Source: Candidatus Hydrogenedentota bacterium
GTDB lineage: Bacteria; Hydrogenedentota; Hydrogenedentia; Hydrogenedentales; JAEUWI01
Assembly: GCA_019637335.1 (NCBI GenBank)
Contig: JAHBVV010000014.1
Location: 1-64,000 of the forward strand
DNA: 64,000 bases
Reading direction: 5' to 3'
A program made the position numbers and the translations under genes. Positions 1 to 64,000 of the stretch are shown piece after piece. How positions within the stretch are numbered: position 1 is the first letter of the stretch; each line of letters opens with the position of its first letter. The notes below the pieces were generated by a model that was given only the letters and a program-made list of their open reading frames with translations, was not told where the DNA came from and ran no database searches.

Positions 1-420
1 TAAGTCCGGCGCCGGACAACCTTCTATAACCACAACTGCAATGTAGGATAGCCGTCCCGGCTGTCCACGGATTGCAACGCAAACCACCCCAGCCGCGAAA
101 GCGCCCCAAACCACCCCAGAATCGCGGGTGCCGCCAGGGGGGACTGGCTCCCGCGACGCCAACCACCCCAGCCGCGTAGGCGCCCCAAACCACCCCAAAA
201 TCGCGGGTGCCTGTACCCGCAGAAAAGCACCCCCCGCGCCACGCGCACCCGCCCCAGGGACTGCGGCGCCCCATCACCCCGGGTACAAGCAGCCCCCACG
301 CGACCCAAAGCGAGCCCAACCAACCCACAACACCGCCAACCGGCGCGGCTGTCCCGTCGCCGACCAGCCAACCAGCGCCCCAGCCGCGCAAGCGCCCAAG
401 ACCCCACCCAATTCACCAGG

Positions 421-534
421 TCCCTGCCGTCCCTGCCGTCCCTGCCGTCCCTGCCGTCCCCGCCGTCCCCGCCGTCCCTGCCGTCCCTGCCGTCCCTGCC
501 GTCCCTGCCGTCCCCGCCGTCCCTGCTGTCCCTG
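421..534. repeat. Tandem 9-bp repeat (unit TCCCTGCCG)
   Basis: About 12.7 copies of the nonamer TCCCTGCCG lie head to tail, with scattered T-to-C variants (TCCCCGCCG) and one CTGCTG variant near the right end. The same motif recurs at 4538-4576 in this window. It lies in the intergenic region, ending about 30 bases before the -35 box of the downstream gene. Because the period is nine, the array is open in several frames. Confidence 0.9.
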
Positions 535-565
535 AAACCCACCGCCTCCCCTCCCACCCTTCACG

Positions 566-594
566 TTGCCGCACCCTTTTCCGCGCCGTATAAT
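566..594 (+). promoter_or_regulatory. Sigma-70 type promoter for the dehydratase gene
   Basis: A TTGCCG -35 box (566-571), a 17-base spacer and a perfect TATAAT -10 box (589-594) are seen. The predicted start is near 601, giving a leader of about 50 bases to the ATG at 652. It is the best consensus promoter in the window by eye. Confidence 0.65.
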
Positions 595-651
595 GCCGTT
601 GGATACGGGCCCTACCGTCTAGCGCCCGTCACACGCCATCGGGGATCCGCC

Positions 652-1569
652 ATGAGCGACCGCAATCTCACCCGCGCATACCACACGCCGCCCGGCTTTG
701 CCGGCAGTTACCGCCGCATCCTCCTTGGCCGCCGTGATCGCCACCGCGCCGGGGACCCGCTACCGCCGCTGGAGGCGCGTTGGAACGGCGCATCCGCCAC
801 GCCGGATCGTATCGCCCGCTACGCGGACGCATGCGGTCTCCCGGACACCCCGAACTACCCCCTGCTCTTCCCGCATATACTCGTCTCCCCGATGCAGATC
901 GATCTGATCAGCCAGCCCGCATTCCCGCTGTCCCCTATGGGCGCGGTGCACACGCGGATTCACGTGTTGCAGCACCGCCCGATCCCCCGGGACGCGCGGG
1001 TGGACGTATCCTGTCGCCTTTCGGCCTCCCGCGTGCTGAAGGCGGGCCTCGAATTCGACTTCACGACCGTCCTCACGCTCGACGGCGCGCCGTGCTGGGA
1101 GAGTGTGAGCGCGAACCTGATCCGTGGCAAGAAGTTCGGTGATCCGGCGGATCCGCCGGCGCTGGCCCACCTGGACGAACTGGGCGATCCCGAGGGCGAG
1201 CACGCCTGGACCGTCCCGAAGGATATGGGCTGGCGCTACGCGCGGATCACGGGCGATTTCAACCCGATCCATATCTCGCGCATCCTCGCGCGCTTCCTCG
1301 GTTTCCCGCGCGACATCATCCACGGGATGTGGTCGGCGGCGCGCTGCCTGGCGCACCTCCCGGCGCCGGATCCCGGGAGCCCGATCCGCGCCGACCTGCT
1401 CTTTAAAGGCCCCGTCTTCATGGAAAGTCACGTCACCATGAAACATGCCCGGCGCGACGCGGGCCACGCCTTTGATCTATACTGCGCGGACAACCCCCGC
1501 CCCGTCATCCGGGGGCAGGTGCGCCCGGCGGAACCGGGCGAGCGCCTGTCGGACACAACCGAAGCCTGA
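652..1569 (+). CDS. MaoC-like hot-dog dehydratase (HtdX-type)
   Basis: This 305-residue protein carries the MaoC/hydratase-2 signature in its C-terminal half, at about residues 196-227: a YARITGDFNPIH segment followed by GFPRDIIHGMW. Asp and His in this stretch are the usual catalytic pair that hydrates or dehydrates enoyl/3-hydroxyacyl thioesters. The N-terminal half looks like the degenerate second hot-dog domain found in long HtdX-like proteins of about 280-300 residues. Its acyl-CoA or acyl-ACP substrate cannot be read from sequence. yajQ follows 14 bases later on the same strand, so the two may share the promoter at 566-594. A lipid-metabolism role is inferred. Confidence 0.8.
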   Translation: MSDRNLTRAYHTPPGFAGSYRRILLGRRDRHRAGDPLPPLEARWNGASATPDRIARYADACGLPDTPNYPLLFPHILVSPMQIDLISQPAFPLSPMGAVHTRIHVLQHRPIPRDARVDVSCRLSASRVLKAGLEFDFTTVLTLDGAPCWESVSANLIRGKKFGDPADPPALAHLDELGDPEGEHAWTVPKDMGWRYARITGDFNPIHISRILARFLGFPRDIIHGMWSAARCLAHLPAPDPGSPIRADLLFKGPVFMESHVTMKHARRDAGHAFDLYCADNPRPVIRGQVRPAEPGERLSDTTEA

Positions 1570-1583
1570 GAAAGGAACCTCGA

Positions 1584-2075
1584 ATGCCCTCCTTCGACGT
1601 GGTCAACAAAGTAGACCTCCAGGAAGTTGACAACGCGGTGAACATCACGAAGAAGACCATCGCCCAGCGCTACGATTTCAAGGACTCCGAAACGGAGATC
1701 AACCTGGACCGCAAGCAATCGCAGATTTCCATTTCCACGGAAAACACGATGCGGCTGGAGGCGGTGAAGGACACGCTCGCGGGCAACCTGGTGAAGCGCG
1801 GCGTCAGCCCGAAGGCGCTGGACTACAGCGAGCCGGAGGGCACGTCCAAGGGCGGCGTGCGCGTGACGGTTTCCCTCAAGCAGGGCATCGACAAGGAAAT
1901 CGGCAAGAAGATCGTGAAGCGGATCAAGGATTTGAAGCTGAAGGTGCAGGCGCAGATCCAGGACGATCAGGTGCGGGTGACGGCGAAGAAGATCGACGAC
2001 TTGCAGGCGGTGATCGCGCTGCTGAAGGGCGAGGACCTCGGCATTCCGATGCAGTATGTAAACATGAAAAGCTGA
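1584..2075 (+). CDS. yajQ: YajQ family nucleotide-binding protein
   Basis: The 163-residue product matches the YajQ family over its full length. It starts MPSFDVVNKVDLQEVDNAVN, has the QRYDFKDSETEI segment, and ends with the typical GIPMQYVNMKS-like tail. YajQ proteins have two ferredoxin-like folds and bind nucleotides; some homologues (for example in Xanthomonas) are cyclic di-GMP effectors, but that role is not visible from sequence here. Length equals the family norm. A GAAAGGAA-like Shine-Dalgarno sequence precedes the ATG. It probably forms a two-gene unit with the dehydratase upstream. Confidence 0.93.
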   Translation: MPSFDVVNKVDLQEVDNAVNITKKTIAQRYDFKDSETEINLDRKQSQISISTENTMRLEAVKDTLAGNLVKRGVSPKALDYSEPEGTSKGGVRVTVSLKQGIDKEIGKKIVKRIKDLKLKVQAQIQDDQVRVTAKKIDDLQAVIALLKGEDLGIPMQYVNMKS

Positions 2076-2128
2076 ATCGCGGCGATCGCGGGAGACGCCA
2101 GGCACTGGAGATGCATTGCGACAGGATA

Positions 2129-2150
2129 TACACGACAAATCTATCGTGTA
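2129..2150. promoter_or_regulatory. Palindrome, possible operator of the sialidase gene
   Basis: A perfect 7-bp inverted repeat, TACACGA (2129-2135) and TCGTGTA (2144-2150), is separated by 8 bases, in an AT-richer patch 42 bases before the preferred sialidase start. Arm length and centre spacing fit a dimeric regulator's operator. There is no T-run, so it is not an obvious terminator for yajQ. No cognate regulator is identifiable in the window. Confidence 0.4.
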
Positions 2151-2191
2151 AATCATGTGAATCCGCGGCCCGCAACGGAAAGGGTAAGCCC

Positions 2192-3289
2192 ATGCGTATG
2201 TCATCCATCTTCCTGGCCGCTGTGCCCTTGGCCCTGTCGATTCCTGGCGGTTCCGCCCCGGCCGCCGAAGAGGCGCTCTGGCTCCACCCAAAGGTCGCGC
2301 CCCTCCCGACCGAAACGATGGGCCCCTTCGTCCGCCTGCCGGACAACCGCATTCTGGCGGTGGACAGCCACAACGTCCTGTCCAGCGGCGACGAAGGGCA
2401 AACCTGGGAATCCTGGCCACTGGAAACGGGCATGGACTTCGAGGTCAGCAACGAGCGCGCGCTGCTCGTGACGCGCGAGGGCGCGCTGATCCTCGCCTGC
2501 ATGAACCTGAAGGAACGGGTCTGGAAGTGGAACAGCGCCATCCACGACGCGGACCCGGGAACCACGCTCCCCACCTATGCGCTGCGGAGCCTCGACTTCG
2601 GCAAGACGTGGGAGACGCCGCAAAAGCTCCACGACGAGTGGAGCGGTTGCGTGCGCAACATGATCCAGACCCGCGACGGCGCCATAGTCTTCACGGCCAT
2701 GCGCCTGTTGAACAGGCCGGGGCGCCATTCGGTGCTGACGTATACCTCCCGCGACAACGGCGTCTCCTGGAAGCCGAGCAATGTCGTCGATCTCGGAGGG
2801 CGCGGCCACCACGGGGGCGCGACCGAGGCCACCGTCCTCGAACTGAACGACGGGCGGCTCTGGAAGTTGATCCGCACGAACCTGGGAAGATTCTGGCAGG
2901 CGTGGTCGGACGACAGCGTTTACTGGCGGACCATCGCGCCTTCGGACATCCCGGCGAGCAGCGCGCCGGGGCAGTTGCTCCGCCTGGCGAGCGGCCGCGT
3001 GATGCTGGTGTGGAACCGGCCCTTCCCGGACGGAGAGACGAGTTTCCCGCTGCGCGGCGGCGACAACGAGTGGTCGGAGGTCCCCGTGAGCAACCACCGC
3101 TGGGAGGTCTCGCTGGCCTTTTCGGAGGACGATGGCGCGACCTGGACCGATCCCGCCGTGCTGGCGAAGCGGAAGGATGCCTCGCTGGCGTATCCGTACC
3201 TCTTCGAGCGCGCGCCCGGTGAAATCTGGCTGACCACCATGCAGGGCGGTATCCGGATCGCGTTTCGCGAGTCCGATTTCGTAGAGTAG
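2192..3289 (+). CDS. Secreted sialidase-like BNR/Asp-box protein
   Basis: From the ATG at 2192 the product is 365 residues with a signal peptide (MRMSSIFLAAVPLALS... to ..APAAEEA). An in-frame ATG at 2111 would add 27 unlikely residues, including two cysteines, and would hide the signal. Four Asp-box motifs of the S-x-D-x-G-x-T/S-W type are visible (SGDEGQTW, SLDFGKTW, SRDNGVSW, SEDDGATW), which mark a six-bladed sialidase/neuraminidase propeller. Such proteins act in the periplasm or outside the cell on glycan ends, but many planctomycete-type BNR proteins have unknown substrates. A PhyH dioxygenase follows after 27 bases, and a DapA/NanA-family aldolase and an oxidoreductase lie downstream, which fits a small sugar-acid module. 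Confidence 0.8.
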   Translation: MRMSSIFLAAVPLALSIPGGSAPAAEEALWLHPKVAPLPTETMGPFVRLPDNRILAVDSHNVLSSGDEGQTWESWPLETGMDFEVSNERALLVTREGALILACMNLKERVWKWNSAIHDADPGTTLPTYALRSLDFGKTWETPQKLHDEWSGCVRNMIQTRDGAIVFTAMRLLNRPGRHSVLTYTSRDNGVSWKPSNVVDLGGRGHHGGATEATVLELNDGRLWKLIRTNLGRFWQAWSDDSVYWRTIAPSDIPASSAPGQLLRLASGRVMLVWNRPFPDGETSFPLRGGDNEWSEVPVSNHRWEVSLAFSEDDGATWTDPAVLAKRKDASLAYPYLFERAPGEIWLTTMQGGIRIAFRESDFVE

Positions 3290-3316
3290 CGTCGATACGC
3301 AACCCAGGAGCCACCC

Positions 3317-4162
3317 ATGGATCTCGCCCGGCAGACGCAGTTGGATGAAGAAGGCTATTGCATCGTTCCCGGCGTCGTGCCGCCCGGCCTGCTGGCGCGC
3401 CTGCGCGAGGAAACGGCCCGGATACTTGGCGGACTGCCGAAAGGTCATGAAGACGACAACCGATCCACCGGCAGCATGGTCACGGTGTACGAGAGCCCGG
3501 TCTTCGCCGACCTGATCGCCCTGCCGGAAGCCCGGGAGGCCCTGCGGTCGACCGGATTCCACGACGCGAAGTTCTCCAGCGGCTACATCATCAGCAAGCC
3601 ACCGAAAAGTCCACGCCTCTTCTGGCACTATGACTGGGCCGGGTGGGACGCGCCGGAATCCTTCACCGTGCGCCCGACGCCGCAACTCTTCTTCATGTAC
3701 TACCTCACGGACACCCGCCGCGAGAACGGTTGCCTCCGCGTCGTGCCCCGCTCCCACATCGAGGACAACGACCTTATCCCCCTGCTGGACGAGGCCCACA
3801 CGCCCGAACTGCTACGCGCGGCGGACCCGAGCCGTCCAGCCTTCAGCGACCGTCCCGACGAGGTGGACGTGCCCGTCACGGCGGGCGACCTGCTTATCGG
3901 CGACGCGCGCCTGCTCCACGCATCCCACGCGAACCAGAGCGACGAGCGGCGCACCGTGATTACACTCTGGTTCCACCCCGATCCGGATACCTTCGGCGAG
4001 CGCCTCCAGGCCTTCTGCGCCAACATGGTCGCCAAGACGCCCGCGGACTGGCCGGACGAGGCCAGGGCGAAGCTGGAAGCAATGGTGTGCCGGTACGCCG
4101 GAAGCGCCGAACCGTGGCCCTGGAACCGGCATCGCCCGTTTCCGGCGCGGGTGGGGGCGTAG
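3317..4162 (+). CDS. Phytanoyl-CoA dioxygenase (PhyH) family protein
   Basis: This 281-residue protein has the 2-oxoglutarate/Fe(II) dioxygenase pattern of the PhyH family. An H-x-D pair is at H104-D106 (FWHYDWAGWD), a distal histidine lies in LLHASHANQSDERR (H201 or H204), and the following arginine pair probably binds 2-oxoglutarate. A Shine-Dalgarno GGAG sits just before the ATG at 3317. The substrate is unknown; this family is abundant in planctomycete-like genomes and hydroxylates diverse small molecules. It lies 27 bases after the sialidase gene, so co-transcription is likely. Confidence 0.85.
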   Translation: MDLARQTQLDEEGYCIVPGVVPPGLLARLREETARILGGLPKGHEDDNRSTGSMVTVYESPVFADLIALPEAREALRSTGFHDAKFSSGYIISKPPKSPRLFWHYDWAGWDAPESFTVRPTPQLFFMYYLTDTRRENGCLRVVPRSHIEDNDLIPLLDEAHTPELLRAADPSRPAFSDRPDEVDVPVTAGDLLIGDARLLHASHANQSDERRTVITLWFHPDPDTFGERLQAFCANMVAKTPADWPDEARAKLEAMVCRYAGSAEPWPWNRHRPFPARVGA

Positions 4163-4226
4163 AGAGGCCTGAAGGACCTGAAGGACGATAGAGACTGGGC
4201 GACGGAACACTGAAAAGGAATTCAGG

Positions 4227-4406
4227 ATGACTAGACGGCTGACGGCAATCATCGAACGGGAAGGCGACGGCTATACCTCCCTGTGTCCGGAACTTGATAT
4301 TGCCAGCCAGGGCGACTCGGTCGATGAAGCTCGCAGAAACTTGCAGGAAGCTCTGGAGTTGTTCTTCGAGTCCGCGTCGCCAGAGGAGATTGAGGCACGA
4401 CTATAA
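4227..4406 (+). CDS. HicB-like antitoxin-fold protein, orphan
   Basis: A 59-residue product, MTRRLTAIIEREGDGYTSLC... onward, shows the HicB half-RNase-H pattern: an N-terminal strand with an acidic turn (EREGDGYTSLCPELD), then ASQGDSVDEARRNLQEALELFF. An AAAAGGA ribosome-binding site precedes the ATG. HicB normally pairs with the HicA RNA-cleaving toxin; no HicA (about 60-80 residues with a dsRBD-like fold and catalytic His) is seen within several hundred bases on either side. It has no C-terminal DNA-binding extension. It may be a solo HicB protein or the relic of a toxin-antitoxin pair. Confidence 0.75.
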   Translation: MTRRLTAIIEREGDGYTSLCPELDIASQGDSVDEARRNLQEALELFFESASPEEIEARL

Positions 4407-4433
4407 CCGGCGCAATGCAACCGCTGTCAGTTC

Positions 4434-4559
4434 GCAGGGACGCCAGGGACAGCAGCGACGGCAGGAAAAAATGCAACGGCGCACCATCGTAGCCCACTCC
4501 CGCACAATCTCGGAAAATTCTCCGGCGGTTCGCGAATCTGCTGTCCCTGCCGTCCCTGA
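4434..4559. repeat. Inverted pair of CTGTCCCTG-type repeats
   Basis: The 22 bases at 4434-4455 and the 22 bases at 4538-4559 are reverse complements with two mismatches; both belong to the TCCCTGCCG nonamer family seen at 421-534. The arms are separated by 82 bases, so the DNA or its transcript could form a long imperfect hairpin just before the aldolase start. No coding sequence is convincing here. Confidence 0.7.
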
Positions 4560-4608
4560 AGTCCCTGCCGTCACGAAGTGGCCTGGCCAACCTGGAAGCC
4601 CCAACCCC

Positions 4609-5520
4609 ATGCCCCCCACCACCGACCTCCGCGGTATCATTACCGTCCTGAACACCCCGTTTAACGCCGACGACACCCTTGATCTCCCCGGCCTCGCCCG
4701 TAATGTGGAGAACGCCATCCAGGCGGGCGTTGCGGGTTTTCTTATGCCCGCGATGGCCAGCGAAGTGGGCGCGCTTACGGAAGATGAGCGCGCCGCGGTC
4801 GTGCGCGCCACCGTCGATACCGCCGCCGGGCGCGTGCCGGTCATCGGCGGGGCTTCCGCGCCGGATCAGGCCGCCCGCCTGGCCGCCGCCCGCACCCTGA
4901 CGGGCCTCGGCTGCGCGGGGGTCCTGGTCAGCATACCCTTCACGGATGAAGCCGCCTACACCCGCGACGTGGAGGAGCTGGCGGCGCTGGATCCCGGCTT
5001 TCTCATGCTCCAGGACTGGGACGCGAATGGCTATGGCCTGCCCGTGCCGCTCATTGTGCGCCTCTTCGAGACCGTCCCCGCCTTCCAATGTCTGAAGATT
5101 GAGGTCGTGCCGGCCGGCCCGAAATACACCGAAGTCCTCGAAGCAACGGGCGGAAAGCTGCACGTTTCCGGCGGCTGGGCCGTGGGCCAGATGATCGAGG
5201 GGCTCGACCGCGGGGTCCACGCCTTCATGCCCACGGGGATGCACCGCATCTACACCACGATCTACCGCCGCTACACCCAGGGCGACCGGGAAGGCGCCCG
5301 CGCGCTCTTTGAGGAGCTGCTGCCCGTGCTCGCCTTCTCCAATCAGCACCTCGACATCTCGATCTGCTTCTTCAAGCGGCTGTTACACGCCCAGGGGATC
5401 TATGCCACGGACCGGGTGCGGTCGCCGCAGGTCGCCTTCGACGCAATCCATCAGAAGACGGCGGATGATTTGATCCGGCGCGTGATAGCGCTGGAGGCGC
5501 GGCTGACAGTTGACAGTTGA
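4609..5520 (+). CDS. DapA/NanA family aldolase (dihydrodipicolinate synthase-like)
   Basis: Starting at the ATG at 4609 gives 303 residues, the family's usual length. An upstream in-frame extension translates the repeat region and is rejected. The (beta/alpha)8 class I aldolase pattern is visible: RGIITVLNTPF at the N-terminus and a Schiff-base lysine at about K163 in FQCLKIEVVP. The usual GTTGE loop is replaced by AMASEVGAL, and the YNxP tyrosine motif by LQDWDANG, so it is unlikely to be a true dihydrodipicolinate synthase. Reaction and substrate (a 2-keto acid) are uncertain. Genes for a sialidase-like protein and an oxidoreductase nearby suggest sugar-acid breakdown. Its stop codon lies inside a heptamer repeat. 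Confidence 0.8.
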   Translation: MPPTTDLRGIITVLNTPFNADDTLDLPGLARNVENAIQAGVAGFLMPAMASEVGALTEDERAAVVRATVDTAAGRVPVIGGASAPDQAARLAAARTLTGLGCAGVLVSIPFTDEAAYTRDVEELAALDPGFLMLQDWDANGYGLPVPLIVRLFETVPAFQCLKIEVVPAGPKYTEVLEATGGKLHVSGGWAVGQMIEGLDRGVHAFMPTGMHRIYTTIYRRYTQGDREGARALFEELLPVLAFSNQHLDISICFFKRLLHAQGIYATDRVRSPQVAFDAIHQKTADDLIRRVIALEARLTVDS

Positions 5521-5538
5521 CAGTTGACAGTTGACAGC
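5504..5538. repeat. Tandem 7-bp repeat TGACAGT x5 across a stop codon
   Basis: Five copies of TGACAGT (the last ends in C) run head to tail. The TGA at 5518-5520 is the aldolase stop codon, so the protein's last residues are coded by the repeat. Since 7 is not a multiple of 3, successive units place a TGA in each of the three frames. Confidence 0.9.
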
Positions 5539-5640
5539 TGAGGGCTGTTGGGGTTGGTGGTTGGTGGCGTCCTGCGTTATGATGCCGTTCTCTACCAACC
5601 GCTCTTCCAAGGCGCTCTTGCGGCGCGGAGAATGATTACG

Positions 5641-6933
5641 ATGGGCATGAAAAGAAGGACCTTTCTGAAGCAATCGGGCCGCGCCTTTGGCGTGGGCGCC
5701 CTGTTGATAACGGGGACCCGTTCGGGCCGTGCCCACGCCGCGCGCGTGACGCCGTCCGACCAGGTGCGGGTGGCCGTCATTGGCACGGGCGGCATGGGCG
5801 GGCGCCACGTGGAGGCGCTGGCGGAGAATCCAAACTGCCACCTGCCGGTGCTGTGCGACGTGGTGAAGGGCCGTTACCTCAACCGGCTTGAAAAAGTCGC
5901 GGAGATGACCGGGCGCCGCCCCGAAGGCATCCAGGATTTCCGCTATGTCCTGGACCGGGACGATGTCGACGCGATCTTCGTCGCGACGCCCGACCACTGG
6001 CACCCGTTGCTGACGGTGCTGGGCTGCCAGGCCGGCAAGGATGTCTATGTGGAGAAGCCCGCGAGCCCGACGGTGGCGGAAGGGCGCGCGATGGTGGAGG
6101 CGGCGCGGCGCTACGGGCGCGTGGTGCAGCTCGGCACGCAGCAGCGCTCGATGCCGGTGTTTCAGCGGGCGATTGACGTGATCCGCAGCGGCCGCCTCGG
6201 CACAATTACCTCCGCAAGCGCCTGGGTGAGCCCGAACGGCTGGGGCGTGGGGCGGAAGGTCGAGGACGTGCCCGCGGGGCTCGATTGGGATCTGTGGCTT
6301 GGCCCGGCGCCCTGGGAGCCGTTTTCAATGGAGCGCTACGGCGGCTTCATGGGCAACCACGACTACGCGCGCGGCGGTCAGCTCACGAACTGGGGCGTCC
6401 ACCTGATGGACATCGTGCACTGGGGCATCGGGCAGGACCAGCCGCTGAACGTCCAGGCCATGGGTACGAGCGCGCGGGGCGGGGCGGGCGCCGAGAATTT
6501 CGAAACGATAGACGCGCTCTTCGAATATCCGGGCGTGAGCGTGACGTGGGAGCAGCGCTTTTCCAACGACAAGGCCGGCAAGGGCCTCGGGATCATGTTC
6601 CAGGGCACGGAGGGCCGCCTGCTCGTGGACCGCGCGACATACAAAGTCTTCCCCGACACGCTGGGCATCGAGGAATTCATCGGCGAGCCGGAGCGGAGTT
6701 GGGCGAACCCGGACCACCACAACAACTTCTTTGACTGCGTCCGCACGCGGAAGCGCCCGGCGGCGGAAATCGAGCAGGGCGTGCGCTCGACAATTCCCGT
6801 ATTGCTCGCCGGCATTGCGCTGAAGACGCGCCGCAAGCTGAACTGGGACGCGGCCAACGAGCGGTTTATCAACGACGACGCGGCCAACCGCTACCTGAGC
6901 CGGGCCTACCGCCCGCCGTGGCGGCTGCTTTAG
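5641..6933 (+). CDS. Tat-exported Gfo/Idh/MocA family oxidoreductase
   Basis: The 430-residue product starts with a twin-arginine signal (MKRRTFLKQSGRAFGVGAL), implying folded export with a bound cofactor. The Rossmann motif VAVIGTGGMGG and the EKP motif (DVYVEKPAS) of the NAD(P)-binding domain follow, then the substrate domain with NWGVHLMDIVHW. The start at 5641 is chosen because a GGAG lies ten bases upstream; ATGs at 5632 and 5647 are possible. Such proteins oxidise or epimerise sugars and inositols, or act as glycosidases using NAD chemistry. Placement after the aldolase supports carbohydrate use. The stop codon opens a second heptamer array. Confidence 0.88.
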   Translation: MGMKRRTFLKQSGRAFGVGALLITGTRSGRAHAARVTPSDQVRVAVIGTGGMGGRHVEALAENPNCHLPVLCDVVKGRYLNRLEKVAEMTGRRPEGIQDFRYVLDRDDVDAIFVATPDHWHPLLTVLGCQAGKDVYVEKPASPTVAEGRAMVEAARRYGRVVQLGTQQRSMPVFQRAIDVIRSGRLGTITSASAWVSPNGWGVGRKVEDVPAGLDWDLWLGPAPWEPFSMERYGGFMGNHDYARGGQLTNWGVHLMDIVHWGIGQDQPLNVQAMGTSARGGAGAENFETIDALFEYPGVSVTWEQRFSNDKAGKGLGIMFQGTEGRLLVDRATYKVFPDTLGIEEFIGEPERSWANPDHHNNFFDCVRTRKRPAAEIEQGVRSTIPVLLAGIALKTRRKLNWDAANERFINDDAANRYLSRAYRPPWRLL

Positions 6934-6978
6934 GCTTTAGGCTTTAGGCTGGAGGCTTCAGGCTGGAGGCTGGAGGCT
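6930..6978. repeat. Tandem 7-bp repeat TTAGGCT/GGAGGCT x7 at a stop codon
   Basis: Seven heptamers follow in order: three TTAGGCT, GGAGGCT, TCAGGCT and two GGAGGCT. The TAG at 6931-6933 is the stop codon of the oxidoreductase gene, and the first three units supply TAG in all three frames. The sequence is unrelated to the TGACAGT array at the previous gene's end, but period and position are the same. Confidence 0.9.
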
Positions 6979-7146
6979 TTTGGGCTTCCGATGCATGTGG
7001 AGGGTGGTTTTGGATGGACGGGGTGCTTTGCTGCATTGTTCCGCGAAGCGGGACGGCATAACGTCGCCACGAACCGTGGTGACAATGGCTATTCGATTTG
7101 GACGGGTCCGCCTGAGGCCGGCCGCGTTTTTAAGGAGCTTCGATCG

Positions 7147-9222
7147 ATGACCGGAATTTCGAGACAGGCAATGGGGCTGACGATGGCCGCCCTTATGCTG
7201 CTGGCGACGCCATGGGCGGCGCACGCCACGACCTTCGACGAGTACGTGGAACATCTTCGCGGGGACAACGACGTCCTTCGGAGCCTGGCGCGGCAGTGGA
7301 TACCGCGCGAGGGCGTCCGGGCCGTCCCGCCGCTGCTCCCGCTGATCACGCACGAGAATCCGGCGGTGTCGTGGGCGGTGGTGAACGTCATCCAGGACAT
7401 CGCCAACGACGTCAGCGCGCCCGGCCGCGAGGCGGAGCGCGCGGAAGTCGCGGCGCTGCTGCTGGAAGCGCTGGCCGGCGCGCCGGATCAGGAACACCAG
7501 TTCACCCTGTTGCGCGTGCTGCCGATTGTCGCGCCGGAAGGCGCGGATCTCAGCCCCATCGCGACCCTGCTCTACCAGGAGAACACCCGCGAACGCGCGC
7601 GGCTGGCCCTGCAGGAAATCAACACATCCGAATCCCGCGCGGCGCTCCGGGGCGCCCTGCCCACCGCCGACGCCACCTTCGCCTGCGCGCTGATGGACGC
7701 CCTGGACAAGACCGGGGACGCCGAGGCGCGCCCGCTCCTTCGGGAGAAGCTGGCCGGCGGCACGGACCCCGAGAAAACCGCCGCGGCCCTGGCGCTGGCG
7801 CAATCGGCGGACCCCGCGCTGGCGGCGCACTACCTCGATCTCTGCGAGACCATCGACATCAACCACCGCGCCGACATGGAGGACGCGGCTCTGCGCCTGG
7901 CGAAGGCGCTGGCGACGGCGGGCGGGCGCTGGGAAGCGTCCATGGCGCTGTACCGCGGCCTGCTCGCGCGTTCGGAGAATCCCATAGCCCGCGGCGGGGC
8001 GCTGGCGGGCCTGGGCCGTTACGGCGACGAAACCGCCTTCGACACGATCATGGCGGCGTGGGCGGCGGACGAAACCGGCATGCTGGACGCGCCCGCCATG
8101 GCCGCGATTGAATCCCTCCAGGATCCCGGGGTGGCGGACCAGCTCGCGGCCGCATTTGACGCGCAGCCCGCGCCGGTGCAAGAGCGCCTGCTCGGAATCA
8201 TGGGCCGCAAGCGGGATCCGCGCTACGTACCCGTGTTTGAGAGAGCGGCGGCGATCGCCCCCGCGATCCGGCTGGACGCCTTGCAGCAGTCCCGCCTGGC
8301 TGAGGCCGTTCCGCTGATGGAGGCCATCGCCAACGCGGGCGACGGCGCGCTGAAGGCGCAGGCGGTACACGCGATTGGGGCGATGGCCGCGTCGTTCCGC
8401 GACGCGGGCGACCGGGGCGGCGCCGGGCGGGCGTACCTCGCAATCTACCGCATCGCCGAGGATGAGGCGGCGCGGGCGGAGGCGCTGGAGGGCATCAAGG
8501 GCTATCCGGTTCCCGAGGCCTACGACACCCTGAAGGCGGCGCTCGGCGAGCAGGGCCTCATGGACCTGCCCACGCCGATCCTCGCGGGCATGGCGCGGGT
8601 GCTGGCGGAAGCGGGCCGCAGCGAGGAGTCCGGCGCGATGCGCGGCGCGCTCCTGGCGCGTGCGAGCGACACCGCGACCGTGCAGCAGCTGATCCAGCTG
8701 GGCCCTGTCGAAGGAACGCACGAAGACCTGGCCCGCGCGCTGGGCTTCATCCAGCACTGGCGGATCGCGGGCGCCTTCCCGCAGAAGGACGCCCCGACGG
8801 ACGGCGCGCCGGTGCTGCAAGACGGCGCGGTCGATCTGTCCGCCACCTGGACCCAGGACGGGCAGACCATCGCCTGGGAGAAGAAGCGGGGCGCCGGGGC
8901 CATGGCCATCGTGGACCTCACCTACTTCGGACGCGACAATGTCCGAATCTTCGGGTATGCGGTGATTCAGGTGGCCGACGCGCAGGATGCGGTCCTGCGC
9001 CTGGGCACCGACGACGGCGTGCGCGCGTGGGTGAACGGCGAGCAGGTCCACGAAAACATCGTCGACCGCGGCACAGCGCTGGACAACGACCTGGTCCCGG
9101 TGAAACTGAAGGCGGGCGAGAACACGATCCTGCTGGAAATCCTGCAGAACGCCGGCGGCACCAACTTCTGCGCGCGGCTGACGCGGCCGGATGGGTTGCC
9201 GCTGGGATTTGAGGAGAAGTAG
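7147..9222 (+). CDS. Secreted HEAT-repeat protein with C-terminal beta-sandwich
   Basis: From the ATG at 7147, with AAGGAG nine bases upstream, the product is 691 residues with a signal peptide ending near AAHA. An earlier ATG at 6991 would translate repeat DNA and hide the signal. The body has regular helical repeats rich in Ala, Leu and Glu, as in HEAT-like proteins scanning PVPPLL- or VRAV-type units. The last 130 residues (with DGVRAWVNGEQVHENI and NTILLEILQNAGGTNFCARL) resemble the carbohydrate-binding-like sandwich often found in planctomycete heme or sugar proteins. No catalytic residues are evident. It probably scaffolds contacts in the periplasm or outside the cell; the function is unassigned. 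Confidence 0.75.
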   Translation: MTGISRQAMGLTMAALMLLATPWAAHATTFDEYVEHLRGDNDVLRSLARQWIPREGVRAVPPLLPLITHENPAVSWAVVNVIQDIANDVSAPGREAERAEVAALLLEALAGAPDQEHQFTLLRVLPIVAPEGADLSPIATLLYQENTRERARLALQEINTSESRAALRGALPTADATFACALMDALDKTGDAEARPLLREKLAGGTDPEKTAAALALAQSADPALAAHYLDLCETIDINHRADMEDAALRLAKALATAGGRWEASMALYRGLLARSENPIARGGALAGLGRYGDETAFDTIMAAWAADETGMLDAPAMAAIESLQDPGVADQLAAAFDAQPAPVQERLLGIMGRKRDPRYVPVFERAAAIAPAIRLDALQQSRLAEAVPLMEAIANAGDGALKAQAVHAIGAMAASFRDAGDRGGAGRAYLAIYRIAEDEAARAEALEGIKGYPVPEAYDTLKAALGEQGLMDLPTPILAGMARVLAEAGRSEESGAMRGALLARASDTATVQQLIQLGPVEGTHEDLARALGFIQHWRIAGAFPQKDAPTDGAPVLQDGAVDLSATWTQDGQTIAWEKKRGAGAMAIVDLTYFGRDNVRIFGYAVIQVADAQDAVLRLGTDDGVRAWVNGEQVHENIVDRGTALDNDLVPVKLKAGENTILLEILQNAGGTNFCARLTRPDGLPLGFEEK

Positions 9223-9246
9223 GGCTACCATGGAGGTACCCGGAAC

Positions 9247-9657
9247 ATGTTGCTGGCCTGTACTTCAAGAATCTGCCCATGGGGAGTCGCCGTGCTGCTA
9301 TTGGCTTCGCTGCCGGCGTGTATGCGTTCTCCAGAGACAGATACCGCATTTGCGTTCATACGAGCGATGGCCGAAGGCGATTTCCCGAAGGCCGAGTCCT
9401 ATTTTGCGGAGGACGCGGCAAGTAACGACGTGCCCGAGTCGACCCAGGTATTCTGGAACGATCTCACCGGCAGGATGGGCGCTTTCAAGTCGATTACGAC
9501 GTTTATGATGATCACGGGGGATATCGCCGGTATACATCCGGAAAGTGCGCGGCATAAAATGGTCACCGTATCCATCACCTGCCAGTTTGAATCAGGTTCC
9601 GCTGACATATGGATGTCCTTTTCCGAAGATGGAAAAGTGACTTCGCTCTACTTGTGA
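9247..9657 (+). CDS. Predicted lipoprotein, DUF3887-like
   Basis: The 136-residue product has an N-terminal hydrophobic stretch ending in the lipobox LPAC (cysteine at residue 25). A small alpha/beta domain follows (FIRAMAEGDFPKAESYFAED and later FWNDLTGRMGAFKSIT), resembling DUF3887 modules that sit on the cell surface or periplasmic face. Function is unknown. An in-frame ATG at 9307 is not better supported. Its end overlaps the frame that continues into the truncated regulator downstream, and sequence quality changes right after its stop, suggesting a junction there. Confidence 0.6.
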   Translation: MLLACTSRICPWGVAVLLLASLPACMRSPETDTAFAFIRAMAEGDFPKAESYFAEDAASNDVPESTQVFWNDLTGRMGAFKSITTFMMITGDIAGIHPESARHKMVTVSITCQFESGSADIWMSFSEDGKVTSLYL

Positions 9658-10292
9658 ACCACGTCTTACCCTCGAAGTTCGTGATCGAGCGGGGATGCCT
9701 CTTCACCGAGAACAGCAACCGTCCGCATGGGCATGGCCCCATCGACCCGCGACTCTTCTCGCCTTATCCCAAGAACCCGATCATTGCGCGGGTCTTCAAG
9801 GAAGTCGGCTGGGCCGACGAACTGGGGTCCGGTGTGCGAAAACTGTTTAAATACGGAAGATCATACGCGGGACACGATCCGGAATTACTGGAGGATGATA
9901 TTTTCCGCGTAAACCTTGCGCTCTCCGAAGAGGCCGAAGGCGCGGTCGCTCCAGGGTTGGTAGATGGGTTGGTAGATGGGTTGGTAGATGGTTCGGAGAA
10001 GAGCAAAAGTTCGGTAGAAAGTTCGGTAGTAAGTTCGGTAGAAAGTTCAGAGAAGAGCAAAAGTTCGGTAGAAAGTTCGGAGAGGAGCAAGAGTTCGGTA
10101 GTAACCCTTGGCACTCCTGAATCGATTCTGGCGATGCTGCGCAACAATCCCAAAATGACCATTCCCGATCTTGCCAGCGCGATCGGCTTAACGAGCAGAG
10201 CAGTCGAAAAGCAGATAGCAAAACTGACCGCATTGGGTAGACTCAGGCGTATTGGCCCCAAAAAGTCCGGCCACTGGGAGGTACTGCCATGA
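9655..10292 (+). pseudogene. 3' remnant of a Schlafen/AlbA_2 RNA- or DNA-binding regulator
   Basis: About 210 residues match the C-terminal half of the AlbA_2 (Schlafen-like) ATP-binding regulators: PSKFVIERG, FTENSNRPHGHGPIDP, SPYPKNPIIARVFKEVGWADELGSGVRKLFKY split across the first 80 residues, then a repetitive linker and a winged-helix end (TSRAVEKQIAKLTALGRLRR). The N-terminal AlbA_2 domain and most of the ATP-binding part, roughly 300 residues, are missing. The open frame can be extended only by running antiparallel in frame over the lipoprotein gene's end. Such linkers with short repeats are usual in the family. It is likely a decayed, formerly mobile-associated gene. Confidence 0.7.
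9956..10105 (+). repeat. In-frame 12-bp repeats in the regulator remnant
   Basis: Three copies of GTTGGTAGATGG (9956-9991; encoding LVDG) are followed by variants of AGTTCGGTAGAA (encoding SSVE/SSEK) up to about 10105. The period of 12 bases keeps the reading frame. These encode the low-complexity linker before the winged-helix domain. Confidence 0.8.
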
Positions 10293-10450
10293 AATGGGCC
10301 GAGTTACAGGCGCACTCAAGCGATGCCGAGGCTGCATTTAGAGTCTTCTTGAGTCATGTTGCACTTTTACGTCGTATCGGCATTTTCAGACATCAATACC
10401 CGATGAATGTATATACTGGTCTCAGAAATGGAGATTTTGAACCAACATGA
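10289..10450 (+). CDS. Small hypothetical protein (53 aa)
   Basis: An ATG at 10289 overlaps the stop of the upstream remnant (ATGA), and its own TGA overlaps the start of the VCBS gene in the same way (ATGA at 10447-10450). The predicted 53-residue product (MKWAELQAHSSDAEAAFRV onward) is rich in hydrophobic and basic residues and has no recognised family. The two ATGA overlaps argue for translation or for a once-continuous coding region. It could equally be a chance frame in decaying DNA. Confidence 0.3.
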   Translation: MKWAELQAHSSDAEAAFRVFLSHVALLRRIGIFRHQYPMNVYTGLRNGDFEPT

Positions 10451-11562
10451 TTGCATCAACCCTGCTTATGGCCGTCTTCTGCGCCGCCGCCGAACCCTCG
10501 ATCCTCTTCAACCGCCAGCAGATCGGCAACACCACGTTCGAGGCCGCGTCTGTTTTCGATGTGAACAACGACGGCCACCTTGACCTCGTGTCCGGCGAGT
10601 ACTGGCACGAAGGTCCGGACTTCACGAAGGCCCACAAGATCACGGAGATCCTCCGCGCCGACGACTACTACGACGATTTCAGCAATTACCCGATGGACGT
10701 GAACGGGGACGGCTTCCTCGATATCGTGACGGGCGGCTGGTTCGGCGGCACGGTGTATTGGCGGGAGAATCCGAAGGGACAGCCCGTGGAATGGATCACG
10801 CACGAGGTCGCCCCGACGGGGAACATCGAGCGGAACTCGTTTTACGATCTCGACGGCGATGGCGTTGTGGAAGTCTTCGCCACGACGTCGCCGGTGCATT
10901 TTTTCCGGCTGGTGCGCGATGAGAACGGCGTACCGCAGGGCCGCTTCGAGCACTACACCATCACCGAGGGCGGCGGGGGCCACGGCTTCGGCTGCGGCGA
11001 CATCAACGGCGACGGGCGCCCGGACCTGGTGTTCTCCACGGGCTGGCTGGAAGCCCCGGAAGACCCCTTCGACGTGACGGCGTGGCAATGGCATCCCGTA
11101 TTCAATTTCGGGCTCGCTTCCGTGCCGATCCTGGTGCACGATGTGAACGGGGACGGCCGGAACGACCTCATCGTGGGCAATGGCCATGGCCCGGGGCTCT
11201 GGTGGTACGAGCAGCAGGCGGACGGCCAGTGGAAGCAGCACGTCATCGAAGCGCACCGCGGCCAGTTCCACGATATCCAGCTTGCCGACATAGACAACGA
11301 CGGCGCGCTCGAACTGGTGACGGGCAAGCGCTACCGCGCCCACCGCGGCCACGACCCCGGCGCGGATGACCCGCTGGGCGTGTACTACTACGACATCGCG
11401 CCCGAAGGCTTCACCCGCCACACCCTGGACTACGGCCCCGCCGGCCAGTCCAGCGGCTTCGGCATCTATGGCTGGATCGAGGACGTGAATGGCGATGGGT
11501 GGCCGGATGTGCTGGCGCCGGGCAAGGAGGGGCTGTATTTGTTTACGAGTTTGGGGCGGTAG
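10447..11562 (+). CDS. Secreted FG-GAP/VCBS repeat protein
   Basis: This 371-residue protein has a short signal peptide (ending ..AVFCAAAEP) and about seven calcium-binding loops of the D-x-N/D-x-D-G type: DVNNDGHLD, DVNGDGFLD, DLDGDGVVE, DINGDGRPD, DVNGDGRND, DIDNDGALE and DVNGDGWPD. These mark the blades of an FG-GAP/VCBS beta-propeller as in integrin-like extracellular proteins. Binding of ligands or surface display is likely; no active site is evident. It is on the plus strand with the preceding glycan-related genes, and the AT-richer island begins just after its stop. Confidence 0.85.
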   Translation: MIASTLLMAVFCAAAEPSILFNRQQIGNTTFEAASVFDVNNDGHLDLVSGEYWHEGPDFTKAHKITEILRADDYYDDFSNYPMDVNGDGFLDIVTGGWFGGTVYWRENPKGQPVEWITHEVAPTGNIERNSFYDLDGDGVVEVFATTSPVHFFRLVRDENGVPQGRFEHYTITEGGGGHGFGCGDINGDGRPDLVFSTGWLEAPEDPFDVTAWQWHPVFNFGLASVPILVHDVNGDGRNDLIVGNGHGPGLWWYEQQADGQWKQHVIEAHRGQFHDIQLADIDNDGALELVTGKRYRAHRGHDPGADDPLGVYYYDIAPEGFTRHTLDYGPAGQSSGFGIYGWIEDVNGDGWPDVLAPGKEGLYLFTSLGR

Positions 11563-11649
11563 GGACTGCAAAAAGGAAGTTGGATTACTGACTGTCTGGG
11601 TAGAGTTAACATATCTCTCAATATGTCACTCGTAACTACATTCCCGTTC

Positions 11650-11658
11650 TGCTATAAT
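11650..11658 (+). promoter_or_regulatory. Extended -10 promoter of the HD/912-aa cassette
   Basis: TGC-TATAAT (TG at 11650, TATAAT at 11653-11658) forms an extended -10 element. No good -35 box lies 16-18 bases upstream, which is common for extended -10 promoters. It sits 47 bases before the first cassette gene in AT-rich DNA, so the pair is likely transcribed from here. Confidence 0.5.
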
Positions 11659-11704
11659 CTCGAAATTGATTGACTTTGACCTTGATCCATAGTAGGAAGG
11701 GCTT

Positions 11705-12904
11705 GTGGCGTTACCCGATCCTGATATCGCGCTACGTGAGGCGGCCGACTATATTCTGACTAGTCGCCTCGGTCAAAAAGCGCAGCTATACCATGAGCAT
11801 GCTGGGCTCTCACTTTTCTGGCGAGATTTGTTGGGTCAGATACACCGACTCGTAGCCAGTTGCCACATGCCCGAGTTTACGGATCACGGTCTCCCGCATT
11901 TGTGTAGCCTGATTGAGCGGGTAAGCGCATGGACTTGCGCTCCAGACAATGGAATCGAGCACTACTTAGTCGATTTGATCTCTCAGGAAGACGCCGCGAC
12001 ACTGTTTACAGCGCTTCTTATACATGATATCGGGATGCTCTCACAGTCCCCCTCCGACTTACCCGAAAACCATCCGCTGGCAAGCGCTTACGGGAACATG
12101 GAAATCTCTTCCTGGGTTAGAAAAACTCATGTCCCAAGAATTGAAGGTCTAGTAAAAAGGCTGCTACTAGGCGGTCCCAATTGCGCCGAAAGCCATCGAC
12201 AGATTCTAGAGTCTGATTTCTACACAAACAGTCTAAGGGTTGCGTCGGCACATAGCGACTGGCCTTGGAGCCCGCAATTCAAGGCCCTCCAAGACAGACT
12301 TCGGGGGCTCGCTGCGGTACTTTCTATATCGGATATCCTCGATGAAGATGCCAATCGATGCGACACCGCCACCCTACTCTTTCACCGCCACGGCACACAA
12401 GAGAATAGATCTCACTGGATTAGGCACACTTTGACCGCTGACCGAGTATATGTGTCCGGAGGTACGCTGACGGTTACGTTCTTGCGGCTCCCGCGCACCG
12501 ATCTTGGAACCGAACCTATCTACCAAGCACTGAAAAATCACTACAAACTCGTTCGCACTTACAATGGGGCGCTGAGGAGTATTCAAGCGGGCTTATTGGA
12601 TGTGCGATTCGACCCGCACACTGGATGTCCCAAGAAAGAGGTCTCTGTGCTTCCTAGCTGGGATCGCATTCAAGGCTTTGAAACCCAAGACCTACTATTG
12701 CACAACCTTCTTAAGACCTTCTTTCCGGAGGCACTCTTAGATGAGCGACGACTGGACGCCTCAACAGTTTCGTTGTTGAAACACCACAAACTGGAGTCCG
12801 TCAATCTTGACAAATTTTACTACATAAACGGACTACATGAGGTTCGCTCCCCCATCGAAGAAGAGATCCGCTGTTCAAACGTGCAGCAGGATACCTTCAA
12901 ATGA
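11705..12904 (+). CDS. HD-domain phosphohydrolase, candidate defence protein
   Basis: The 399-residue product (GTG start at 11705) has HD-superfamily metal ligands in order: H61 and H65 in EFTDHGLPH, the H107-D108 pair in LLIHDIGM, H183 in SAHSDW, and an aspartate around D210-D213 in LSISDILDEDANR. This matches the HD-type domain seen in bacterial conflict proteins (HD-CE-like), which may hydrolyse nucleotides or regulate partner effectors. The remaining 180 residues are not recognised. It overlaps the next gene by ATGA (12901-12904), so the two are translationally coupled. Base composition is clearly AT-richer than its neighbours, indicating recent transfer. Substrate and defence role are inference. 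Confidence 0.7.
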   Translation: MALPDPDIALREAADYILTSRLGQKAQLYHEHAGLSLFWRDLLGQIHRLVASCHMPEFTDHGLPHLCSLIERVSAWTCAPDNGIEHYLVDLISQEDAATLFTALLIHDIGMLSQSPSDLPENHPLASAYGNMEISSWVRKTHVPRIEGLVKRLLLGGPNCAESHRQILESDFYTNSLRVASAHSDWPWSPQFKALQDRLRGLAAVLSISDILDEDANRCDTATLLFHRHGTQENRSHWIRHTLTADRVYVSGGTLTVTFLRLPRTDLGTEPIYQALKNHYKLVRTYNGALRSIQAGLLDVRFDPHTGCPKKEVSVLPSWDRIQGFETQDLLLHNLLKTFFPEALLDERRLDASTVSLLKHHKLESVNLDKFYYINGLHEVRSPIEEEIRCSNVQQDTFK

Positions 12905-15639
12905 GTGACTCATTGACAAACGAGACCAATCGATGCGGACTCAAACTCGGCCTGACTCGACTAAAATTGCGAGCGATGGAAGCCCATTCCAGCAAAGATG
13001 TCGCGACAGTCAATCATTGCTGCGCCATACTCTTCGAGCAGCTAGTCCATTCGCGTCAAGCTAATGCAGAATATAAGCCCACTCTGATGGAATGCCGCTG
13101 GGCATTCTCTCTGTCTCTCTACTGGCTGACAGACACGTATATGATATATTCGGCTGAGGTTGCGCATCGCGCTGCAGCAGACAACACAAGCGATAAGGGT
13201 ATTTTCGACTTCATAGCTATTGTGATATCACTTATAAAGCGCCCTCTTCTATCTAGCCAGGAGATTTCCAATCGAATCTCTGAGGTGAAATGGGATTGGG
13301 CGAAGGACTCAAGCGACGAGGAGGACGGCATACTCCTGCAGCTAGGCTCTGAGTTGTGCTTTACTCGGGATCCTTGGGATTGCGGATGGGAATCTCTCAT
13401 CGATATCGGGATGTCAATACTTTCTGAGCCCTGTAAGTCAGCACTAGAGAGAACGAAACGCCGTCTTCAAGTGCAACGAGAAATGTTCTACCCGCGAAAT
13501 ATTCGCCCAGTGAATATCTCAATTGATTCAAGCGCAGATGAGAATACAAGATATTTCGTAGGATTAGTTTCTTCCTTCCTAAACTTCGATTGGTCGCAGT
13601 TGAAAAGCTTGATTGAACAGGTGGTGCCCAAATTGGATTTTGCTTCCGCGGACGCTCTGCCCTTAACCAACCTGATCTGTGAACTCAATCACTTTCAAGT
13701 ATTGCACTGGAAAGCGGATGACCAATACGTGCGGCTGACGCGGATGCGCCTCTTCGAGTATGCGGCCTCAAGCAAGTCCCCTGGCTGGACTGGCGACATT
13801 CGAAGCCTCTCGTTCTACAAATCGCTATTGACATTCAAGGAGGGCACACTCTCGGATGACAGGAAGGCAGATAGTTTTCGGCTCAGTTCCCTGAATGAGG
13901 TATGGGCGCTCAGAAACTGGAGTATCGGGCACTGGGTCGAGGCAATCAAGCAAAAGGCCCTGGCATTTGACCACTTACACAGGCATGGCGGTCAGGACGA
14001 TGTGAGCGCGATCTTGGCACTTAAGCACTATGTATACGCCACCACATTCAAGAGTGACTTGCCAGGCTCTGGCGAACTGATCGCGGCGTTCGAGCGGATC
14101 GACAAGGACCTTAAGATACAATTCGTAAGGCAGATGATGTGCGTCCGAGAATACGCATCGAGGAGTGTGCTTGAATTGTTTACACTCCTGTCAGATGCCA
14201 TTCCGTACGAGTGTCTAGGTGAGCTTTTGGAATGGTGCCTGAGGTTCATTGACAGAAGCGCTGGCGATAGCCTTCTCAAGCCGCGGCCATATAAGGCCAT
14301 AGGCATCTGGAAGGATATTCTCGGCACAACAGCTAACAGCGAAGACCTGTGCCGGTCTCTTAGGCCGCTCTACTTGGAGACTGTCAGGGATTCACAGTTA
14401 CTCCTCGACGATTGCATTCATTCTGTGTATCGATACATGTTGAATGCTGGCAGCCCTGAATTATTAGCTATCTTTCAGCTTCTGATTGACGAAGATTCTA
14501 GTATTGCGCCCCATCTGACGCACAGAAAGTGGACACTATTCTTCACCGTTCTTGAAAGCAGACACGAGAGATTTCCTGAGATCGAGACCTGGTTACGAAA
14601 CAACGCGACAGGCGATACGGAAAGGCGCGCTCTGGAGCTGCTCGTTAGCTATCCTTCGGAAGATATTCAGGATCTGGTAGCGTCCGCAAAGCCATGGGCA
14701 ATTGAACAGATCAATAATTATCTTGCTGTCATTACAGATGAGGGTCGCACCGGCTTTGGAGGAAATGCGGGGGTGAGCGCATCAATGGTCGAAAAGATTC
14801 AGTGGACTGTTGATGATAGACATATATTTGAAAGACTTTTCGCTGCTATTGTTGCACCCCGGGTCACCGTCATTGACATTCGGTATTGTCTCGACATCGC
14901 CCGAGCGATGTTAAGATCGAATCCAGCAGACTTTGGCTCCGTTGGACTGGAACATATTCTTCGGCTCTTACAGACACCCCCTACTGCTCGAGATTTCTTG
15001 TTGCGCTCTGAAAATGAAAGCCAAGAATACGGTGTCCTTTGGGAGGACATGCATGAGACCATAGCAGTACTTGTAGACGTGTATCCGAGTCGGTCTATAC
15101 CGGCCTTGAAACTGTGGCTTATAGATAACTACCTCCGAGCGCCTGTCTCGGCATCCGGCTCGATTCTTCGGACGGCTATAATAATAGGCTGCGGAGCTGC
15201 AAAAGGTGACGTTTCTGCAGCTGACTGTTTCCCGCTGCATGAGGAATTGGCCATAGCGAGCGTCCTGCTAGAGCGTTGCATTGTCGCCAGCAGAGGCGAA
15301 CACGCAGAATCACACTGTTTAGTTGGCTACCTTGTACAATTGAAACTTATCTATTCCAAACCGGCCCTCGAAGTCGAAGCTCCGCCTGTGGAGTATGTGA
15401 CTATTGGGGCAGCAATACGAAAAATGGTTGAGAATCGTATCGAAGAGTTGGTGCGGCATCCGATTGTAGACGTTCGTGTGGCCACCGCTTACCTCCTTAT
15501 GGAGTGGGCTCGCGACGCTGAGTTCGAAAGGTGCTCTGTGCTGGGAGGGTCACTTAAAGCACTCGGCGATGATCCACGCGCGCGCGTCAGAGTTGTCGTT
15601 GGAGGATGTTCAAATTCATGGCCTGCCCAAAAGCAGTAG
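12901..15639 (+). CDS. Large protein of unknown family, partner of the HD protein
   Basis: The 912-residue product has no recognised domain. It looks mostly helical, with many Leu/Trp-rich amphipathic segments and several cysteines, and no signal peptide, membrane segment, Walker A box or nuclease motif visible. It starts in the ATGA overlap with the HD gene. It shares the lower GC and codon use of that gene and so came in with it. A helical scaffold or sensor partnered to an HD enzyme is one reading. Its C-terminus (GGCSNSWPAQKQ) runs to within the remains of a YafQ toxin on the other strand, so its last residues may come from the junction rather than the original gene. Confidence 0.7.
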   Translation: MSDSLTNETNRCGLKLGLTRLKLRAMEAHSSKDVATVNHCCAILFEQLVHSRQANAEYKPTLMECRWAFSLSLYWLTDTYMIYSAEVAHRAAADNTSDKGIFDFIAIVISLIKRPLLSSQEISNRISEVKWDWAKDSSDEEDGILLQLGSELCFTRDPWDCGWESLIDIGMSILSEPCKSALERTKRRLQVQREMFYPRNIRPVNISIDSSADENTRYFVGLVSSFLNFDWSQLKSLIEQVVPKLDFASADALPLTNLICELNHFQVLHWKADDQYVRLTRMRLFEYAASSKSPGWTGDIRSLSFYKSLLTFKEGTLSDDRKADSFRLSSLNEVWALRNWSIGHWVEAIKQKALAFDHLHRHGGQDDVSAILALKHYVYATTFKSDLPGSGELIAAFERIDKDLKIQFVRQMMCVREYASRSVLELFTLLSDAIPYECLGELLEWCLRFIDRSAGDSLLKPRPYKAIGIWKDILGTTANSEDLCRSLRPLYLETVRDSQLLLDDCIHSVYRYMLNAGSPELLAIFQLLIDEDSSIAPHLTHRKWTLFFTVLESRHERFPEIETWLRNNATGDTERRALELLVSYPSEDIQDLVASAKPWAIEQINNYLAVITDEGRTGFGGNAGVSASMVEKIQWTVDDRHIFERLFAAIVAPRVTVIDIRYCLDIARAMLRSNPADFGSVGLEHILRLLQTPPTARDFLLRSENESQEYGVLWEDMHETIAVLVDVYPSRSIPALKLWLIDNYLRAPVSASGSILRTAIIIGCGAAKGDVSAADCFPLHEELAIASVLLERCIVASRGEHAESHCLVGYLVQLKLIYSKPALEVEAPPVEYVTIGAAIRKMVENRIEELVRHPIVDVRVATAYLLMEWARDAEFERCSVLGGSLKALGDDPRARVRVVVGGCSNSWPAQKQ

Positions 15640-15750
15640 ACTGCGTGCAGCTAGCGACACTACCAAGACGATCCGATATGAGCTACACACCCGGCTTTTC
15701 GCCCGCCTTACATCCTTCTCGAACTGCCGCGTGTATACGGGACGAAGCAT
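15619..15750 (-). pseudogene. Truncated YafQ-family toxin (N-terminal remnant)
   Basis: The minus-strand frame starts with ATG at 15750, overlapping the antitoxin stop (TGATG). Its first 20 residues (MLRPVYTRQFEKDVRRAKSR) match the YafQ toxin N-terminus. After that, family resemblance stops: the frame ends after 43 residues without the RNase core or catalytic His that normally lie near residues 50-90. The lost part lies beneath the end of the incoming 912-aa gene. This indicates that the cassette's right end replaced or deleted the toxin. Confidence 0.7.
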
Positions 15751-16010
15751 CAGATACCCAGCTTGCCGAATAGGTCTTCGACATCCTCACATAGCACCAA
15801 ATCCCGCCCACCATCCGTCGCGTCAAACGTACGCTTCGTCGTCTCACTGGGGATTGCGATGTCAAAGGGCAATCCGTTGCGCAATTCCACTTGCCGGTAG
15901 AACAGCGTGATCGCCTGCGTGGCGTTCAGGCCCAATCGTTGAAGAATCGCCTCGGCGTTTTCTTTCAGATCCGGCTCCATACGAGCCCGAACCACGGCGC
16001 TTCTACTCAT
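15750..16010 (-). CDS. RelB/DinJ-family antitoxin
   Basis: This 86-residue product (MSRSAVVRARMEPDLKENAE onward) has the ribbon-helix-helix pattern of DinJ/RelB antitoxins: a basic N-terminal strand, LGLNATQAITLFYRQV as the helix pair, then a C-terminal toxin-binding tail. A GGAG precedes the ATG at 16010. The longer upstream frame is rejected. Its cognate toxin start at 15750 is truncated, so the antitoxin is now an orphan. It could still bind its own operator upstream, or neutralise related toxins encoded elsewhere. Confidence 0.85.
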   Translation of the reverse strand: MSRSAVVRARMEPDLKENAEAILQRLGLNATQAITLFYRQVELRNGLPFDIAIPSETTKRTFDATDGGRDLVLCEDVEDLFGKLGI

Positions 16011-16332
16011 CGGACACGACTCCTTTTTGCCATATTGCAGCACAAACGGGCCACAAGAGCCGCCGCCCGTGGACCCGGAATCTGCTTTCCGAGTTCGTGA
16101 GTGTTCGTATTGCCGGCAAAGTGTGATCAATGTGCCGCGCGATCCTGACTTTCGCCGGGGCGGAGCCCCGCAAAGTCAGGTTCGTGCGCACGCTGCCCGC
16201 ACGTCCAACGAGCGCACGTTCCCTGGGGCGTAAAGTGTTGTGCGATCTATTACGGATGAGTGAAGTCGGAACTTCCTTCGGCTGCCTGGCAACCGAAACA
16301 CAGCCGGGACGGCTGTGCCACATTCCATCCCG
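16011..16332. other. Intergenic region with two palindromes
   Basis: No gene is supported in this 320-base stretch. It carries a 37-base hairpin at 16144-16180 (CCTGACTTT...AAAGTCAGG arms with an inner CGGGGC/GCCCCG stem) and one copy of the dispersed palindrome CAGCCGGGACGGCTG at 16301-16315. The antitoxin promoter on the minus strand should lie in the left part. These look like REP-type dispersed palindromes rather than a terminator, because no T-run follows. Confidence 0.6.
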
Positions 16333-18057
16333 CTATTCGGGCACCGGGTCGACAGCGTCTCCTTGCGAATTGCGCCGGAGTAGAAAGAGTTCGGCGTTGT
16401 TTCCGGCGAGCCAGGAATGGTAGGGAATTGTTTCGACCACATTGTAGCCGGCGCGGGGCTGTCCGGCGATGGCCCATTCGTCGCCGAGCACCCACCAGCC
16501 GAGTGGCCCGGCGTGGTAGAAGGCCCGGTCGCCGTCCCGGGCGATGAAGTGGGGGCTGGTATACCAGCCGTTGAACTCGTAGCCGCCGTCGATGTTTTCC
16601 GGGGGTACGCCACCGGCCATAAGGCGCTGGAGGGTGTGCCACCGGGCGGAATTCCACGCCAGATAGTCCTGCAGGGAGATTAGACTGAAAGTGTACAGCG
16701 CGGCGGCCAGCGCGAGTTGCACGGCGTATAGGCGGAGGTCGCGCGCGCGGGGGGCAGCGGCGGCGAGCAGGAGGAGTACGGGAACGAGCGCGCCGAGGAA
16801 ATAGCGGTCGAAGCGCACGGGCAGCCCGGGATGGTAGAGCGCGCCGATCATCAGGGCGGCCCAGAGCATGAGGAAGGCGTGCCGGCGACGCCTCGGGTCG
16901 CGCAGGGGCCGTCGCCCGTCGCCGGGAATCAGTACGAGCCAGCCGAGCCAGCCCGCGAGCATCCAGGCGGCGGCGGCGATCCCAAGGATTGTGGGAAGCC
17001 ACCAGGCGTCGCCGATGGAAACGGGGCGCCAGTACACGCTGCCTATCACGTCTCCCCTCAAGGTCAGCGGCCCGACGCCGGTATCGAAGAGCATGTTGCC
17101 GAGGAAGGGTATGCGGCGTGGTGCGGACCAGGCCACGGTAACGGCAACGAGCAGCAGGGTGGCTGTCAGGCCCCATAGGCGTCGCGCTCGGCTCCCGCGG
17201 GCGCGCAGCCAGGCGAAGGCGGCGGCAGCCACGAGGGGAAGGGCGAATAGCCCGATGTATACCATGGCCACGCCACAGAATTTCAGGGCTCCCGCCGCGA
17301 TTTCCGGGGCGCTTTCGCCCAGGACATAGGGCATCCAGGGGTGGTTCAGCTTTTCGGTCCGGGGGGCGAGGTATTGGAGCAGCCCCCAGGCCGCGAAGAG
17401 CGGTAATAGCGCGGGCAGAATGATTTTTGTACTTTCGCGCCGCCCGATCCGGTAGAGCAGGGGCGTTGTCGCCAGGAGGAAGGCGAGGGGCAGGAGTACC
17501 GCGAACTGGCGAATGAGCAGCCCCCAGGCGGCAAAGAGGGAGCCGGCGAGAATCAGTGACGGGCGGGGATCCGCGAGCGCGCGGAGGTAGAAGACGCCCG
17601 CGAGGGCGCAGGCCGCGATAAAGGGCACGTCGGTCATGAAGGTGTAGCCGAGGTTCATGGCGATCGGGTTGGCGATGACGAGGCCGCCGGCGAGTGCGGC
17701 GGCGAAGGGGGCGGCGCGGAGTTCGAGCGCGGCGCGGCTGACCGCCAGGGCGGCCGCGAGCCAGAGCGCGAGGGTGGACCAGCGCAGGGTTTCGAAGCTG
17801 AAGCCGAAGAGGGATGAGAATGCTTTGCCCCAGCAGGCCTGCCCTACGAGGCTTGCGCTGGTGAAGGGATGTCCGGTGTAGTGGCCCGTATCGATCCAGT
17901 CCCGCACCGCCTGTGCGTAAATCCAGTCGTCGTTGAGCGGAAAGCCGCCGCGGGGCGGCACGAGGAGGAGGGTAAGCGCCCAAAGCAGGGCCACGGCGGC
18001 CAGCGCGACCACGGTATCTCGGGGGGAGACGGGGGGGAGTTTCGGGGGAATCGCCAC
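16333..18057 (-). CDS. Membrane GT-C glycosyltransferase (family 39/83-like)
   Basis: This 574-residue integral membrane protein has about 11-12 hydrophobic segments. Its first loop holds a DD-type acidic pair (FPLNDDWIYAQAVRDWI), the hallmark of polyprenyl-phosphate sugar-dependent GT-C enzymes such as PMT or ArnT, which transfer sugars in the periplasm to proteins or lipid A. The C-terminal region is a soluble domain. The start at 18057 fits the hydrophobic core; longer frames are GC-rich shadows. It ends near repeat-rich DNA and follows the SUI1 gene by nine bases on the minus strand, so the two are likely co-transcribed. Donor and acceptor are unknown. Confidence 0.75.
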   Translation of the reverse strand: MAIPPKLPPVSPRDTVVALAAVALLWALTLLLVPPRGGFPLNDDWIYAQAVRDWIDTGHYTGHPFTSASLVGQACWGKAFSSLFGFSFETLRWSTLALWLAAALAVSRAALELRAAPFAAALAGGLVIANPIAMNLGYTFMTDVPFIAACALAGVFYLRALADPRPSLILAGSLFAAWGLLIRQFAVLLPLAFLLATTPLLYRIGRRESTKIILPALLPLFAAWGLLQYLAPRTEKLNHPWMPYVLGESAPEIAAGALKFCGVAMVYIGLFALPLVAAAAFAWLRARGSRARRLWGLTATLLLVAVTVAWSAPRRIPFLGNMLFDTGVGPLTLRGDVIGSVYWRPVSIGDAWWLPTILGIAAAAWMLAGWLGWLVLIPGDGRRPLRDPRRRRHAFLMLWAALMIGALYHPGLPVRFDRYFLGALVPVLLLLAAAAPRARDLRLYAVQLALAAALYTFSLISLQDYLAWNSARWHTLQRLMAGGVPPENIDGGYEFNGWYTSPHFIARDGDRAFYHAGPLGWWVLGDEWAIAGQPRAGYNVVETIPYHSWLAGNNAELFLLRRNSQGDAVDPVPE

Positions 18058-18066
18058 GGGATGGGC

Positions 18067-18453
18067 TCAGGCCAGGTGGGCGTCGAACCAGGCCGCCACC
18101 TTGTCGCGATGGTCCCCCTGCAATTCCACGACGCCATCCTTCCAGACGCCGCCGGTCGCGCAGTGCTTCCGGAGGGATTTGAGGAGGGCGTTTCCGTCGC
18201 CGCTGACGTTGGCGATGCGGGTGACAAGCTTGCCGGCGGCGCGCTTCTCGAAGGAGACGGGCCAGCCGCCTTTTCGGGTGCGGGCGACCTGGAAGGGGTG
18301 GCGGGTGTCGGGGAGGATTTCGGCGCGCGGGGCGGCGGGCGGATCGGGCTCCCTCGGGAGATCGGCCTTGAGGCCGGCCAGCGCGCCGAACGGGGTGTCC
18401 CCCAGGGGGGCGTCGGGCGGGGAGGTGTCGATACGGTTGTTTTTTCGGCTCAT
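18067..18453 (-). CDS. yciH: SUI1/YciH family translation factor
   Basis: The 128-residue product ends in the eIF1/SUI1 fold: RTRKGGWPVSFEKRAAGKL, then a GDGNALLKSLRKHCATGGVWKDG block, typical of YciH. YciH binds the small ribosomal subunit and can bias start-codon selection; a stress-response role is known in E. coli. The start at 18453, with GGAGAGG upstream, excludes 54 unlikely residues. The variable N-terminal half is also usual for the family. It is divergent from the mcsA gene and co-directional with the glycosyltransferase. Confidence 0.85.
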   Translation of the reverse strand: MSRKNNRIDTSPPDAPLGDTPFGALAGLKADLPREPDPPAAPRAEILPDTRHPFQVARTRKGGWPVSFEKRAAGKLVTRIANVSGDGNALLKSLRKHCATGGVWKDGVVELQGDHRDKVAAWFDAHLA

Positions 18454-18524
18454 GCATCCTCTCCAGGGGAGTTTCCTGCGCGCGTTATTGTAGGGAAAAG
18501 GCGGGAGATCGCTCAAGGCGCGGC

Positions 18525-18555
18525 TTGGACTCGCTGTTTGAGGGAGTGGTATACT
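18525..18555 (+). promoter_or_regulatory. Possible promoter of the mcsA-mcsB-clpC operon
   Basis: TTGGAC (18525-18530) and TATACT (18550-18555) are separated by 19 bases, slightly long. They lie directly ahead of the mcsA leader and face away from yciH. No CIRCE or CtsR-type operator is evident between promoter and start. Confidence 0.35.
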
Positions 18556-18571
18556 GTGGATAAAAGGATAT

Positions 18572-19099
18572 ATGGCCATGCTTTGCCAGAAATGCCATAA
18601 GCGGCGGGCGACCATCCGTTACGCCGAGGTTGTGGACGGGCGGGTAACCGACCAGTTCTGGTGCAAGGAGTGTCTGGCCCAGCAGCGGAGCGCGAACGAG
18701 GGCTTCGAGCTTTCCGAAGTGCCGCCCACGCGCCCGAGCAAGGCGTCGATCCACAAGGTGGTAAGCAATGTGGTCCGCGCGCAGCGGGCCTGTCCGGAGT
18801 GCGACACGCGGCTTCAGATCGTCCTGGAAACGCGTCAGGTCGGATGCGCGTCGTGTTACCGCCATTTTGTGGACGAGCTGCCGGCGCTGCTTCAGCAGTT
18901 ACATGACGCGCAGCGCCACCGGGGGAAAGCCCCCCAGGCGTCGGATGCGCGTTCCCAGTTGCGTTCCGACCTCCTGGCCAAGCGCGCGTTGTTGCGCAGT
19001 ATGCTCAAGGCCGAAAACTACGAAGAAGCAGCCACGCTGCGCGACGAGATTCGCGATCTGGAAGGCGATCTTTCATCGCCAGGCGCCGGGGTGGAGTAG
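18572..19099 (+). CDS. mcsA: McsA-like zinc/UVR protein
   Basis: The 175-residue product has four CxxC pairs in the first 95 residues (CQKC, CKEC, CPEC, CASC) that bind zinc as in McsA. A UVR motif follows (LLRSMLKAENYEEAATLRDEIRD) for contact with ClpC or UvrB-type partners. In Firmicutes McsA activates the arginine kinase McsB. AAAGGA lies close to the ATG at 18572; the ATG at 18578 has better spacing. The mcsB-like gene follows after three bases and clpC after that, the classic order. Confidence 0.9.
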   Translation: MAMLCQKCHKRRATIRYAEVVDGRVTDQFWCKECLAQQRSANEGFELSEVPPTRPSKASIHKVVSNVVRAQRACPECDTRLQIVLETRQVGCASCYRHFVDELPALLQQLHDAQRHRGKAPQASDARSQLRSDLLAKRALLRSMLKAENYEEAATLRDEIRDLEGDLSSPGAGVE

Positions 19100-19102
19100 C
19101 CG

Positions 19103-20293
19103 ATGTCGATCGAAAGCCTCATAGCTCGCGACCCGCGCTGGCAGGACTGCGGCGGGGCGGCGCATTCCGGCACGGTGGTGCTGGGGACATGCAACCTGGC
19201 GCGCAACCTGCCCGATCTGCCTTTTCCAGCATCCGCCGGCCCCGATGAGCGCGAGGCGGCGGAGGCCCGCGCGCTGGGCGCGTTCGAGCGCCTGGGCCTG
19301 CTGGACACCGGCGAGTACTTTTCGCTGGCCGCGCTGAATCCGGCGGAGTTGCAGCTGCTGGCCGAACGGCAGCTGATCACGCTGGAGATGACGGCTCCCC
19401 GGAAGGGCCAGGGCGTCTATGTGTCGGAGGACCAGAGCCTTGCGGTGCTGTTGAACGACACGGATCACTGCTGCATCCGCGTGCTCGGGTCCGGGCTGGC
19501 GATCGAGGAGGCGTGGAACCGGGCGAGCGCTCTGGACGACCAGTTGAATGACTCGCTGGACTTTGCGTATTCGAACGAGTTGGGTTATCTGACACGCAGC
19601 CTGAGCCACACCGGCACGGGGCTGCGGCTGACCCTGTTGCTGCACCTGCCGGCCTGCGCGCAGGAGAGCCTGCTGAACGATGCAGGCGCGCTGCACGAGT
19701 TGCAGCAGTCGGCGGAGCGGCTGGACCTGGAACTCGTCGGCGTGGGCACCGGGCTGCCGGACAAGCACCCGGTGACGGCCCGCGAACAGGGCGAGCGTTC
19801 GGTGGTTTGCCGGCAGGCGCTGTACCACGGGATGAACGGGTTCCCGGCGCGCGGCCTGCACGACACCGAGGGCGACCTGTTTCAACTGCGAAACCGGACG
19901 TCGCTTGGCCGCTCCGAGGAAGACCTCGTGTACCGGCTGAAGCAGTGCGCGGGGGAGATTGTCCGGCGCGAGGCCGAGCTGCGCGAACGCCTCCGGGCGA
20001 CCTTCGCCGATCTGCTGGAAGACCGGGTGGAGCGTGCGCGGGCGCTCGCGACGAATGCGCGCCTGATGCCGTTTGACGAGAGCGTGTCGCTGTTGTCCTC
20101 GCTCCGCCTGGGTGTAACGTTGGGCCTGATCTCGGATCGCACAGTGGCGGACCTGAACGGCTCGCTGATACACTGTCAGGGCGCACACGTCGAGCGGCAG
20201 TTGCAGCCGGGCGTGGACACGGTGGACGAACTGGCGCTGAAGCGGCTTCGGGCGCGGCAGTTGAAGCAGCTGTTCATGCCGGCGCAGGGCTGA
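19103..20293 (+). CDS. mcsB: McsB-like guanidino kinase, predicted catalytically dead
   Basis: The 396-residue product aligns with McsB over its length, including GYLT...GTGLRLTLLLHLPA, ELEDR-like LLEDRVERARALATNARL and SLRLGVTLGLI. Key residues differ. The SSRIRLARN ATP-phosphate loop is GTCNLARN, one residue shorter and without its first arginine. The catalytic cysteine of the GYLTSCPTN motif is Ser166 in GYLTRSLSHTGTG. The GEGSEA acidic loop is absent, and the C-terminal RD phospho-arginine pocket is replaced. It therefore probably cannot phosphorylate arginine, but may still act as a ClpC adaptor or regulator with McsA. It is still co-located with mcsA and clpC, arguing for a retained role. 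Confidence 0.85.
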   Translation: MSIESLIARDPRWQDCGGAAHSGTVVLGTCNLARNLPDLPFPASAGPDEREAAEARALGAFERLGLLDTGEYFSLAALNPAELQLLAERQLITLEMTAPRKGQGVYVSEDQSLAVLLNDTDHCCIRVLGSGLAIEEAWNRASALDDQLNDSLDFAYSNELGYLTRSLSHTGTGLRLTLLLHLPACAQESLLNDAGALHELQQSAERLDLELVGVGTGLPDKHPVTAREQGERSVVCRQALYHGMNGFPARGLHDTEGDLFQLRNRTSLGRSEEDLVYRLKQCAGEIVRREAELRERLRATFADLLEDRVERARALATNARLMPFDESVSLLSSLRLGVTLGLISDRTVADLNGSLIHCQGAHVERQLQPGVDTVDELALKRLRARQLKQLFMPAQG

Positions 20294-20448
20294 GCAGCGC
20301 GTTGGCCGGGCCATCAAAACGGTTTTGGATTGCTTGACCGCGGGCCAATTTCGGGCTTCCGAAGGCTTTACGCGCGGCACTGAGTTGATACGCCTTTTCC
20401 GGCGCCCCCAGCGGCGCGCCGCCAGGCCATACACGAAAGGATTACCAC

Positions 20449-22911
20449 ATGTGGGAACGCTTTACCGAGCGGGCTAAGCACGTAGTCAGCGCCGCCCGCG
20501 AAGAGGCCACCCGCCTGGGCAGCGAATACGTCCGTACGGAGCACATCCTCCTGGGGTTGTGCCGCGAGCCCGAGGGCATCGCTGCGCGCGCGCTGGAAAA
20601 CCTGGGGGTGGATATCGAGGCGCTTGCGATCGAGATCGAGCAGCAGGTGCAGCCCGGTTCGGCCGTGGTATCCAACGACGAGATCGCGTTTACGCCGCGC
20701 GCAAAGAAGGTGCTGGAGCTGGCGGTGGAGGAGGCGCGCCGCTTCAACCACAGCTATATCGGCACGGAGCACATCCTGCTGGGCCTGCTGAAGGAGGGCG
20801 AGGGCATCGCGGCGAAGGTCTTGCAGGACATGAAGATAGACCTGGGCCGCATTCAGGCGGAGGTGATCCGGCTGCTGGGCGACCAGGGCCGCTCCCCGGG
20901 CGAGCAGGCGCAGACGGGCAAGAAATCGCAGACGCCGGCGCTGGACAATTTCGGCCGGGACCTCACGCAGCTTGCGCGCGAGGACAAGCTGGACCCGGTA
21001 ATCGGTCGCGAGGGCGAGATCGAGCGGGTGATCCAGGTGCTCAGCCGCCGCACGAAGAACAACCCGGTGCTTATTGGCGAGGCGGGCGTGGGCAAGACGG
21101 CGATCGTCGAGGGCCTGGCGCGGGCGATCATCGCGGGCGATGTGCCGGATCTTCTGTTGAAGAAGCGGGTGCTGACGCTGGATCTGGCGGGTGTGGTGGC
21201 GGGGACGAAGTACCGCGGACAGTTTGAAGAGCGCCTGAAGTCGGTGATGAAGGAAATTCGCCGCGCGGACAACATTATCCTCTTTATTGACGAGTTGCAC
21301 ACGATTGTGGGCGCTGGCGCGGCGGAGGGCGCGGTGGACGCGGCCAACATGCTCAAGCCGGCGCTGGCGCGCGGCGAACTGCAATGCATCGGCGCGACGA
21401 CGATGGACGAGTATCGCAAGTACATCGAGAAGGACGCGGCGCTGGCGCGGCGCTTTCAGACGATTATGGTGGAGGCGCCGAGCGTGGCGCAGACGATCGA
21501 GATTATCAAGGGCCTTCGCGACAAGTACGAGGCGCACCACCGGGTGAAGTTCTCGGACGAGGCGGTGATCGCGGCGGCCAAGCTTTCGAACCAGTATATT
21601 GCGGATCGCTTCCTGCCGGACAAGGCGGTGGACGTGATTGACGAGGCGGGCAGCCGCGCGCGGCTGCAAATTACGACGCGCCCGATCGAATTGAAGGAGA
21701 TCGAGCAGGAGATCGAGACGGTAACGCAGGAAAAGGAATCGGCGATCCGCCGCCAGGAATACGAAAAGGCGGCATCGCTGCGCGACAAAGAGCGGACGCT
21801 GATCAACAAGCTGGAGGAGAAGAAGCGGGAGTGGGAGCTGAAGCGGGATTCGGCGGAAACCGTTATCAACGAGGAAGATATCGCCTATATCGTGTCGAAA
21901 TGGACGGGGGTGCCGCTCACGAAGCTGGAGGAGAACGAATCGGAGCGTCTGCTGCGCATGCGCGAGGAGCTTCACCGTTCGGTTATCGGCCAGGAGGAGG
22001 CTATCGACTCGATCACGCGGGCTATTCAGCGGTCGCGGGCCGGTTTCCGGGATCACGCGCGGCCGGTGGGTTCTTTCCTGTGCCTGGGCCCGACGGGGGT
22101 GGGCAAGACGCTGCTGGCGAAGACGCTGGCGATGTTCCTTTTCGGCAACGAGGACGCGCTGATCACGGTGGACATGTCGGAGTACATGGAGCGCTTTGCT
22201 GTATCGCGGCTGACCGGGGCCCCCCCGGGGTACGTGGGCTACAACGAAGGTGGCCAGCTGACGGAGCAGGTCCGGCGGCGCCCCTATTCGGTGGTGCTTT
22301 TCGACGAGATCGAGAAGGCGCACCCGGACGTGTTCAACGCGCTGCTCCAGGTGCTGGAGGAGGGCCACATGACGGACTCCACGGGCCGGAAGGTGGACTT
22401 TCGCAACACGGTCATCATCATGACGAGCAACGTGGGCGCGCGCCGGATCGGCAAGGGCGGGGGCACGCTGGGGTTCCAGCGCGACGACGAGGAGTCGCAG
22501 TACCAGAAGATGAAGGAGAAGGTGATCGAGGAGGCGAAAAAGGTGTTCAATCCGGAGTTTATGAACCGGCTTGACGACACCCTCGTGTTCCACCGGCTGA
22601 CGGACGAGCAGCTGATCGATATTGTCGACATCCACGTGAAGGATATGGTGGAACGCGTTGCGGAAAAGGGTGTACACTTGCGGCTGCGCCGCGACGCCAA
22701 GGAATTCCTGGTGCGCGTGGGGAGCAACGAGGAGTATGGCGCGCGCCCCCTGCGCCGCGCGGTGCAGCAATACGTTGAGGACCCCCTGGCGGAACTGTTG
22801 CTTCGGGGGAATCTGGAACCTGGTTCACGAATCGAAGTCTGGCCGTCGGATACCGAGGAAAAGCTGGTGTTCGAGCAGGCGGAATTAGCCGCGGAAGGTG
22901 TAGCTACTTGA
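20449..22911 (+). CDS. clpC: ClpC-type AAA+ unfoldase
   Basis: This 820-residue Clp/Hsp100 ATPase has two N-terminal repeat blocks ([10 protein letters not shown] and [16 protein letters not shown]), Walker A motifs at about residues 210-217 (GEAGVGKT) and 547-554 (GPTGVGKT), and a UVR-type segment ([15 protein letters not shown]) in the middle region that marks ClpC rather than ClpB. It feeds ATP-unfolded proteins to a ClpP peptidase; no clpP is in the window. It follows mcsB by 155 bases. Its last codons overlap the TTG start of bamA by TTGA, coupling quality control to outer-membrane assembly in one transcript. Confidence 0.97.
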
Positions 22912-25205
22912 AGAAACTAGCGTTGGGCTTTGCCCTCACGCTGATCGCCCTGGCCCTCCAGTCCCCCGCACCGGCGCAGGAAGCCGGCAATGTGGGCGCC
23001 GTCCGTATAGACGGCCTGGAGCGCGTGAGCGAACAGCTGGTCCGTTCCAAGCTGGAGGTGCAAGCGGGTCAGGAGTACAACCCCCGCGCGGTCTCCCGCG
23101 ACATTCGCCGCCTCTACGACCTGGGCTTCTTCACGCATATTGAAGCGGACGCGACCCGGGAGAGCGGCGCGATCACCGTGACCTACGCGGTTACCGAGAA
23201 GCAGGTAATTGAGAAGGTCCTGGTGATGGGCAACCGCAAGATCAAGGAGCGGCGCATTCTCTCCGCCCTGACGATGCGCGAGGGCGATCCCTTTATCCCC
23301 GAAGCGATCGAAGAGCAGCGCTCCGCGGTCCTGGATCTGTATGAGGGGAAAGGGTTTGCGAACGCGACGGTCGATATCGTGGCGGAGCGCGTGGGCCCTT
23401 CGCGGGTGCGGCTCAGCTACGACATCCAGGAGGGGACGAAGGCGAAGATCCGCAGCATCACGTTTGTGGGCAATGAGGCGCTGAGTTCGCGCAGGCTCCG
23501 CAAGCTGATGCTCACGAAGCGCGCCTTTTGGTTCCTGGGCGGGAAGTACGAGGAGGAGAAGCTGGAGCACGATCTGCAGAAAATCATCGACAATTATGGT
23601 GATTTCGGGCGTCTGGAGGCGGAGATTACCCGCACCGACCTGCTTTACACGGGCAACGGCCGGCGGATGGAGCTGACGGTGTATCTTCAGGAGGGCGCGG
23701 AATACCGCGTGGACAATCTCGATGTCGCGGGCAATATTGTTTATGACGACGACGAGCTTGTGGACCTGGTGGAGGTGACCGCGGGCGAAGTGCACAACAA
23801 GTCGCAGGTGGAGCGCGACGCCGGCGTGCTGGAGAAGAACTACCAGACGAGCGGGTACGTTGCGGCGGATGTTACGCCGATCGTCACGCTTGATCGGGAC
23901 ACGAAGACGACACGGGTGACGCACCGCATCGCGGAGGGCGACCTCAAGTATATTCGCGAGATCAAGATTATTGGCAACGAATTGACGAAGGACGAGGTCA
24001 TCCGCCGTCAGGTGGCGTTGAATCCGGGGGATCGCTACGATGGTTCGCTCGTGGAGCTGAGCGAGCGCGGCTTGCGGCGCACGGAGTACTTCGACACCGT
24101 TCGCACGAGCCTGGATTTCGCCGATCAGGACGATCTCTTCACCAACCTGATTTTCGACGTGGAGGAGGGCAAGCAGGGCAACTTCACGTTTGGCGGCGGT
24201 TTCAGCACCGACGAAGGCGTGGGCGGTTTTGCGGAACTGCGCCTGAACAATTTTGACGCGACCAACTGGCCCAACTTCACGGGCGGCGGCCAGCAGCTTG
24301 CGGTCCGCCTGAACGTGGGCAGCCAGCGGGATCAGTACTCGCTGAGCTTCACGGATCCCGAGATACTGGGGTATCCGTTTGCGCTTGGCTTTGATGTTTT
24401 CGACGATTCCTACAGCATCCGCGGAGGCGCGAGCTACCGGGAAGAGCGGCGGGGCGGCCAGATCCGTCTGGGGAAGGTCCTTTCCAACTATGTCAGCTAT
24501 CGCGGCGCCTTGCTGTACCAGACGACGGAGATAACGGAGCTGCCGTTTTTCGTGAACCCGGCGATCCGGCGGCAGGCGGGCGAGACGACGACGGTGAGCC
24601 TGCGCAACGAGCTCGAGCGCAACACGCTGAACGCGTTCCGGGATCCGTCTCGTGGCAGCAAGCACGTCCTGAGCCTGGAGCTGGCGGGCCTGGGCGGGGA
24701 CAACGAGTTCTACAAGCTGTTTCTTGATTCGACGTGGTACCGGGCGGTGGACAAGGAGGAGAAGTGGATCCTCTCGTTCCGGTCGCGCGAGGGCTACGTG
24801 GCCGAATACGGCGGATCGGATTTCGTGCCGCTTACGGACAAATTCTATGCGGGCGGCACGACGACGGTGCGCGGGTATGACAACCGGGATATTGGCCCGA
24901 AAGCGCGGGAGTTCATAATCTTCGGTGACCGGTTCCCGCTCGGGGGCAACCTGCTGTACATTGGCAACCTGGAGATGAAGTACAAGCTCACGGAGCAGGT
25001 TCGTTTCTACAGCTTTGTCGACGCCGGCGGCGTCTGGGACGATGACGACTTCGACTTCGGCGAGATGCGCTACAGCGCGGGTATCGGGTTTGGCGTGGAA
25101 GTGCCCGCGCTGGGGCCGATCCGGGTGGACTACGCGATCCCGCTTAACGCGGACGACGATCAGGGCAGCGGACGCCTTCACCTGATTTCCGGAATTCGAT
25201 TCTGA
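22908..25205 (+). CDS. bamA: Outer-membrane assembly factor BamA
   Basis: The 765-residue product (TTG start overlapping the clpC stop) has a signal peptide ending near PAPAQ, then about five POTRA domains (for example VGAVRIDGLERVSEQLVRSK and IVYDDDELVDLVEVTAGEV). A C-terminal 16-strand barrel holds the VRGYDNRDIGPK lid motif and ends in phenylalanine. BamA folds and inserts beta-barrel proteins into the outer membrane and is essential in Gram-negative bacteria. The skp/ompH and lpx genes downstream place it in a classic envelope operon. A terminator follows at 25216-25264. Confidence 0.96.
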   Translation: MKKLALGFALTLIALALQSPAPAQEAGNVGAVRIDGLERVSEQLVRSKLEVQAGQEYNPRAVSRDIRRLYDLGFFTHIEADATRESGAITVTYAVTEKQVIEKVLVMGNRKIKERRILSALTMREGDPFIPEAIEEQRSAVLDLYEGKGFANATVDIVAERVGPSRVRLSYDIQEGTKAKIRSITFVGNEALSSRRLRKLMLTKRAFWFLGGKYEEEKLEHDLQKIIDNYGDFGRLEAEITRTDLLYTGNGRRMELTVYLQEGAEYRVDNLDVAGNIVYDDDELVDLVEVTAGEVHNKSQVERDAGVLEKNYQTSGYVAADVTPIVTLDRDTKTTRVTHRIAEGDLKYIREIKIIGNELTKDEVIRRQVALNPGDRYDGSLVELSERGLRRTEYFDTVRTSLDFADQDDLFTNLIFDVEEGKQGNFTFGGGFSTDEGVGGFAELRLNNFDATNWPNFTGGGQQLAVRLNVGSQRDQYSLSFTDPEILGYPFALGFDVFDDSYSIRGGASYREERRGGQIRLGKVLSNYVSYRGALLYQTTEITELPFFVNPAIRRQAGETTTVSLRNELERNTLNAFRDPSRGSKHVLSLELAGLGGDNEFYKLFLDSTWYRAVDKEEKWILSFRSREGYVAEYGGSDFVPLTDKFYAGGTTTVRGYDNRDIGPKAREFIIFGDRFPLGGNLLYIGNLEMKYKLTEQVRFYSFVDAGGVWDDDDFDFGEMRYSAGIGFGVEVPALGPIRVDYAIPLNADDDQGSGRLHLISGIRF

Positions 25206-25215
25206 TACGCTGATC

Positions 25216-25264
25216 GGGGCCCCGCCTCGCCTGCCAGGCAGGCGATTCGGGGTCCCGTTTTTCT
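25216..25264 (+). terminator. Rho-independent terminator after bamA
   Basis: A long stem is formed by GGGGCCCCG (25216-25224) pairing with CGGGGTCCC via one G-T pair; an inner TCGCCTGCC/GGCAGGCGA stem sits on top, and the arm is followed by CGTTTTT. It would separate the clpC-bamA unit from ompH, although read-through is possible. Confidence 0.75.
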
Positions 25265-25466
25265 TGCATGATTTCGCGCGTTGTTGATACAATCACCGGT
25301 GTCCCCGCTGGCTGGTCCGGCGCGTATTGGCCGGTGCGTTCCGGCGGCCGCGCCGGGTAACGGCCGGGGACGCCGCGGAAGGGCCCGGCCAAAAACATCA
25401 GGGCGGTTTCTGTTTGCCTCCTTGCACGGGTGACCGGCAAGCCAATAAAAAAAAGGACCAATTCAC

Positions 25467-26012
25467 GTGACTTCTACGCTCAAACACTTCATGACCCTTT
25501 CCATTTGCTGCGCGCTTCTGGCTGGCCTTGCGGCCCCGGGCGCTTTCGCCCAGGAGGGCGGCAACTACAAGATTGGCGTTGTCGACATGCAGGAGGTCCT
25601 GGCCAAGTACGAAAAGCGCAAGAGCAAGTACCAGGATCTGCAGAAGCAAGTTGACGCGCTCCAGAGCGGCATCGACAAGATGTCGGACCGGATCAAGGCG
25701 GCGCGCGACGACTACGAGAAGAAAAAGGGGCAACTTTCCGCGGATCAGCTGCTCGACCTGGAGACAAAGATCCGGGCCGACTATGCGGACTACCAGAGCG
25801 AGCTGACGAAGAGCCAGCAGCAGATCGACAGCATGGAGGCGAAGGTCCTCAAGGAAGTCGTGAAGGACGTTCAGGACGCGATTGAGGCCGTCGCCAACAC
25901 GGGGAATTATCATCTGGTGTTGAACAAGGAAGGCGGCCCGCGAAGCGCGGTATTGTTCGCCAGCACGACCATCGACATCACGTCGCAGGTCCTGCAGCAC
26001 TTGAACAAGTAG
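25467..26012 (+). CDS. ompH: Periplasmic chaperone OmpH/Skp
   Basis: This 181-residue protein begins at a GTG (25467) with AAAGGA upstream. It has a signal peptide ending near APGAFAQ and the Skp start IGVVDMQEVLAKYEK. The long helical arms with alternating Lys/Glu (DKMSDRIKAARDDYEKKKG) follow. Skp escorts outer-membrane proteins to BamA. Position between bamA and lpxD is conserved in many Gram-negative bacteria. Confidence 0.9.
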   Translation: MTSTLKHFMTLSICCALLAGLAAPGAFAQEGGNYKIGVVDMQEVLAKYEKRKSKYQDLQKQVDALQSGIDKMSDRIKAARDDYEKKKGQLSADQLLDLETKIRADYADYQSELTKSQQQIDSMEAKVLKEVVKDVQDAIEAVANTGNYHLVLNKEGGPRSAVLFASTTIDITSQVLQHLNK

Positions 26013-26057
26013 CGTGTTCGAAGGCGCCGCCACACCTTGAAATCCTTGAATGAAAGA

Positions 26058-26087
26058 CGCGTACCGGGTTCCCTTGCCCGGTACGCG
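26058..26087. terminator. Hairpin between ompH and lpxD
   Basis: An 11-bp perfect stem, CGCGTACCGGG (26058-26068) with CCCGGTACGCG (26077-26087), and an 8-base loop lie between the two genes. Only a weak T-rich stretch follows (GCCTGTTT), so it may attenuate rather than stop transcription. Confidence 0.45.
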
Positions 26088-26137
26088 CTTGCCTGTTTGG
26101 GGCAGGGTGTACTACCGCGGCGGATCGAGGCATCCTC

Positions 26138-27169
26138 ATGAAAATGACCGTAGCTGAGATCGCCGCGCTGGTCGGCGGCACGGTATCGGGGGATCCAACC
26201 GTTGTCATCACGGGCGTAAACGGCGTGGAACAGGCGCGCCCGGGGGAATTGTGTTTCATCCGGAGCAGCCGCTATCTCCCGCTGTTGAATGAATCGTCGG
26301 CATCCGCCGTCTTGATCCAGGAAGCGCCGGCGGGCCTGAAAATTCCCGCGATCGTCGTGGCGTCGCCGGACCAGTGCTTCGCGGTGATCCTGAAGCACTG
26401 CGAATCGAACTCGCTCCGGCATCCGCAGGGCATCCACCCGCGGGCGGTGATACACCCGTCGGCGATTCTCGGCCGGGATGTCGCGGCGGGTCCCTGCGCG
26501 GTGATCGAAGAGAACGCGCGCCTCGACGACGGCGTGGTGGTGTATGCGGGCGCCTATATCGGGCGCAACGTCCGGATTGGGGCCGGGACCGTGGTCTACC
26601 CGAATGTTACAATACGGGAAGAGACGGAGATAGGCCGGGATTGCATCGTTCACGCGGGCGCGACGATCGGGAGCGACGGCTTCGGGTACGCGAACGTGAA
26701 TGGCGAATGGGTCAAGATTCCACAGGTTGGCCGGGTGGTGCTAGGGGATGGCGTGGAGGTGGGATCGGGCACGGCGATAGATCGTGCGACGTTTGGCGAG
26801 ACTCGGATTGGCCGAGGTACGAAAATTGACAACCTGGTCCAGATTGGACACAATGTTCACATAGGCGAACATTGCGCGCTCGCCGGCATGGTCGGCGTTG
26901 CGGGCAGCGCCACGATCGAGGATGCCGTCCAGGTTGGCGCCTCGGCGGGCGTGAAGGGCCACATCACGATTGGCCGCGGCGCCATTGTCGCCGCGCGCGG
27001 CGGCGTAACGCGGTCGGTGGAGCCGGGCGCGATCGTGTCGGGCTTTCCGGCCATCGATCACGAAGAGGAGCGCCGGGTGCTGGTGGCGCAACGGCGGGTC
27101 CCGGAATTGATCCGGCGGGTTAAGTCGCTGGAACGCGCGCTGGACGCATTGAAAGAGCAGCTTCAATGA
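26138..27169 (+). CDS. lpxD: UDP-3-O-acylglucosamine N-acyltransferase LpxD
   Basis: The 343-residue protein has the LpxD N-terminal uridine-binding domain (EIAALVGGTVSGDP, GELCFIRSSRY) and then the left-handed beta helix of hexapeptide repeats (ILGRDVAAGPCAVIEENARL and later repeats). The catalytic histidine lies in QIGHNVHIGEHC. It adds the second 3-hydroxyacyl chain in lipid A synthesis. The start ATG at 26138 is followed by a second ATG six bases on. lpxC-fabZ follows with an ATGA overlap at 27166-27169. Confidence 0.96.
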   Translation: MKMTVAEIAALVGGTVSGDPTVVITGVNGVEQARPGELCFIRSSRYLPLLNESSASAVLIQEAPAGLKIPAIVVASPDQCFAVILKHCESNSLRHPQGIHPRAVIHPSAILGRDVAAGPCAVIEENARLDDGVVVYAGAYIGRNVRIGAGTVVYPNVTIREETEIGRDCIVHAGATIGSDGFGYANVNGEWVKIPQVGRVVLGDGVEVGSGTAIDRATFGETRIGRGTKIDNLVQIGHNVHIGEHCALAGMVGVAGSATIEDAVQVGASAGVKGHITIGRGAIVAARGGVTRSVEPGAIVSGFPAIDHEEERRVLVAQRRVPELIRRVKSLERALDALKEQLQ

Positions 27170-28494
27170 GCAGACAGAAGACGATCAGCAAGCCAGTGTC
27201 CTTTTCGGGAATCGGGCTGCATACGGGTAGCCTTACCACGGTAACGTTCAAGCCCGCCCCGGAAAACGCCGGTATAACGTTTTTTCGCGTGGACCTGGAC
27301 GGTAGCCCGCCGATTCCCGCCAACATCGACAATGTGGTGGACGTTTCGCGCGGCACGACGATCGGAATTGGCGACGCGAAGGTGCACACGGTGGAGCATG
27401 CGCTTGCGGCGATGGTGGGCCTGGGCATCGACAATCTGAACATCGAGCTGGACGCGGAGGAGATCCCGAACGGGGACGGCAGCTCGCTCCCGGTAATGGC
27501 GGCGCTGCAGAAGGCGGGGATTGTCGAGCAGAACGCGGACAAGCAATACATCACGGTGGACCGTCCGGTGTATTACCGGCAGGGGGATGTGACGCTGAGC
27601 ATCCTGCCGTCGGACGAGCTCCGGGTCTCGATGACGATCGCCTACGATCACGTGGCGATCGGGACGCAGTACGCCTCGTACACGATTACGGAAGATACTT
27701 TTACGCGCGAGATCGCGCCGGCGCGCACGTTTTGCTTCCTTCGCGAAGTGAAGATGTTGCAGGAGAAGGGCCTGATCCGGGGCGGGAGCCTGGAGAGCGC
27801 GGTGGTCATCGGGGATGACACCATCCTGAATGACGAATTGCGTTTCCCCGACGAGTTCGTGCGCCACAAGATTCTCGATCTGATTGGCGACATGTACCTG
27901 CTGGGCCGCCCGGTGAAGGGCCACGTGGTGGGGGTCAAGGGGGGCCACGAGAAGAACGTGCTGTTCTCCAAGCAGATCAAGGAGACGATCTCGAACGGGC
28001 ACGACAAGCGCGAGGCGCGCCCGCACCCGGTTTCGAAGATAACGCGCCCGCCGGCTCTGGACGTGAGCAAGATCATGAAGATCCTGCCGCACCGCTACCC
28101 CTTCCTGCTGGTGGATCGGATTCTTTCGTTTGTGCCGATGGAACGCGTGACGGGCATCAAGAACGTGACGGTAAACGAGCCGTTTTTCCAGGGTCACTGG
28201 CCCGAGACCCCGGTGATGCCGGGCGTCATGATTGTCGAAGCGATGGCGCAGGTGAGCGCGGTGTTGATTTTCGGCGATGGCCGGGAGCCGGACGGCAAGC
28301 TGGCGTTTTTCCTGGGGGTGGACAAGGCGAAATTCCGCCGGACGGTAGTGCCGGGCGACCAGCTCATCATCGAATGCGAGATGGTGCGGCGTCGGAAGAA
28401 CGCGTGCAAGGTGGCGGCCAAGGCGCTGGTGGACGGGCGCGTGGCGGCGGAGGCCGTGATGACGTTCGGGCTGATGCCGATGGAGCAGCAGTAG
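27166..28494 (+). CDS. lpxC/fabZ: Bifunctional LpxC-FabZ fusion
   Basis: The 442-residue product joins two enzymes. LpxC (residues 1 to about 280) has the zinc-binding EHALAA histidine, and the GHVVGVKGGHEKN segment with a second histidine pair; it deacetylates UDP-3-O-acyl-GlcNAc, the first committed step of lipid A synthesis. FabZ (about 295-442) has HRYPFLLVDRI and the catalytic GHWPETPVMPGVMIVEAMAQ block, and dehydrates 3-hydroxyacyl-ACP. The fusion is known in Bacteroidetes and some PVC-like groups, where it balances lipid A against phospholipid synthesis. It overlaps lpxD by ATGA. Confidence 0.96.
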   Translation: MSRQKTISKPVSFSGIGLHTGSLTTVTFKPAPENAGITFFRVDLDGSPPIPANIDNVVDVSRGTTIGIGDAKVHTVEHALAAMVGLGIDNLNIELDAEEIPNGDGSSLPVMAALQKAGIVEQNADKQYITVDRPVYYRQGDVTLSILPSDELRVSMTIAYDHVAIGTQYASYTITEDTFTREIAPARTFCFLREVKMLQEKGLIRGGSLESAVVIGDDTILNDELRFPDEFVRHKILDLIGDMYLLGRPVKGHVVGVKGGHEKNVLFSKQIKETISNGHDKREARPHPVSKITRPPALDVSKIMKILPHRYPFLLVDRILSFVPMERVTGIKNVTVNEPFFQGHWPETPVMPGVMIVEAMAQVSAVLIFGDGREPDGKLAFFLGVDKAKFRRTVVPGDQLIIECEMVRRRKNACKVAAKALVDGRVAAEAVMTFGLMPMEQQ

Positions 28495-29120
28495 GCTTCC
28501 GGAAAGCGGCCTGGTATTTTCAGGGTGCAGTTCTGATATTACCACGCCCGAACAGTGGGGGAAGTAAAGAAAAGTCTCGATTTCTGGTAGCACTTTATCC
28601 GTATAAAGTGGCGCCAGCCCATTCTTGTCATGTCGCGAAACTACGACAAGAGCGCGCAAGGCTGGGAGCGCAGGTCGAAGACGCGGCGTAGGAGGGCGTG
28701 CCCGCCTGCAATGCACCGGCGGTGCTTGGCGTGTTTGCAAAATCGGCCCATTTGATCGGGGAGACGATTGGACCCGGACTTCCGCTGTTTAGATTCGCGC
28801 CTCCGGCGCGTTGCGGGCGGGCCGCCCGCGCTCCCATTGGTCCGCACTTCCGTTGCGGCGCGGGATTGTGTCGTCGAGAAATCAAGCCAGCTTCATTCCG
28901 CTATAGAATTACGATTTTTGCAGTGCGCCGGAAACCCACTATGATGCGGGCTTTCAGCCCTGGCCGAAATCGTCGTCATTCTTCCGGGCCTGCGGCCCAG
29001 GCAAAGGGATCCGATAATCTATGAGGGCTGAACGCCCGCTCCATAGCGCTCGTAATTCACCGGTAATATCAGAACTGCACCCTTGTTTTTACCTTCCGGT
29101 CGGGCCGCGCCGCGGATGGC
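28495..29120. other. Non-coding stretch bounded by 22-bp inverted repeats
   Basis: No gene is supported here. The stretch is almost completely filled by the element at 28522-29083 (separate entry), with short palindromes such as GGGCTTTCAGCCC and GGGCCTGCGGCCCAGG inside. The right flank precedes the end of the minus-strand S41 gene. Confidence 0.6.
28522..29083. repeat. 562-bp element with perfect 22-bp inverted ends
   Basis: Bases 28522-28543 and 29062-29083 are perfect reverse complements (arm begins AGGGTGCAGTTCTGATATT). The 518-bp interior is non-coding and rich in smaller palindromes. Size and structure fit a non-autonomous element, but flanking bases give no clear target duplication. 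It could also be a composite of REP-type repeats. Confidence 0.6.
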
Positions 29121-30596
29121 TCAGCCTCCCCCCTCTTCCAACACCGCGGTGGCGCGCTCCAGGACGATATCGCGCCGTTCGCGGTGGATCTCCATCAACG
29201 CGTCGCGATCCAGCACAATGGGGACGTCCGGCGTCACGGCGCCCGCGCCGGCTGCATCGGCTACGCCCCGGGGATTGCCAGCGGCGTCGAGCGAGCGGCG
29301 TGACGGGTAGTAGATGACGTAGCCGCCGGGCAGCGTCAACTCCACGTCGGGGGTGGTGGGCGATCCGTAGGTTGGGGTTTCCCCGACCACCCGCACGTTT
29401 TCGCGGCCCTGCAGGAACGCGGCCATGGACTCGGCGGGCCCCATGGTGTAGCCGTCCACGAGCACGGCCACGGGGCCTTCGAAGGCGGGTGCATGCGGCT
29501 CCACGTATAGCGTCCTCCCCTCATTCGCCTTGAAGGCGGCGGCATCGCCGTCCCAGAACGCGGGGGTCTCGTAGAAGGCGCGTTCCGCGACGAGGGGCGA
29601 CAGGAAGCGCGGGACCAGGGCCGCATCGCCGCCCTGGGTCCCCCGCAGGTCGATCAGCAGCCCGGTCGCGCCGGCGCTGACAGCCGAATTGACGGCATTC
29701 CGGAAATCGCGATGCGGAAATGGGGTGGTCAGCGTGGGCGCGATTGCGGCGACCCGGATGTACCAGGCTCCGCCGTCGAGCGCGCGGCTCATGACGGGGC
29801 TTGCGAATAGATCGAGGGGCGACCATACGGGACGTTGCAGCGCCAGCGTGGCGAAGCCGTCGCTGCGCCGTTCCAGCGTCACGGTCCGGGTGGCGGCGTC
29901 TTCCGGATTCTGGTAGGTGACGCGGCAGACATCGCCCGCCGCGCCGCGCGGGAGCCAGGTCAGTTGTTGTTCCCGGCGCATGAAAGGGGTCGCCGCGGGG
30001 GCCTCGGACCAGCGGATGCTGGTTTCGTCCAGGGCGTCGCGCACCGGCTTGTCATTCCACTGATGAATGATGGCGCCGATTTCGATGTCCGCGGCTTCCG
30101 CCGCACTGCCCATCAACACGCTGCCCACCATGACCGTTCCGCCGGGCAATTCGGCGAGGGTCAGGCCAACGGTGGCGCCCTCCTCGGCCTCGCGCAGGGC
30201 GTCGTTGGCGTCGATCTGGACATTTCCATCGGGAATTGTGTGGACATAGCGCCGGAGGGCGAGGTACCAGGCGTTTCGGTCACCCGCTTCGTGCGCCGCC
30301 GCGACATCCGCCGCGACCTCGGTGTAGAGCGCGTCCCAGGCGATGCCTTTCTCGGCGGTATAGGCGTATTCGCGGCCAATCCGCTCGTGCATGAGCTGGA
30401 ACGCGCGGGGCCAGGGGCGGCTGCGGAGGTCGTTCTCGGTGCGCAGGATGGCGGGGAGCGGGACGTTGAGCATGGGGACTTCGATGCCGGTGACCGGGAT
30501 ACGCGCGCGGGTGCACGCGCCGAGCACGAGCGGGAGCAGCATGGCGGCGGTGACGGCCAAAGCGGTGTGCGAGGTGTGAGAGCGATTCGACTTCAT
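29121..30596 (-). CDS. S41-family peptidase-like lipoprotein, active-site serine missing
   Basis: The product is 491 residues from the ATG at 30596. The lipobox is LGAC (LVLGACTR), after which a PDZ domain (TVMVGSVLMGSAAEAADIEIG) and the S41/CtpA fold follow (LLIDLRGTQGGDAALVPRFL). In active members a serine follows a T-x-(S)-A-x-E pattern. Here the segment is TMGPAES with Gly386 in the serine place, so proteolysis is unlikely unless another residue substitutes. Predicted role: periplasmic binding or regulatory pseudo-protease. A 69-residue upstream extension seen on the long frame is rejected because it hides the signal sequence. Confidence 0.75.
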   Translation of the reverse strand: MKSNRSHTSHTALAVTAAMLLPLVLGACTRARIPVTGIEVPMLNVPLPAILRTENDLRSRPWPRAFQLMHERIGREYAYTAEKGIAWDALYTEVAADVAAAHEAGDRNAWYLALRRYVHTIPDGNVQIDANDALREAEEGATVGLTLAELPGGTVMVGSVLMGSAAEAADIEIGAIIHQWNDKPVRDALDETSIRWSEAPAATPFMRREQQLTWLPRGAAGDVCRVTYQNPEDAATRTVTLERRSDGFATLALQRPVWSPLDLFASPVMSRALDGGAWYIRVAAIAPTLTTPFPHRDFRNAVNSAVSAGATGLLIDLRGTQGGDAALVPRFLSPLVAERAFYETPAFWDGDAAAFKANEGRTLYVEPHAPAFEGPVAVLVDGYTMGPAESMAAFLQGRENVRVVGETPTYGSPTTPDVELTLPGGYVIYYPSRRSLDAAGNPRGVADAAGAGAVTPDVPIVLDRDALMEIHRERRDIVLERATAVLEEGGG

Positions 30597-31230
30597 GGGA
30601 GGGCACCCTTCTACCGGATTGCGGCCTCGCACGAATGCGGGCCTGCGTTCTTGATGGTTACTGTAACATATTCGGGAGGCGATCCCCAGTGGACGGCCTG
30701 GTTGGTGAGGGTAGGCTTCAAGGCGCAACCGAGTAGAAAGAGAGAGCACCACGAAGGGCACGAAGGACACGAAGAGAAGAAGTCCTGGAACGGATTTTTC
30801 CATGCCAAGTTGCAGGGAGGCGATTCGGGTCAGGGTTCAAGGTTGGTGCGGGCGGGGGATTGGACTTGGAGCCACAAAGAGCACAGAGAACACAAAAGAT
30901 TTGTTTGAACCGAGAATGGACTCCGCGCAGCCTTGGGCCGCGATCTGGAATTCTGACCACGGATTACACGGATTGCACGGATAGAGAAGGAATTCGATGA
31001 GTTCCAACCGCGATTGGTGAGGAATGAAGGCTGGGCCGTCGCGCATTGGGAATCCAAGGCTGCGTTTGTGGCGTTGATGGACAGATTGAACCCGCCGCTC
31101 ACGCTAACTCAGCCTGGAGGGCCAAGCCACGTTGGCGGGCGTTGAATTCCGGCGTAGTTGTCGGGGCTGCGTATGGTATGATACGGGTTTGGCCGCTCGT
31201 CCCCGTCTCGAACTCGCTGAAAGGCTTGTC
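30597..31230. other. Intergenic region with short tandem repeats
   Basis: No gene is supported. The stretch holds 9-bp repeats of several families: CACGAAGGA-type around 30752-30780, CACAAAGAG/CACAGAGAA-type near 30872-30900, and ACGGATTAC-type at about 30957-30986. There is also a copy of a dispersed repeat at 31040-31150 that is also found at 43230-43330. A promoter for the thioredoxin-like gene at 31231 should lie in the right part. Confidence 0.65.
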
Positions 31231-32427
31231 ATGTCCATGTTGAAGCGTTTTATTGTCGCCGTTATCGCCGCCGCGCCCGCTCTGGTTGCGGGAGCGCAGG
31301 AATCCATCTCCGCGCGGGATCGCCTGTTGGAGAGCATGGGCCACATTGCGGGGCTGCCGGCGTACGCGGTGGACATCGCCATGGCGTTTGAAATGGCGGG
31401 CGCTGAGGGGGAGACGAACCGGACGGCAATCACTTCGCATCTTTCGATGGCGGGTGGTGATCGGGCGCGTTTTCGGGTGAATATTGAGGAGGGGGCGATG
31501 GAGCTTTTCTACGCGCCGGATTCGAATTATATCTATCTGGAAACGCAGAACCAGTATGTGGAGGGGGCGGCGTTTGGGGATCGGGAGAAGGCCCTGACGA
31601 TGATGCCGGGGCGGGAGTACCGGACGTCGCAGCTGCTGCTGAGCGCGTACCTTCACAACAGCGGCGGGCTGCTTGACGGGATCGAGACGGTAGCGTTTGC
31701 GGAAAGGGAGGGCGAGGACGGCGTGGACGAGATCCGGGCGGAGAACGAGGATGTGGTGACGCGCTTCTGGATCCGCCAGGGGGATGCGCCGCTCCTTGAG
31801 AAACTGGAGCTCGATCTCTCCCCCATGGTCTCCCGTTCGAACCCGGAGATCACGAAGGCGACCATCACCTACACCTTCGAGAATTGGAATACGGCGCCCG
31901 AATTTGGCGGGGAGCACTTCGCTTTTGTGATCCCGGAGGGCGCGAAGGAATTCAAGCCGGCGAGCCGCCCGGCGGATCCGCTGGAGGGGAAGGCGGCGCC
32001 GGACCTTACGCTGGAATTGCTGGACGGTTCGGGACGCCTGGAACTGTCGAAGCACCGGGGCAAGAACGTGGTGATCCTGGACTTCTGGGCTTCGTGGTGC
32101 GGGCCGTGCCGGATCGGGCTGCCCATCGTGACCGAGGTCGCAGACGCATTCCAGGACCGCGGCGTAGTTCTTTACGCGGTGAACGTGGCGGAAGATCGCC
32201 AGCGCGCGGAGGCGTTTGTTCGCGACACCGGGCTCACGGCTCCGGTGGCGCTGGACGCGAATGGCGTGGCGCAGCGCCTTTACGGGGCCAACAGCATTCC
32301 GAAGACGGTTATCATCGACCGGGAAGGCGTGGTGCGGGAAGTCCACGCCGGGGTGTCGCCGAGTCTGAAATCGGAATTGACGCAGGCGCTCACCGAGCTG
32401 ACGCAGGAGAGCGCCGCGGCGGAATAG
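31231..32427 (+). CDS. TlpA-like thioredoxin with N-terminal DUF2092-type domain
   Basis: The 398-residue exported protein starts at 31231 (AAAGG eight bases upstream) with a signal peptide ending near ALVAGAQ. Residues 25-240 resemble DUF2092, a LolA-like lipid or hydrophobic-ligand fold (FEMAGAEGETNRTAITSHLS, with RFWIRQGDAPLLEKLELD). Residues 250-398 are a TlpA/ResA thioredoxin with the WCGPC pair (W289, C290, C293) and a cis-proline segment NSIPKTVIID. This layout suggests a periplasmic disulfide reductase tied to a lipid-binding sensor. Substrate is unknown. Confidence 0.8.
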   Translation: MSMLKRFIVAVIAAAPALVAGAQESISARDRLLESMGHIAGLPAYAVDIAMAFEMAGAEGETNRTAITSHLSMAGGDRARFRVNIEEGAMELFYAPDSNYIYLETQNQYVEGAAFGDREKALTMMPGREYRTSQLLLSAYLHNSGGLLDGIETVAFAEREGEDGVDEIRAENEDVVTRFWIRQGDAPLLEKLELDLSPMVSRSNPEITKATITYTFENWNTAPEFGGEHFAFVIPEGAKEFKPASRPADPLEGKAAPDLTLELLDGSGRLELSKHRGKNVVILDFWASWCGPCRIGLPIVTEVADAFQDRGVVLYAVNVAEDRQRAEAFVRDTGLTAPVALDANGVAQRLYGANSIPKTVIIDREGVVREVHAGVSPSLKSELTQALTELTQESAAAE

Positions 32428-32452
32428 GCGCGCGATTCGGCCTTGCGTTCGA

Positions 32453-32674
32453 TCAACCGGCGTCCCAGAGCGACAGGAATTCCTCGCCCTCGGCGGGCTG
32501 AAGAATCTCCGGGCGGATGAGGCGTTTCACGATGGGATCCGGGACGCGCGTGATTTCGCCGGTCTCGGGTATGTGGGTGAGCGTGCGCAGGACTTTTTCG
32601 GTGTCGTCGCATTCGTAGTACATCCAGGCGTTGCCCTTGCCGGGGACAATCTGGGATGTCTTGAAGTATTTCAT
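32453..32674 (-). CDS. Small hypothetical protein (73 aa)
   Basis: Starting at 32674 with AAGGAA upstream, this 73-residue product reads MKYFKTSQIVPGKGNAWMYY onward. It has an aromatic N-terminal strand, acidic centre (YECDDTEKVLRTLTHI) and no transmembrane segment. It resembles small YwqJ/DUF6881-type proteins only faintly. It lies between the antiporter gene and the convergent thioredoxin gene on the minus strand, likely the last gene of that unit. Confidence 0.45.
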   Translation of the reverse strand: MKYFKTSQIVPGKGNAWMYYECDDTEKVLRTLTHIPETGEITRVPDPIVKRLIRPEILQPAEGEEFLSLWDAG

Positions 32675-32711
32675 GGGGTGATTCCTTTCGAATTCTCTGG
32701 AAGTGGGCCGG

Positions 32712-34727
32712 TCAAAACGCCGGGCCGTCTTGGTTTTCGGCATCCGTGACTTCGGGGCCGCTCAAGCAGCGGTAGGCCGCGTCGAGTTGCGCGTGGCTGC
32801 CGACCAGCACGAGCACGTCGCCCGTTTGGAGGGTGAAATCGGCCGGGGGGTTGGTGTTGGGCTTCCCGTCGCGCACGACGGCGATAATGGTGACACCGGT
32901 CTCCGCCCGCAGGTTGAGACCGGCAATGGTCCGCCCGGGAGCGACGCTGTCCTCGTCGAGATAGAAGGTCTTTGTCGCGGTAAGGCGGAGCACCTCCATG
33001 AGCTCCCGCATGCGGTCGGGCAGTTCGGCGGCGTCGTCGCGCAGGACCCCGTAGCCGCCGGCGCGGACGGACGCGATCTGCGCCTGGACGATGTTGTCGG
33101 GCACGCGGAATTCGGTCAGCACGGTGGCGAAGAGTTTGATCGACACCTCGAAATCGGCGGGGATGACCGTGGTGGCGCCGGCGCGCATCAGGAGTTCGAG
33201 TTCATCGATGTATTCCGTGCGCACCACAATGGGGATATCGTGCCGCAGCACCCGGACCTGGGCCACCATGCGGCGTGTGGCGATGCGGTCGTTGACGGCG
33301 ATGACAACGGCGCGCGCGTGGCCGAGGCCGGCCTCTTCGAGGATGCGCGCCCGGGTCCCGTCACCCACGACGACGTGCAACCCGGCATCCCGCGCTTCCC
33401 GGGCGAAGGCCCGGTTCATTTCCAGCACGGAGCACGGGATATGGGTGGCGTGCAGCACGCGGGCGAGGTTGCGGCCGTTGACGCCGTAGCCGACGATCAG
33501 GACGTGGCTGTTCCCCTCCTCCCCCCCGCTATCCGCTTCGCTCGCGCCAGCACCGGATCGCCCGATAAGCCGGGTCAGGGAGGTGGCGAGCCCGCCCGAA
33601 ACGGGGAGCAGCAGGGCCCCGGCCATCATGGTGCCCACGATGACGGGAATGAGGCTGTCCATGGCCTCGGCGGACATGAGGTCGGCGGTGTGGGCCTCGC
33701 GGGCCAGCACGTAGCCGAATTCACTGACGGTGCAGAGCCCGATGCCGCCCTGGATGGCGACGCGAAGGGGCCAGCCGGAGATGGCGATGGCGAAGGAGGT
33801 GACGGCGGCCTTCATGACGAGGATGCCGGCGACGGCCGCGACCACGAAGAGGGCATTTTCGGCGACGTAGTCGAGCTGGACGAGCATGCCGAGCGAAATG
33901 AAGAAGAGCGCGTTGAATACGTCGCGGAAGGGTGTAATCTCGGCGACGAGCTGGTGGCGGAGGTCCGCCTGTGCGAGGAGCAGGCCGGCGGCGCAGGCTC
34001 CCAGGGCGGGGGGCCAGTCGATGGCGTGGGCGAAGGCGGCGCCGCCGAAGGCCATGAACACGGCGAAGAGGGTGAGCAGCTCCGGTCCGCCGTATCGCCC
34101 CAGCCCGTCGAGCGCGCGGGGCAGGGCATAGCGGACGGCGGCGACCGCGGCTCCCATGGCGAGAAACCCGAGGCCGGCCTGCACGATGGAGGTAGAGAGG
34201 GAGGCGCCTTCCTCGCGGGTGACGAAGGGGAGCAGGAGCATGAGGCCGATGACGTAGACGTCTTGCAGGAGCAGGTTTCCGGTGCTGATCTGGCCGGCGG
34301 GCGTGCCGACTTCATCGCGGTCGCTCAGGGTTTTGAGGACGATGGCGGTGCTGCTGAGGCTGATGGCCATGCCGAGGAGGATGGCGGGGAGCACGGGCAT
34401 CTGGAAGACGAGCATGGCGCCGGCGGCGAGGAGGGTGGTACCGGCGAGCTGGATGGCGGTGAGCAGGAGGAGGCGGGGCCCGGCCTGCATGAAGGATTCG
34501 GGCGACAGCTCGAGGCCGATAATGAAGAGGAGGAGCACCAGGCCGAACTCGGCGAACACCTCGACCTCTTCTTCACTGACGATCCCGAGCAGGTGGGGGC
34601 CGATGAGTATCCCCGTGAAGAGAAAGCCGAGTATGGAGGGCGCCTTGAGGAATCGGAAACAGAGGGCGGCGACCAGCGCGGTGCCGAAGAGCACGGCGGT
34701 CTGTGAGAGCATGTCCGGGTGGTGCAT
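32712..34727 (-). CDS. CPA2 cation:proton antiporter with RCK domains
   Basis: The 671-residue product has about twelve hydrophobic segments in the first 385 residues, typical of Kef-type CPA2 antiporters (FLKAPSILGFLFTGILIGP, GLVLLLFIIGLELSPE). A TrkA-N/RCK Rossmann domain follows (HVLIVGYGVNGRNLARVL) and then a TrkA-C module near residues 560-660. Such systems exchange K+ or Na+ for H+ and are gated by NAD(H) or thiol adducts. The gene follows the 50-residue protein at 34749 by 21 bases. The ATG at 34727 is preferred; a second in-frame ATG lies 12 bases further in. Confidence 0.88.
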   Translation of the reverse strand: MHHPDMLSQTAVLFGTALVAALCFRFLKAPSILGFLFTGILIGPHLLGIVSEEEVEVFAEFGLVLLLFIIGLELSPESFMQAGPRLLLLTAIQLAGTTLLAAGAMLVFQMPVLPAILLGMAISLSSTAIVLKTLSDRDEVGTPAGQISTGNLLLQDVYVIGLMLLLPFVTREEGASLSTSIVQAGLGFLAMGAAVAAVRYALPRALDGLGRYGGPELLTLFAVFMAFGGAAFAHAIDWPPALGACAAGLLLAQADLRHQLVAEITPFRDVFNALFFISLGMLVQLDYVAENALFVVAAVAGILVMKAAVTSFAIAISGWPLRVAIQGGIGLCTVSEFGYVLAREAHTADLMSAEAMDSLIPVIVGTMMAGALLLPVSGGLATSLTRLIGRSGAGASEADSGGEEGNSHVLIVGYGVNGRNLARVLHATHIPCSVLEMNRAFAREARDAGLHVVVGDGTRARILEEAGLGHARAVVIAVNDRIATRRMVAQVRVLRHDIPIVVRTEYIDELELLMRAGATTVIPADFEVSIKLFATVLTEFRVPDNIVQAQIASVRAGGYGVLRDDAAELPDRMRELMEVLRLTATKTFYLDEDSVAPGRTIAGLNLRAETGVTIIAVVRDGKPNTNPPADFTLQTGDVLVLVGSHAQLDAAYRCLSGPEVTDAENQDGPAF

Positions 34728-34748
34728 TGAGCGCGGGGCCCTTCGGGA

Positions 34749-34901
34749 TCAGCTGGCGCGATCGAGGAGGACGTCAACCTCGTCGCGTATCAGCGCGAGG
34801 ATCTGTTTGCGGTGCTCTTCGGAGACCTTGTAGTGCTGCTTTTCTTCCAGCAGGTCCATGGTGCGCTGCGCGACCTGGTGGGCGAAATCGTGAACTTTCA
34901 T
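34749..34901 (-). CDS. Small helical hypothetical protein (50 aa)
   Basis: From the ATG at 34901, with AAAGGA upstream, the 50-residue product (MKVHDFAHQVAQRTMDLLEE onward) is predicted to be a single charged helix-rich chain with no family match. It lies right after the strong terminator at 34921-34964 and directly before the antiporter gene, so it needs its own promoter and may be co-expressed with the antiporter. Confidence 0.4.
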   Translation of the reverse strand: MKVHDFAHQVAQRTMDLLEEKQHYKVSEEHRKQILALIRDEVDVLLDRAS

Positions 34902-34920
34902 GGGAGTTCCTTTCGAGGCA

Positions 34921-34964
34921 TAAAAACGGGCCATTTGACACGGGTGAGTGTGTCAAATGGCCCG
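34921..34964 (-). terminator. Rho-independent terminator after metK
   Basis: A perfect 15-bp stem, CGGGCCATTTGACAC (34927-34941) with GTGTCAAATGGCCCG (34950-34964), and an 8-base loop are followed on the minus strand by a T-run (TAAAAA on the plus strand at 34921-34926). This is the strongest terminator in the window by eye. Confidence 0.9.
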
Positions 34965-34995
34965 GAAGAAATCAATGCCCGATGGGTGGGAGTGG

Positions 34996-36165
34996 CTAGA
35001 GACCGGCTTTTTGCTTGAGCGCGGCGGCCTGGTCGGTCTCTTCCCAGCGGAATCCCTGATCTTCCCGACCGAAATGCCCCAATGCGGCGGTCTTCCGGAA
35101 CTGGGGGCGGCGCAGGTCGAGCGTCTTGATGATGGACGCGGGCCGGCAGTCGAAATGCTCCTTCAGGATATCGCTGAGGGCGCTGTCGCTGATTTTTCCG
35201 GTACCGAAGGTGGTGGCGTGAACGGAGACCGGCTGGGAGACGCCGATGGCGTAGGCAAGCTGGACTTCGCATCGGTCGGCGAGGCCGGCGGCCACGGCGT
35301 TCTTGGCCATGTATCGGGCCATGTAGGCCGCGCTGCGGTCGACCTTGGAGGCGTCCTTGCCGCTGAAGGCTCCACCGCCGTGACGTCCCATGCCGCCGTA
35401 GGTATCGACGATGATCTTGCGCCCGGTCAATCCGCAATCGCCCACGGGCCCACCGACGACGAAGCGCCCGGTGGGGTTGATGTGGAACTTGATCTCGCCC
35501 TTGACGTATTCGGCGGGCAGGATCGTCTCGATCTCCTTGATCAGGGTCGAGCGAATCTCTTCGTGTGTCACGTTCGGCGAGTGCTGGTTGGAGAGGACGA
35601 TGGTGTCGATGCGCTGGGGCACGTTGTCGACGTATTCGACGGTCACCTGGGACTTGGCGTCGGGCTGAAGCCAGGGGATGACGCCGTCTTTGCGGAGGCG
35701 GGTGATATGGGCCAGTATGCGGTGCGAGAGGGCGATGGGCAGGGGCATGAGCTCGGAGGTTTCGTTGCTGGCGTAGCCGAACATCATGCCCTGGTCGCCG
35801 GCGCCCTGCTCCTTGTCGATGCCTTCGCCTTCGTTAACGCCCTGGGCGATGTCGGGCGACTGCTTGTCCAGGGTGACCATGACGGCGCAGGCTTCGCCGT
35901 CGAAGCCGGCGTCCCCGCCGCGGTAGCCGATGTCGAGGATGGTGTCGCGCACGATGCGGGGTATATCGACCTGGGCCTTGGAGGTAACTTCGCCCGCGAC
36001 GACGCAGAGGCCGGTGGTGACGAGGGTTTCGCAGGCGACGCGGCTCATGGGGTCGCCGGCGAGCATGGCGTCGAGAATGGCGTCGGAGACGTTGTCCGCC
36101 ACCTTGTCGGGGTGGCCTTCGCTGACGGACTCGGAGGTAAACAGCATCCGGTTGGTATCGCTCAC
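34996..36165 (-). CDS. metK: S-adenosylmethionine synthase MetK
   Basis: The 389-residue product has the full MAT signatures: [20 protein letters not shown], the ATP-binding GQDQ-equivalent [13 protein letters not shown], and [19 protein letters not shown]. It makes S-adenosylmethionine from ATP and methionine in the cytosol. Length fits the family. A GGAAGGAT precedes the start. It follows rplA by 50 bases on the minus strand without a terminator between, and a strong terminator closes the operon at 34921-34964. No SAM riboswitch can be fitted in the 50-base gap. Confidence 0.97.
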
Positions 36166-36215
36166 GGTGTTATCCTTCCTTGCATCGGATTCGCGGTTGT
36201 TGCGCGGGCGAGCGC

Positions 36216-36923
36216 CTAGTTCAACTGGGAAGCGAGCGAGGCCACGTCAAGGCGGAAACCCGGGCCCATGGTGCTGCTCATGCAGCAGCTCTTGAGGTAG
36301 ATGCCCTTGCAGGAGGAGGGCTTCGCCTTGATGATGGCGCGGATGACCTCGACGGCGTTTTCGCGAATCTGTTCGGGCGAGAAGGAGGCCTTGCCGACGG
36401 GGACGTGGATATTCGCATTCTTGTCGACGCGGAATTCGATCTTACCCTTTTTGATATCGGTCACGGCCTGGCCGACATTGGGGGTGACGGTGCCGGCCTT
36501 GGGGCTGGGCATGAGGCCGCGGGGCCCGAGGACCTTACCGAGGCGTCCGACGAGGGCCATCATGTCGGGGGAGGCGACGGCGCTGTCGAAATCGGTCCAG
36601 CCTTCCTGTACTTTCTGGACGAGGTCTTCGGCTCCGACGGCTTCGGCTCCGGCGGCCTGCGCGGCGGCGATCTGGTCGGCCTGCTTGCAGAACACGACGA
36701 CGCGGGCGACCTTACCCGTGCCGTGCGGCAGCGAGACGGAGCCGCGAACCATCTGATCGGCGTGGCGGGGGTCGACGCCCAGGAAGAAGGCAAGTTCGAT
36801 GGTCTCGTCGAACTTGGCGGTGGCGCATTCCTTGGCGACGACAGCCGCTTCTTCGACGCTGTGGAGTTTGGTGGCGTTCACCTTGCCGGCGAAGGCCTTC
36901 TGGCGCTTGCTGAGTTTTGCCAT
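36216..36923 (-). CDS. rplA: Large-subunit ribosomal protein L1
   Basis: From the ATG at 36923 (GGGAG upstream), the 235-residue product has the L1 signature blocks, including [39 protein letters not shown] and [16 protein letters not shown]1 forms the L1 stalk and may repress its own operon. It follows rplK by 126 bases. The usual rplJ gene is not next; metK is. Confidence 0.97.
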
Positions 36924-37049
36924 GGTGTGTTCTCCCGTGGTGCGTGCGAGGCGGGCAGCCTCTCCCACTTTTTTGGCAATGCGATCAAACAACGGCGCCG
37001 CCCCAGCCGGAAGGGCGAGACGGCGCCTGGAAACTGGCTTTGCGGGGGA

Positions 37050-37478
37050 TTACCCCTCGATGAGCAAGCCCATGCTCCGGGCCGTGCCGGCGATCATCCG
37101 CTTTGCGGAGTCGACGTTCGCGGCGTTGAGGTCGGGCATTTTGAGGGTGGCGATCTCTTCGACCTGCGCGTCGGTGACGGAACCGACCTTGGTCTTGTTG
37201 GGTTCGCCGGAGGCCTTGGCCAGCTTGGCTGCCTTCTTGAGCAGGACGGCGGCCGGGGGCGTCTTGGTGATGAAGCTGATGCTGCGGTCTTCGTACACCG
37301 TGATCACGACGGGAATCACGAGACCAGACTGCTCGCGGGTCCGCTCATTGAACTGGTTGCAGAAGTCCATGATGTTGACGCCGTGCTGGCCGAGGGCCGG
37401 TCCCACGGGGGGTGCGGGGTTGGCCGCACCGGCAGGGACCTGCAACTTGATTTGGGCTTTGATTGGTTTTGCCGCCAT
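37050..37478 (-). CDS. rplK: Large-subunit ribosomal protein L11
   Basis: The 142-residue protein from the ATG at 37478 starts [21 protein letters not shown] and has the thiostrepton-loop and RNA-binding sequence [20 protein letters not shown], typical of L11. It sits between nusG and rplA in the usual order and stabilises the GTPase-associated centre of 23S rRNA. The longer frame from 37502 is less likely. Confidence 0.97.
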
Positions 37479-37586
37479 GTTCTTCGCGCTCCAGCTTCGC
37501 ACCTTATCCGTGGGATAAGAGCCTTAGATTTCGTTTGGGGTTGGGGCGGGGCGCTGGCGATTGGGCCAGTGCGCACGGGAAAATCC

Positions 37587-38231
37587 CTAGACGCGCTCCA
37601 CCTGCCAGAATTCGACTTCGACGCTCGTGAGGCGTTCGAAGATCTCCACCATTACCTTCATATTTCCGCGTTCGGCGTTGATCTCGGCGATCTTGCCGAT
37701 GAAATTCGCGAAGGAGCCGTCGATAATCTTGACGCGCTCGCCTTCGTCGAACTCGACTTTGGGCTTGGGACGTTCCTTCTCGCCGCGGCTGACTTCAACG
37801 ATCTCTTCGATCTCGGCGTCTTCCAGTGGCACGGGGAGTGTCCGCGAGCCGATGAACCCGGTCACGCCGGGCGTTTCCTTGATCATGTGCCAGAGCTCGG
37901 CATAGCGCTCGGGATGCTCGGGCAACTGCACCAGGACGTAGCCTGGATAGGACTTCCGCGTGCTCACGGCCTTGGTGGAGCCGGGGCGCAGCTCGGTATT
38001 CTCCTCCGTCGGCACCAGCACATTGGTGATCAGGTCCGACAGGCCTTCCTGCTCCGCAGCGGCGATGAGCATATTCTGCACGTTCGCCTCCTGGCCGGAG
38101 TGGGCGTGGAGGGCATACCAGCGGCGGCGGACACCGTCCTCCGGCACCGGATTCAGCTGAATGCCGGAGACTTCTTCAGCGGCTTGATCATCCGCCTGGG
38201 CCTCGCCCTTTTCCTGGAGCTCGTCGGTCAC
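37587..38231 (-). CDS. nusG: Transcription antitermination factor NusG
   Basis: The 214-residue protein has the NGN domain (RRRWYALHAHSGQEANVQNM and KSYPGYVLVQL) and a C-terminal KOW motif (EGERVKIIDGSFANFIGKI). It links RNA polymerase with Rho or the ribosome. An acidic 30-residue N-terminal tail precedes the usual start. It lies between secE and rplK with a 12-base gap to secE. Confidence 0.96.
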   Translation of the reverse strand: MTDELQEKGEAQADDQAAEEVSGIQLNPVPEDGVRRRWYALHAHSGQEANVQNMLIAAAEQEGLSDLITNVLVPTEENTELRPGSTKAVSTRKSYPGYVLVQLPEHPERYAELWHMIKETPGVTGFIGSRTLPVPLEDAEIEEIVEVSRGEKERPKPKVEFDEGERVKIIDGSFANFIGKIAEINAERGNMKVMVEIFERLTSVEVEFWQVERV

Positions 38232-38243
38232 GCAACAACCTCC

Positions 38244-38468
38244 CTATCCCGCAATAGCGAACAAAATGAGCACGAACTGCTCGAAGATCTTGTCGAAAAC
38301 AAAAATCACGCCGGCCATGGCGAGCAGCAGGAACATGGTCACCTTGGTGGAGACTTTGAGGTCATCCAGGGAGGGCCAGGTCACCTTGCTCATTTCATGC
38401 ATCACTTCGCCATAAAAGGCCTTCGTCCGCGCGATGAGACCGGGCTTCTGTTCCGTTGCTGTCGCCAT
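38244..38468 (-). CDS. secE: Preprotein translocase subunit SecE
   Basis: The 74-residue protein has the SecE pattern: an amphipathic N-terminal helix (EVMHEMSKVTWPSLDDLKVS) and a single C-terminal transmembrane segment. SecE clamps the SecY channel in the inner membrane. It follows tRNA-Trp and precedes nusG as in most bacteria. Confidence 0.93.
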   Translation of the reverse strand: MATATEQKPGLIARTKAFYGEVMHEMSKVTWPSLDDLKVSTKVTMFLLLAMAGVIFVFDKIFEQFVLILFAIAG

Positions 38469-38505
38469 GCGTATCCCTTGGGATTCTGTTCAGAAGATCA
38501 AAAAA

Positions 38506-38581
38506 TGGCAGGCCTGGAGGGACTCGAACCCCCAACCTTCGGCTTTGGAGGCCGCTGCACTAGCCATTGTGCTACAGGCCT
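38506..38581 (-). tRNA. trpT: tRNA-Trp (anticodon CCA)
   Basis: The minus strand folds as a tRNA: acceptor AGGCCTG with CAGGCCT, anticodon loop CTCCAAA (CCA), and T-arm GGGGGTTCGAGTCCCTC. A CCA end is encoded (positions 38506-38508 on the plus strand read TGG). The position between rpmG and secE is classical. Confidence 0.96.
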
Positions 38582-38634
38582 GCAAGAACCGCGCGGCTGC
38601 GCGGCAGGTAAGCGTGGAGAGCGCGCCTGCGAGA

Positions 38635-38784
38635 CTACCGGGTCTCGCGGTGCAGCGTGTGCTTCCGCTCAAACTTGCAGTATTTTTTGAGCTCAAGCCG
38701 CTCCGGGTGCTTGCGCTTGTCGCGCGTGCCGGTGTAATTACGCTGCTTGCACTCGGTGCATTGTATCGTGATTTTTTCTCTCAT
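38635..38784 (-). CDS. rpmG: Large-subunit ribosomal protein L33
   Basis: A 49-residue minus-strand frame from the ATG at 38784 reads [20 protein letters not shown] onward, with a C-x-x-C pair near the start and a lone cysteine near the end of the [14 protein letters not shown] tail. This fits the zinc-binding form of L33. It lies between tuf and tRNA-Trp as in many bacteria. Confidence 0.93.
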
Positions 38785-38829
38785 GCAACTTTACCGCCTG
38801 GTTGGGGCCGCGGCTGCGCGCCGTACTAC

Positions 38830-40020
<1,191 letters not shown>

Positions 40021-40087
40021 GTCCTCTACTCTCCTTCCGCACAGGGGTGCGCCGGCGGTGCAACGAGTTGAAAAAAAGATTGAAAAA

Positions 40088-40163
<76 letters not shown>

Positions 40164-40183
40164 CCAAGTATTGGCAATTAAAA

Positions 40184-40259
40184 TGGAGCGGGAAACGAGG
40201 CTCGAACTCGCGACCCTCAGCTTGGAAGGCTGATGCTCTACCAACTGAGCTATTCCCGC
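40184..40259 (-). tRNA. glyT: tRNA-Gly (anticodon TCC)
   Basis: The acceptor GCGGGAA pairs with TTTCCCGC, and the anticodon stem TCAGC/GCTGA encloses the loop CTTCCAA (TCC). CCA is encoded. Confidence 0.95.
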
Positions 40260-40298
40260 CCTGAATCCAGGCGCTTGCGCCTGGAGGCATTCCAAAAA

Positions 40299-40384
40299 TG
40301 GTGGTGGGTGTTGGATTCGAACCAACGTAGGAATAATCCAACGGGTTTACAGCCCGTCCCCTTTAGCCACTCGGGCAACCCACC
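40299..40384 (-). tRNA. tyrU: tRNA-Tyr (anticodon GTA)
   Basis: This is an 86-base class II tRNA: acceptor GGTGGGT with ACCCACC, anticodon stem ACGGG/CCCGT with loop CTGTAAA (GTA), and a long variable arm. CCA is encoded. Confidence 0.95.
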
Positions 40385-40412
40385 ACGCAAGAGCGTTGTA
40401 TTCAACTATACT

Positions 40413-40487
40413 GGAGCTGGCGAAGGGATTCGAACCCCCGACCGGCTGATTACAAATCAGCTGCTCTACCAACTGAGCTACGCCAGC
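40413..40487 (-). tRNA. thrU: tRNA-Thr (anticodon TGT)
   Basis: The acceptor GCTGGCG pairs with CGCCAGC, and the anticodon stem GCTGA/TCAGC encloses the loop TTTGTAA (TGT). CCA is encoded. It is the first tRNA of the operon, about 60 bases after the predicted promoter. Confidence 0.95.
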
Positions 40488-40498
40488 GCGTCAAATTC

Positions 40499-40530
40499 AA
40501 AAAGACAGCCGCCCCTGACGAGGCGGCTGT
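40499..40530 (-). terminator. Rho-independent terminator of the PKD lipoprotein gene
   Basis: A perfect 9-bp stem (ACAGCCGCC at 40505-40513 with GGCGGCTGT at 40522-40530) and an 8-base loop are followed by a T-run on the minus strand (AAAAA at 40499-40503). It ends the minus-strand gene upstream of the tRNA genes. The predicted tRNA/tuf promoter would start transcription within or next to this hairpin. Confidence 0.8.
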
Positions 40531-40535
40531 GCGTA

Positions 40536-40564
40536 GACTAACAAACGCGGGAGGGCCGTGTCAA
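40536..40564 (-). promoter_or_regulatory. Promoter of the tRNA-tuf-secE-nusG-rplKA operon
   Basis: A perfect TTGACA -35 box (minus strand, 40564-40559), a 17-base spacer and TTAGTC (40541-40536) as a weak -10 box are seen. The predicted start lies near 40529, at the right arm of the upstream terminator, so transcripts starting here would lack a complete terminator hairpin. Confidence 0.55.
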
Positions 40565-40605
40565 CCTTTCGCCGGGGAAATTTTCCGGCGTCCGGCGCGC
40601 CGGGC

Positions 40606-42807
40606 CTATTCCGCGGCGGTGATGGCGGCAATGGCCACGCTGTTGGCGGTGCTGGTGCTGGAATTGATGATCAGCACGTAGAATTCCGCCGTTGCAAGAC
40701 CAAGATCGGCCTCAAATCCGGTGAACACCAGTTCGCTGCTGTTTGCGCCGAGGGCCACGCCGGGCAGGCCTTCGCGGTAGACCACGATGGCGACGCCCTG
40801 GTTGCGGGCGTCGACCTGCCACTGCGCGCGGTTGAACTCCAGGGAGAGGCTGGCGGCGGCGGGATCGACGGACAGGCGCACTACGCGGCTGGAGAGCGGC
40901 GGAATATTCGCCAGGCCGGCGGTGATATCCAGGCCGTCCACCGCGCCGAGCGATCCGGCGAGTTGCGCTCCGGGGGCGAAGCGCGCCGTGTCCAGCACGA
41001 GGGGCAGGCGCTCGGCGTCGCTGGGCCGCAGGATGGCGTCTTCGCCTTGCTCGAATGCGAGATCGAGGGCGAATTCACGGTAGGCCTCTCCGAGGGGCGC
41101 CCCGAGATAGGCGAACACGGCGTTATCCAGTGCGGTGGCGGCCTGCCGTGCGGCGATTTCCGCGGTCACGAAATGGGTGGCTTCGAGGCTGTCGGCCAAG
41201 GCGCCCAGCAGGCCCTTGACGGCGCCGGTACCCCGGGCGAGGTATTCGACGGGGTTGGCCGGGGCGTAGCGATTCTGAAGGTAGCGGAAGAATTCCTGCG
41301 CGCTTGCGGCGTAGCCGGGGGTGGATGGGTCGGCGGGCGCCATAAGCGGCGTCGAGAGCAGGGTGTAATCGCCATCGAGCTGGGCGCGGCTGGCTTCGAC
41401 GCCGCCATAGACCTGGCCGAGGTAGAGGGCGAGCCCTTCGATGAGGGCGGCCTCAAACGGGACGGAGGCGCCGTCCGCGGGGCTTGGAACGTGAATCTCG
41501 GGATAGTCGTATCCGTCCACGACGGCGCGGGTTACGACTTCGGTCACGGCCTGCGGCGCATCGAGCTTGAACGCGATGTCGACGAGGGTATCGTCGGCGG
41601 CGTAGCGATCGGCGTTCCAGGTGGAAATGGCGAGGAGCTGGGCGGGGTCGACGACGACGGCGCCGAAGGGGCTTCCGGCATAGAAGACCCGGTCAATGCC
41701 GCCGATGGCGGCGGGGTAGGTCAGGGCGCTATTGAAGAAGAGCACCGGGGTGGCTCCATCGAGCGTAACGAGGCGGGGGCTACGCCCGCGGACCGCCTCG
41801 AAATCCGCCTGGAGGGCGGCGAGGCCGGCTTGCAGCGCGGCGACGGTATCTTCGAGTTGCGCGCTGGTAAAGGCGCGTGCTCCGAAGGAATTGGGACGCT
41901 GCACACTGCCGAGGCGCAGGGCGGTCAGCTGCCGGAGCAGTTCCGGGCTCAGGCTGAGCTGCCAGGAGGAATTCCAGTTGACACTGGTGCGGGCCTTGGC
42001 GGCGGTGGAGACCGTTTGCAGGTAGGCGTCGGGCCGGTAGACGACCGTATACCGCGCGCGATTGGGGAGCCGGAGCACGGGCGCGACGACCGCACCAGCG
42101 CGGATCTGGCCCAGGAGGGGCACAACGAGGCCGCCTTCGAGCTCGGCGATGATGTGGACTTTGCCGGGCACGCGGCTGCCGGTGGGCACGACGTCCTCGG
42201 CGTAGGGAATCGCCAATTCCAGCGGCTGCACGGGGGCGTCCGCCGTGGATGCGGCCACGTCGGTGCTTGCGGCGTCGTGGGTGATTTCGAAGGTGTCGCC
42301 GACGCGGTTGATCGTTTCGAAGACGTTGAAACTGATCTGGGTGTTCACGCGGGTGATGCCGAAGGCCACATTTTCATCGAGCGCGCCCGCGGCGGCCGTA
42401 ATGCGTACTCCGGCGGCGGCCGCCGTGCCCCCTTCGGGACCGAGGTTCGCCGCGCCTCCGGGCGACGAGATCTGAATGTAGCCGTTTCGGGTGCGCGTGT
42501 GGCTACCGCCGCTGCTGGTGACCGTGAGGGAGACGTCAAAGTCCCCCTCGGCCAGGTAGGTATGGGTTGGATTCGGGGCCGAACTGCGGTTTCCATCGCC
42601 GAAATCCCAGCGCCAGGCGATAATGGGCCCTCCCGCGCCGGACGTGGAGAGGTCGCTGAAGGAGACGGTCAACCCGGTGTTGCCCGTTCGGGGCGACGCG
42701 GAGAAGTTCGCCACGGGCTCGGAATCGCGGGGGGATTGCGGGCAGCCCGCAAGGCCGATAGCCGCGATCACAACGGTAAGCGTAGTAGTAAAGGACCAGC
42801 GAGGCAT
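40606..42807 (-). CDS. Large PKD-domain lipoprotein
   Basis: This 733-residue protein has a lipobox at residues 19-22 (LAGC). A PKD domain follows at about 32-115 (FSASPRTGNTGLTVSFSDLS and RWDFGDGN). The remaining 600 residues are long extracellular beta-rich and helical segments with no recognised catalytic motif. Surface or periplasmic location is likely, with the PKD module mediating protein or carbohydrate contact. A Shine-Dalgarno AGGAG precedes the start. It is transcribed toward the tRNA operon and ends with a terminator at 40499-40530. Confidence 0.78.
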   Translation of the reverse strand: MPRWSFTTTLTVVIAAIGLAGCPQSPRDSEPVANFSASPRTGNTGLTVSFSDLSTSGAGGPIIAWRWDFGDGNRSSAPNPTHTYLAEGDFDVSLTVTSSGGSHTRTRNGYIQISSPGGAANLGPEGGTAAAAGVRITAAAGALDENVAFGITRVNTQISFNVFETINRVGDTFEITHDAASTDVAASTADAPVQPLELAIPYAEDVVPTGSRVPGKVHIIAELEGGLVVPLLGQIRAGAVVAPVLRLPNRARYTVVYRPDAYLQTVSTAAKARTSVNWNSSWQLSLSPELLRQLTALRLGSVQRPNSFGARAFTSAQLEDTVAALQAGLAALQADFEAVRGRSPRLVTLDGATPVLFFNSALTYPAAIGGIDRVFYAGSPFGAVVVDPAQLLAISTWNADRYAADDTLVDIAFKLDAPQAVTEVVTRAVVDGYDYPEIHVPSPADGASVPFEAALIEGLALYLGQVYGGVEASRAQLDGDYTLLSTPLMAPADPSTPGYAASAQEFFRYLQNRYAPANPVEYLARGTGAVKGLLGALADSLEATHFVTAEIAARQAATALDNAVFAYLGAPLGEAYREFALDLAFEQGEDAILRPSDAERLPLVLDTARFAPGAQLAGSLGAVDGLDITAGLANIPPLSSRVVRLSVDPAAASLSLEFNRAQWQVDARNQGVAIVVYREGLPGVALGANSSELVFTGFEADLGLATAEFYVLIINSSTSTANSVAIAAITAAE

Positions 42808-43600
42808 GGCGGTTTCGTCTCTCCTGCGTTAGTTACTCTACGGATTTGGATCGATGCAGGGATACCTGGAATCCCTGCCCGGAACATTTACAAATCCCCA
42901 ATTTCGCTCTTAAGTTTGCGGGAATGCACCCCAAAAGTCAACTAAATACCCACTCCCGGGGCAAGTTTTTTCTTGAATTTCGAACATTGGCGTCAATTTT
43001 TCGCCGGATCGGGGTCTGAAGGGCAGTTGCGGCCTCCGGCGGGCTTCTGTTAGCATGCCGGGAGAAGGCATGACGCCTCCTTTCGCGCTTTGACGGCGCC
43101 CCCCGCATTTCCCCCGTTTATTGGCTTGATCCGCCGCGTTCGCCTGGGTATGAGCGGGCTTGGGCCGGGATTTTGTTTGAACCGCGAATGGACGCGAATT
43201 CACGCGAATGACGACCATGGGTGGTTTTTTTGGGATTCCGAGGCTGCGTTGGTGGTGTCGATGGGCTGATCGAGTTTACGGCCCTCGTTGTCTCAGGCTG
43301 GAAGCCTATTCCACGTTTGCTGGCGTTTGCGGGTCAGGCAGGGATGCCTAACCTCCTGGTGAGCCGCTCGTTTGGGGCGGCGATGGAAGCTTTGGGTCAT
43401 TGTTCCTCCAGGCACACGAAGGCGCCGGGGCGCCATCGCGTGGCACGGGTGCTGGCGCGGCGGGTGTTTGCGGGTTAGGCAGGAATGCCTAACCTCCGTA
43501 TTGATTGTTGAGGGCGTGTGGCGATGGTGGATTTGCGACGGCTGCCGTATGCGACCGAGGCGTTTTTTCACGAAGAGAAGAAAGTAGTCCGGAGTATTCC
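42808..43600. other. Repeat-rich intergenic region
   Basis: No gene is supported in these 790 bases. They hold an AT-richer patch at about 42850-42960 (the likely promoter region of the PKD lipoprotein gene, on the minus strand). A CGCGAATGGAC-type repeat lies near 43180-43215, a copy of a dispersed repeat at 43230-43330, and another dispersed repeat at 43320-43500 that is shared with 53065-53220. Confidence 0.6.
43320..43500. repeat. Dispersed repeat, copy 1 (second at 53065-53220)
   Basis: About 150 bases match the 53065-53220 region with gaps. The shared blocks include ATGCCTAACCTCC / ATGCCCAACCTCC, GAGCCGCTCG, TGTTCCTCCAGGCACACGAA-type bases and GGGGCGCCATCGCGTGGCAC. Short palindromes such as AGGCAGGGATGCCT lie at the ends. 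No coding sequence is conserved, so this looks like a non-coding dispersed element. Confidence 0.7.
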
Positions 43601-44875
43601 ATGATGACGTTACTTGACGAGCTTTCCTGGCGGGGGCTTCGCCAGCAGCAGACGCATGAAACGCTGGGCGAGGAACTGGCGAAGGGGCCGATGACGCTGT
43701 ATTGCGGGTTTGATCCGACGGCGGACAGCCTTCATGTGGGGAGCCTGGTGCCGATACTGGGCCTGGCGCATTTCCAGCGCGCGGGGCACCGTCCGATTGC
43801 GCTGGTGGGCGGTGGCACGGGGCTGATCGGGGATCCGAGCTTCAAGGCGACGGAGCGGGCGCTGCTGACGCGGGCGGAGGTGGAGGCGAATTGCGCGGGC
43901 ATCCGGAGGCAGCTGGAGCTGCTGCTGGATTTCTCGGGGTCGAACGCGGCGATCATGCGGAACAATATGGACTGGCTGGGCAAGCTGACGTTCATCGACT
44001 TTCTGCGGGACGTGGGGAAGCATTTCAGCGTGAACGTGATGCTGAGCCGGGAATCGGTCCGGCAGCGGCTGGAGGACCGGGATCACGGCATCTCCTACAC
44101 GGAATTCACGTACAGCCTGCTTCAGGCGTATGATTTCCTGCAGCTGAACGAGGAATATGGTTGCCGGCTCCAGATTGGGGGGAGCGATCAGTGGGGCAAT
44201 ATTGTTGCGGGGATGGATTTGACCCGCCGGGTGCGGAACGCGGAGACCTTCGGGCTGACGCTGCCGCTGGTGACGAAGGCGGATGGGACGAAGTTTGGCA
44301 AGTCGGAATCGGGCAACGTGTGGCTGGACGCGGGGCGGACTTCGCCGTACAAGTTTTACCAGTTCTGGCTGAACCAGGCGGATGCGGACGCGGGGCGCTA
44401 CCTGAAGTACTTCACCTTCCTTTCCCGGGAGGAGATCCTGTCGTATGAGGCGCAGATCGCGGAGGAGCCGCACAAGCGCGCGGCGCAGCAACGGCTGGCC
44501 TCGGAAGTGACGCGGATGATTCACGGGGAGACGGCGCTGGACAATGCGATTAAGGCGTCGCAGGCGATGTTTGGCGGGGAGCTTGCGGGGTTGGACGAGG
44601 CGACGCTGGCGGACGTGTTCAGCGAGGTGCCGAGCAGCAGCCTGCCGGCGGAGACGCTTTCGTCCGGGCGGCTGTTGATCGATGTGCTGGTGGAGGCGGG
44701 AGTGTTCCCTTCGAAGGGCGAAGCGCGCCGGCTGGTGAAGAACGGCGGGCTTTACCTGAACAACGGGCGGATCGACGACGAGGGGACGCCGCTGACGGAG
44801 GCCGCGCTGCTGGCCGGTTCGACGGCGGTGATCCGTAAGGGGAAGAAGAACTACCACCTCCTCCGCTTTGCGTAG
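43601..44875 (+). CDS. tyrS: Tyrosyl-tRNA synthetase
   Basis: From the ATG at 43601 (GGAG upstream), the 424-residue protein has the class I signatures: GFDPTADSLHVGSLVP (HIGH-like) and KFGKSESGN (KMSKS-like). A C-terminal S4 RNA-binding domain follows (ARRLVKNGGLYLNNGRI). Length is standard for the TyrS family. It charges tRNA-Tyr such as the one at 40299-40384. Upstream dispersed repeats do not extend into the frame. It is convergent with the AraC-type regulator gene. Confidence 0.98.
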   Translation: MMTLLDELSWRGLRQQQTHETLGEELAKGPMTLYCGFDPTADSLHVGSLVPILGLAHFQRAGHRPIALVGGGTGLIGDPSFKATERALLTRAEVEANCAGIRRQLELLLDFSGSNAAIMRNNMDWLGKLTFIDFLRDVGKHFSVNVMLSRESVRQRLEDRDHGISYTEFTYSLLQAYDFLQLNEEYGCRLQIGGSDQWGNIVAGMDLTRRVRNAETFGLTLPLVTKADGTKFGKSESGNVWLDAGRTSPYKFYQFWLNQADADAGRYLKYFTFLSREEILSYEAQIAEEPHKRAAQQRLASEVTRMIHGETALDNAIKASQAMFGGELAGLDEATLADVFSEVPSSSLPAETLSSGRLLIDVLVEAGVFPSKGEARRLVKNGGLYLNNGRIDDEGTPLTEAALLAGSTAVIRKGKKNYHLLRFA

Positions 44876-44893
44876 CGGGGGCGGCGGAACCGG

Positions 44894-45766
44894 TCAGCGC
44901 TGCTTCCGGAACTCCCCGGGGGTCACGCCGCAGAAGCGCTTGAAGGCGACGGCGAAAGCGAACTCGTTGTTGTAGCCGACCATCTCGGCGACGTTGCGGA
45001 TCTTGCAGTCGAGGATGATGAGGAGGTCCTGGGCGCGCTCCATGCGGAGGCGGGTGACCATTCGCATGGGCGAGGTTCCGGTGGCGGCCTGCACCATGCG
45101 GTGGAGGTGGGCGACCGATACGTGCAGCTCGCCGGCGAGGCGGTCCACGTCCCAGTTCTGATCGAGGCTCTGATTCACCTTTTCCCAGAGGCGGTCGAGG
45201 CGAATGTGGAGATCGGTCCCTTCGGACTCGGCGGAGTGCCCGAACTCGCGTTCGATGTAAAGCGCGATGAGTTCGGCGTAGAGGCGTGCGGCGCGGGGCG
45301 ATGATCGGCTGATGCCGTGAGACTCTCGGAGAAACTCGGCCATCGCTTTTTCCATTTGCGACATGAGGGAGGTGTTGCGGACGGTGACGGGCTCATCCTT
45401 GAGATGGCGCCAGCGCGCGGTGTCGGTGAGGTGAAACCAGAGGAAGGACCAGGGGCCTTTGTGGGGCTTGTATCGAAAGGGGGCGCCCGCCGGGATGAGG
45501 AGGACCTGGTCCTTCTCGACCATGCGCACGGGATGACGGCTGAAGACCTGGCCGCGCCCCTTGAAGGTGTAGAGGAGGAGGTGATAGCCGGGGCGGGCGC
45601 GCCCGATCTCGTATCCGGGGTGCGCTTCGGTGACGCCGCCTTCGGCGATGCCCTTTTTTTCGATGACGGCCGCGCGCTCGGACCGGTGGGGAAAGTAGTG
45701 CTCCCGGCAATGGGGCGACCACTTCTTGAAATCGTGCACGCTGAATTCGCTTGCGCTGTCGGACAT
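44894..45766 (-). CDS. AraC-family transcriptional regulator
   Basis: This 290-residue protein has an N-terminal cupin-like sensor region (residues 40-130, with ARPGYHLLLYTFKGRGQVF) and a C-terminal AraC/XylS pair of helix-turn-helix motifs (WDVDRLAGELHVSVAHLHRM and FAFAVAFKRFCGVTPGEFRK). It is expected to bind a sugar or small ligand and activate nearby or distant genes. Its own target is not evident: the flanking gene on the right is about 900 bases away and the tyrS gene is convergent. A sugar-use role would fit the host gene content. Confidence 0.88.
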   Translation of the reverse strand: MSDSASEFSVHDFKKWSPHCREHYFPHRSERAAVIEKKGIAEGGVTEAHPGYEIGRARPGYHLLLYTFKGRGQVFSRHPVRMVEKDQVLLIPAGAPFRYKPHKGPWSFLWFHLTDTARWRHLKDEPVTVRNTSLMSQMEKAMAEFLRESHGISRSSPRAARLYAELIALYIEREFGHSAESEGTDLHIRLDRLWEKVNQSLDQNWDVDRLAGELHVSVAHLHRMVQAATGTSPMRMVTRLRMERAQDLLIILDCKIRNVAEMVGYNNEFAFAVAFKRFCGVTPGEFRKQR

Positions 45767-46653
45767 TCGGTGGCCTCATTGAACCCCGGGGCGGCTCCTC
45801 GGGGCGAGTTAACTATAGACTCACGTATGCATTACGCCTGAAATACGAATCAGGCGAGATTATTCTAACAATCCACATGAGATTTTCACAAATAAACTTG
45901 ATAGATACAACCATGGATACAGCGCCGGGAAACGTTTAGTATAACGGCGTTGTCACTGAGAGTAGACCGATTGGACGTCGTCAATACTCTTTCAGACGCC
46001 GGGGCGCGCTTTTTGTGCGCTCCGGCTCGCTTTTTTTGTGGGGGGGTGGTTGGAGAGGCGATACGGTGGCGTGATGTCGGACGCGGATCTTGTGTCAGCC
46101 TGGAAGGCTAACCCACGTTGGCTCGGGCTGCGGATTCTGGGGTTTTTCGGCGGGGGTACAGCTTTTCATGACGGGTTGCGCAACTCGTAAAGCGTGAAAT
46201 ACCGCCCCTGACTGTCAGGTACACCTGAAGTCTCGCACGCTCAAGCCTTCGCGGCGAAGCCTCGGAGCTTGAACGTGGCACCCGCGGCTGCCTTTGTAAT
46301 ATCGGAGCAGTCCAATCCACGTTGGCTCGGGCTGCGGATTCTGGGGTTTTTCGGCGGGGGTACAGCTTTTCATGACGGGTTGCGCAACTCGTAAAGAGTG
46401 AAATACCGCCCCTGACTGTCAGGCACACCTGAAGTCTCGCACGCTCAAGCCTTCGCGGCGGAGCCGCGGAGCTTGAACGTGGCGCCCGTGGCTCCATTTG
46501 ATATTTCGGAGCGGGCACACAAATCCGCATGAGGCGGAATCGCGTGGCGCGATGCGGGGCGAGGGCCGGTTGGGCCGGTGGGCATTTGGAATTCGTTCCT
46601 GTTACACTACGTGTTCTGGCCGTGGAGCAACTTAAGGGAAGGATAGCCTCCGC
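45767..46653. other. Repeat-rich intergenic region, AraC regulator side
   Basis: No gene is supported. The left 200 bases (45767-45970) are AT-rich and probably carry the AraC-type gene promoter. The middle holds the direct repeat pair at 46113-46516 (see separate entry). The right end supplies a ribosome-binding site (AAGGGAAGG) for the small gene at 46654. Confidence 0.6.
46113..46516. repeat. Direct duplication, unit about 204 bp
   Basis: Two adjacent copies (46113-46316 and 46317 to about 46516) share blocks such as CCACGTTGGCTCGGGCTGCG, GGTACAGCTTTTCATGACGG and ACCGCCCCTGACTGTCAGG. Each copy contains an inverted pair (CACGCTCAAGC with GCTTGAACGTG). Left of the first copy is TCAGCCTGGAAGGCTAA, another dispersed repeat. 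Differences are a few point changes, so duplication is fairly recent. Confidence 0.85.
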
Positions 46654-46854
46654 ATGATTTTCGTGAAGACCTTCAAGGGATACGAGGACAAGATCCTGGA
46701 ACTGGACACCGCCGTAAACTCTTGGATTCAGGAGTCGCGGGCCGAGGTGGTCGATGTGAAGAGCGTGCTGGCGCATGAAGTGGGCGGGCGCGCGGGTTCG
46801 GGCGACCTGCTGTACACGGTGCTGTACCAGGCGGACGCGCCGCTGGACGGGTGA
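46654..46854 (+). CDS. Small hypothetical protein (66 aa)
   Basis: The 66-residue product (MIFVKTFKGYEDKILELDTA onward) is preceded by AAGGGAAGG. It is a compact alpha/beta chain with the pattern of a Cse60-like small protein: an F-x-G-x-E opening, central helix (AVNSWIQESRAEVVDVKSV) and a C-terminal strand (LLYTVLYQA). No catalytic residues are visible. Convergent with the NamZ-fusion gene. Confidence 0.5.
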   Translation: MIFVKTFKGYEDKILELDTAVNSWIQESRAEVVDVKSVLAHEVGGRAGSGDLLYTVLYQADAPLDG

Positions 46855-46894
46855 TTCCGGGGGGTACGGCGTCCCTCTCCCCCGCCGCCCGCGC

Positions 46895-49084
46895 TTAAAA
46901 GTCGCCGTTGTAGCGTTTCGGGCGGCGTCGGTCGAAGGCGCGGAGTTCGGGTTCGATGGATTTCAGGTAGCGGTCCACTTTGAGGCCGGACTGAATGGCG
47001 AATCGCAGATCCTCTCCGCCGGCCAGGGTGTCGAAGAAGGGTTTCCACTCGAGGCGGTCGGGATGCCGCAGGTGGATGGCCTGGAGGAGGGCGTAGGCCA
47101 GGGTGAGCGGTCGCGCGGCCTGGGGATCGGTAAGGTGGATCCGTATGCCGCGGCAGGCTTCGCCGAGCCAGACGGGCGACGTGGCCTTTCCGGGGATGGA
47201 GCGGGGGGTGTAGATGGCGGGTTCGAGGGAGCAGCCGGCGTGGTCGGCGGGGCGCATGCCAACGACGATCTCCTCGGCGTCGAGCCAGGGGGCTCCGATC
47301 ACCTGGAAGGGGGTGTCCGTGCCGCGGCCTTCGTTCATGTTGACCCCTTCGAAGAGGCACGTGCCGATGTAGAGCAGGGCGGCGGAAAAATCGGGGATGT
47401 TGGGCGAGGGCGCGACCCAGGGGAGGCCGCACTGGGGCGCGAGCTTTTCGCGGGACCAGCTGTCGAGGGGGCTGATCGCCAGGTTGAGCGCGCCGATGGC
47501 CCCCTGGGTCTCTTTGAAGAAGAGGGCGAGCTCGCCGAGGGTCATTCCGTGGCGGATGGGTATGGGGGCGCTGCACACGAGTGAGCCGATTCGTTTTGCG
47601 ATGGGCCCTTCGAGGACGGCGCCGCCGAGCGGGTTGGGCCGGTCGAGGACGAGTACGGGGACGCGCGCGGCGGTGCAGGCGATCATGCACTCTTTCATGG
47701 TGGCCATATAGGTGTAGTAGCGGGCTCCGATGTCGGGCAGGTCGACGACGAAGAGGTCGATATCGCGCAGTTGCGCGGGATCGGGGCGGCGCTGGTCGCC
47801 GTAGAGGCTGACGACGGGGACGGGCGCGCGCTGCTGTCCGACCTTCTCCCCCGCTTCGGCCTGCCCGGAGAATCCATGTTCGGGGGTGAAGACGCGGGCG
47901 ACCTGGACGGCGGGTTCGAGTGCGAGGACATCGAGGATATGGCGTCCGGCGAGGTCAACGGCTCCGTGGTTGGTGAGCAGGGCGATCCGCTTTCCCTTGA
48001 CGGCGTCGTAGGTATCCCAGGCGATGCGGTCGAGGCCGGTGTGTGTGTTGGTGGTGCGTGGGTAGAGCTGGCGGGCGACCTCGCGGTGGAAAGACTGGCG
48101 GAGCGCCCGGTTCTGCCGGCGGTTGCGGTCAGGATGGGGGGTGTTGCTGAGGAGTATGACGAAGCGGCTGGTGTCGAGATCGAGCCAGAGGGAGGTGCCG
48201 GTCCATCCGGTGTGGCCGATGGCGCGGCGCGCGGGCAGGTAGCCTTCGGAGCCGCCGGCCCAGGGGTCGATTTTCCAGCCGAGCACCTGCCACAAATAGT
48301 TCGCAACGACGCCGATGCGGGTCATCTCTTCGAGGGTGTCGGGGCGCAGCAATTTTCCGGCGGCCATGGCGCGGCAGAAGAGGGTGAGGTCGGATGCGGT
48401 GGAAAAAAGACCGGCGTGTCCCGATACGCCGCCGACGGCATAGGCGTTCTCGTCGTGGACGATGCCCTGCATGATCTGCCCTCGCCACGCGCAGTTTTCG
48501 GTTGCGGCGCACTGGTCGCGCCATTCGATGGGCGGGTTGAAGGTGGTTCTATTCATGCCGAGGGGCGCGAAGATGTTTTCGCGGGCGAAGGCGTCGAGGG
48601 AGTCGCGGGCGGTGAGTTCGACGACCTTGCCGAGGAGCATGAAGCCGAGATCGGAGTAGGTGCGGGTGGCTCCGGGGACCGAGTTGAGCCCGGACTCGCC
48701 GATACGCTGGATCGCTTCGTCGAGGGAGGCGATTTCCTTGTACCAGACCTTGTGCGCGGCGAGGCCGGTGGTGTGCGTTAGGAGGTGGCGGACGGTGAAC
48801 TTGCTGAAGAGGGGAACCGGAACGATCTGCGAAACGGGCTGGTCGAGATCGAGCTTGCCCCGCTCCCAGAGGAGGAGGATGGACGTGGTCGTCGCGACAA
48901 CCTTGGTGAGGGACGCGAGATCGTAGATGGTGTCGGTGGTTGCGGGGAGCCGCGCGGGCCGCAGTGCGCGGTGGCCGCTGGCGCCGTGAAAAATGATGCG
49001 GTCGCCTTCGCCGACGCAGGCGACGGCGCCTGGTGCGCTCGCCTGACGTACAGCGGCATCCAGCGCCAGTTTCAACGTATTCAA
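46895..49084 (-). CDS. Serine hydrolase-NamZ (DUF1343) fusion
   Basis: The 729-residue product joins two domains. Residues 1 to about 340 are a beta-lactamase-like serine hydrolase with SLTK (S58, K61), a YSDLGF motif near residue 145 and HTGWTGTSLW. Residues about 345-729 match NamZ/DUF1343 exo-N-acetylmuramidases: GKRIALLTNHGAVDL, FTPEHGFSGQAEAGE, VVDLPDIGARYYTYM and EGRGTDTPFQVIG. In Bacillus subtilis NamZ removes MurNAc from peptidoglycan fragments, often next to a beta-lactamase-like peptidase. This fusion suggests coordinated muropeptide recycling or scavenging. No clear signal peptide is evident, so it may be cytosolic or use another export route. Confidence 0.85.
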   Translation of the reverse strand: MNTLKLALDAAVRQASAPGAVACVGEGDRIIFHGASGHRALRPARLPATTDTIYDLASLTKVVATTTSILLLWERGKLDLDQPVSQIVPVPLFSKFTVRHLLTHTTGLAAHKVWYKEIASLDEAIQRIGESGLNSVPGATRTYSDLGFMLLGKVVELTARDSLDAFARENIFAPLGMNRTTFNPPIEWRDQCAATENCAWRGQIMQGIVHDENAYAVGGVSGHAGLFSTASDLTLFCRAMAAGKLLRPDTLEEMTRIGVVANYLWQVLGWKIDPWAGGSEGYLPARRAIGHTGWTGTSLWLDLDTSRFVILLSNTPHPDRNRRQNRALRQSFHREVARQLYPRTTNTHTGLDRIAWDTYDAVKGKRIALLTNHGAVDLAGRHILDVLALEPAVQVARVFTPEHGFSGQAEAGEKVGQQRAPVPVVSLYGDQRRPDPAQLRDIDLFVVDLPDIGARYYTYMATMKECMIACTAARVPVLVLDRPNPLGGAVLEGPIAKRIGSLVCSAPIPIRHGMTLGELALFFKETQGAIGALNLAISPLDSWSREKLAPQCGLPWVAPSPNIPDFSAALLYIGTCLFEGVNMNEGRGTDTPFQVIGAPWLDAEEIVVGMRPADHAGCSLEPAIYTPRSIPGKATSPVWLGEACRGIRIHLTDPQAARPLTLAYALLQAIHLRHPDRLEWKPFFDTLAGGEDLRFAIQSGLKVDRYLKSIEPELRAFDRRRPKRYNGDF

Positions 49085-49604
49085 ACTTCACTCCTCGGTT
49101 GGATTGTCGTTCGCGGGCGCGCCAGGGGTTTTCGCTGCCCGCTGGTCCGCGCGAACGTGTGTTTGTATCGTATCACGTTGGATGACGGGGGCATCAATGC
49201 GCGGCTGAATGGGAGATGGATGGTGTGACGGGGGCGCGGTGGGGCCGGGAGGGCTATCCTACTTTTGCGCCTTTCGGCGCTGAACACAGCCGAGACGGCT
49301 GTGCCACTTTCCCTTCGGGGTGGTTTTGGTGGGGTGAGGGGAACTTTTTGGAGGTGGGCTCACTTTGCCGCGGACAGGAATGTCCGCGATCCTCGCTTGC
49401 GGCGCCTGGACAGCCGGGACGGCTATCCTGCATTTGCCACGGAGTGTCCGCGAGCCTGTTGGGCGTTGCAGCGCGAAGCGGAGCTTGAGCGCGGCGGTCG
49501 CTGTGAAACGGGAAAGCCCGCGGCGTTCACCGCGGGCTTCCCGGTCAATGCGAAAGGACACCCGCGCGATGCGCGGGCGAACTCAGACACTGTCTATACG
49601 GCGC
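49085..49604. other. Repeat-rich region between NamZ and H1-like genes
   Basis: No gene is supported. The stretch carries two copies of the palindrome CAGCCGGGACGGCT (49287-49301, as CAGCCGAGACGGCTG, and 49411-49424). A stem-loop lies at 49513-49540 (AAGCCCGCGG with CCGCGGGCTT), just beyond the minus-strand H1-like gene end, which may be its terminator. The right part also contains TGTCCGCG-type repeats (49370-49455). Confidence 0.6.
49513..49540 (-). terminator. Probable terminator of the H1-like gene
   Basis: A 10-bp perfect stem, AAGCCCGCGG (49514-49523) with CCGCGGGCTT (49530-49539), and a 6-base loop lie 65 bases beyond the minus-strand stop. The minus-strand arm is followed by TCCCGTTTC, a weak T-run. 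Confidence 0.5.
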
Positions 49605-49973
49605 TCAGCTTGCGGGGGCTGGCGGGGCCGTCTTCTTGGAGGCTTTCTTCTTGGCAGCAGGCTTCTTCGCCGCCGCCTTCTTCTTCGCGGCGGGCTTCTT
49701 CGCCGCCGCCTTCTTCTTCGCGGCAGGCTTCTTCGCCGCCGCCTTCTTCTTCGCGGCAGGCTTCTTCGCCGCCGCCTTCTTCTTCGCGGCGGGCTTCTTC
49801 GCCGCCGCCTTCTTCTTCGCGGCGGGCTTCTTCGCCGCCGCCTTCTTCTTCGCGGCGGGCTTCTTCGCCGCCGCCTTCTTCTTCGCGGCAGGCTTCTTCG
49901 CCGCCGCTTTCTTTGCGGCAGGCTTCTTCGCCGCCGCCTTCTTCTTCGCGGCAGGCTTCTTCGCAGCGACCAT
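49605..49973 (-). CDS. Lysine/alanine-rich H1-like DNA-binding protein
   Basis: From the ATG at 49973 (AGGAG upstream) the product is 122 residues, almost all built of an 11-residue unit AAAKKPAAKKK repeated about nine times, ending KKTAPPAPAS. The unit is 33 bases and nearly uniform at DNA level. Eukaryotic H1 tails and bacterial HctB/AlgP-type proteins have the same composition and bind DNA or RNA through charge. It is expected in the nucleoid. The repeat number is likely variable through slippage. The complementary strand is also open but encodes an unlikely Phe/Ala chain. Confidence 0.85.
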   Translation of the reverse strand: MVAAKKPAAKKKAAAKKPAAKKAAAKKPAAKKKAAAKKPAAKKKAAAKKPAAKKKAAAKKPAAKKKAAAKKPAAKKKAAAKKPAAKKKAAAKKPAAKKKAAAKKPAAKKKASKKTAPPAPAS

Positions 49974-50657
49974 GACATTTCTCCTTTTTTGATTCACCCT
50001 GGTACCACTACTACACTGCGGCTTGAATGCGCGGCAACAGGCCGCGCGCCGCCAGGCCCTCGCGTTCCGCAAGGCAAGGGCCCGACTTAGCGAGTAGTCA
50101 CTCGCGTGAGTGCACTTGAGGTGAGATGCCCGGGCGGCCATTTTCCGGCCTTACCGGGTTTGGAGGGCGCGCTGGAGGCGGGCGCCATACTACTGTCCCG
50201 CGATCACACCTGGGCTCTCCCGTCCCAACATACTTTCCCTGGAAAGCGCGTTAGCATCACGCTTCCGGCGGCCGGGACGGCGCCCAATCACGCACCAGAA
50301 TCCCGAACCGCATTACAACAACTGCGTCGATTCAACTTTCCTCTAACGAATGTGTAACAGACAAATACGAAAAAGGCAAGCATTTTTTTGCACTTTTGAA
50401 AATTTTTTTTTGCGCGTTCGGCGCGTGTTTACAAGCCCGCCGGGGCGTCGAAGACGTTATTGCGGGAGGCTTTCGATGCGGGTTGGGGTGGAGAAGGCGC
50501 ATTGCCACGCGCGCAAAAGAGCGGCGATCGCGATCCGCGCCGATCTACATTCTGGCCTTTAAAAATGGGGCTATTGTACAAGTAGACGCTGTTCGCGAGC
50601 GCGCGAATGACGGGGGTAGCTGATGTGTGAATGCGATGCGGAATCGCGGCAGGCGAA
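49974..50657. other. AT-rich intergenic region with candidate H1-like promoter
   Basis: No gene is convincing in these 680 bases. On the minus strand a possible promoter is TTGCCT (50379-50374), 17-base spacer, TACACA (50356-50351), preceded by an A/T-rich tract (50380-50413) like an UP element. It would give a leader of roughly 370 bases to the H1-like gene, which is long; a nearer promoter is not excluded. Confidence 0.4.
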
Positions 50658-51617
50658 CTACTCCGCAACGAGATCAACGAGCAGGGAACGGTGATCGGAG
50701 GCGCCGTTTTTGATCGCGTTGCACGACACAGATTCTATCTTTCCATGCAGCAAGACGTGATCGATCGGCAATCGCATGATGGGCAACCAGGCCGGCCATG
50801 TGCCGGCGGCTCCGTGTCCTTCGCGCGCGTTTCGCAGGTTCGCGGCGCGCGCGAAGCGGCGGTAGACCGGCGAGTACATGGTGATGTTGAGATCGCCTAT
50901 CAGCACCGCGGGTCCGCCGGCGCTATTGACCCAAGCGGCGGCGGCGTCCAGCTGTGCGTTGCGGCGGGCGGCGAGGGTTTTTCCGAGTGGAGGCAGCGCG
51001 TGGATGTTCAGCAGGCGCACGCTGGAATCGCCGAGTTGAAACACCATCTCAATGGCGGGAACGCCGTGATCGCGCTGAAAAACCAGGGCTGGATCTCCGC
51101 CCGGCATACGGCTGAACACGGCGATGCCGAAGTTGTCCTCTCGCGGCGCGAGGAGGCGTGTTGGATAGCGCGTTTCTAGGGTTTCGAGGGCGTCCGCCCA
51201 GCGTCCGGTTACTTCCTGCACGCAGATGATGTCGGGATCGGTTTCGTCGACGAGGCGCAGGAACGCGGCGCTATCGTGGTTGGAGGAGAGCACATTGGCG
51301 AGGAGCACGCGGCACCGGGGCCCTTCGGTGGCTCCGCGCGCGGCGGGCAGATACCACGCGAGAGGCTGCGCGGCTTGCAGGATAGCCAGGGTGATGGCCG
51401 CGGCGGCCCAGCGGTAATCGCGGTATCCGGACAGGAGAAGCGCGAGGAGCAGGCTGAGCAGGGCGTACCACGCGATGAAATGGCTGAGGAGATCGAAGAC
51501 CCAGAACCACGCACCCAGCGCGCCGGCGATGGCCATGGCTCCAGAGAGGAGCACCAGTATGCGCAAGCGCGGCAAGACAATCGCGCGCCATCCCCGCGCA
51601 TACGCCGCGGCGGACAT
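50658..51617 (-). CDS. Membrane-anchored endonuclease/exonuclease/phosphatase-family protein
   Basis: The 319-residue protein has about three N-terminal transmembrane segments (residues 15-90) and then an EEP fold: DIICVQEV (catalytic Glu), LNIHALPPLGK, GDLNITMYSPVYR (Asp/Asn pair) and a C-terminal SDHRSLLV (Asp/His). Such membrane EEP proteins face the periplasm and may cleave phosphoesters. The substrate is unknown. It lies three bases downstream of the TPR-like gene, minus strand, suggesting one transcript. Confidence 0.8.
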   Translation of the reverse strand: MSAAAYARGWRAIVLPRLRILVLLSGAMAIAGALGAWFWVFDLLSHFIAWYALLSLLLALLLSGYRDYRWAAAAITLAILQAAQPLAWYLPAARGATEGPRCRVLLANVLSSNHDSAAFLRLVDETDPDIICVQEVTGRWADALETLETRYPTRLLAPREDNFGIAVFSRMPGGDPALVFQRDHGVPAIEMVFQLGDSSVRLLNIHALPPLGKTLAARRNAQLDAAAAWVNSAGGPAVLIGDLNITMYSPVYRRFARAANLRNAREGHGAAGTWPAWLPIMRLPIDHVLLHGKIESVSCNAIKNGASDHRSLLVDLVAE

Positions 51618-51620
51618 GGA

Positions 51621-52106
51621 TCAGGTCTCGCTGACGCCGGGAACGACGAGGCGTTCGAAGGCGTCGCTTCGCTGGAAGTCGTGCAGGCGCGGGTCGGCGG
51701 CGATGGCCTGGTAGACGCCGGGATCGTGGCGCAGGGCCTCGTTCAATGCGGCGAGGCCTTCGTCCTCCCGCCTGGCGGCGGTGAGGTAGAAGACGCCGAG
51801 CTCGAGGTGGCCTTTGGGATCGCGGGGTTGCAGGGCGCAGGCCATTTTGAATTGTTCCTCGGCGGCCTCGAGCTTTCCTTGTTTGGCGAGGACGGCGCCG
51901 AGGAGGAAACGAGGCTGTAGCCAGAGCGGCATGAGCTTGACGCATCTGGCGATGCCGGCTTCGGCCGAGGCGAAGTCGCCGCGCGCGATATCGGCCTGGG
52001 CTCCCTCCCACGCCGCGCGGGTGCGCAGTGCGGTCCAGTAGCGCAGGCCGGCCTGGAGGGCGACAAGTCCGAGTAGCAACAGCATTCCGGTCACCAGATT
52101 GGTCAT
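51621..52106 (-). CDS. Membrane-anchored TPR-like protein
   Basis: The 161-residue product has an N-terminal transmembrane anchor (NLVTGMLLLLGLVALQAG) and two or three TPR-like helical pairs, for example GDFASAEAGIARCVKLMP and GKLEAAEEQFKMACALQP. It probably mediates protein contacts at the inner membrane. It is the first gene of the minus-strand pair with the EEP phosphatase gene. Confidence 0.7.
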   Translation of the reverse strand: MTNLVTGMLLLLGLVALQAGLRYWTALRTRAAWEGAQADIARGDFASAEAGIARCVKLMPLWLQPRFLLGAVLAKQGKLEAAEEQFKMACALQPRDPKGHLELGVFYLTAARREDEGLAALNEALRHDPGVYQAIAADPRLHDFQRSDAFERLVVPGVSET

Positions 52107-52191
52107 GGAAGGTTTATTCCCGCGTTGTGGGTTACAATTTCCCTGATTTTAGCGTATCCGCCGCCCGTTCCGGTACAATGCGGGCTTCAAG

Positions 52192-52424
52192 GCCAGGGCA
52201 ATCGCATTTAGACTTTCTGTCGGAACCCTGCGCAATACGAACTACCTGAAGTGTTAAGAAGGGCGCGCGTTGGAGCGCTGGCATTTCGCCTGCGGCGAAT
52301 CCCTGACCTTGCCGGCAGAGATGCCGGCGCTCCAACACGCTCAATTTCATTGATTCAAGGCGCCAAATCAACTCAAGCTTACGCCCGAACGCCCACGATC
52401 AGGTTTAAATGCGATTGCCCTGGC
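52192..52424. mobile_element. MITE-like element, 233 bp, 19-bp TIRs and 6-bp TSD
   Basis: Bases 52192-52210 (GCCAGGGCAATCGCATTTA) and 52406-52424 are perfect 19-bp inverted repeats. The hexamer TTCAAG immediately flanks both sides (52186-52191 and 52425-52430) as a direct target-site duplication. The interior is non-coding and holds a smaller inverted pair (GCGTTGGAGCG with CGCTCCAACACG) and a palindrome GCCGGCAGAGATGCCGGC. This is the structure of a non-autonomous transposable element. It lies between the divergent TPR and hslV genes, where promoters are expected. Confidence 0.8.
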
Positions 52425-52485
52425 TTCAAGACAACTCTCTCCCGTCGCGGAACTTGCCGCGCGCATTGATAAAGGAGCACATCCG

Positions 52486-53028
52486 ATGCATGAGTTTCAC
52501 GCCACCACGGTGATTGCGGTTCGCAAGGGCGGCATAGTGGCGATTGGCGGCGACGGCCAGGTGACGCTGGGCGACACGGTGATGAAGGGCAATGCGGTGA
52601 AGGTTCGCCGGCTGGCGGACGGGGCGGTATTGGCGGGCTTCGCCGGGGCCGTTTCGGATGCGTTTACGCTGTTTGAGCGGTTTGAGGGGAAGTTGAAGGA
52701 GTTCAACAAGAACCTCACGCGGGCGGCGGTGGAACTGGGCAAGGACTGGCGCACGGACAAGTATCTGCGGCAGCTGAATGCGCTGCTTGCGGTGTGCGAC
52801 AAGGAGCAGTCGCTGCTGATTGCGGGTACGGGCGAGATCATCGAGCCGGAAGACGGAATCCTGGCGATCGGATCGGGGGGATCGTATGCGCTTGCGGCGG
52901 CGCGTAGCCTGATGAAGCATACGGACATGAGCGCGGAGGAGATTGTGCGGGAATCGCTGACGATTGCGGGCGAGATCTGTATTTATACGAACGGGAATAT
53001 CACGGTGGAGACTTTGGAGTCGGTGTGA
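52486..53028 (+). CDS. hslV: ATP-dependent protease subunit HslV
   Basis: This 180-residue protein matches Hsl[21 protein letters not shown] (catalytic threonine after removal of the first residues), the GNAVKVRRL segment and [15 protein letters not shown]. It forms the proteolytic dodecamer with the HslU unfoldase. No hslU is adjacent: the next gene on the right is convergent and unrelated. HslU may be elsewhere in the genome. The MITE-like element lies 60 bases upstream and could affect its promoter. Confidence 0.95.
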
Positions 53029-53064
53029 GTGGGTGTGGTGGGTGGTGGATTCGGGCGGATTGCC

Positions 53065-53220
53065 GGTTGTTTCTCAGACAGGGATGCCCAACCTCCTGTT
53101 GAGCCGCTCGATTGTGGTGGCGCGGGTGGCGTTGGGTAACTGTTGCTCCAGGCACACGAAGGCGCTGGGGCGCCATCGCGTGGCACGGGCGCTGGTGCGG
53201 GGGTATGTCCCTCGGGCGCG
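53065..53220. repeat. Dispersed repeat, copy 2 (first at 43320-43500)
   Basis: This copy matches 43320-43500 over most of its length, with blocks GGGATGCCCAACCTCCTGTT, GAGCCGCTCG, CCAGGCACACGAAGGCGCT and GGGGCGCCATCGCGTGGCAC. It fills the gap between hslV and the convergent ThuA-fusion gene and has no open reading frame of its own. Confidence 0.7.
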
Positions 53221-54960
53221 CTAATTGGCGAGGTCGAGGGTGACCTGATCGAAGAAGCGGGCGGACTGGGCGACTTCGGGCATGGAGTCGTACCAGTCGT
53301 AGGAGTATTCGAGGCCTATTTTCAGGGGCTTGACGCCGTGGCGGTGGAGGGCTTCGAGGAACTCGCGGGTGCGCCCGACGCCGGCGCCCCAGGGTACGTC
53401 GTGGCCTTCGGGGCTCAGCTCGTGCAGATCGTGCAACTGCACCACGAAGAGGCGGTCGCCGATGGTGGGGACGGCGGCGACGGGGTCGATCCCGCTGCGG
53501 ATCCAGTAGCCGATGTCGGCGCAGACGCCGATGCGGGGCCCGCGATCCTTGCAGACGGACATGACGGCCTCGGGGCTCCAGTAATGTGGGGAAGCTTCCT
53601 GTGCGTGGTTGTGGATGGCGAGGTTGATGCCGTATTCGTCGCAGAAGCGTTCGATGGTGTCGATGTCCTCCAGCTTGGGCTCGGAGATGAGGGTTTCGAT
53701 GCCCATCTTGCGGGCGAATTCGAAGACCTTGCGGCAGCCTTCCTCGTCGCCGGGGATGACCGAATAGAAGCAGGAGATCATGCGGATCCCGGCGTCGTCC
53801 AGCTTGAGCCGGATCGCCTTGAGCTCGTCGTCGCTCAGGTCGGCGTTGAAGTTCTTGTCGATGCCGCCGCCGACTTTCTGGAAGTCGAGCCCGCCCAGGT
53901 AGGCGACGCCGAGCTGGTCGGTCTTGTCGATGGTTTCGAAGAGCGAGTAGCGGTGGAAGGTGTAGGCGGTGACGCCGAGGCGCCAGCCGAGTTTTTCGTG
54001 GGCGCGGATCGCGGGGGTCAGGCGGGCGCTGGGAATGGTGGGCGCTTGCAGGTCGCCGAGGGCGAATTGCGCGGAGCCGAGGTAGAAGTTGAGCATGGCC
54101 GGGTCCCAGAAGTGATACGGGTTGTGGGCCACGGTGGAGTAGAAGACGCGCCCGCGCCCGTAGTGGCGCACCCAGGCGGCGGCGTAGTCCTGATCGTCCC
54201 GCTCGTGGGGCTTGGCGCTGAGGTCGGTCTTTTCCGTGTCGATGCTGAAGAGTACGCGCACGCGATCGCGGGAGTAGGGATCGCCCACGCGGAAGAATTC
54301 GTCTTGCAGTTCGAAGCCGCCCTCGGGGAAGGGCGCCAGGAGGGGATGTCCGGGGGAATCGACCTTCATCCAGACGCGCTCGTCGGATTCGCGGTGGTTC
54401 GCGCCGCGTCCGCCGAGCATACGGCCGAACTCGGGCCAGTCGTCTCCCCCACCCGCGCCCCAGTTCCAGAAGGCCACGGTGGCGCCGTGGACGCCCATGA
54501 GCCCGCCGCCGCCGTAGACGAATTCGAGGAGGTTCTGGCGGAGCTGGGGGTCGGAAAATTGGTTGCCCACGGTGTTGTTCATGAAGACCGCGTCGAATTG
54601 GGACAGGTTTTCCTTCTCGAAGACGGCCGGATCGCGTGAAATGGTGACCTCGAAGGCGCCGGTCTTCCTGCCCATCTCCTGGAAGGCCAGGTTGGCGTAA
54701 AAGCGCGAGGGATGGCCGCCGTAGACCACGTTGAGGTCGAAGATGAGGAGCTTGCGCGGTTTCGCGGGCGCGGCGGGGGCGGTTTCGGGGAGCGCGGCCA
54801 GGATTTTGGCGCGGGCCTCCTCGCTGATGGTGTAGCCGCTGTCTTCCGGGGCGCCGGATTCGTAGGCCAGCGCGGGCGGCGCGAACAGCGCGCCCCCCAA
54901 AATCAGGGCCAGTGTCAGGAGGCCGTTGGCCAGGCAAAGATTCCGAAATGCGGAGCGCAC
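53221..54960 (-). CDS. ThuA domain fused to a sugar-phosphate isomerase-like TIM barrel
   Basis: This 579-residue secreted protein has a signal peptide (to about residue 33, ..FAPPALAYES). Residues about 60-330 form a ThuA (trehalose-utilisation) domain with VYGGHPSRFYANLAFQEMG, GGGGLMGVHGATVAFWNWGA and FEVTISRDPAVF segments. Residues about 335-579 are an AP-endonuclease-2/xylose isomerase-like barrel (GWRLGVTAYTFHRYSLFET, NLAIHNHAQE, VCADIGYWI, LHDLHEL, VPWGAGVG), with metal-ligand Glu/His/Asp. Fusions of these two are frequent in planctomycete-like bacteria and are linked with glycan or sugar-phosphate conversion outside the cytosol. Exact reaction is unknown. Confidence 0.85.
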   Translation of the reverse strand: MRSAFRNLCLANGLLTLALILGGALFAPPALAYESGAPEDSGYTISEEARAKILAALPETAPAAPAKPRKLLIFDLNVVYGGHPSRFYANLAFQEMGRKTGAFEVTISRDPAVFEKENLSQFDAVFMNNTVGNQFSDPQLRQNLLEFVYGGGGLMGVHGATVAFWNWGAGGGDDWPEFGRMLGGRGANHRESDERVWMKVDSPGHPLLAPFPEGGFELQDEFFRVGDPYSRDRVRVLFSIDTEKTDLSAKPHERDDQDYAAAWVRHYGRGRVFYSTVAHNPYHFWDPAMLNFYLGSAQFALGDLQAPTIPSARLTPAIRAHEKLGWRLGVTAYTFHRYSLFETIDKTDQLGVAYLGGLDFQKVGGGIDKNFNADLSDDELKAIRLKLDDAGIRMISCFYSVIPGDEEGCRKVFEFARKMGIETLISEPKLEDIDTIERFCDEYGINLAIHNHAQEASPHYWSPEAVMSVCKDRGPRIGVCADIGYWIRSGIDPVAAVPTIGDRLFVVQLHDLHELSPEGHDVPWGAGVGRTREFLEALHRHGVKPLKIGLEYSYDWYDSMPEVAQSARFFDQVTLDLAN

Positions 54961-55293
54961 AGTACATTCCCCTTTCTTAACATCCCCGGGCGGGCTAATT
55001 CATAAGACCGCACCCATCATAGCAGAGTTTCGTGGGAGAATCGCGCCCAAATCTCTGTATTCTTTGCGTTCTTTGTGGCAAGAATCCTCCATGTCTTGCC
55101 GGTGCAATCGTCAAATTGAAATGTCTACACTCACGGGTGGATCAGGGCCGCCATCGACCGCAACCGAGGAATGATCTTGAACCGCGAATGGACGCAAATG
55201 GACGCGAATTCCTCATTACTCTTGATAGCCACAAAGAACGCAAAGAACGCAAAGATTTGGACAGCGGCGGTTGCCGGGGGGTATCTTTCGGAG
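54961..55293. other. Intergenic region with AAAGAACGC/GCGAATGGA-type repeats
   Basis: No gene is supported. The stretch has several 9-bp-type repeats: TTTGCGTTCTTTGTGG-like at 55050-55080 and, inverted to it, AAAGAACGCAAAGAACGC at about 55233-55255. CGCGAATGGACGCAAATGG-like repeats lie at 55177-55205. It is a divergent-promoter region of the ThuA-fusion gene and the GNAT gene. Confidence 0.65.
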
Positions 55294-55752
55294 ATGGAAG
55301 TCTTTGAGAATCATCGCGGGCATTTGCCCGATTTCATCCGGCTCAATGAGCGCTGGATTCGTCATTACTTTGCGTTGGAGGAGGCGGATCGGGCCCTGGC
55401 CGCCGCGCCGGAGCGGGTGATCGAACAGGGCGGTTTTGTCTTCAGCCTCGTGGAGCGGGATGAGGTGGCTGGGGTGTGCGCGCTGTTCAACAAGGGCGAG
55501 GGCGTCTTTGAACTGGCGCGTATGGCCGTGGACCCGGCGCATCAGGGGAAGGGCTTCGGGGATTTTCTGATGGAGACGGCGCTGGCCAAGTTGGCGGCTA
55601 TCGGGGCACACAAGGTACAGTTGCTGTCGAATACGTCGTTGGAAGCGGCGATTCGGCTGTATAAGAAGCACGGGTTCAAAACCGTCTCGACCGAACAGCA
55701 TCCCGTGTACAAACGCTGCAATATCGTGATGGAGAAGGTGCTGGGGGGCTGA
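55294..55752 (+). CDS. GNAT-family N-acetyltransferase
   Basis: From the ATG at 55294 the product is 152 residues. The GNAT pattern is clear: GVCALFNKGEGVFELARMAV (strand 4 with V-x-P), then the pyrophosphate loop DPAHQGKGFGDFLM (R/Q-x-x-G-x-G), and LLSNTSLEAAIRLYKKHGFK as the C-terminal N-x-x-A-x-x-x-Y-x-x-x-G-F block. It transfers an acetyl group to a small molecule or protein N-terminus; the acceptor is unknown. An upstream in-frame extension translates the repeat region and is rejected. Confidence 0.83.
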   Translation: MEVFENHRGHLPDFIRLNERWIRHYFALEEADRALAAAPERVIEQGGFVFSLVERDEVAGVCALFNKGEGVFELARMAVDPAHQGKGFGDFLMETALAKLAAIGAHKVQLLSNTSLEAAIRLYKKHGFKTVSTEQHPVYKRCNIVMEKVLGG

Positions 55753-55822
55753 AACCTGCCTCGGGCCTGGAAAGCCCGTACGCCCATCGAGTTTTTACGT
55801 ATTCGGAAAGGAGTTGACCACC

Positions 55823-58174
55823 ATGCGCGTCTATACGGGTTTTGTTTGCTTGTTTTTTGCGGTTCTCCTGGCTGCGGGCCAGACCGCTTCCCAGGGCGAT
55901 CTAACGCCGGTCCGGCCGGGGACCTTTGTGCAGGAGGTGGGTCAGGCCTACACCACGGCGGACGGGCTTCCGAGCGATGGCGTGAACGCGGTGGTTGTGG
56001 CGGAAGATGGTACGGTTTACGCCGGAACCGATGGGGGGCTGGCGCGCTTTGACGGCACGCGATGGGCATTGGAATGGAATGAGGCGAACGGGAAAATACG
56101 GTGCATCACGACGGATGGCGATCAAATTGCCGTGGCGACTGATAGCGAGCTGTATGTTCGTGATGGAGATGGCCCGTGGGAGACCAAGGCTACCTTGGCG
56201 CATCCACCCATTTCAATCGAGTTCCAAGAGCACTCCGTCTTCATAGTCCACGCTGACGGAACCAATCATGCAACGGAAGGTTGGGGCGGGCTTACGATTC
56301 AGGGCAAGCTCATCCAATTCTCTGGAATTCGACAAGTCGGCAGTAGGAGCGTTGAAGATCAAACTCACGAGTGGGTCGTGGCGACGGAGACAGGGTTCTA
56401 TCGTCGTGTCTCCGGCCCGTGGGAGCGTGTATTGCCCGAGTCCGGCGACCGCAGCTGGGCGCCGACGGATGTGCGCGCGGTGTTGTTCGCAGCGAATGGC
56501 GATCTCTGGTTCGCCAGCCCCCAGGGCGTTGGACGACGTACAGGCGACACGTGGGCGCTCTTCGAGGGCAAGGACGGGCTGCCGTACAACGATTTCACGT
56601 GCATGGCCGAGGGGCCCGAGGGCGAGATCTGGTTTGGGACGACGAAGGGGGCGATTCGCTTCGATGGCGCGCGCTTTGCGTACCGGGAGGGCCGGCGGTG
56701 GCTGCCGGACAACCACGTGCGCGGTATTGCGGTCTCCCCAAATGGCGATGCGTGGTTTGCCACGGCGAAGGGTGTGGGGCGAATTGAGCGGCGTGCGATG
56801 ACGCTGGCGGAAAAGGCGGCGTTTTACGAGGAGGAGATCGATCGGTACAACCGGCGGACACCGTTTGGGTACGTGATGTCCGCGCCGCTGGGCGCGCCCG
56901 GGGACAAATCGACGGCGACGCGGCGCGACGACGACAACGATGGGCAGTGGACGGGCGAGTATGGGGCGGCGCAGTGCTTTGCGTATGCGGCGACGAAGGA
57001 TCCGAAGGCGAAGGAGCGCGCGACGCTGGCGTTCGAGGGCCTGCGCTTTTTCAGCCAGGTGACGCAGGGCGGATCGCACCCGGCGCCGAAGGGCTTTCCC
57101 GCGCGCACGATCTGGCCGACGGACAGCCCGCGCAATCCGAATGAGGAGGAGAGCTATTCCATCGCGCACCAGGAAAAGGAGCGGGAGTCGGACCGCCTGT
57201 GGAAGGTGATTTATCCGCGGTGGCCCACGAGCGCGGACGGGCAATGGTACTGGAAGTGTGATACGAGTTCCGACGAGTTGGATGGCCATTACTTCCTGAA
57301 CGGGCTGTACTACGATCTGGTGGCGGAGTCGGACGAGGAGAAGGCGCGGGTGGCGGAGGTCGTGCGCGACATGACGGACCATCTCATCGAGCACAATTTC
57401 CGGCTGGTGGACCATGACGGGGCGCCGACGCGCTGGGCGAACTTCAGCCCGGATTCGCTGAACTTCGATTCGAACTGGTGGCCGGAGCGGGGCTTGAATT
57501 CGCTGAGCATGCTGTCGTTTCTGCGGGTGGCGGCGCATGTTACGGGGGACGCGAAGTACGGGGCGGTGGCGGATCAGCTCATCACGGAGCACGGCTACGC
57601 GATGAACATCATGTACCCGAAATACCAGAAGGGACCCGGGTCGTTTGTGCAGTTCGACGACGAAATGGCGTTCATGAATTACTACAACGTGATGAAGTAC
57701 GAGACGAACCCGAAGGTCCGCGAGATGGTTGCGCTGAGCTGGTGGGATTATTGGGAGCTGGAGGCGTATGAGCTGAATCCCTTCTTCAACTTCGCGTATG
57801 CGGCGGGCTGCACGGGCGCAACGTTTACGTCGCCCTGGGGCACGCGCGACCTGACGCCGGGGCAGGAGGCGCTGGAAGAGGCGGTCGAGACGCTGAAGCG
57901 GTACCCGATGAACCTGATCGACTGGCGTCAGACGAACAGCCACCGGCTGGATGTGTTGCCGTTGCCGGATCATGCGCGGGAGGGCGACGGCGCGCGGGGC
58001 AAGGGCTATCATGTTTCGGGGAAAGTGCTTCCGATTGACGAGCGATTTGTTCAGTACTGGAGCACGGATGCGTGGTCGCTGGATTCGGGCGGTGAGGGGC
58101 GCAACCTGGCGACGGGGATGCCGTTTCTGCTGGGGTATTACATGGGCCTGTATCATGGGTTTATTGTGGAGTAG
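55823..58174 (+). CDS. Secreted propeller plus alpha/alpha toroid protein
   Basis: The 783-residue product, from the ATG at 55823 with AAAGGAG upstream, has a signal peptide (to about residue 25). Residues about 40-320 carry Reg_prop-like beta-propeller blades (VNAVVVAEDGTVYAGTDGGLARFDGT, split here as adjacent motifs; FTCMAEGPEGEIWFGTTKG; VRGIAVSPNGDAWFATAKG). The C-terminal 450 residues are tryptophan-rich helical pairs (e.g. TRWANFSPDSLNFDSNWWPE), like the (alpha/alpha)6 barrels of glycoside hydrolases. No clear catalytic acid is obvious. This architecture suggests a surface-bound carbohydrate-binding and perhaps cleaving protein. Confidence 0.68.
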   Translation: MRVYTGFVCLFFAVLLAAGQTASQGDLTPVRPGTFVQEVGQAYTTADGLPSDGVNAVVVAEDGTVYAGTDGGLARFDGTRWALEWNEANGKIRCITTDGDQIAVATDSELYVRDGDGPWETKATLAHPPISIEFQEHSVFIVHADGTNHATEGWGGLTIQGKLIQFSGIRQVGSRSVEDQTHEWVVATETGFYRRVSGPWERVLPESGDRSWAPTDVRAVLFAANGDLWFASPQGVGRRTGDTWALFEGKDGLPYNDFTCMAEGPEGEIWFGTTKGAIRFDGARFAYREGRRWLPDNHVRGIAVSPNGDAWFATAKGVGRIERRAMTLAEKAAFYEEEIDRYNRRTPFGYVMSAPLGAPGDKSTATRRDDDNDGQWTGEYGAAQCFAYAATKDPKAKERATLAFEGLRFFSQVTQGGSHPAPKGFPARTIWPTDSPRNPNEEESYSIAHQEKERESDRLWKVIYPRWPTSADGQWYWKCDTSSDELDGHYFLNGLYYDLVAESDEEKARVAEVVRDMTDHLIEHNFRLVDHDGAPTRWANFSPDSLNFDSNWWPERGLNSLSMLSFLRVAAHVTGDAKYGAVADQLITEHGYAMNIMYPKYQKGPGSFVQFDDEMAFMNYYNVMKYETNPKVREMVALSWWDYWELEAYELNPFFNFAYAAGCTGATFTSPWGTRDLTPGQEALEEAVETLKRYPMNLIDWRQTNSHRLDVLPLPDHAREGDGARGKGYHVSGKVLPIDERFVQYWSTDAWSLDSGGEGRNLATGMPFLLGYYMGLYHGFIVE

Positions 58175-58757
58175 GGCGGGGTGGATGGGGCGGGCTGGTA
58201 TGACGGGCGCCTTTGGCGCGGAAATGCCGGCAGGGATGCCGGCGCTTCATCGGGCTGATCGTCTGGAGTCTACGCTCCGAAAGGTCGCCGGGTGGAGGCG
58301 CGCCGTTGGCGCGGAAATGCCGGCAGGGATGCCGGCGCTCCATTGCGCTGATCGCGTTGTGTCTACGCTCCGAATGGTCGCCGGGTGGTGGTCCGCCGTT
58401 GGCGCGGAATTGCCGGCAGGGATGCCGGCGCTCCATTGCGCTGATCGCGTTGTGTCTACGCTCCGAATGGTCGCCGGGTGGTGGTGCGCCGTTGGCGCGG
58501 AAATGCCGGCAGGGATGCCGGCGCTTCATCGGGCTGATTGCGTTGTGTCTGCGCTCCGAAAGGTCACCGGGTGGTGGCGCGCCGTTGGCGTGGTGCGGGC
58601 GGGATGCCCGCCATGGTGGGTCGGCGAGCTTTACCACATTCAAAGCCACTTTTTGGGGCACATTCACTTGGAGGCGTTGCGCGATTGCATCGTTTCGCGG
58701 GCGGGCAGTACCATGGGCGGGTGCAGTCAGGACGGCGGGGCATGAGGATAGGCGCGC
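58175..58757. other. Intergenic region occupied by the 93-bp array
   Basis: No gene is supported between the toroid protein and the bi-domain oxidoreductase. The array at 58203-58600 fills most of it; the remaining bases (58601-58757) should contain the promoter of the glycan operon. Confidence 0.6.
58203..58600. repeat. Tandem array of a 93-bp unit (about four copies)
   Basis: The core TGCCGGCAGGGATGCCGGCG recurs at 58225, 58318, 58411 and 58504, an exact 93-base spacing. Each unit holds the palindrome GCCGGCA-GGGA-TGCCGGC and a CGATCGCG/GCTACGCTCCGAA-type segment. A fifth degenerate unit follows (58560-58610). The array lies between two plus-strand genes. As 93 is 31 codons, an open frame runs through it, but the product is not convincing. 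Confidence 0.9.
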
Positions 58758-61184
58758 ATGAAGCAAGTGCTGGTTAAGGGCGGGAAGGTGCATCTGGAGA
58801 CGGTTCCTCCGCCGGCGCCGGGGCCGGGGATGGTGCTGGTTCGGGTTCACTACTCGTTGATCAGCGCGGGAACGGAGTCGGGCTTTGTGGCGCCGGGCGG
58901 CGCGGCGGCGTATGCGTTGAAGAAGGCGCGCGACCCGCTGAATATCGAGAAGGTGAAGCGGAAGATCGCGTCGGCGGGCATCCGGGCCACGTACGAGACC
59001 GTCCGGGGGAAGCTGCTGGAATTTCAGGCGCCGGGCTACAGCACGTCGGGGGTGATTGTGGCGTGCGGCGCCGACGTGAGCGGGTTTCGCGTGGGCGATC
59101 GCGTGGCGTGCGCGGGGGCCGGGTATGCGTGCCATGCCGAGTACAACGCCGTGCCACAGCAGCTTGTCACGCCCTTGCCCGACGGCGTGGATTTTCAGGC
59201 GGGCGCGTTCGTGGCGCTGGGCGCGATCGCGATGCAGGGCGTCCGTCGCGCGGCGCCGACCTTCGGCGAGACGGTTGTCCTCATCGGCCTGGGGCTTGTG
59301 GGCCAGCTTGCGGCGCAGGTGGCCCGGGCGGCGGGTTGCCATGTCATCGGCTGCGACCCGGTGGCCATGCGGCGCGCGCTGGCGCTGGAACTCGGCGCGG
59401 ATGCGGCGTGCGCGCCCGACGAACTCGATGGGATGGTCCATGAGTTGACGGGCGGTCACGGCGCCGACGCGGTGGTGGTGTGCGCGGCGTCGAAGGACAG
59501 CGCCATTGCCAACCAAGCGATTGACTTGTGCCGGCAGCGCGGGCGGGTATCGGTGGTGGGCGCGGTGGGGTTGCACCTGGAGCGCGAAGCGCTGTACCAG
59601 CGCGAGATCGATTTCGGACTGTCCTGTTCGTACGGCCCCGGGCGCTACCAGCCGGCCTACGAGGAAAAGGGGCTCGACTACCCGATTGGCCAGGTGCGCT
59701 GGACCGAGGGGCGCAATATGCAGGAGTTTCTACGGATGATCGCCAGCGGCCGGGTCCGGGTGGCGCCGCTGATCGGGCGTGTGGACCCGGTGGACGATGC
59801 GGCTTCGGCCTACGAGGCGTTGAGCACGCAGCGGGATGGAACTATCGCGGCGCTGATCCGGTATGGGGCGGCTGGCGTGGACAGCGTGGACAGCGTGGAC
59901 AGCGTGGACAGCGTGGACAGCGTGGACAGAGTGGACAGAGTGGACAGAGTGGACAGAGTAGACGGTGTGGGCGGTGTGGACGGTGTGAGCGATGTGGGCG
60001 GTGTGGACGGTGTGGGCGGTGTGGGCGGTGTGGACGGTGTGGACGGTGTGGGCGGTGTGGACAGCGTGGGCGGTGTGGGCGGTTTGGACGGTGTGGGCGG
60101 TTTGGACGGTGTGGGCGGTGTGGACGGCGTGGGCGGTGTGGATTCGCCTCGGCGAATGGACGGGGTGGCTGCTGTTGCGGAGCGGCCGGATCCTGTATTG
60201 CGCCTCCAGGCCGAGGCGCCGCCCGAAGGGAGCGTGGGCGTCGCTGTGGTGGGCGCGGGCGCCTTTGCGCGGGGGGCGCACCTGCCCAACCTGCGGACGA
60301 TTCCGGGCTGCCACCTTCAGGCGGTGGTTTCGCGGACGGGCAGCGCGGCGAAACAGGCGGGCGCGCGGTTTGGCGCGCAGTACTGCACGACGGACCTGGA
60401 CGCGGCGCTGGCGGATCCCGAGGTGCACGCGGTCATCATCGCGACGCGCCACGATCGCCATGCCGATCAGGCCCTGGCGGCGCTGGACGCGGGCAAGCAC
60501 GTGTTCATCGAGAAACCGATGGCGCTGACGCTGTCGGATTGCGAGGCGATCCGCGCGAGGGCGGCGGAAACGGGGTTGCTCGTTTCGGTGGGCTACAACC
60601 GCCCGTTTTCCGCGCATGCGCGGGCCGCGAAGGCCGCGCTGGGGAAGCTCCCCGGGCCCAGGCAGGTGATCTACCGGTGCAACACGGGGCCGATCCCGGC
60701 GGATCACTGGACGCGCGACCCCGAAGTCGGTGGCGGGCGCATTCTGGGCGAGGCGGTGCATTTTTTCGATTTTTGTTGCTGGCTGCTGGATGGGGAGCCG
60801 GTTTCCGTGAAAGCGGAGGCGCCCGGAACCACGCCGGCGCGGGACGAACTGACGGCGCTGTTGCGCTTTGCCGACGGATCGCTGGCGACGATTCTGTATT
60901 GCGCGTCGGGGGCGACTGCGCTGGGCAAGGAACGCATCGAGATCCACGGCGGCAGCGGATCCATCTGCATCGACGATTTCCGGGGCGTGGCGTATCACGG
61001 GGTTCCCGGGAAGACGATGCGCCGGGGGCGAGAGGACAAGGGGCAGCACGCACTGCTGGCGCATTTCATCCGGGCGGTGCGTGGCGAGGAACCGCTCCAG
61101 GTCACCGCGCGGGAGGGCCTGCGCGCGACGCGCCTGGCGCTGGAGGCGCTCGCGGCGGCGCGCGGCGAAGACCGGTCGCCGTGA
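58758..61184 (+). CDS. Bi-domain oxidoreductase: zinc-ADH-like plus Gfo/Idh/MocA
   Basis: The 808-residue product has an N-terminal medium-chain dehydrogenase-like half (residues 1-370; with GVIVACGADVSGFRVGDRV and the Rossmann segment VVLIGLGLVGQLAAQVARAA). A Gfo/Idh/MocA half follows from about residue 475 (VAVVGAGAFARGAHLPNL; HVFIEKPMALT). This is the bi-domain oxidoreductase of polysaccharide clusters. Between them lies a 90-residue low-complexity segment of VDS, VDG, VGG tripeptides (residues 374-461), coded by an array of 9-bp repeats, which makes the protein longer than the usual 700-720. It likely makes a nucleotide-sugar or related intermediate for the glycan genes next to it. Confidence 0.86.
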   Translation: MKQVLVKGGKVHLETVPPPAPGPGMVLVRVHYSLISAGTESGFVAPGGAAAYALKKARDPLNIEKVKRKIASAGIRATYETVRGKLLEFQAPGYSTSGVIVACGADVSGFRVGDRVACAGAGYACHAEYNAVPQQLVTPLPDGVDFQAGAFVALGAIAMQGVRRAAPTFGETVVLIGLGLVGQLAAQVARAAGCHVIGCDPVAMRRALALELGADAACAPDELDGMVHELTGGHGADAVVVCAASKDSAIANQAIDLCRQRGRVSVVGAVGLHLEREALYQREIDFGLSCSYGPGRYQPAYEEKGLDYPIGQVRWTEGRNMQEFLRMIASGRVRVAPLIGRVDPVDDAASAYEALSTQRDGTIAALIRYGAAGVDSVDSVDSVDSVDSVDRVDRVDRVDRVDGVGGVDGVSDVGGVDGVGGVGGVDGVDGVGGVDSVGGVGGLDGVGGLDGVGGVDGVGGVDSPRRMDGVAAVAERPDPVLRLQAEAPPEGSVGVAVVGAGAFARGAHLPNLRTIPGCHLQAVVSRTGSAAKQAGARFGAQYCTTDLDAALADPEVHAVIIATRHDRHADQALAALDAGKHVFIEKPMALTLSDCEAIRARAAETGLLVSVGYNRPFSAHARAAKAALGKLPGPRQVIYRCNTGPIPADHWTRDPEVGGGRILGEAVHFFDFCCWLLDGEPVSVKAEAPGTTPARDELTALLRFADGSLATILYCASGATALGKERIEIHGGSGSICIDDFRGVAYHGVPGKTMRRGREDKGQHALLAHFIRAVRGEEPLQVTAREGLRATRLALEALAAARGEDRSP
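59877..60141 (+). repeat. In-frame 9-bp repeat array in the bi-domain enzyme linker
   Basis: About 29 copies of variants of GTGGACAGC, GTGGGCGGT and GTGGACGGT run head to tail. Each nonamer encodes three residues starting with valine (VDS, VGG, VDG), so expansion or contraction leaves the reading frame open. It sits exactly between the two enzyme domains. Confidence 0.92.
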
Positions 61185-62323
61185 AGATCTGCGTGCTCAA
61201 CGTGCTTCACGGGCCCTTCGACAAGCGGATGTTCCACAAGGTGGGCCGGAGCCTGGCGAAGGCGGGCCATCTGGTGGTTTCTATCTGTCCTTCGGGCGAA
61301 TTCGAGGGCGATCAGCGCGACGGCATCCACTTTCGCTACATTCCGCCGTCGCGAACGAAACTCCAGCGCCTCGGGGCGGTGTGGCGTCTTGTGCGGGCGG
61401 GACGGCGCGAGGCGGCGGACTGCTACATCGCGCCGGAACCGGAATCGTGGGTCGCGGCGCTGATCATCAAGCGGTTCTCGGGCGGGCGCGTGGTGTTTGA
61501 TATGCACGAGCATGTCCCCACCGAGTTCGCGAAGTTTTTTCCGGCGCGCCTGCAACCGATGGTTACCGCGGCGACCCGCGCGGCCATGCGTTTCTTCGCG
61601 CGCTACACGGATCACATCATCTTGACCCGGGACAGCTTCGAGGCGGTCTGGGAGGGTTCGCCGACGCCGCGCAGCACGGTGATCAACACCAACCACCTGC
61701 AGCCACGGTGCGCGGACGTTCCCGAGGCGGTTCGGGCGCGGATCGGGAGCGGCCCGGTGGTAATTCATCAAGGCACGTTCGGGGATATTCGCGGTTCGTG
61801 GCAGCTTCTGGAGGCGATGAAGCGGGTAATCCGGGCGGTTCCGGATGCGCGCTGCGTGCTGCTTGGATCGTATATGTATGGCAGTGCGCGGGCGTACCGG
61901 CGGGCGATCCGGCGGGCGAAACTTCAGGAGCACTTCATTCTGGTTGATACCGTACCGTACGAAGCGGTTCCCGCGTGGATTGCCGCGTCGGACATCGGGC
62001 TGATCCTGTTTCAGCCGGGCCTGGTGAACCATACGCTTGCCATGCCGCACAAGCTGTTTGATTACATGCGCGAGGCGAAGCCCGTGATCGCGCCCGATTT
62101 CGCGGTGGAAGTGGCGGCGATTGTGGATGGCGCGGAGGCGGGCGTACTGGTGGAGGTGACCGATCCCGAGGCGATCGCCAACGCCATCATCCGCCTGATC
62201 GCGGATCCCGCGCTCGCGCGGCGCCTGGGGGAAAACGGGCGAAAGGCTATCGAGGAGCGGTACCACTGGGAGCGGGACGAGGCGGTGTTGATCGCGGCCA
62301 TCGACTCGCTCCGGGACGCGTAG
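61181..62323 (+). CDS. GT4-family glycosyltransferase
   Basis: The start is GTG at 61181, overlapping the previous stop by GTGA; a longer frame from 59528 is a shadow of the preceding gene. The 380-residue product has the N-terminal domain (KICVLNVLHGPFDKRMFHKV), an internal glycine/His region (VVFDMHEHVPTEFAKFF), and the GT4 donor-binding C-terminal half: GLILFQPGLVNHTLAMPHKLFDYM and the E-x7-E type acid motif. Such GT-B enzymes transfer a sugar from a nucleotide donor to a growing surface glycan at the inner membrane. Translational coupling joins it to the bi-domain oxidoreductase. Confidence 0.88.
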   Translation: MKICVLNVLHGPFDKRMFHKVGRSLAKAGHLVVSICPSGEFEGDQRDGIHFRYIPPSRTKLQRLGAVWRLVRAGRREAADCYIAPEPESWVAALIIKRFSGGRVVFDMHEHVPTEFAKFFPARLQPMVTAATRAAMRFFARYTDHIILTRDSFEAVWEGSPTPRSTVINTNHLQPRCADVPEAVRARIGSGPVVIHQGTFGDIRGSWQLLEAMKRVIRAVPDARCVLLGSYMYGSARAYRRAIRRAKLQEHFILVDTVPYEAVPAWIAASDIGLILFQPGLVNHTLAMPHKLFDYMREAKPVIAPDFAVEVAAIVDGAEAGVLVEVTDPEAIANAIIRLIADPALARRLGENGRKAIEERYHWERDEAVLIAAIDSLRDA

Positions 62324-62326
62324 CGT

Positions 62327-64000
62327 ATGTGCGGCATTGCGGGAATCGCCGGGCTTCCGGATCGCGCGCTTATCGAGCGGATGACGTCGCTGCTGGCGCA
62401 CCGCGGCCCGGACGGCGCAGGGTTTCACCATGGCCCGGAGATTGCGCTGGGCCACCGGCGGCTGGCGATCCTCGACCGGGAGGGCGGCGCGCAGCCGATG
62501 CGCGACGCGAGCGGGCGCTACCATCTTGTGTACAACGGCGAGATCTACAATTACCGTGCGCTGCGCGAGGAGTTACGGGGCCTGGGCGCGGAATTCCGGA
62601 CGCGCTGCGACACGGAGGTGGTTCTGGCGGCGCTGGCGGCGTGGGGCGAGTCCGCGCTCCCCCGCTTTCAGGGCATGTTTGCGCTTGCGCTCTGGGACAG
62701 CGAAGAGAAGCGCCTTCTGATCGCGCGCGACCCGGTTGGGATTAAGCCCCTCTACTACGCGCGCCGCCGCGATGCGCTCTACTTCGCCTCGGAGATGAAA
62801 TCCCTACTCGGGTGTCCGGGGGTGTCGCGCGATGTCGATCTGGCCGCGCTGGAGGATTACCTGACCTTTCTGTACACCGTGCCTCCCCGGACGATCTTCT
62901 CGGATATCCGGCAACTGCCGGCGGGCCATTGCGCCACGTGGCAGGCGGGCGAATGGCGCGAGGGTCCGTACTGGCGCTGGAATCTGGAACCGGAAGCGCG
63001 GAGCGACGCGGCCTGGCTGGAGCTGCTCCGCGCCCACCTGGAGCGGGACATGCCGCACTATGCGGAGGCCGACGTGCCCGCCGGCGCGCTGCTGAGCGGG
63101 GGTATCGATTCCGCGTGCATCGTGGAAGCGCTTTCCCGCGAGACGCCGCCGCGCACCTTTACGATTGGTTTTGACACGGAGGGAAGCCATCTCGACGAAA
63201 CCCGCGAGGCCCGGGAGACGGCGGCGATGCTGGGCACGCGGCACACGGAAGTGCGGGCGGCGGCTTCCGTGGCGGAATTACTACCGACCATGGTGCGCCA
63301 TTTTGACGAGCCCTTCGGCAATCCCACGGCGCTGCTGGCGCATGTGCTTGCGGGGGAAGTCCGCCGGCATGTTACGGTGGCGCTGGCGGGCGACGGGGGC
63401 GATGAGCTGTTCGGGGGGTACCGGCGCTATGGCGGCATTGCGTGGTCGGAGCGCTTGGGCTGGATTCCCGGCGCGGTCTGGCGCGGGGCCGTGCAACCGA
63501 TCGCGCGCTTCCTGCCCGGCGGCGTGGACGGTCCGGCCTGGGCCCGGCGCGCATCGGGTTTCGCCGCCGCGCAGGGGATCGACGCGGTCTCGCGCTATGC
63601 GGCGTGGACCACCTATCACCGCCGCGAGTCGCTCGACGCGCTGTATGCGCCGGACGTGGGGCGCGCGTTGGCGGGGCGGGACCCCTGGGCGCACCTGCGG
63701 GCGCTGGCGGCGGAGAGCGAGGGCCTGGAGCCGCTGAATCAGGCGATGTACCTCGACTGGTGCTCGTTCCTGCCGGACAACGTGCTGCGGTATGGCGACC
63801 GGATGAGCATGGCGCACGGGCTGGAGTTGCGCGTGCCGCTGGCGGACCCGATGCTGGCGCAGGCGTTTCTGGGGATGCCGGCGCGCCTGAAGGCGGGACT
63901 GTTTCAATCGAAGCGGCTGTTGCGGGAGCACCTTCGGGATTCGATGCCGCGGGAGATCGTTCAGCGCCGGAAGCAGGGGCTGAATCCGCCGATGGGGCAC
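62327..64000 (+). CDS. asnB: Glutamine-dependent asparagine synthetase-like protein (5' part)
   Basis: From the ATG at 62327 the frame is open to the window edge (558 residues, no stop). Cys2 begins the class II glutamine amidotransferase domain (MCGIAGIAGLPDRALIERMT and VYNGEIYNYRALREEL). The synthetase domain has the ATP-PPi motif ALLSGGIDSACIVEAL and the GDGGDELFGGYRRY block. AsnB paralogues in surface-glycan clusters often amidate sugars or peptides rather than making free asparagine. It starts 3 bases after the GT4 gene, so the three genes form one operon. The C-terminus lies outside the window. Confidence 0.9.
   Translation, partial: MCGIAGIAGLPDRALIERMTSLLAHRGPDGAGFHHGPEIALGHRRLAILDREGGAQPMRDASGRYHLVYNGEIYNYRALREELRGLGAEFRTRCDTEVVLAALAAWGESALPRFQGMFALALWDSEEKRLLIARDPVGIKPLYYARRRDALYFASEMKSLLGCPGVSRDVDLAALEDYLTFLYTVPPRTIFSDIRQLPAGHCATWQAGEWREGPYWRWNLEPEARSDAAWLELLRAHLERDMPHYAEADVPAGALLSGGIDSACIVEALSRETPPRTFTIGFDTEGSHLDETREARETAAMLGTRHTEVRAAASVAELLPTMVRHFDEPFGNPTALLAHVLAGEVRRHVTVALAGDGGDELFGGYRRYGGIAWSERLGWIPGAVWRGAVQPIARFLPGGVDGPAWARRASGFAAAQGIDAVSRYAAWTTYHRRESLDALYAPDVGRALAGRDPWAHLRALAAESEGLEPLNQAMYLDWCSFLPDNVLRYGDRMSMAHGLELRVPLADPMLAQAFLGMPARLKAGLFQSKRLLREHLRDSMPREIVQRRKQGLNPPMGH

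Follow-up and report, generated by a model that had tools for sequence, protein, structure and literature searches.

The window analysed here (64,000 nucleotides of contig JAHBVV010000014.1 from a Candidatus Hydrogenedentota bacterium) carries a homologue of McsB, to our knowledge the sole known bacterial protein-arginine kinase, that lacks the active site (referred to here as pseudo-McsB), which raises the question of what an McsB stripped of its chemistry could still do beside ClpC. The first-pass annotation placed the gene between mcsA and clpC, and this holds in the window, with mcsA on its 5' side and clpC on its 3' side. The genes over positions 18572-28494 (+) follow the order mcsA, mcsB, clpC, bamA, skp/ompH, lpxD, lpxC-fabZ:

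18572..19099, + strand: mcsA-like gene, 175 aa (NCBIfam NF053706, E 1.2e-27, score under the cut-off of that model); the product has eight zinc-binding Cys arranged as four pairs, plus a C-terminal UVR-like segment
19103..20293, + strand: pseudo-McsB gene, an mcsB homologue lacking the active site, 396 aa
20449..22911, + strand: clpC, 820 aa, directly 3' of mcsB (Pfam Clp_N, AAA, AAA_2, ClpB_D2-small and UVR)
22908..25205, + strand: bamA, overlapping the end of clpC (Omp85 and five POTRA)
25467..28494, + strand: skp/ompH, lpxD and an lpxC-fabZ fusion, the outer-membrane genes after bamA

The pseudo-McsB reading frame extends from an ATG at 19103, three bases past the mcsA stop, to a stop at 20293. 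The protein matches PF00217 (Pfam, E 1.3e-33) and the NCBIfam McsB models (lowest E 7e-61), yet scores of 206 and 176 bits against cut-offs of 385 and 500 leave it below the McsB equivalog thresholds. Homology to the family extends over the full length, and the best PDB chains are McsB both by sequence and by fold. The AlphaFold2 model is confident (mean pLDDT 90.9, pTM 0.90), with the low-confidence part lying mainly at residues ~221-250 of the lid region (pLDDT 49-64), and Foldseek matches it to McsB (6fh1, E 1.3e-26, TM 0.90) and to the McsA-McsB complex (8gqd, E 3.4e-21).

The active site was compared column by column with Geobacillus stearothermophilus McsB (6fh1) and 30 canonical McsBs as the alignment reference, and eight catalytic or nucleotide-binding residues were scored. 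The segments that differ in the window protein, together with the loop equivalent to the McsA-binding loop of Staphylococcus aureus McsB, are:

19175..19207, + strand: residues 25-35, VVLGTCNLARN in place of VLSSRIRLARN; both SRxR arginines gone, R34-N35 retained
19454..19474, + strand: residues 118-124, NDTDHCC in place of NEEDHIR; both Glu and the Arg gone, N and H retained
19568..19588, + strand: residues 156-162, YSNELGY, corresponding to loop Y147-Y153 of S. aureus McsB; the G and the aromatics on either side are retained
19598..19600, + strand: Ser166 codon in the catalytic Cys column (Cys in 37/37 canonical, 0/56 Hydrogenedentota)
19736..19870, + strand: residues 212-256, lid region; a longer segment with QALYHGMNG in place of canonical RGxYGEGxEA, mostly predicted to be disordered
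20234..20254, + strand: residues 378-384, C-terminal phosphoarginine-pocket motif RDxxRA cut to RA

A single scored residue, the Arg of GTGLR, is retained out of eight. This is also the only survivor among the five arginines that contact the ATP phosphates (SRxR, NEEDHxR, GTGxR and the lid R): the SRxR arginines are substituted by Thr and Asn (R32>T and R34>N, 6fh1 chain positions), the Arg following NEEDH by Cys and the lid Arg by Val. Both catalytic glutamates are absent as well, the columns of the second NEEDH Glu and the lid Glu holding Thr120 and Gly251. The placement of Ser166 at the catalytic Cys of GYLTSCPTN, proposed in the first-pass annotation, is confirmed against 6fh1 and the canonical McsBs, and its description of a missing GEGSEA acidic loop fits the absence of the RGxYGEG lid, which a longer segment replaces. 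The C-terminal phosphoarginine pocket, called unrecognisable, has indeed lost the Arg-Asp of RDxxRA and keeps the terminal RA; the pair is R in 33/37 and D in 28/37 canonical sequences and mostly L and S/A in Hydrogenedentota. In Bacillus McsB the pocket mutation R337A/D338A destabilises McsB multimers (PMC8370763). One detail was misread: the SSRIRLARN loop, taken to be shortened, is substituted at equal length, since VLSSRIRLARNI aligns gap-free with VVLGTCNLARNL. An alternative active-site cysteine was rejected, there being no candidate in the catalytic column or conserved across the clade; C123, C124 and C185, which had been named as possible replacements, all fall outside that column and none is clade-conserved. 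In long-form homologues the disordered lid (window residues 240-250, about 19820-19852) carries a recurring motif, roughly [EQ]-[SAC]-[LM]-[YL]-x-D-[LM]-x-G, which is a possible short binding motif.

Mapping the substitutions onto McsBs of diverse phyla, as the first-pass annotation had suggested, places the loss in all 56 of the aligned Hydrogenedentota homologues. None of these has the catalytic Cys and none retains more than three of the eight residues, so a recent mutation in a single genome was rejected. A homologue is present in 54/60 relatives searched, and a PF00217 match was found in 60/68 Hydrogenedentota genomes, each time inside one gene. When the catalytic columns are left out of the tree, a branch with SH-aLRT support of 100 sets the 56 sequences apart as one group; tree inference was by quick search, and the position of long-branched degenerate rows outside Hydrogenedentota is unsure. 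Because 30/30 top-scoring McsBs of other phyla retain 8/8 residues, the alignment points to a loss that was probably single and ancestral, before Hydrogenedentota diversified. Of 80 named loci, degeneration affects 17/17 on the Hydrogenedentota side, and the motifs are kept, as far as the sequence extends, in 63/63 from other phyla (Planctomycetota, Verrucomicrobiota, Omnitrophota, Victivallaceae, KSB1, WOR-3, Elusimicrobia, Firmicutes and a few more), the latter being a non-random sample chosen by similarity in which one locus is truncated ahead of SRxR. Most genomes compared are metagenome assemblies.

The remainder of the phosphoarginine pathway was sought across the same phylum. A profile search of 68 Hydrogenedentota genomes found no second PF00217 gene, and the idea that an intact kinase is encoded elsewhere in these genomes was accordingly rejected; in the genome of the window the only PF00217 gene found is pseudo-mcsB. 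CtsR had no match in that genome. Neither PF00217 nor CtsR had a match in the Bacillus subtilis control, from which the ctsR-mcsA-mcsB-clpC stretch may be missing. The Thr of the CTGNTCR motif confers YwlE-type (arginine-phosphatase) specificity. This motif occurs in 0/68 Hydrogenedentota genomes, in 38/86 genomes with a high-scoring McsB and in 7/201 without McsB (Fisher p 1.5e-11 for the contrast, using 62 Hydrogenedentota genomes and ignoring shared ancestry). The only two LMW-phosphatase-type genes in the genome of the window are one of tyrosine type (CLGNICRS) and an arsenate reductase.

Pseudo-McsB is nonetheless under constraint, and the pattern of that constraint bears on three alternative readings. 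Decay into a pseudogene, or a faulty assembly, might be suspected from the disappearance of several invariant residues, but intact mcsB-homologue reading frames in more than 50 genomes, dN/dS of 0.04-0.28 in close pairs (well under 1, which indicates purifying selection), a confident fold and an invariant framework make this scarcely credible. The framework columns that are invariant or nearly so are W13, R34, N35, F41, E88, N118, H122, G161, L163, G171, E290, D307, R311, R383 and A384. An enzyme that still transfers phosphate through other residues would draw on the few positions retained in some members (E125 in 11/56, R129 in 16/56 and R180 in 18/56) and on the LYxD that is common in long-form lids and might replace LYGE. 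We regard this as very improbable, because there is no conserved Cys or carboxylate to take over, the acidic position of LYxD is occupied by G in the window protein, the arginine-phosphatase motif is absent, and the catalytic columns that are invariant in canonical McsB reach entropies of 2.3-3.6 bits in Hydrogenedentota, above the average column. A regulator gated by a ligand without phosphotransfer, with nucleotide, free arginine or free phosphoarginine held in a remodelled cleft, would account for the invariance or near-invariance of the cleft framework (R34-N35, N118, H122 and G171-T172-G173) and for the Arg or Lys found at the GTGL-R/K position in 40/56 sequences. The fold alone would also account for these residues, and most of the arginines for the ATP phosphates, together with the guanidinium-holding carboxylates, have been lost, with no conservation at these positions, which leaves this reading rather improbable. 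Judged from its residues, pseudo-McsB is almost certainly without kinase activity.

What has been kept alongside the fold is the equipment for McsA. The mcsA gene lies directly upstream of mcsB in 52/52 relatives as well as in the window, and the adjacent gene supplies the zinc-finger partner, complete with UVR-like segment, that belongs to the McsA-McsB-ClpC system. The eight Cys never vary across 70 Hydrogenedentota McsA sequences, and E-x-Y-E-x-A-A-x-L-R-D is likewise invariant, its L standing at 96 percent. In S. aureus, the catalytic Cys is positioned by the C-terminal zinc finger of McsA, which binds McsB at loop Y147-Y153 (PMC12467219). The equivalent loop in pseudo-McsB retains the glycine and the aromatic ends, though the Cys to be positioned is lost, and constitutes the strongest sequence hint of continued McsA binding; from these features pseudo-McsB probably still binds McsA.

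The link to ClpC is less direct. The clpC gene is directly 3' of mcsB in 31 loci spread over most Hydrogenedentota families; mcsAB is apart from clpC in several lineages, above all family f11, so that the operon link is not obligatory. In 20 further loci clpC adjoins mcsAB in 16, and all 16 show the clpC-bamA order. We also observed bamA followed by skp-lpxD-lpxC/fabZ on the 3' side of clpC, often overlapping it, at window positions 22908-28494 and in other loci (L255-L271; L118, L138, L142, L149, L218). Coupling to bamA was rejected as a Hydrogenedentota novelty, since the mcsA-mcsB-clpC-bamA order is also found with canonical mcsB in other phyla; the order therefore predates the McsB loss, and the position of pseudo-mcsB may be partly inherited.

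ClpC itself has changed within its N-terminal domain, for which the top PDB match in the window is ClpC 5hbn:

20524..20544, + strand: EYVRTEH in the ClpC N-terminal domain, with Arg for Gly two residues ahead of the pArg2 Glu (E32, Bacillus numbering)

E32 of ClpC is the pArg2 site (PMC12583610), and the substitutions beside it, Gly30 to Arg and His26 to Ser, are found nearly throughout Hydrogenedentota. EYVRTEH with a true Arg codon occurs in 53/68 Hydrogenedentota genomes and 0/318 others. EYV[R/S]TEH in 25 genomes outside Hydrogenedentota was rejected as the Arg variant, all codons being AGY (Ser). The SEYVRTEH segment lies in the first Clp_N repeat of Hydrogenedentota ClpC. Loss of phosphoarginine binding does not follow from these changes, because ClpC keeps both phosphoarginine-site glutamates and the E106 (pArg1) side is unchanged. 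They fit either reduced use of phosphoarginine or a new docking contact, as a correlation across one evolutionary event: the changes in ClpC, like the loss in McsB, arose a single time at the base of the phylum, and the two are statistically inseparable from common ancestry.

McsA/McsB is known as an adaptor in Bacillus. Set beside the operon position, the kept McsA-binding features and the phylum-specific ClpC changes, this makes a ClpC-adaptor role plausible. McsA and pseudo-McsB might instead serve apart from ClpC, perhaps as a scaffold that senses zinc or redox state, with the clpC adjacency a relic of inherited order; the separation of the mcsAB pair from clpC in some families, f11 among them, and the greater age of the operon order would allow this. 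With clpC still directly 3' in most families, however, and the fixed ClpC changes adjoining the pocket for adaptor and pArg docking, we consider such a role unlikely. An adaptor or scaffold is the best-supported role because the kinase chemistry is gone while the McsA-binding features are kept. We consider it reasonably likely that the window protein is an McsB-family pseudokinase, common to all Hydrogenedentota homologues found, that serves ClpC, together with McsA, as an adaptor or scaffold that does not depend on phosphoarginine. The first-pass annotation had proposed just such a pseudo-kinase adaptor regulating ClpC without arginine phosphorylation; the pseudokinase half is strongly supported by the phylum-wide loss of the active site, the fold, the McsA pairing, the purifying selection, the single kinase-family gene and the missing YwlE motif, and the ClpC-adaptor half is plausible. 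That pseudo-McsB acts on ClpC is, taken by itself, on balance probable.

The adaptor reading predicts an ancestor with an ordinary mcsA-mcsB-clpC operon, in which the arginine-kinase chemistry would then have been taken apart, from the arginines for the ATP phosphates and both catalytic carboxylates to the catalytic Cys, the lid and the allosteric phosphoarginine pocket, while the fold, the loop on which the zinc finger of McsA docks and the core of the dimerisation domain remained constrained. McsA would dock on pseudo-McsB and the complex would contact ClpC, whose N-terminal domain is also where adaptors such as MecA dock and lift repression, thereby activating ClpC and delivering substrates without phosphoarginine. 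The N-terminal domain of ClpC holds the resting state, which MecA or phosphoarginine releases at the same pockets, and it also binds McsA/McsB (PMC12583610); McsA-pseudoMcsB may likewise contact ClpC directly. Pseudo-McsB would thus resemble the MecA-type non-catalytic adaptors, which attach to ClpC and activate it without tagging substrates covalently, with the difference that ClpC binding has been demonstrated for MecA. The MecA fold is unrelated to that of McsB. With the McsB kinases of Bacillus, Geobacillus and Staphylococcus (PDB 6fh1, 6tv6, 8gqd) pseudo-McsB shares the fold, core length, McsA partner gene, place ahead of clpC, McsA-binding loop and core residues of the dimerisation domain; unlike them, it falls under the NCBIfam cut-offs and is without the catalytic Cys, catalytic Glu, SRxR arginines, RGxYGEG lid and RDxxRA pocket. 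The open-access literature searched, with partial coverage, yielded no description of McsB or phosphagen-kinase pseudokinases. The adaptor and kinase roles of McsB have so far been hard to separate, and Hydrogenedentota offer a natural separation-of-function experiment. They also advise caution, since not every mcsB can be annotated as a protein-arginine kinase.

Low-scoring McsB homologues outside Hydrogenedentota are also degenerate, often still between mcsA and clpC. A Chlamydia-type homologue (locus L128, G321:C8, mcsB at 3814-4884) retains 0/8 active-site residues, and its sister row on the tree, L123, retains 1/8. The 1.0-Mb genome of L128 has the order rpsB-tsf-pyrH-rrf-tRNAs-mcsA-mcsB-tRNA (names read off the ORFs), and mcsAB of C. 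trachomatis is likewise flanked by tRNAs (PMC10128030). Like the Hydrogenedentota proteins, the Chlamydia homologues lack SRxR, NEEDH, Cys and lid and adjoin mcsA; unlike the window, L128 has no clpC adjoining mcsB, and the literature calls the chlamydial protein a putative or retained arginine kinase. Arginine phosphorylation in Chlamydia has been stated to be an open question (PMC10128030), and recent chlamydial work builds on its possibility (PMC10128030, PMC11708050). The Chlamydia-type row is distant on the tree and its loss is thus probably separate. We tentatively extend the adaptor reading to a general, kinase-independent control of ClpC by McsA-McsB, in which loss of the kinase, once in Hydrogenedentota and separately elsewhere (Chlamydia included), left an McsA-pseudoMcsB adaptor behind on every occasion; this is possible, though somewhat short of probable. 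Further degenerate rows, many adjoining mcsA and clpC, are L135, L137, L119, L120, L124-L127, L136, L158, L159, L161-L164 and L166-L168; they suggest that kinase function was lost repeatedly across lineages, the long branches making the count unsure. Elsewhere in the window there are two tandem repeats, at 49645-49967 (33 bases, 9.8 copies) and 58207-58590 (93 bases, 4.1 copies).
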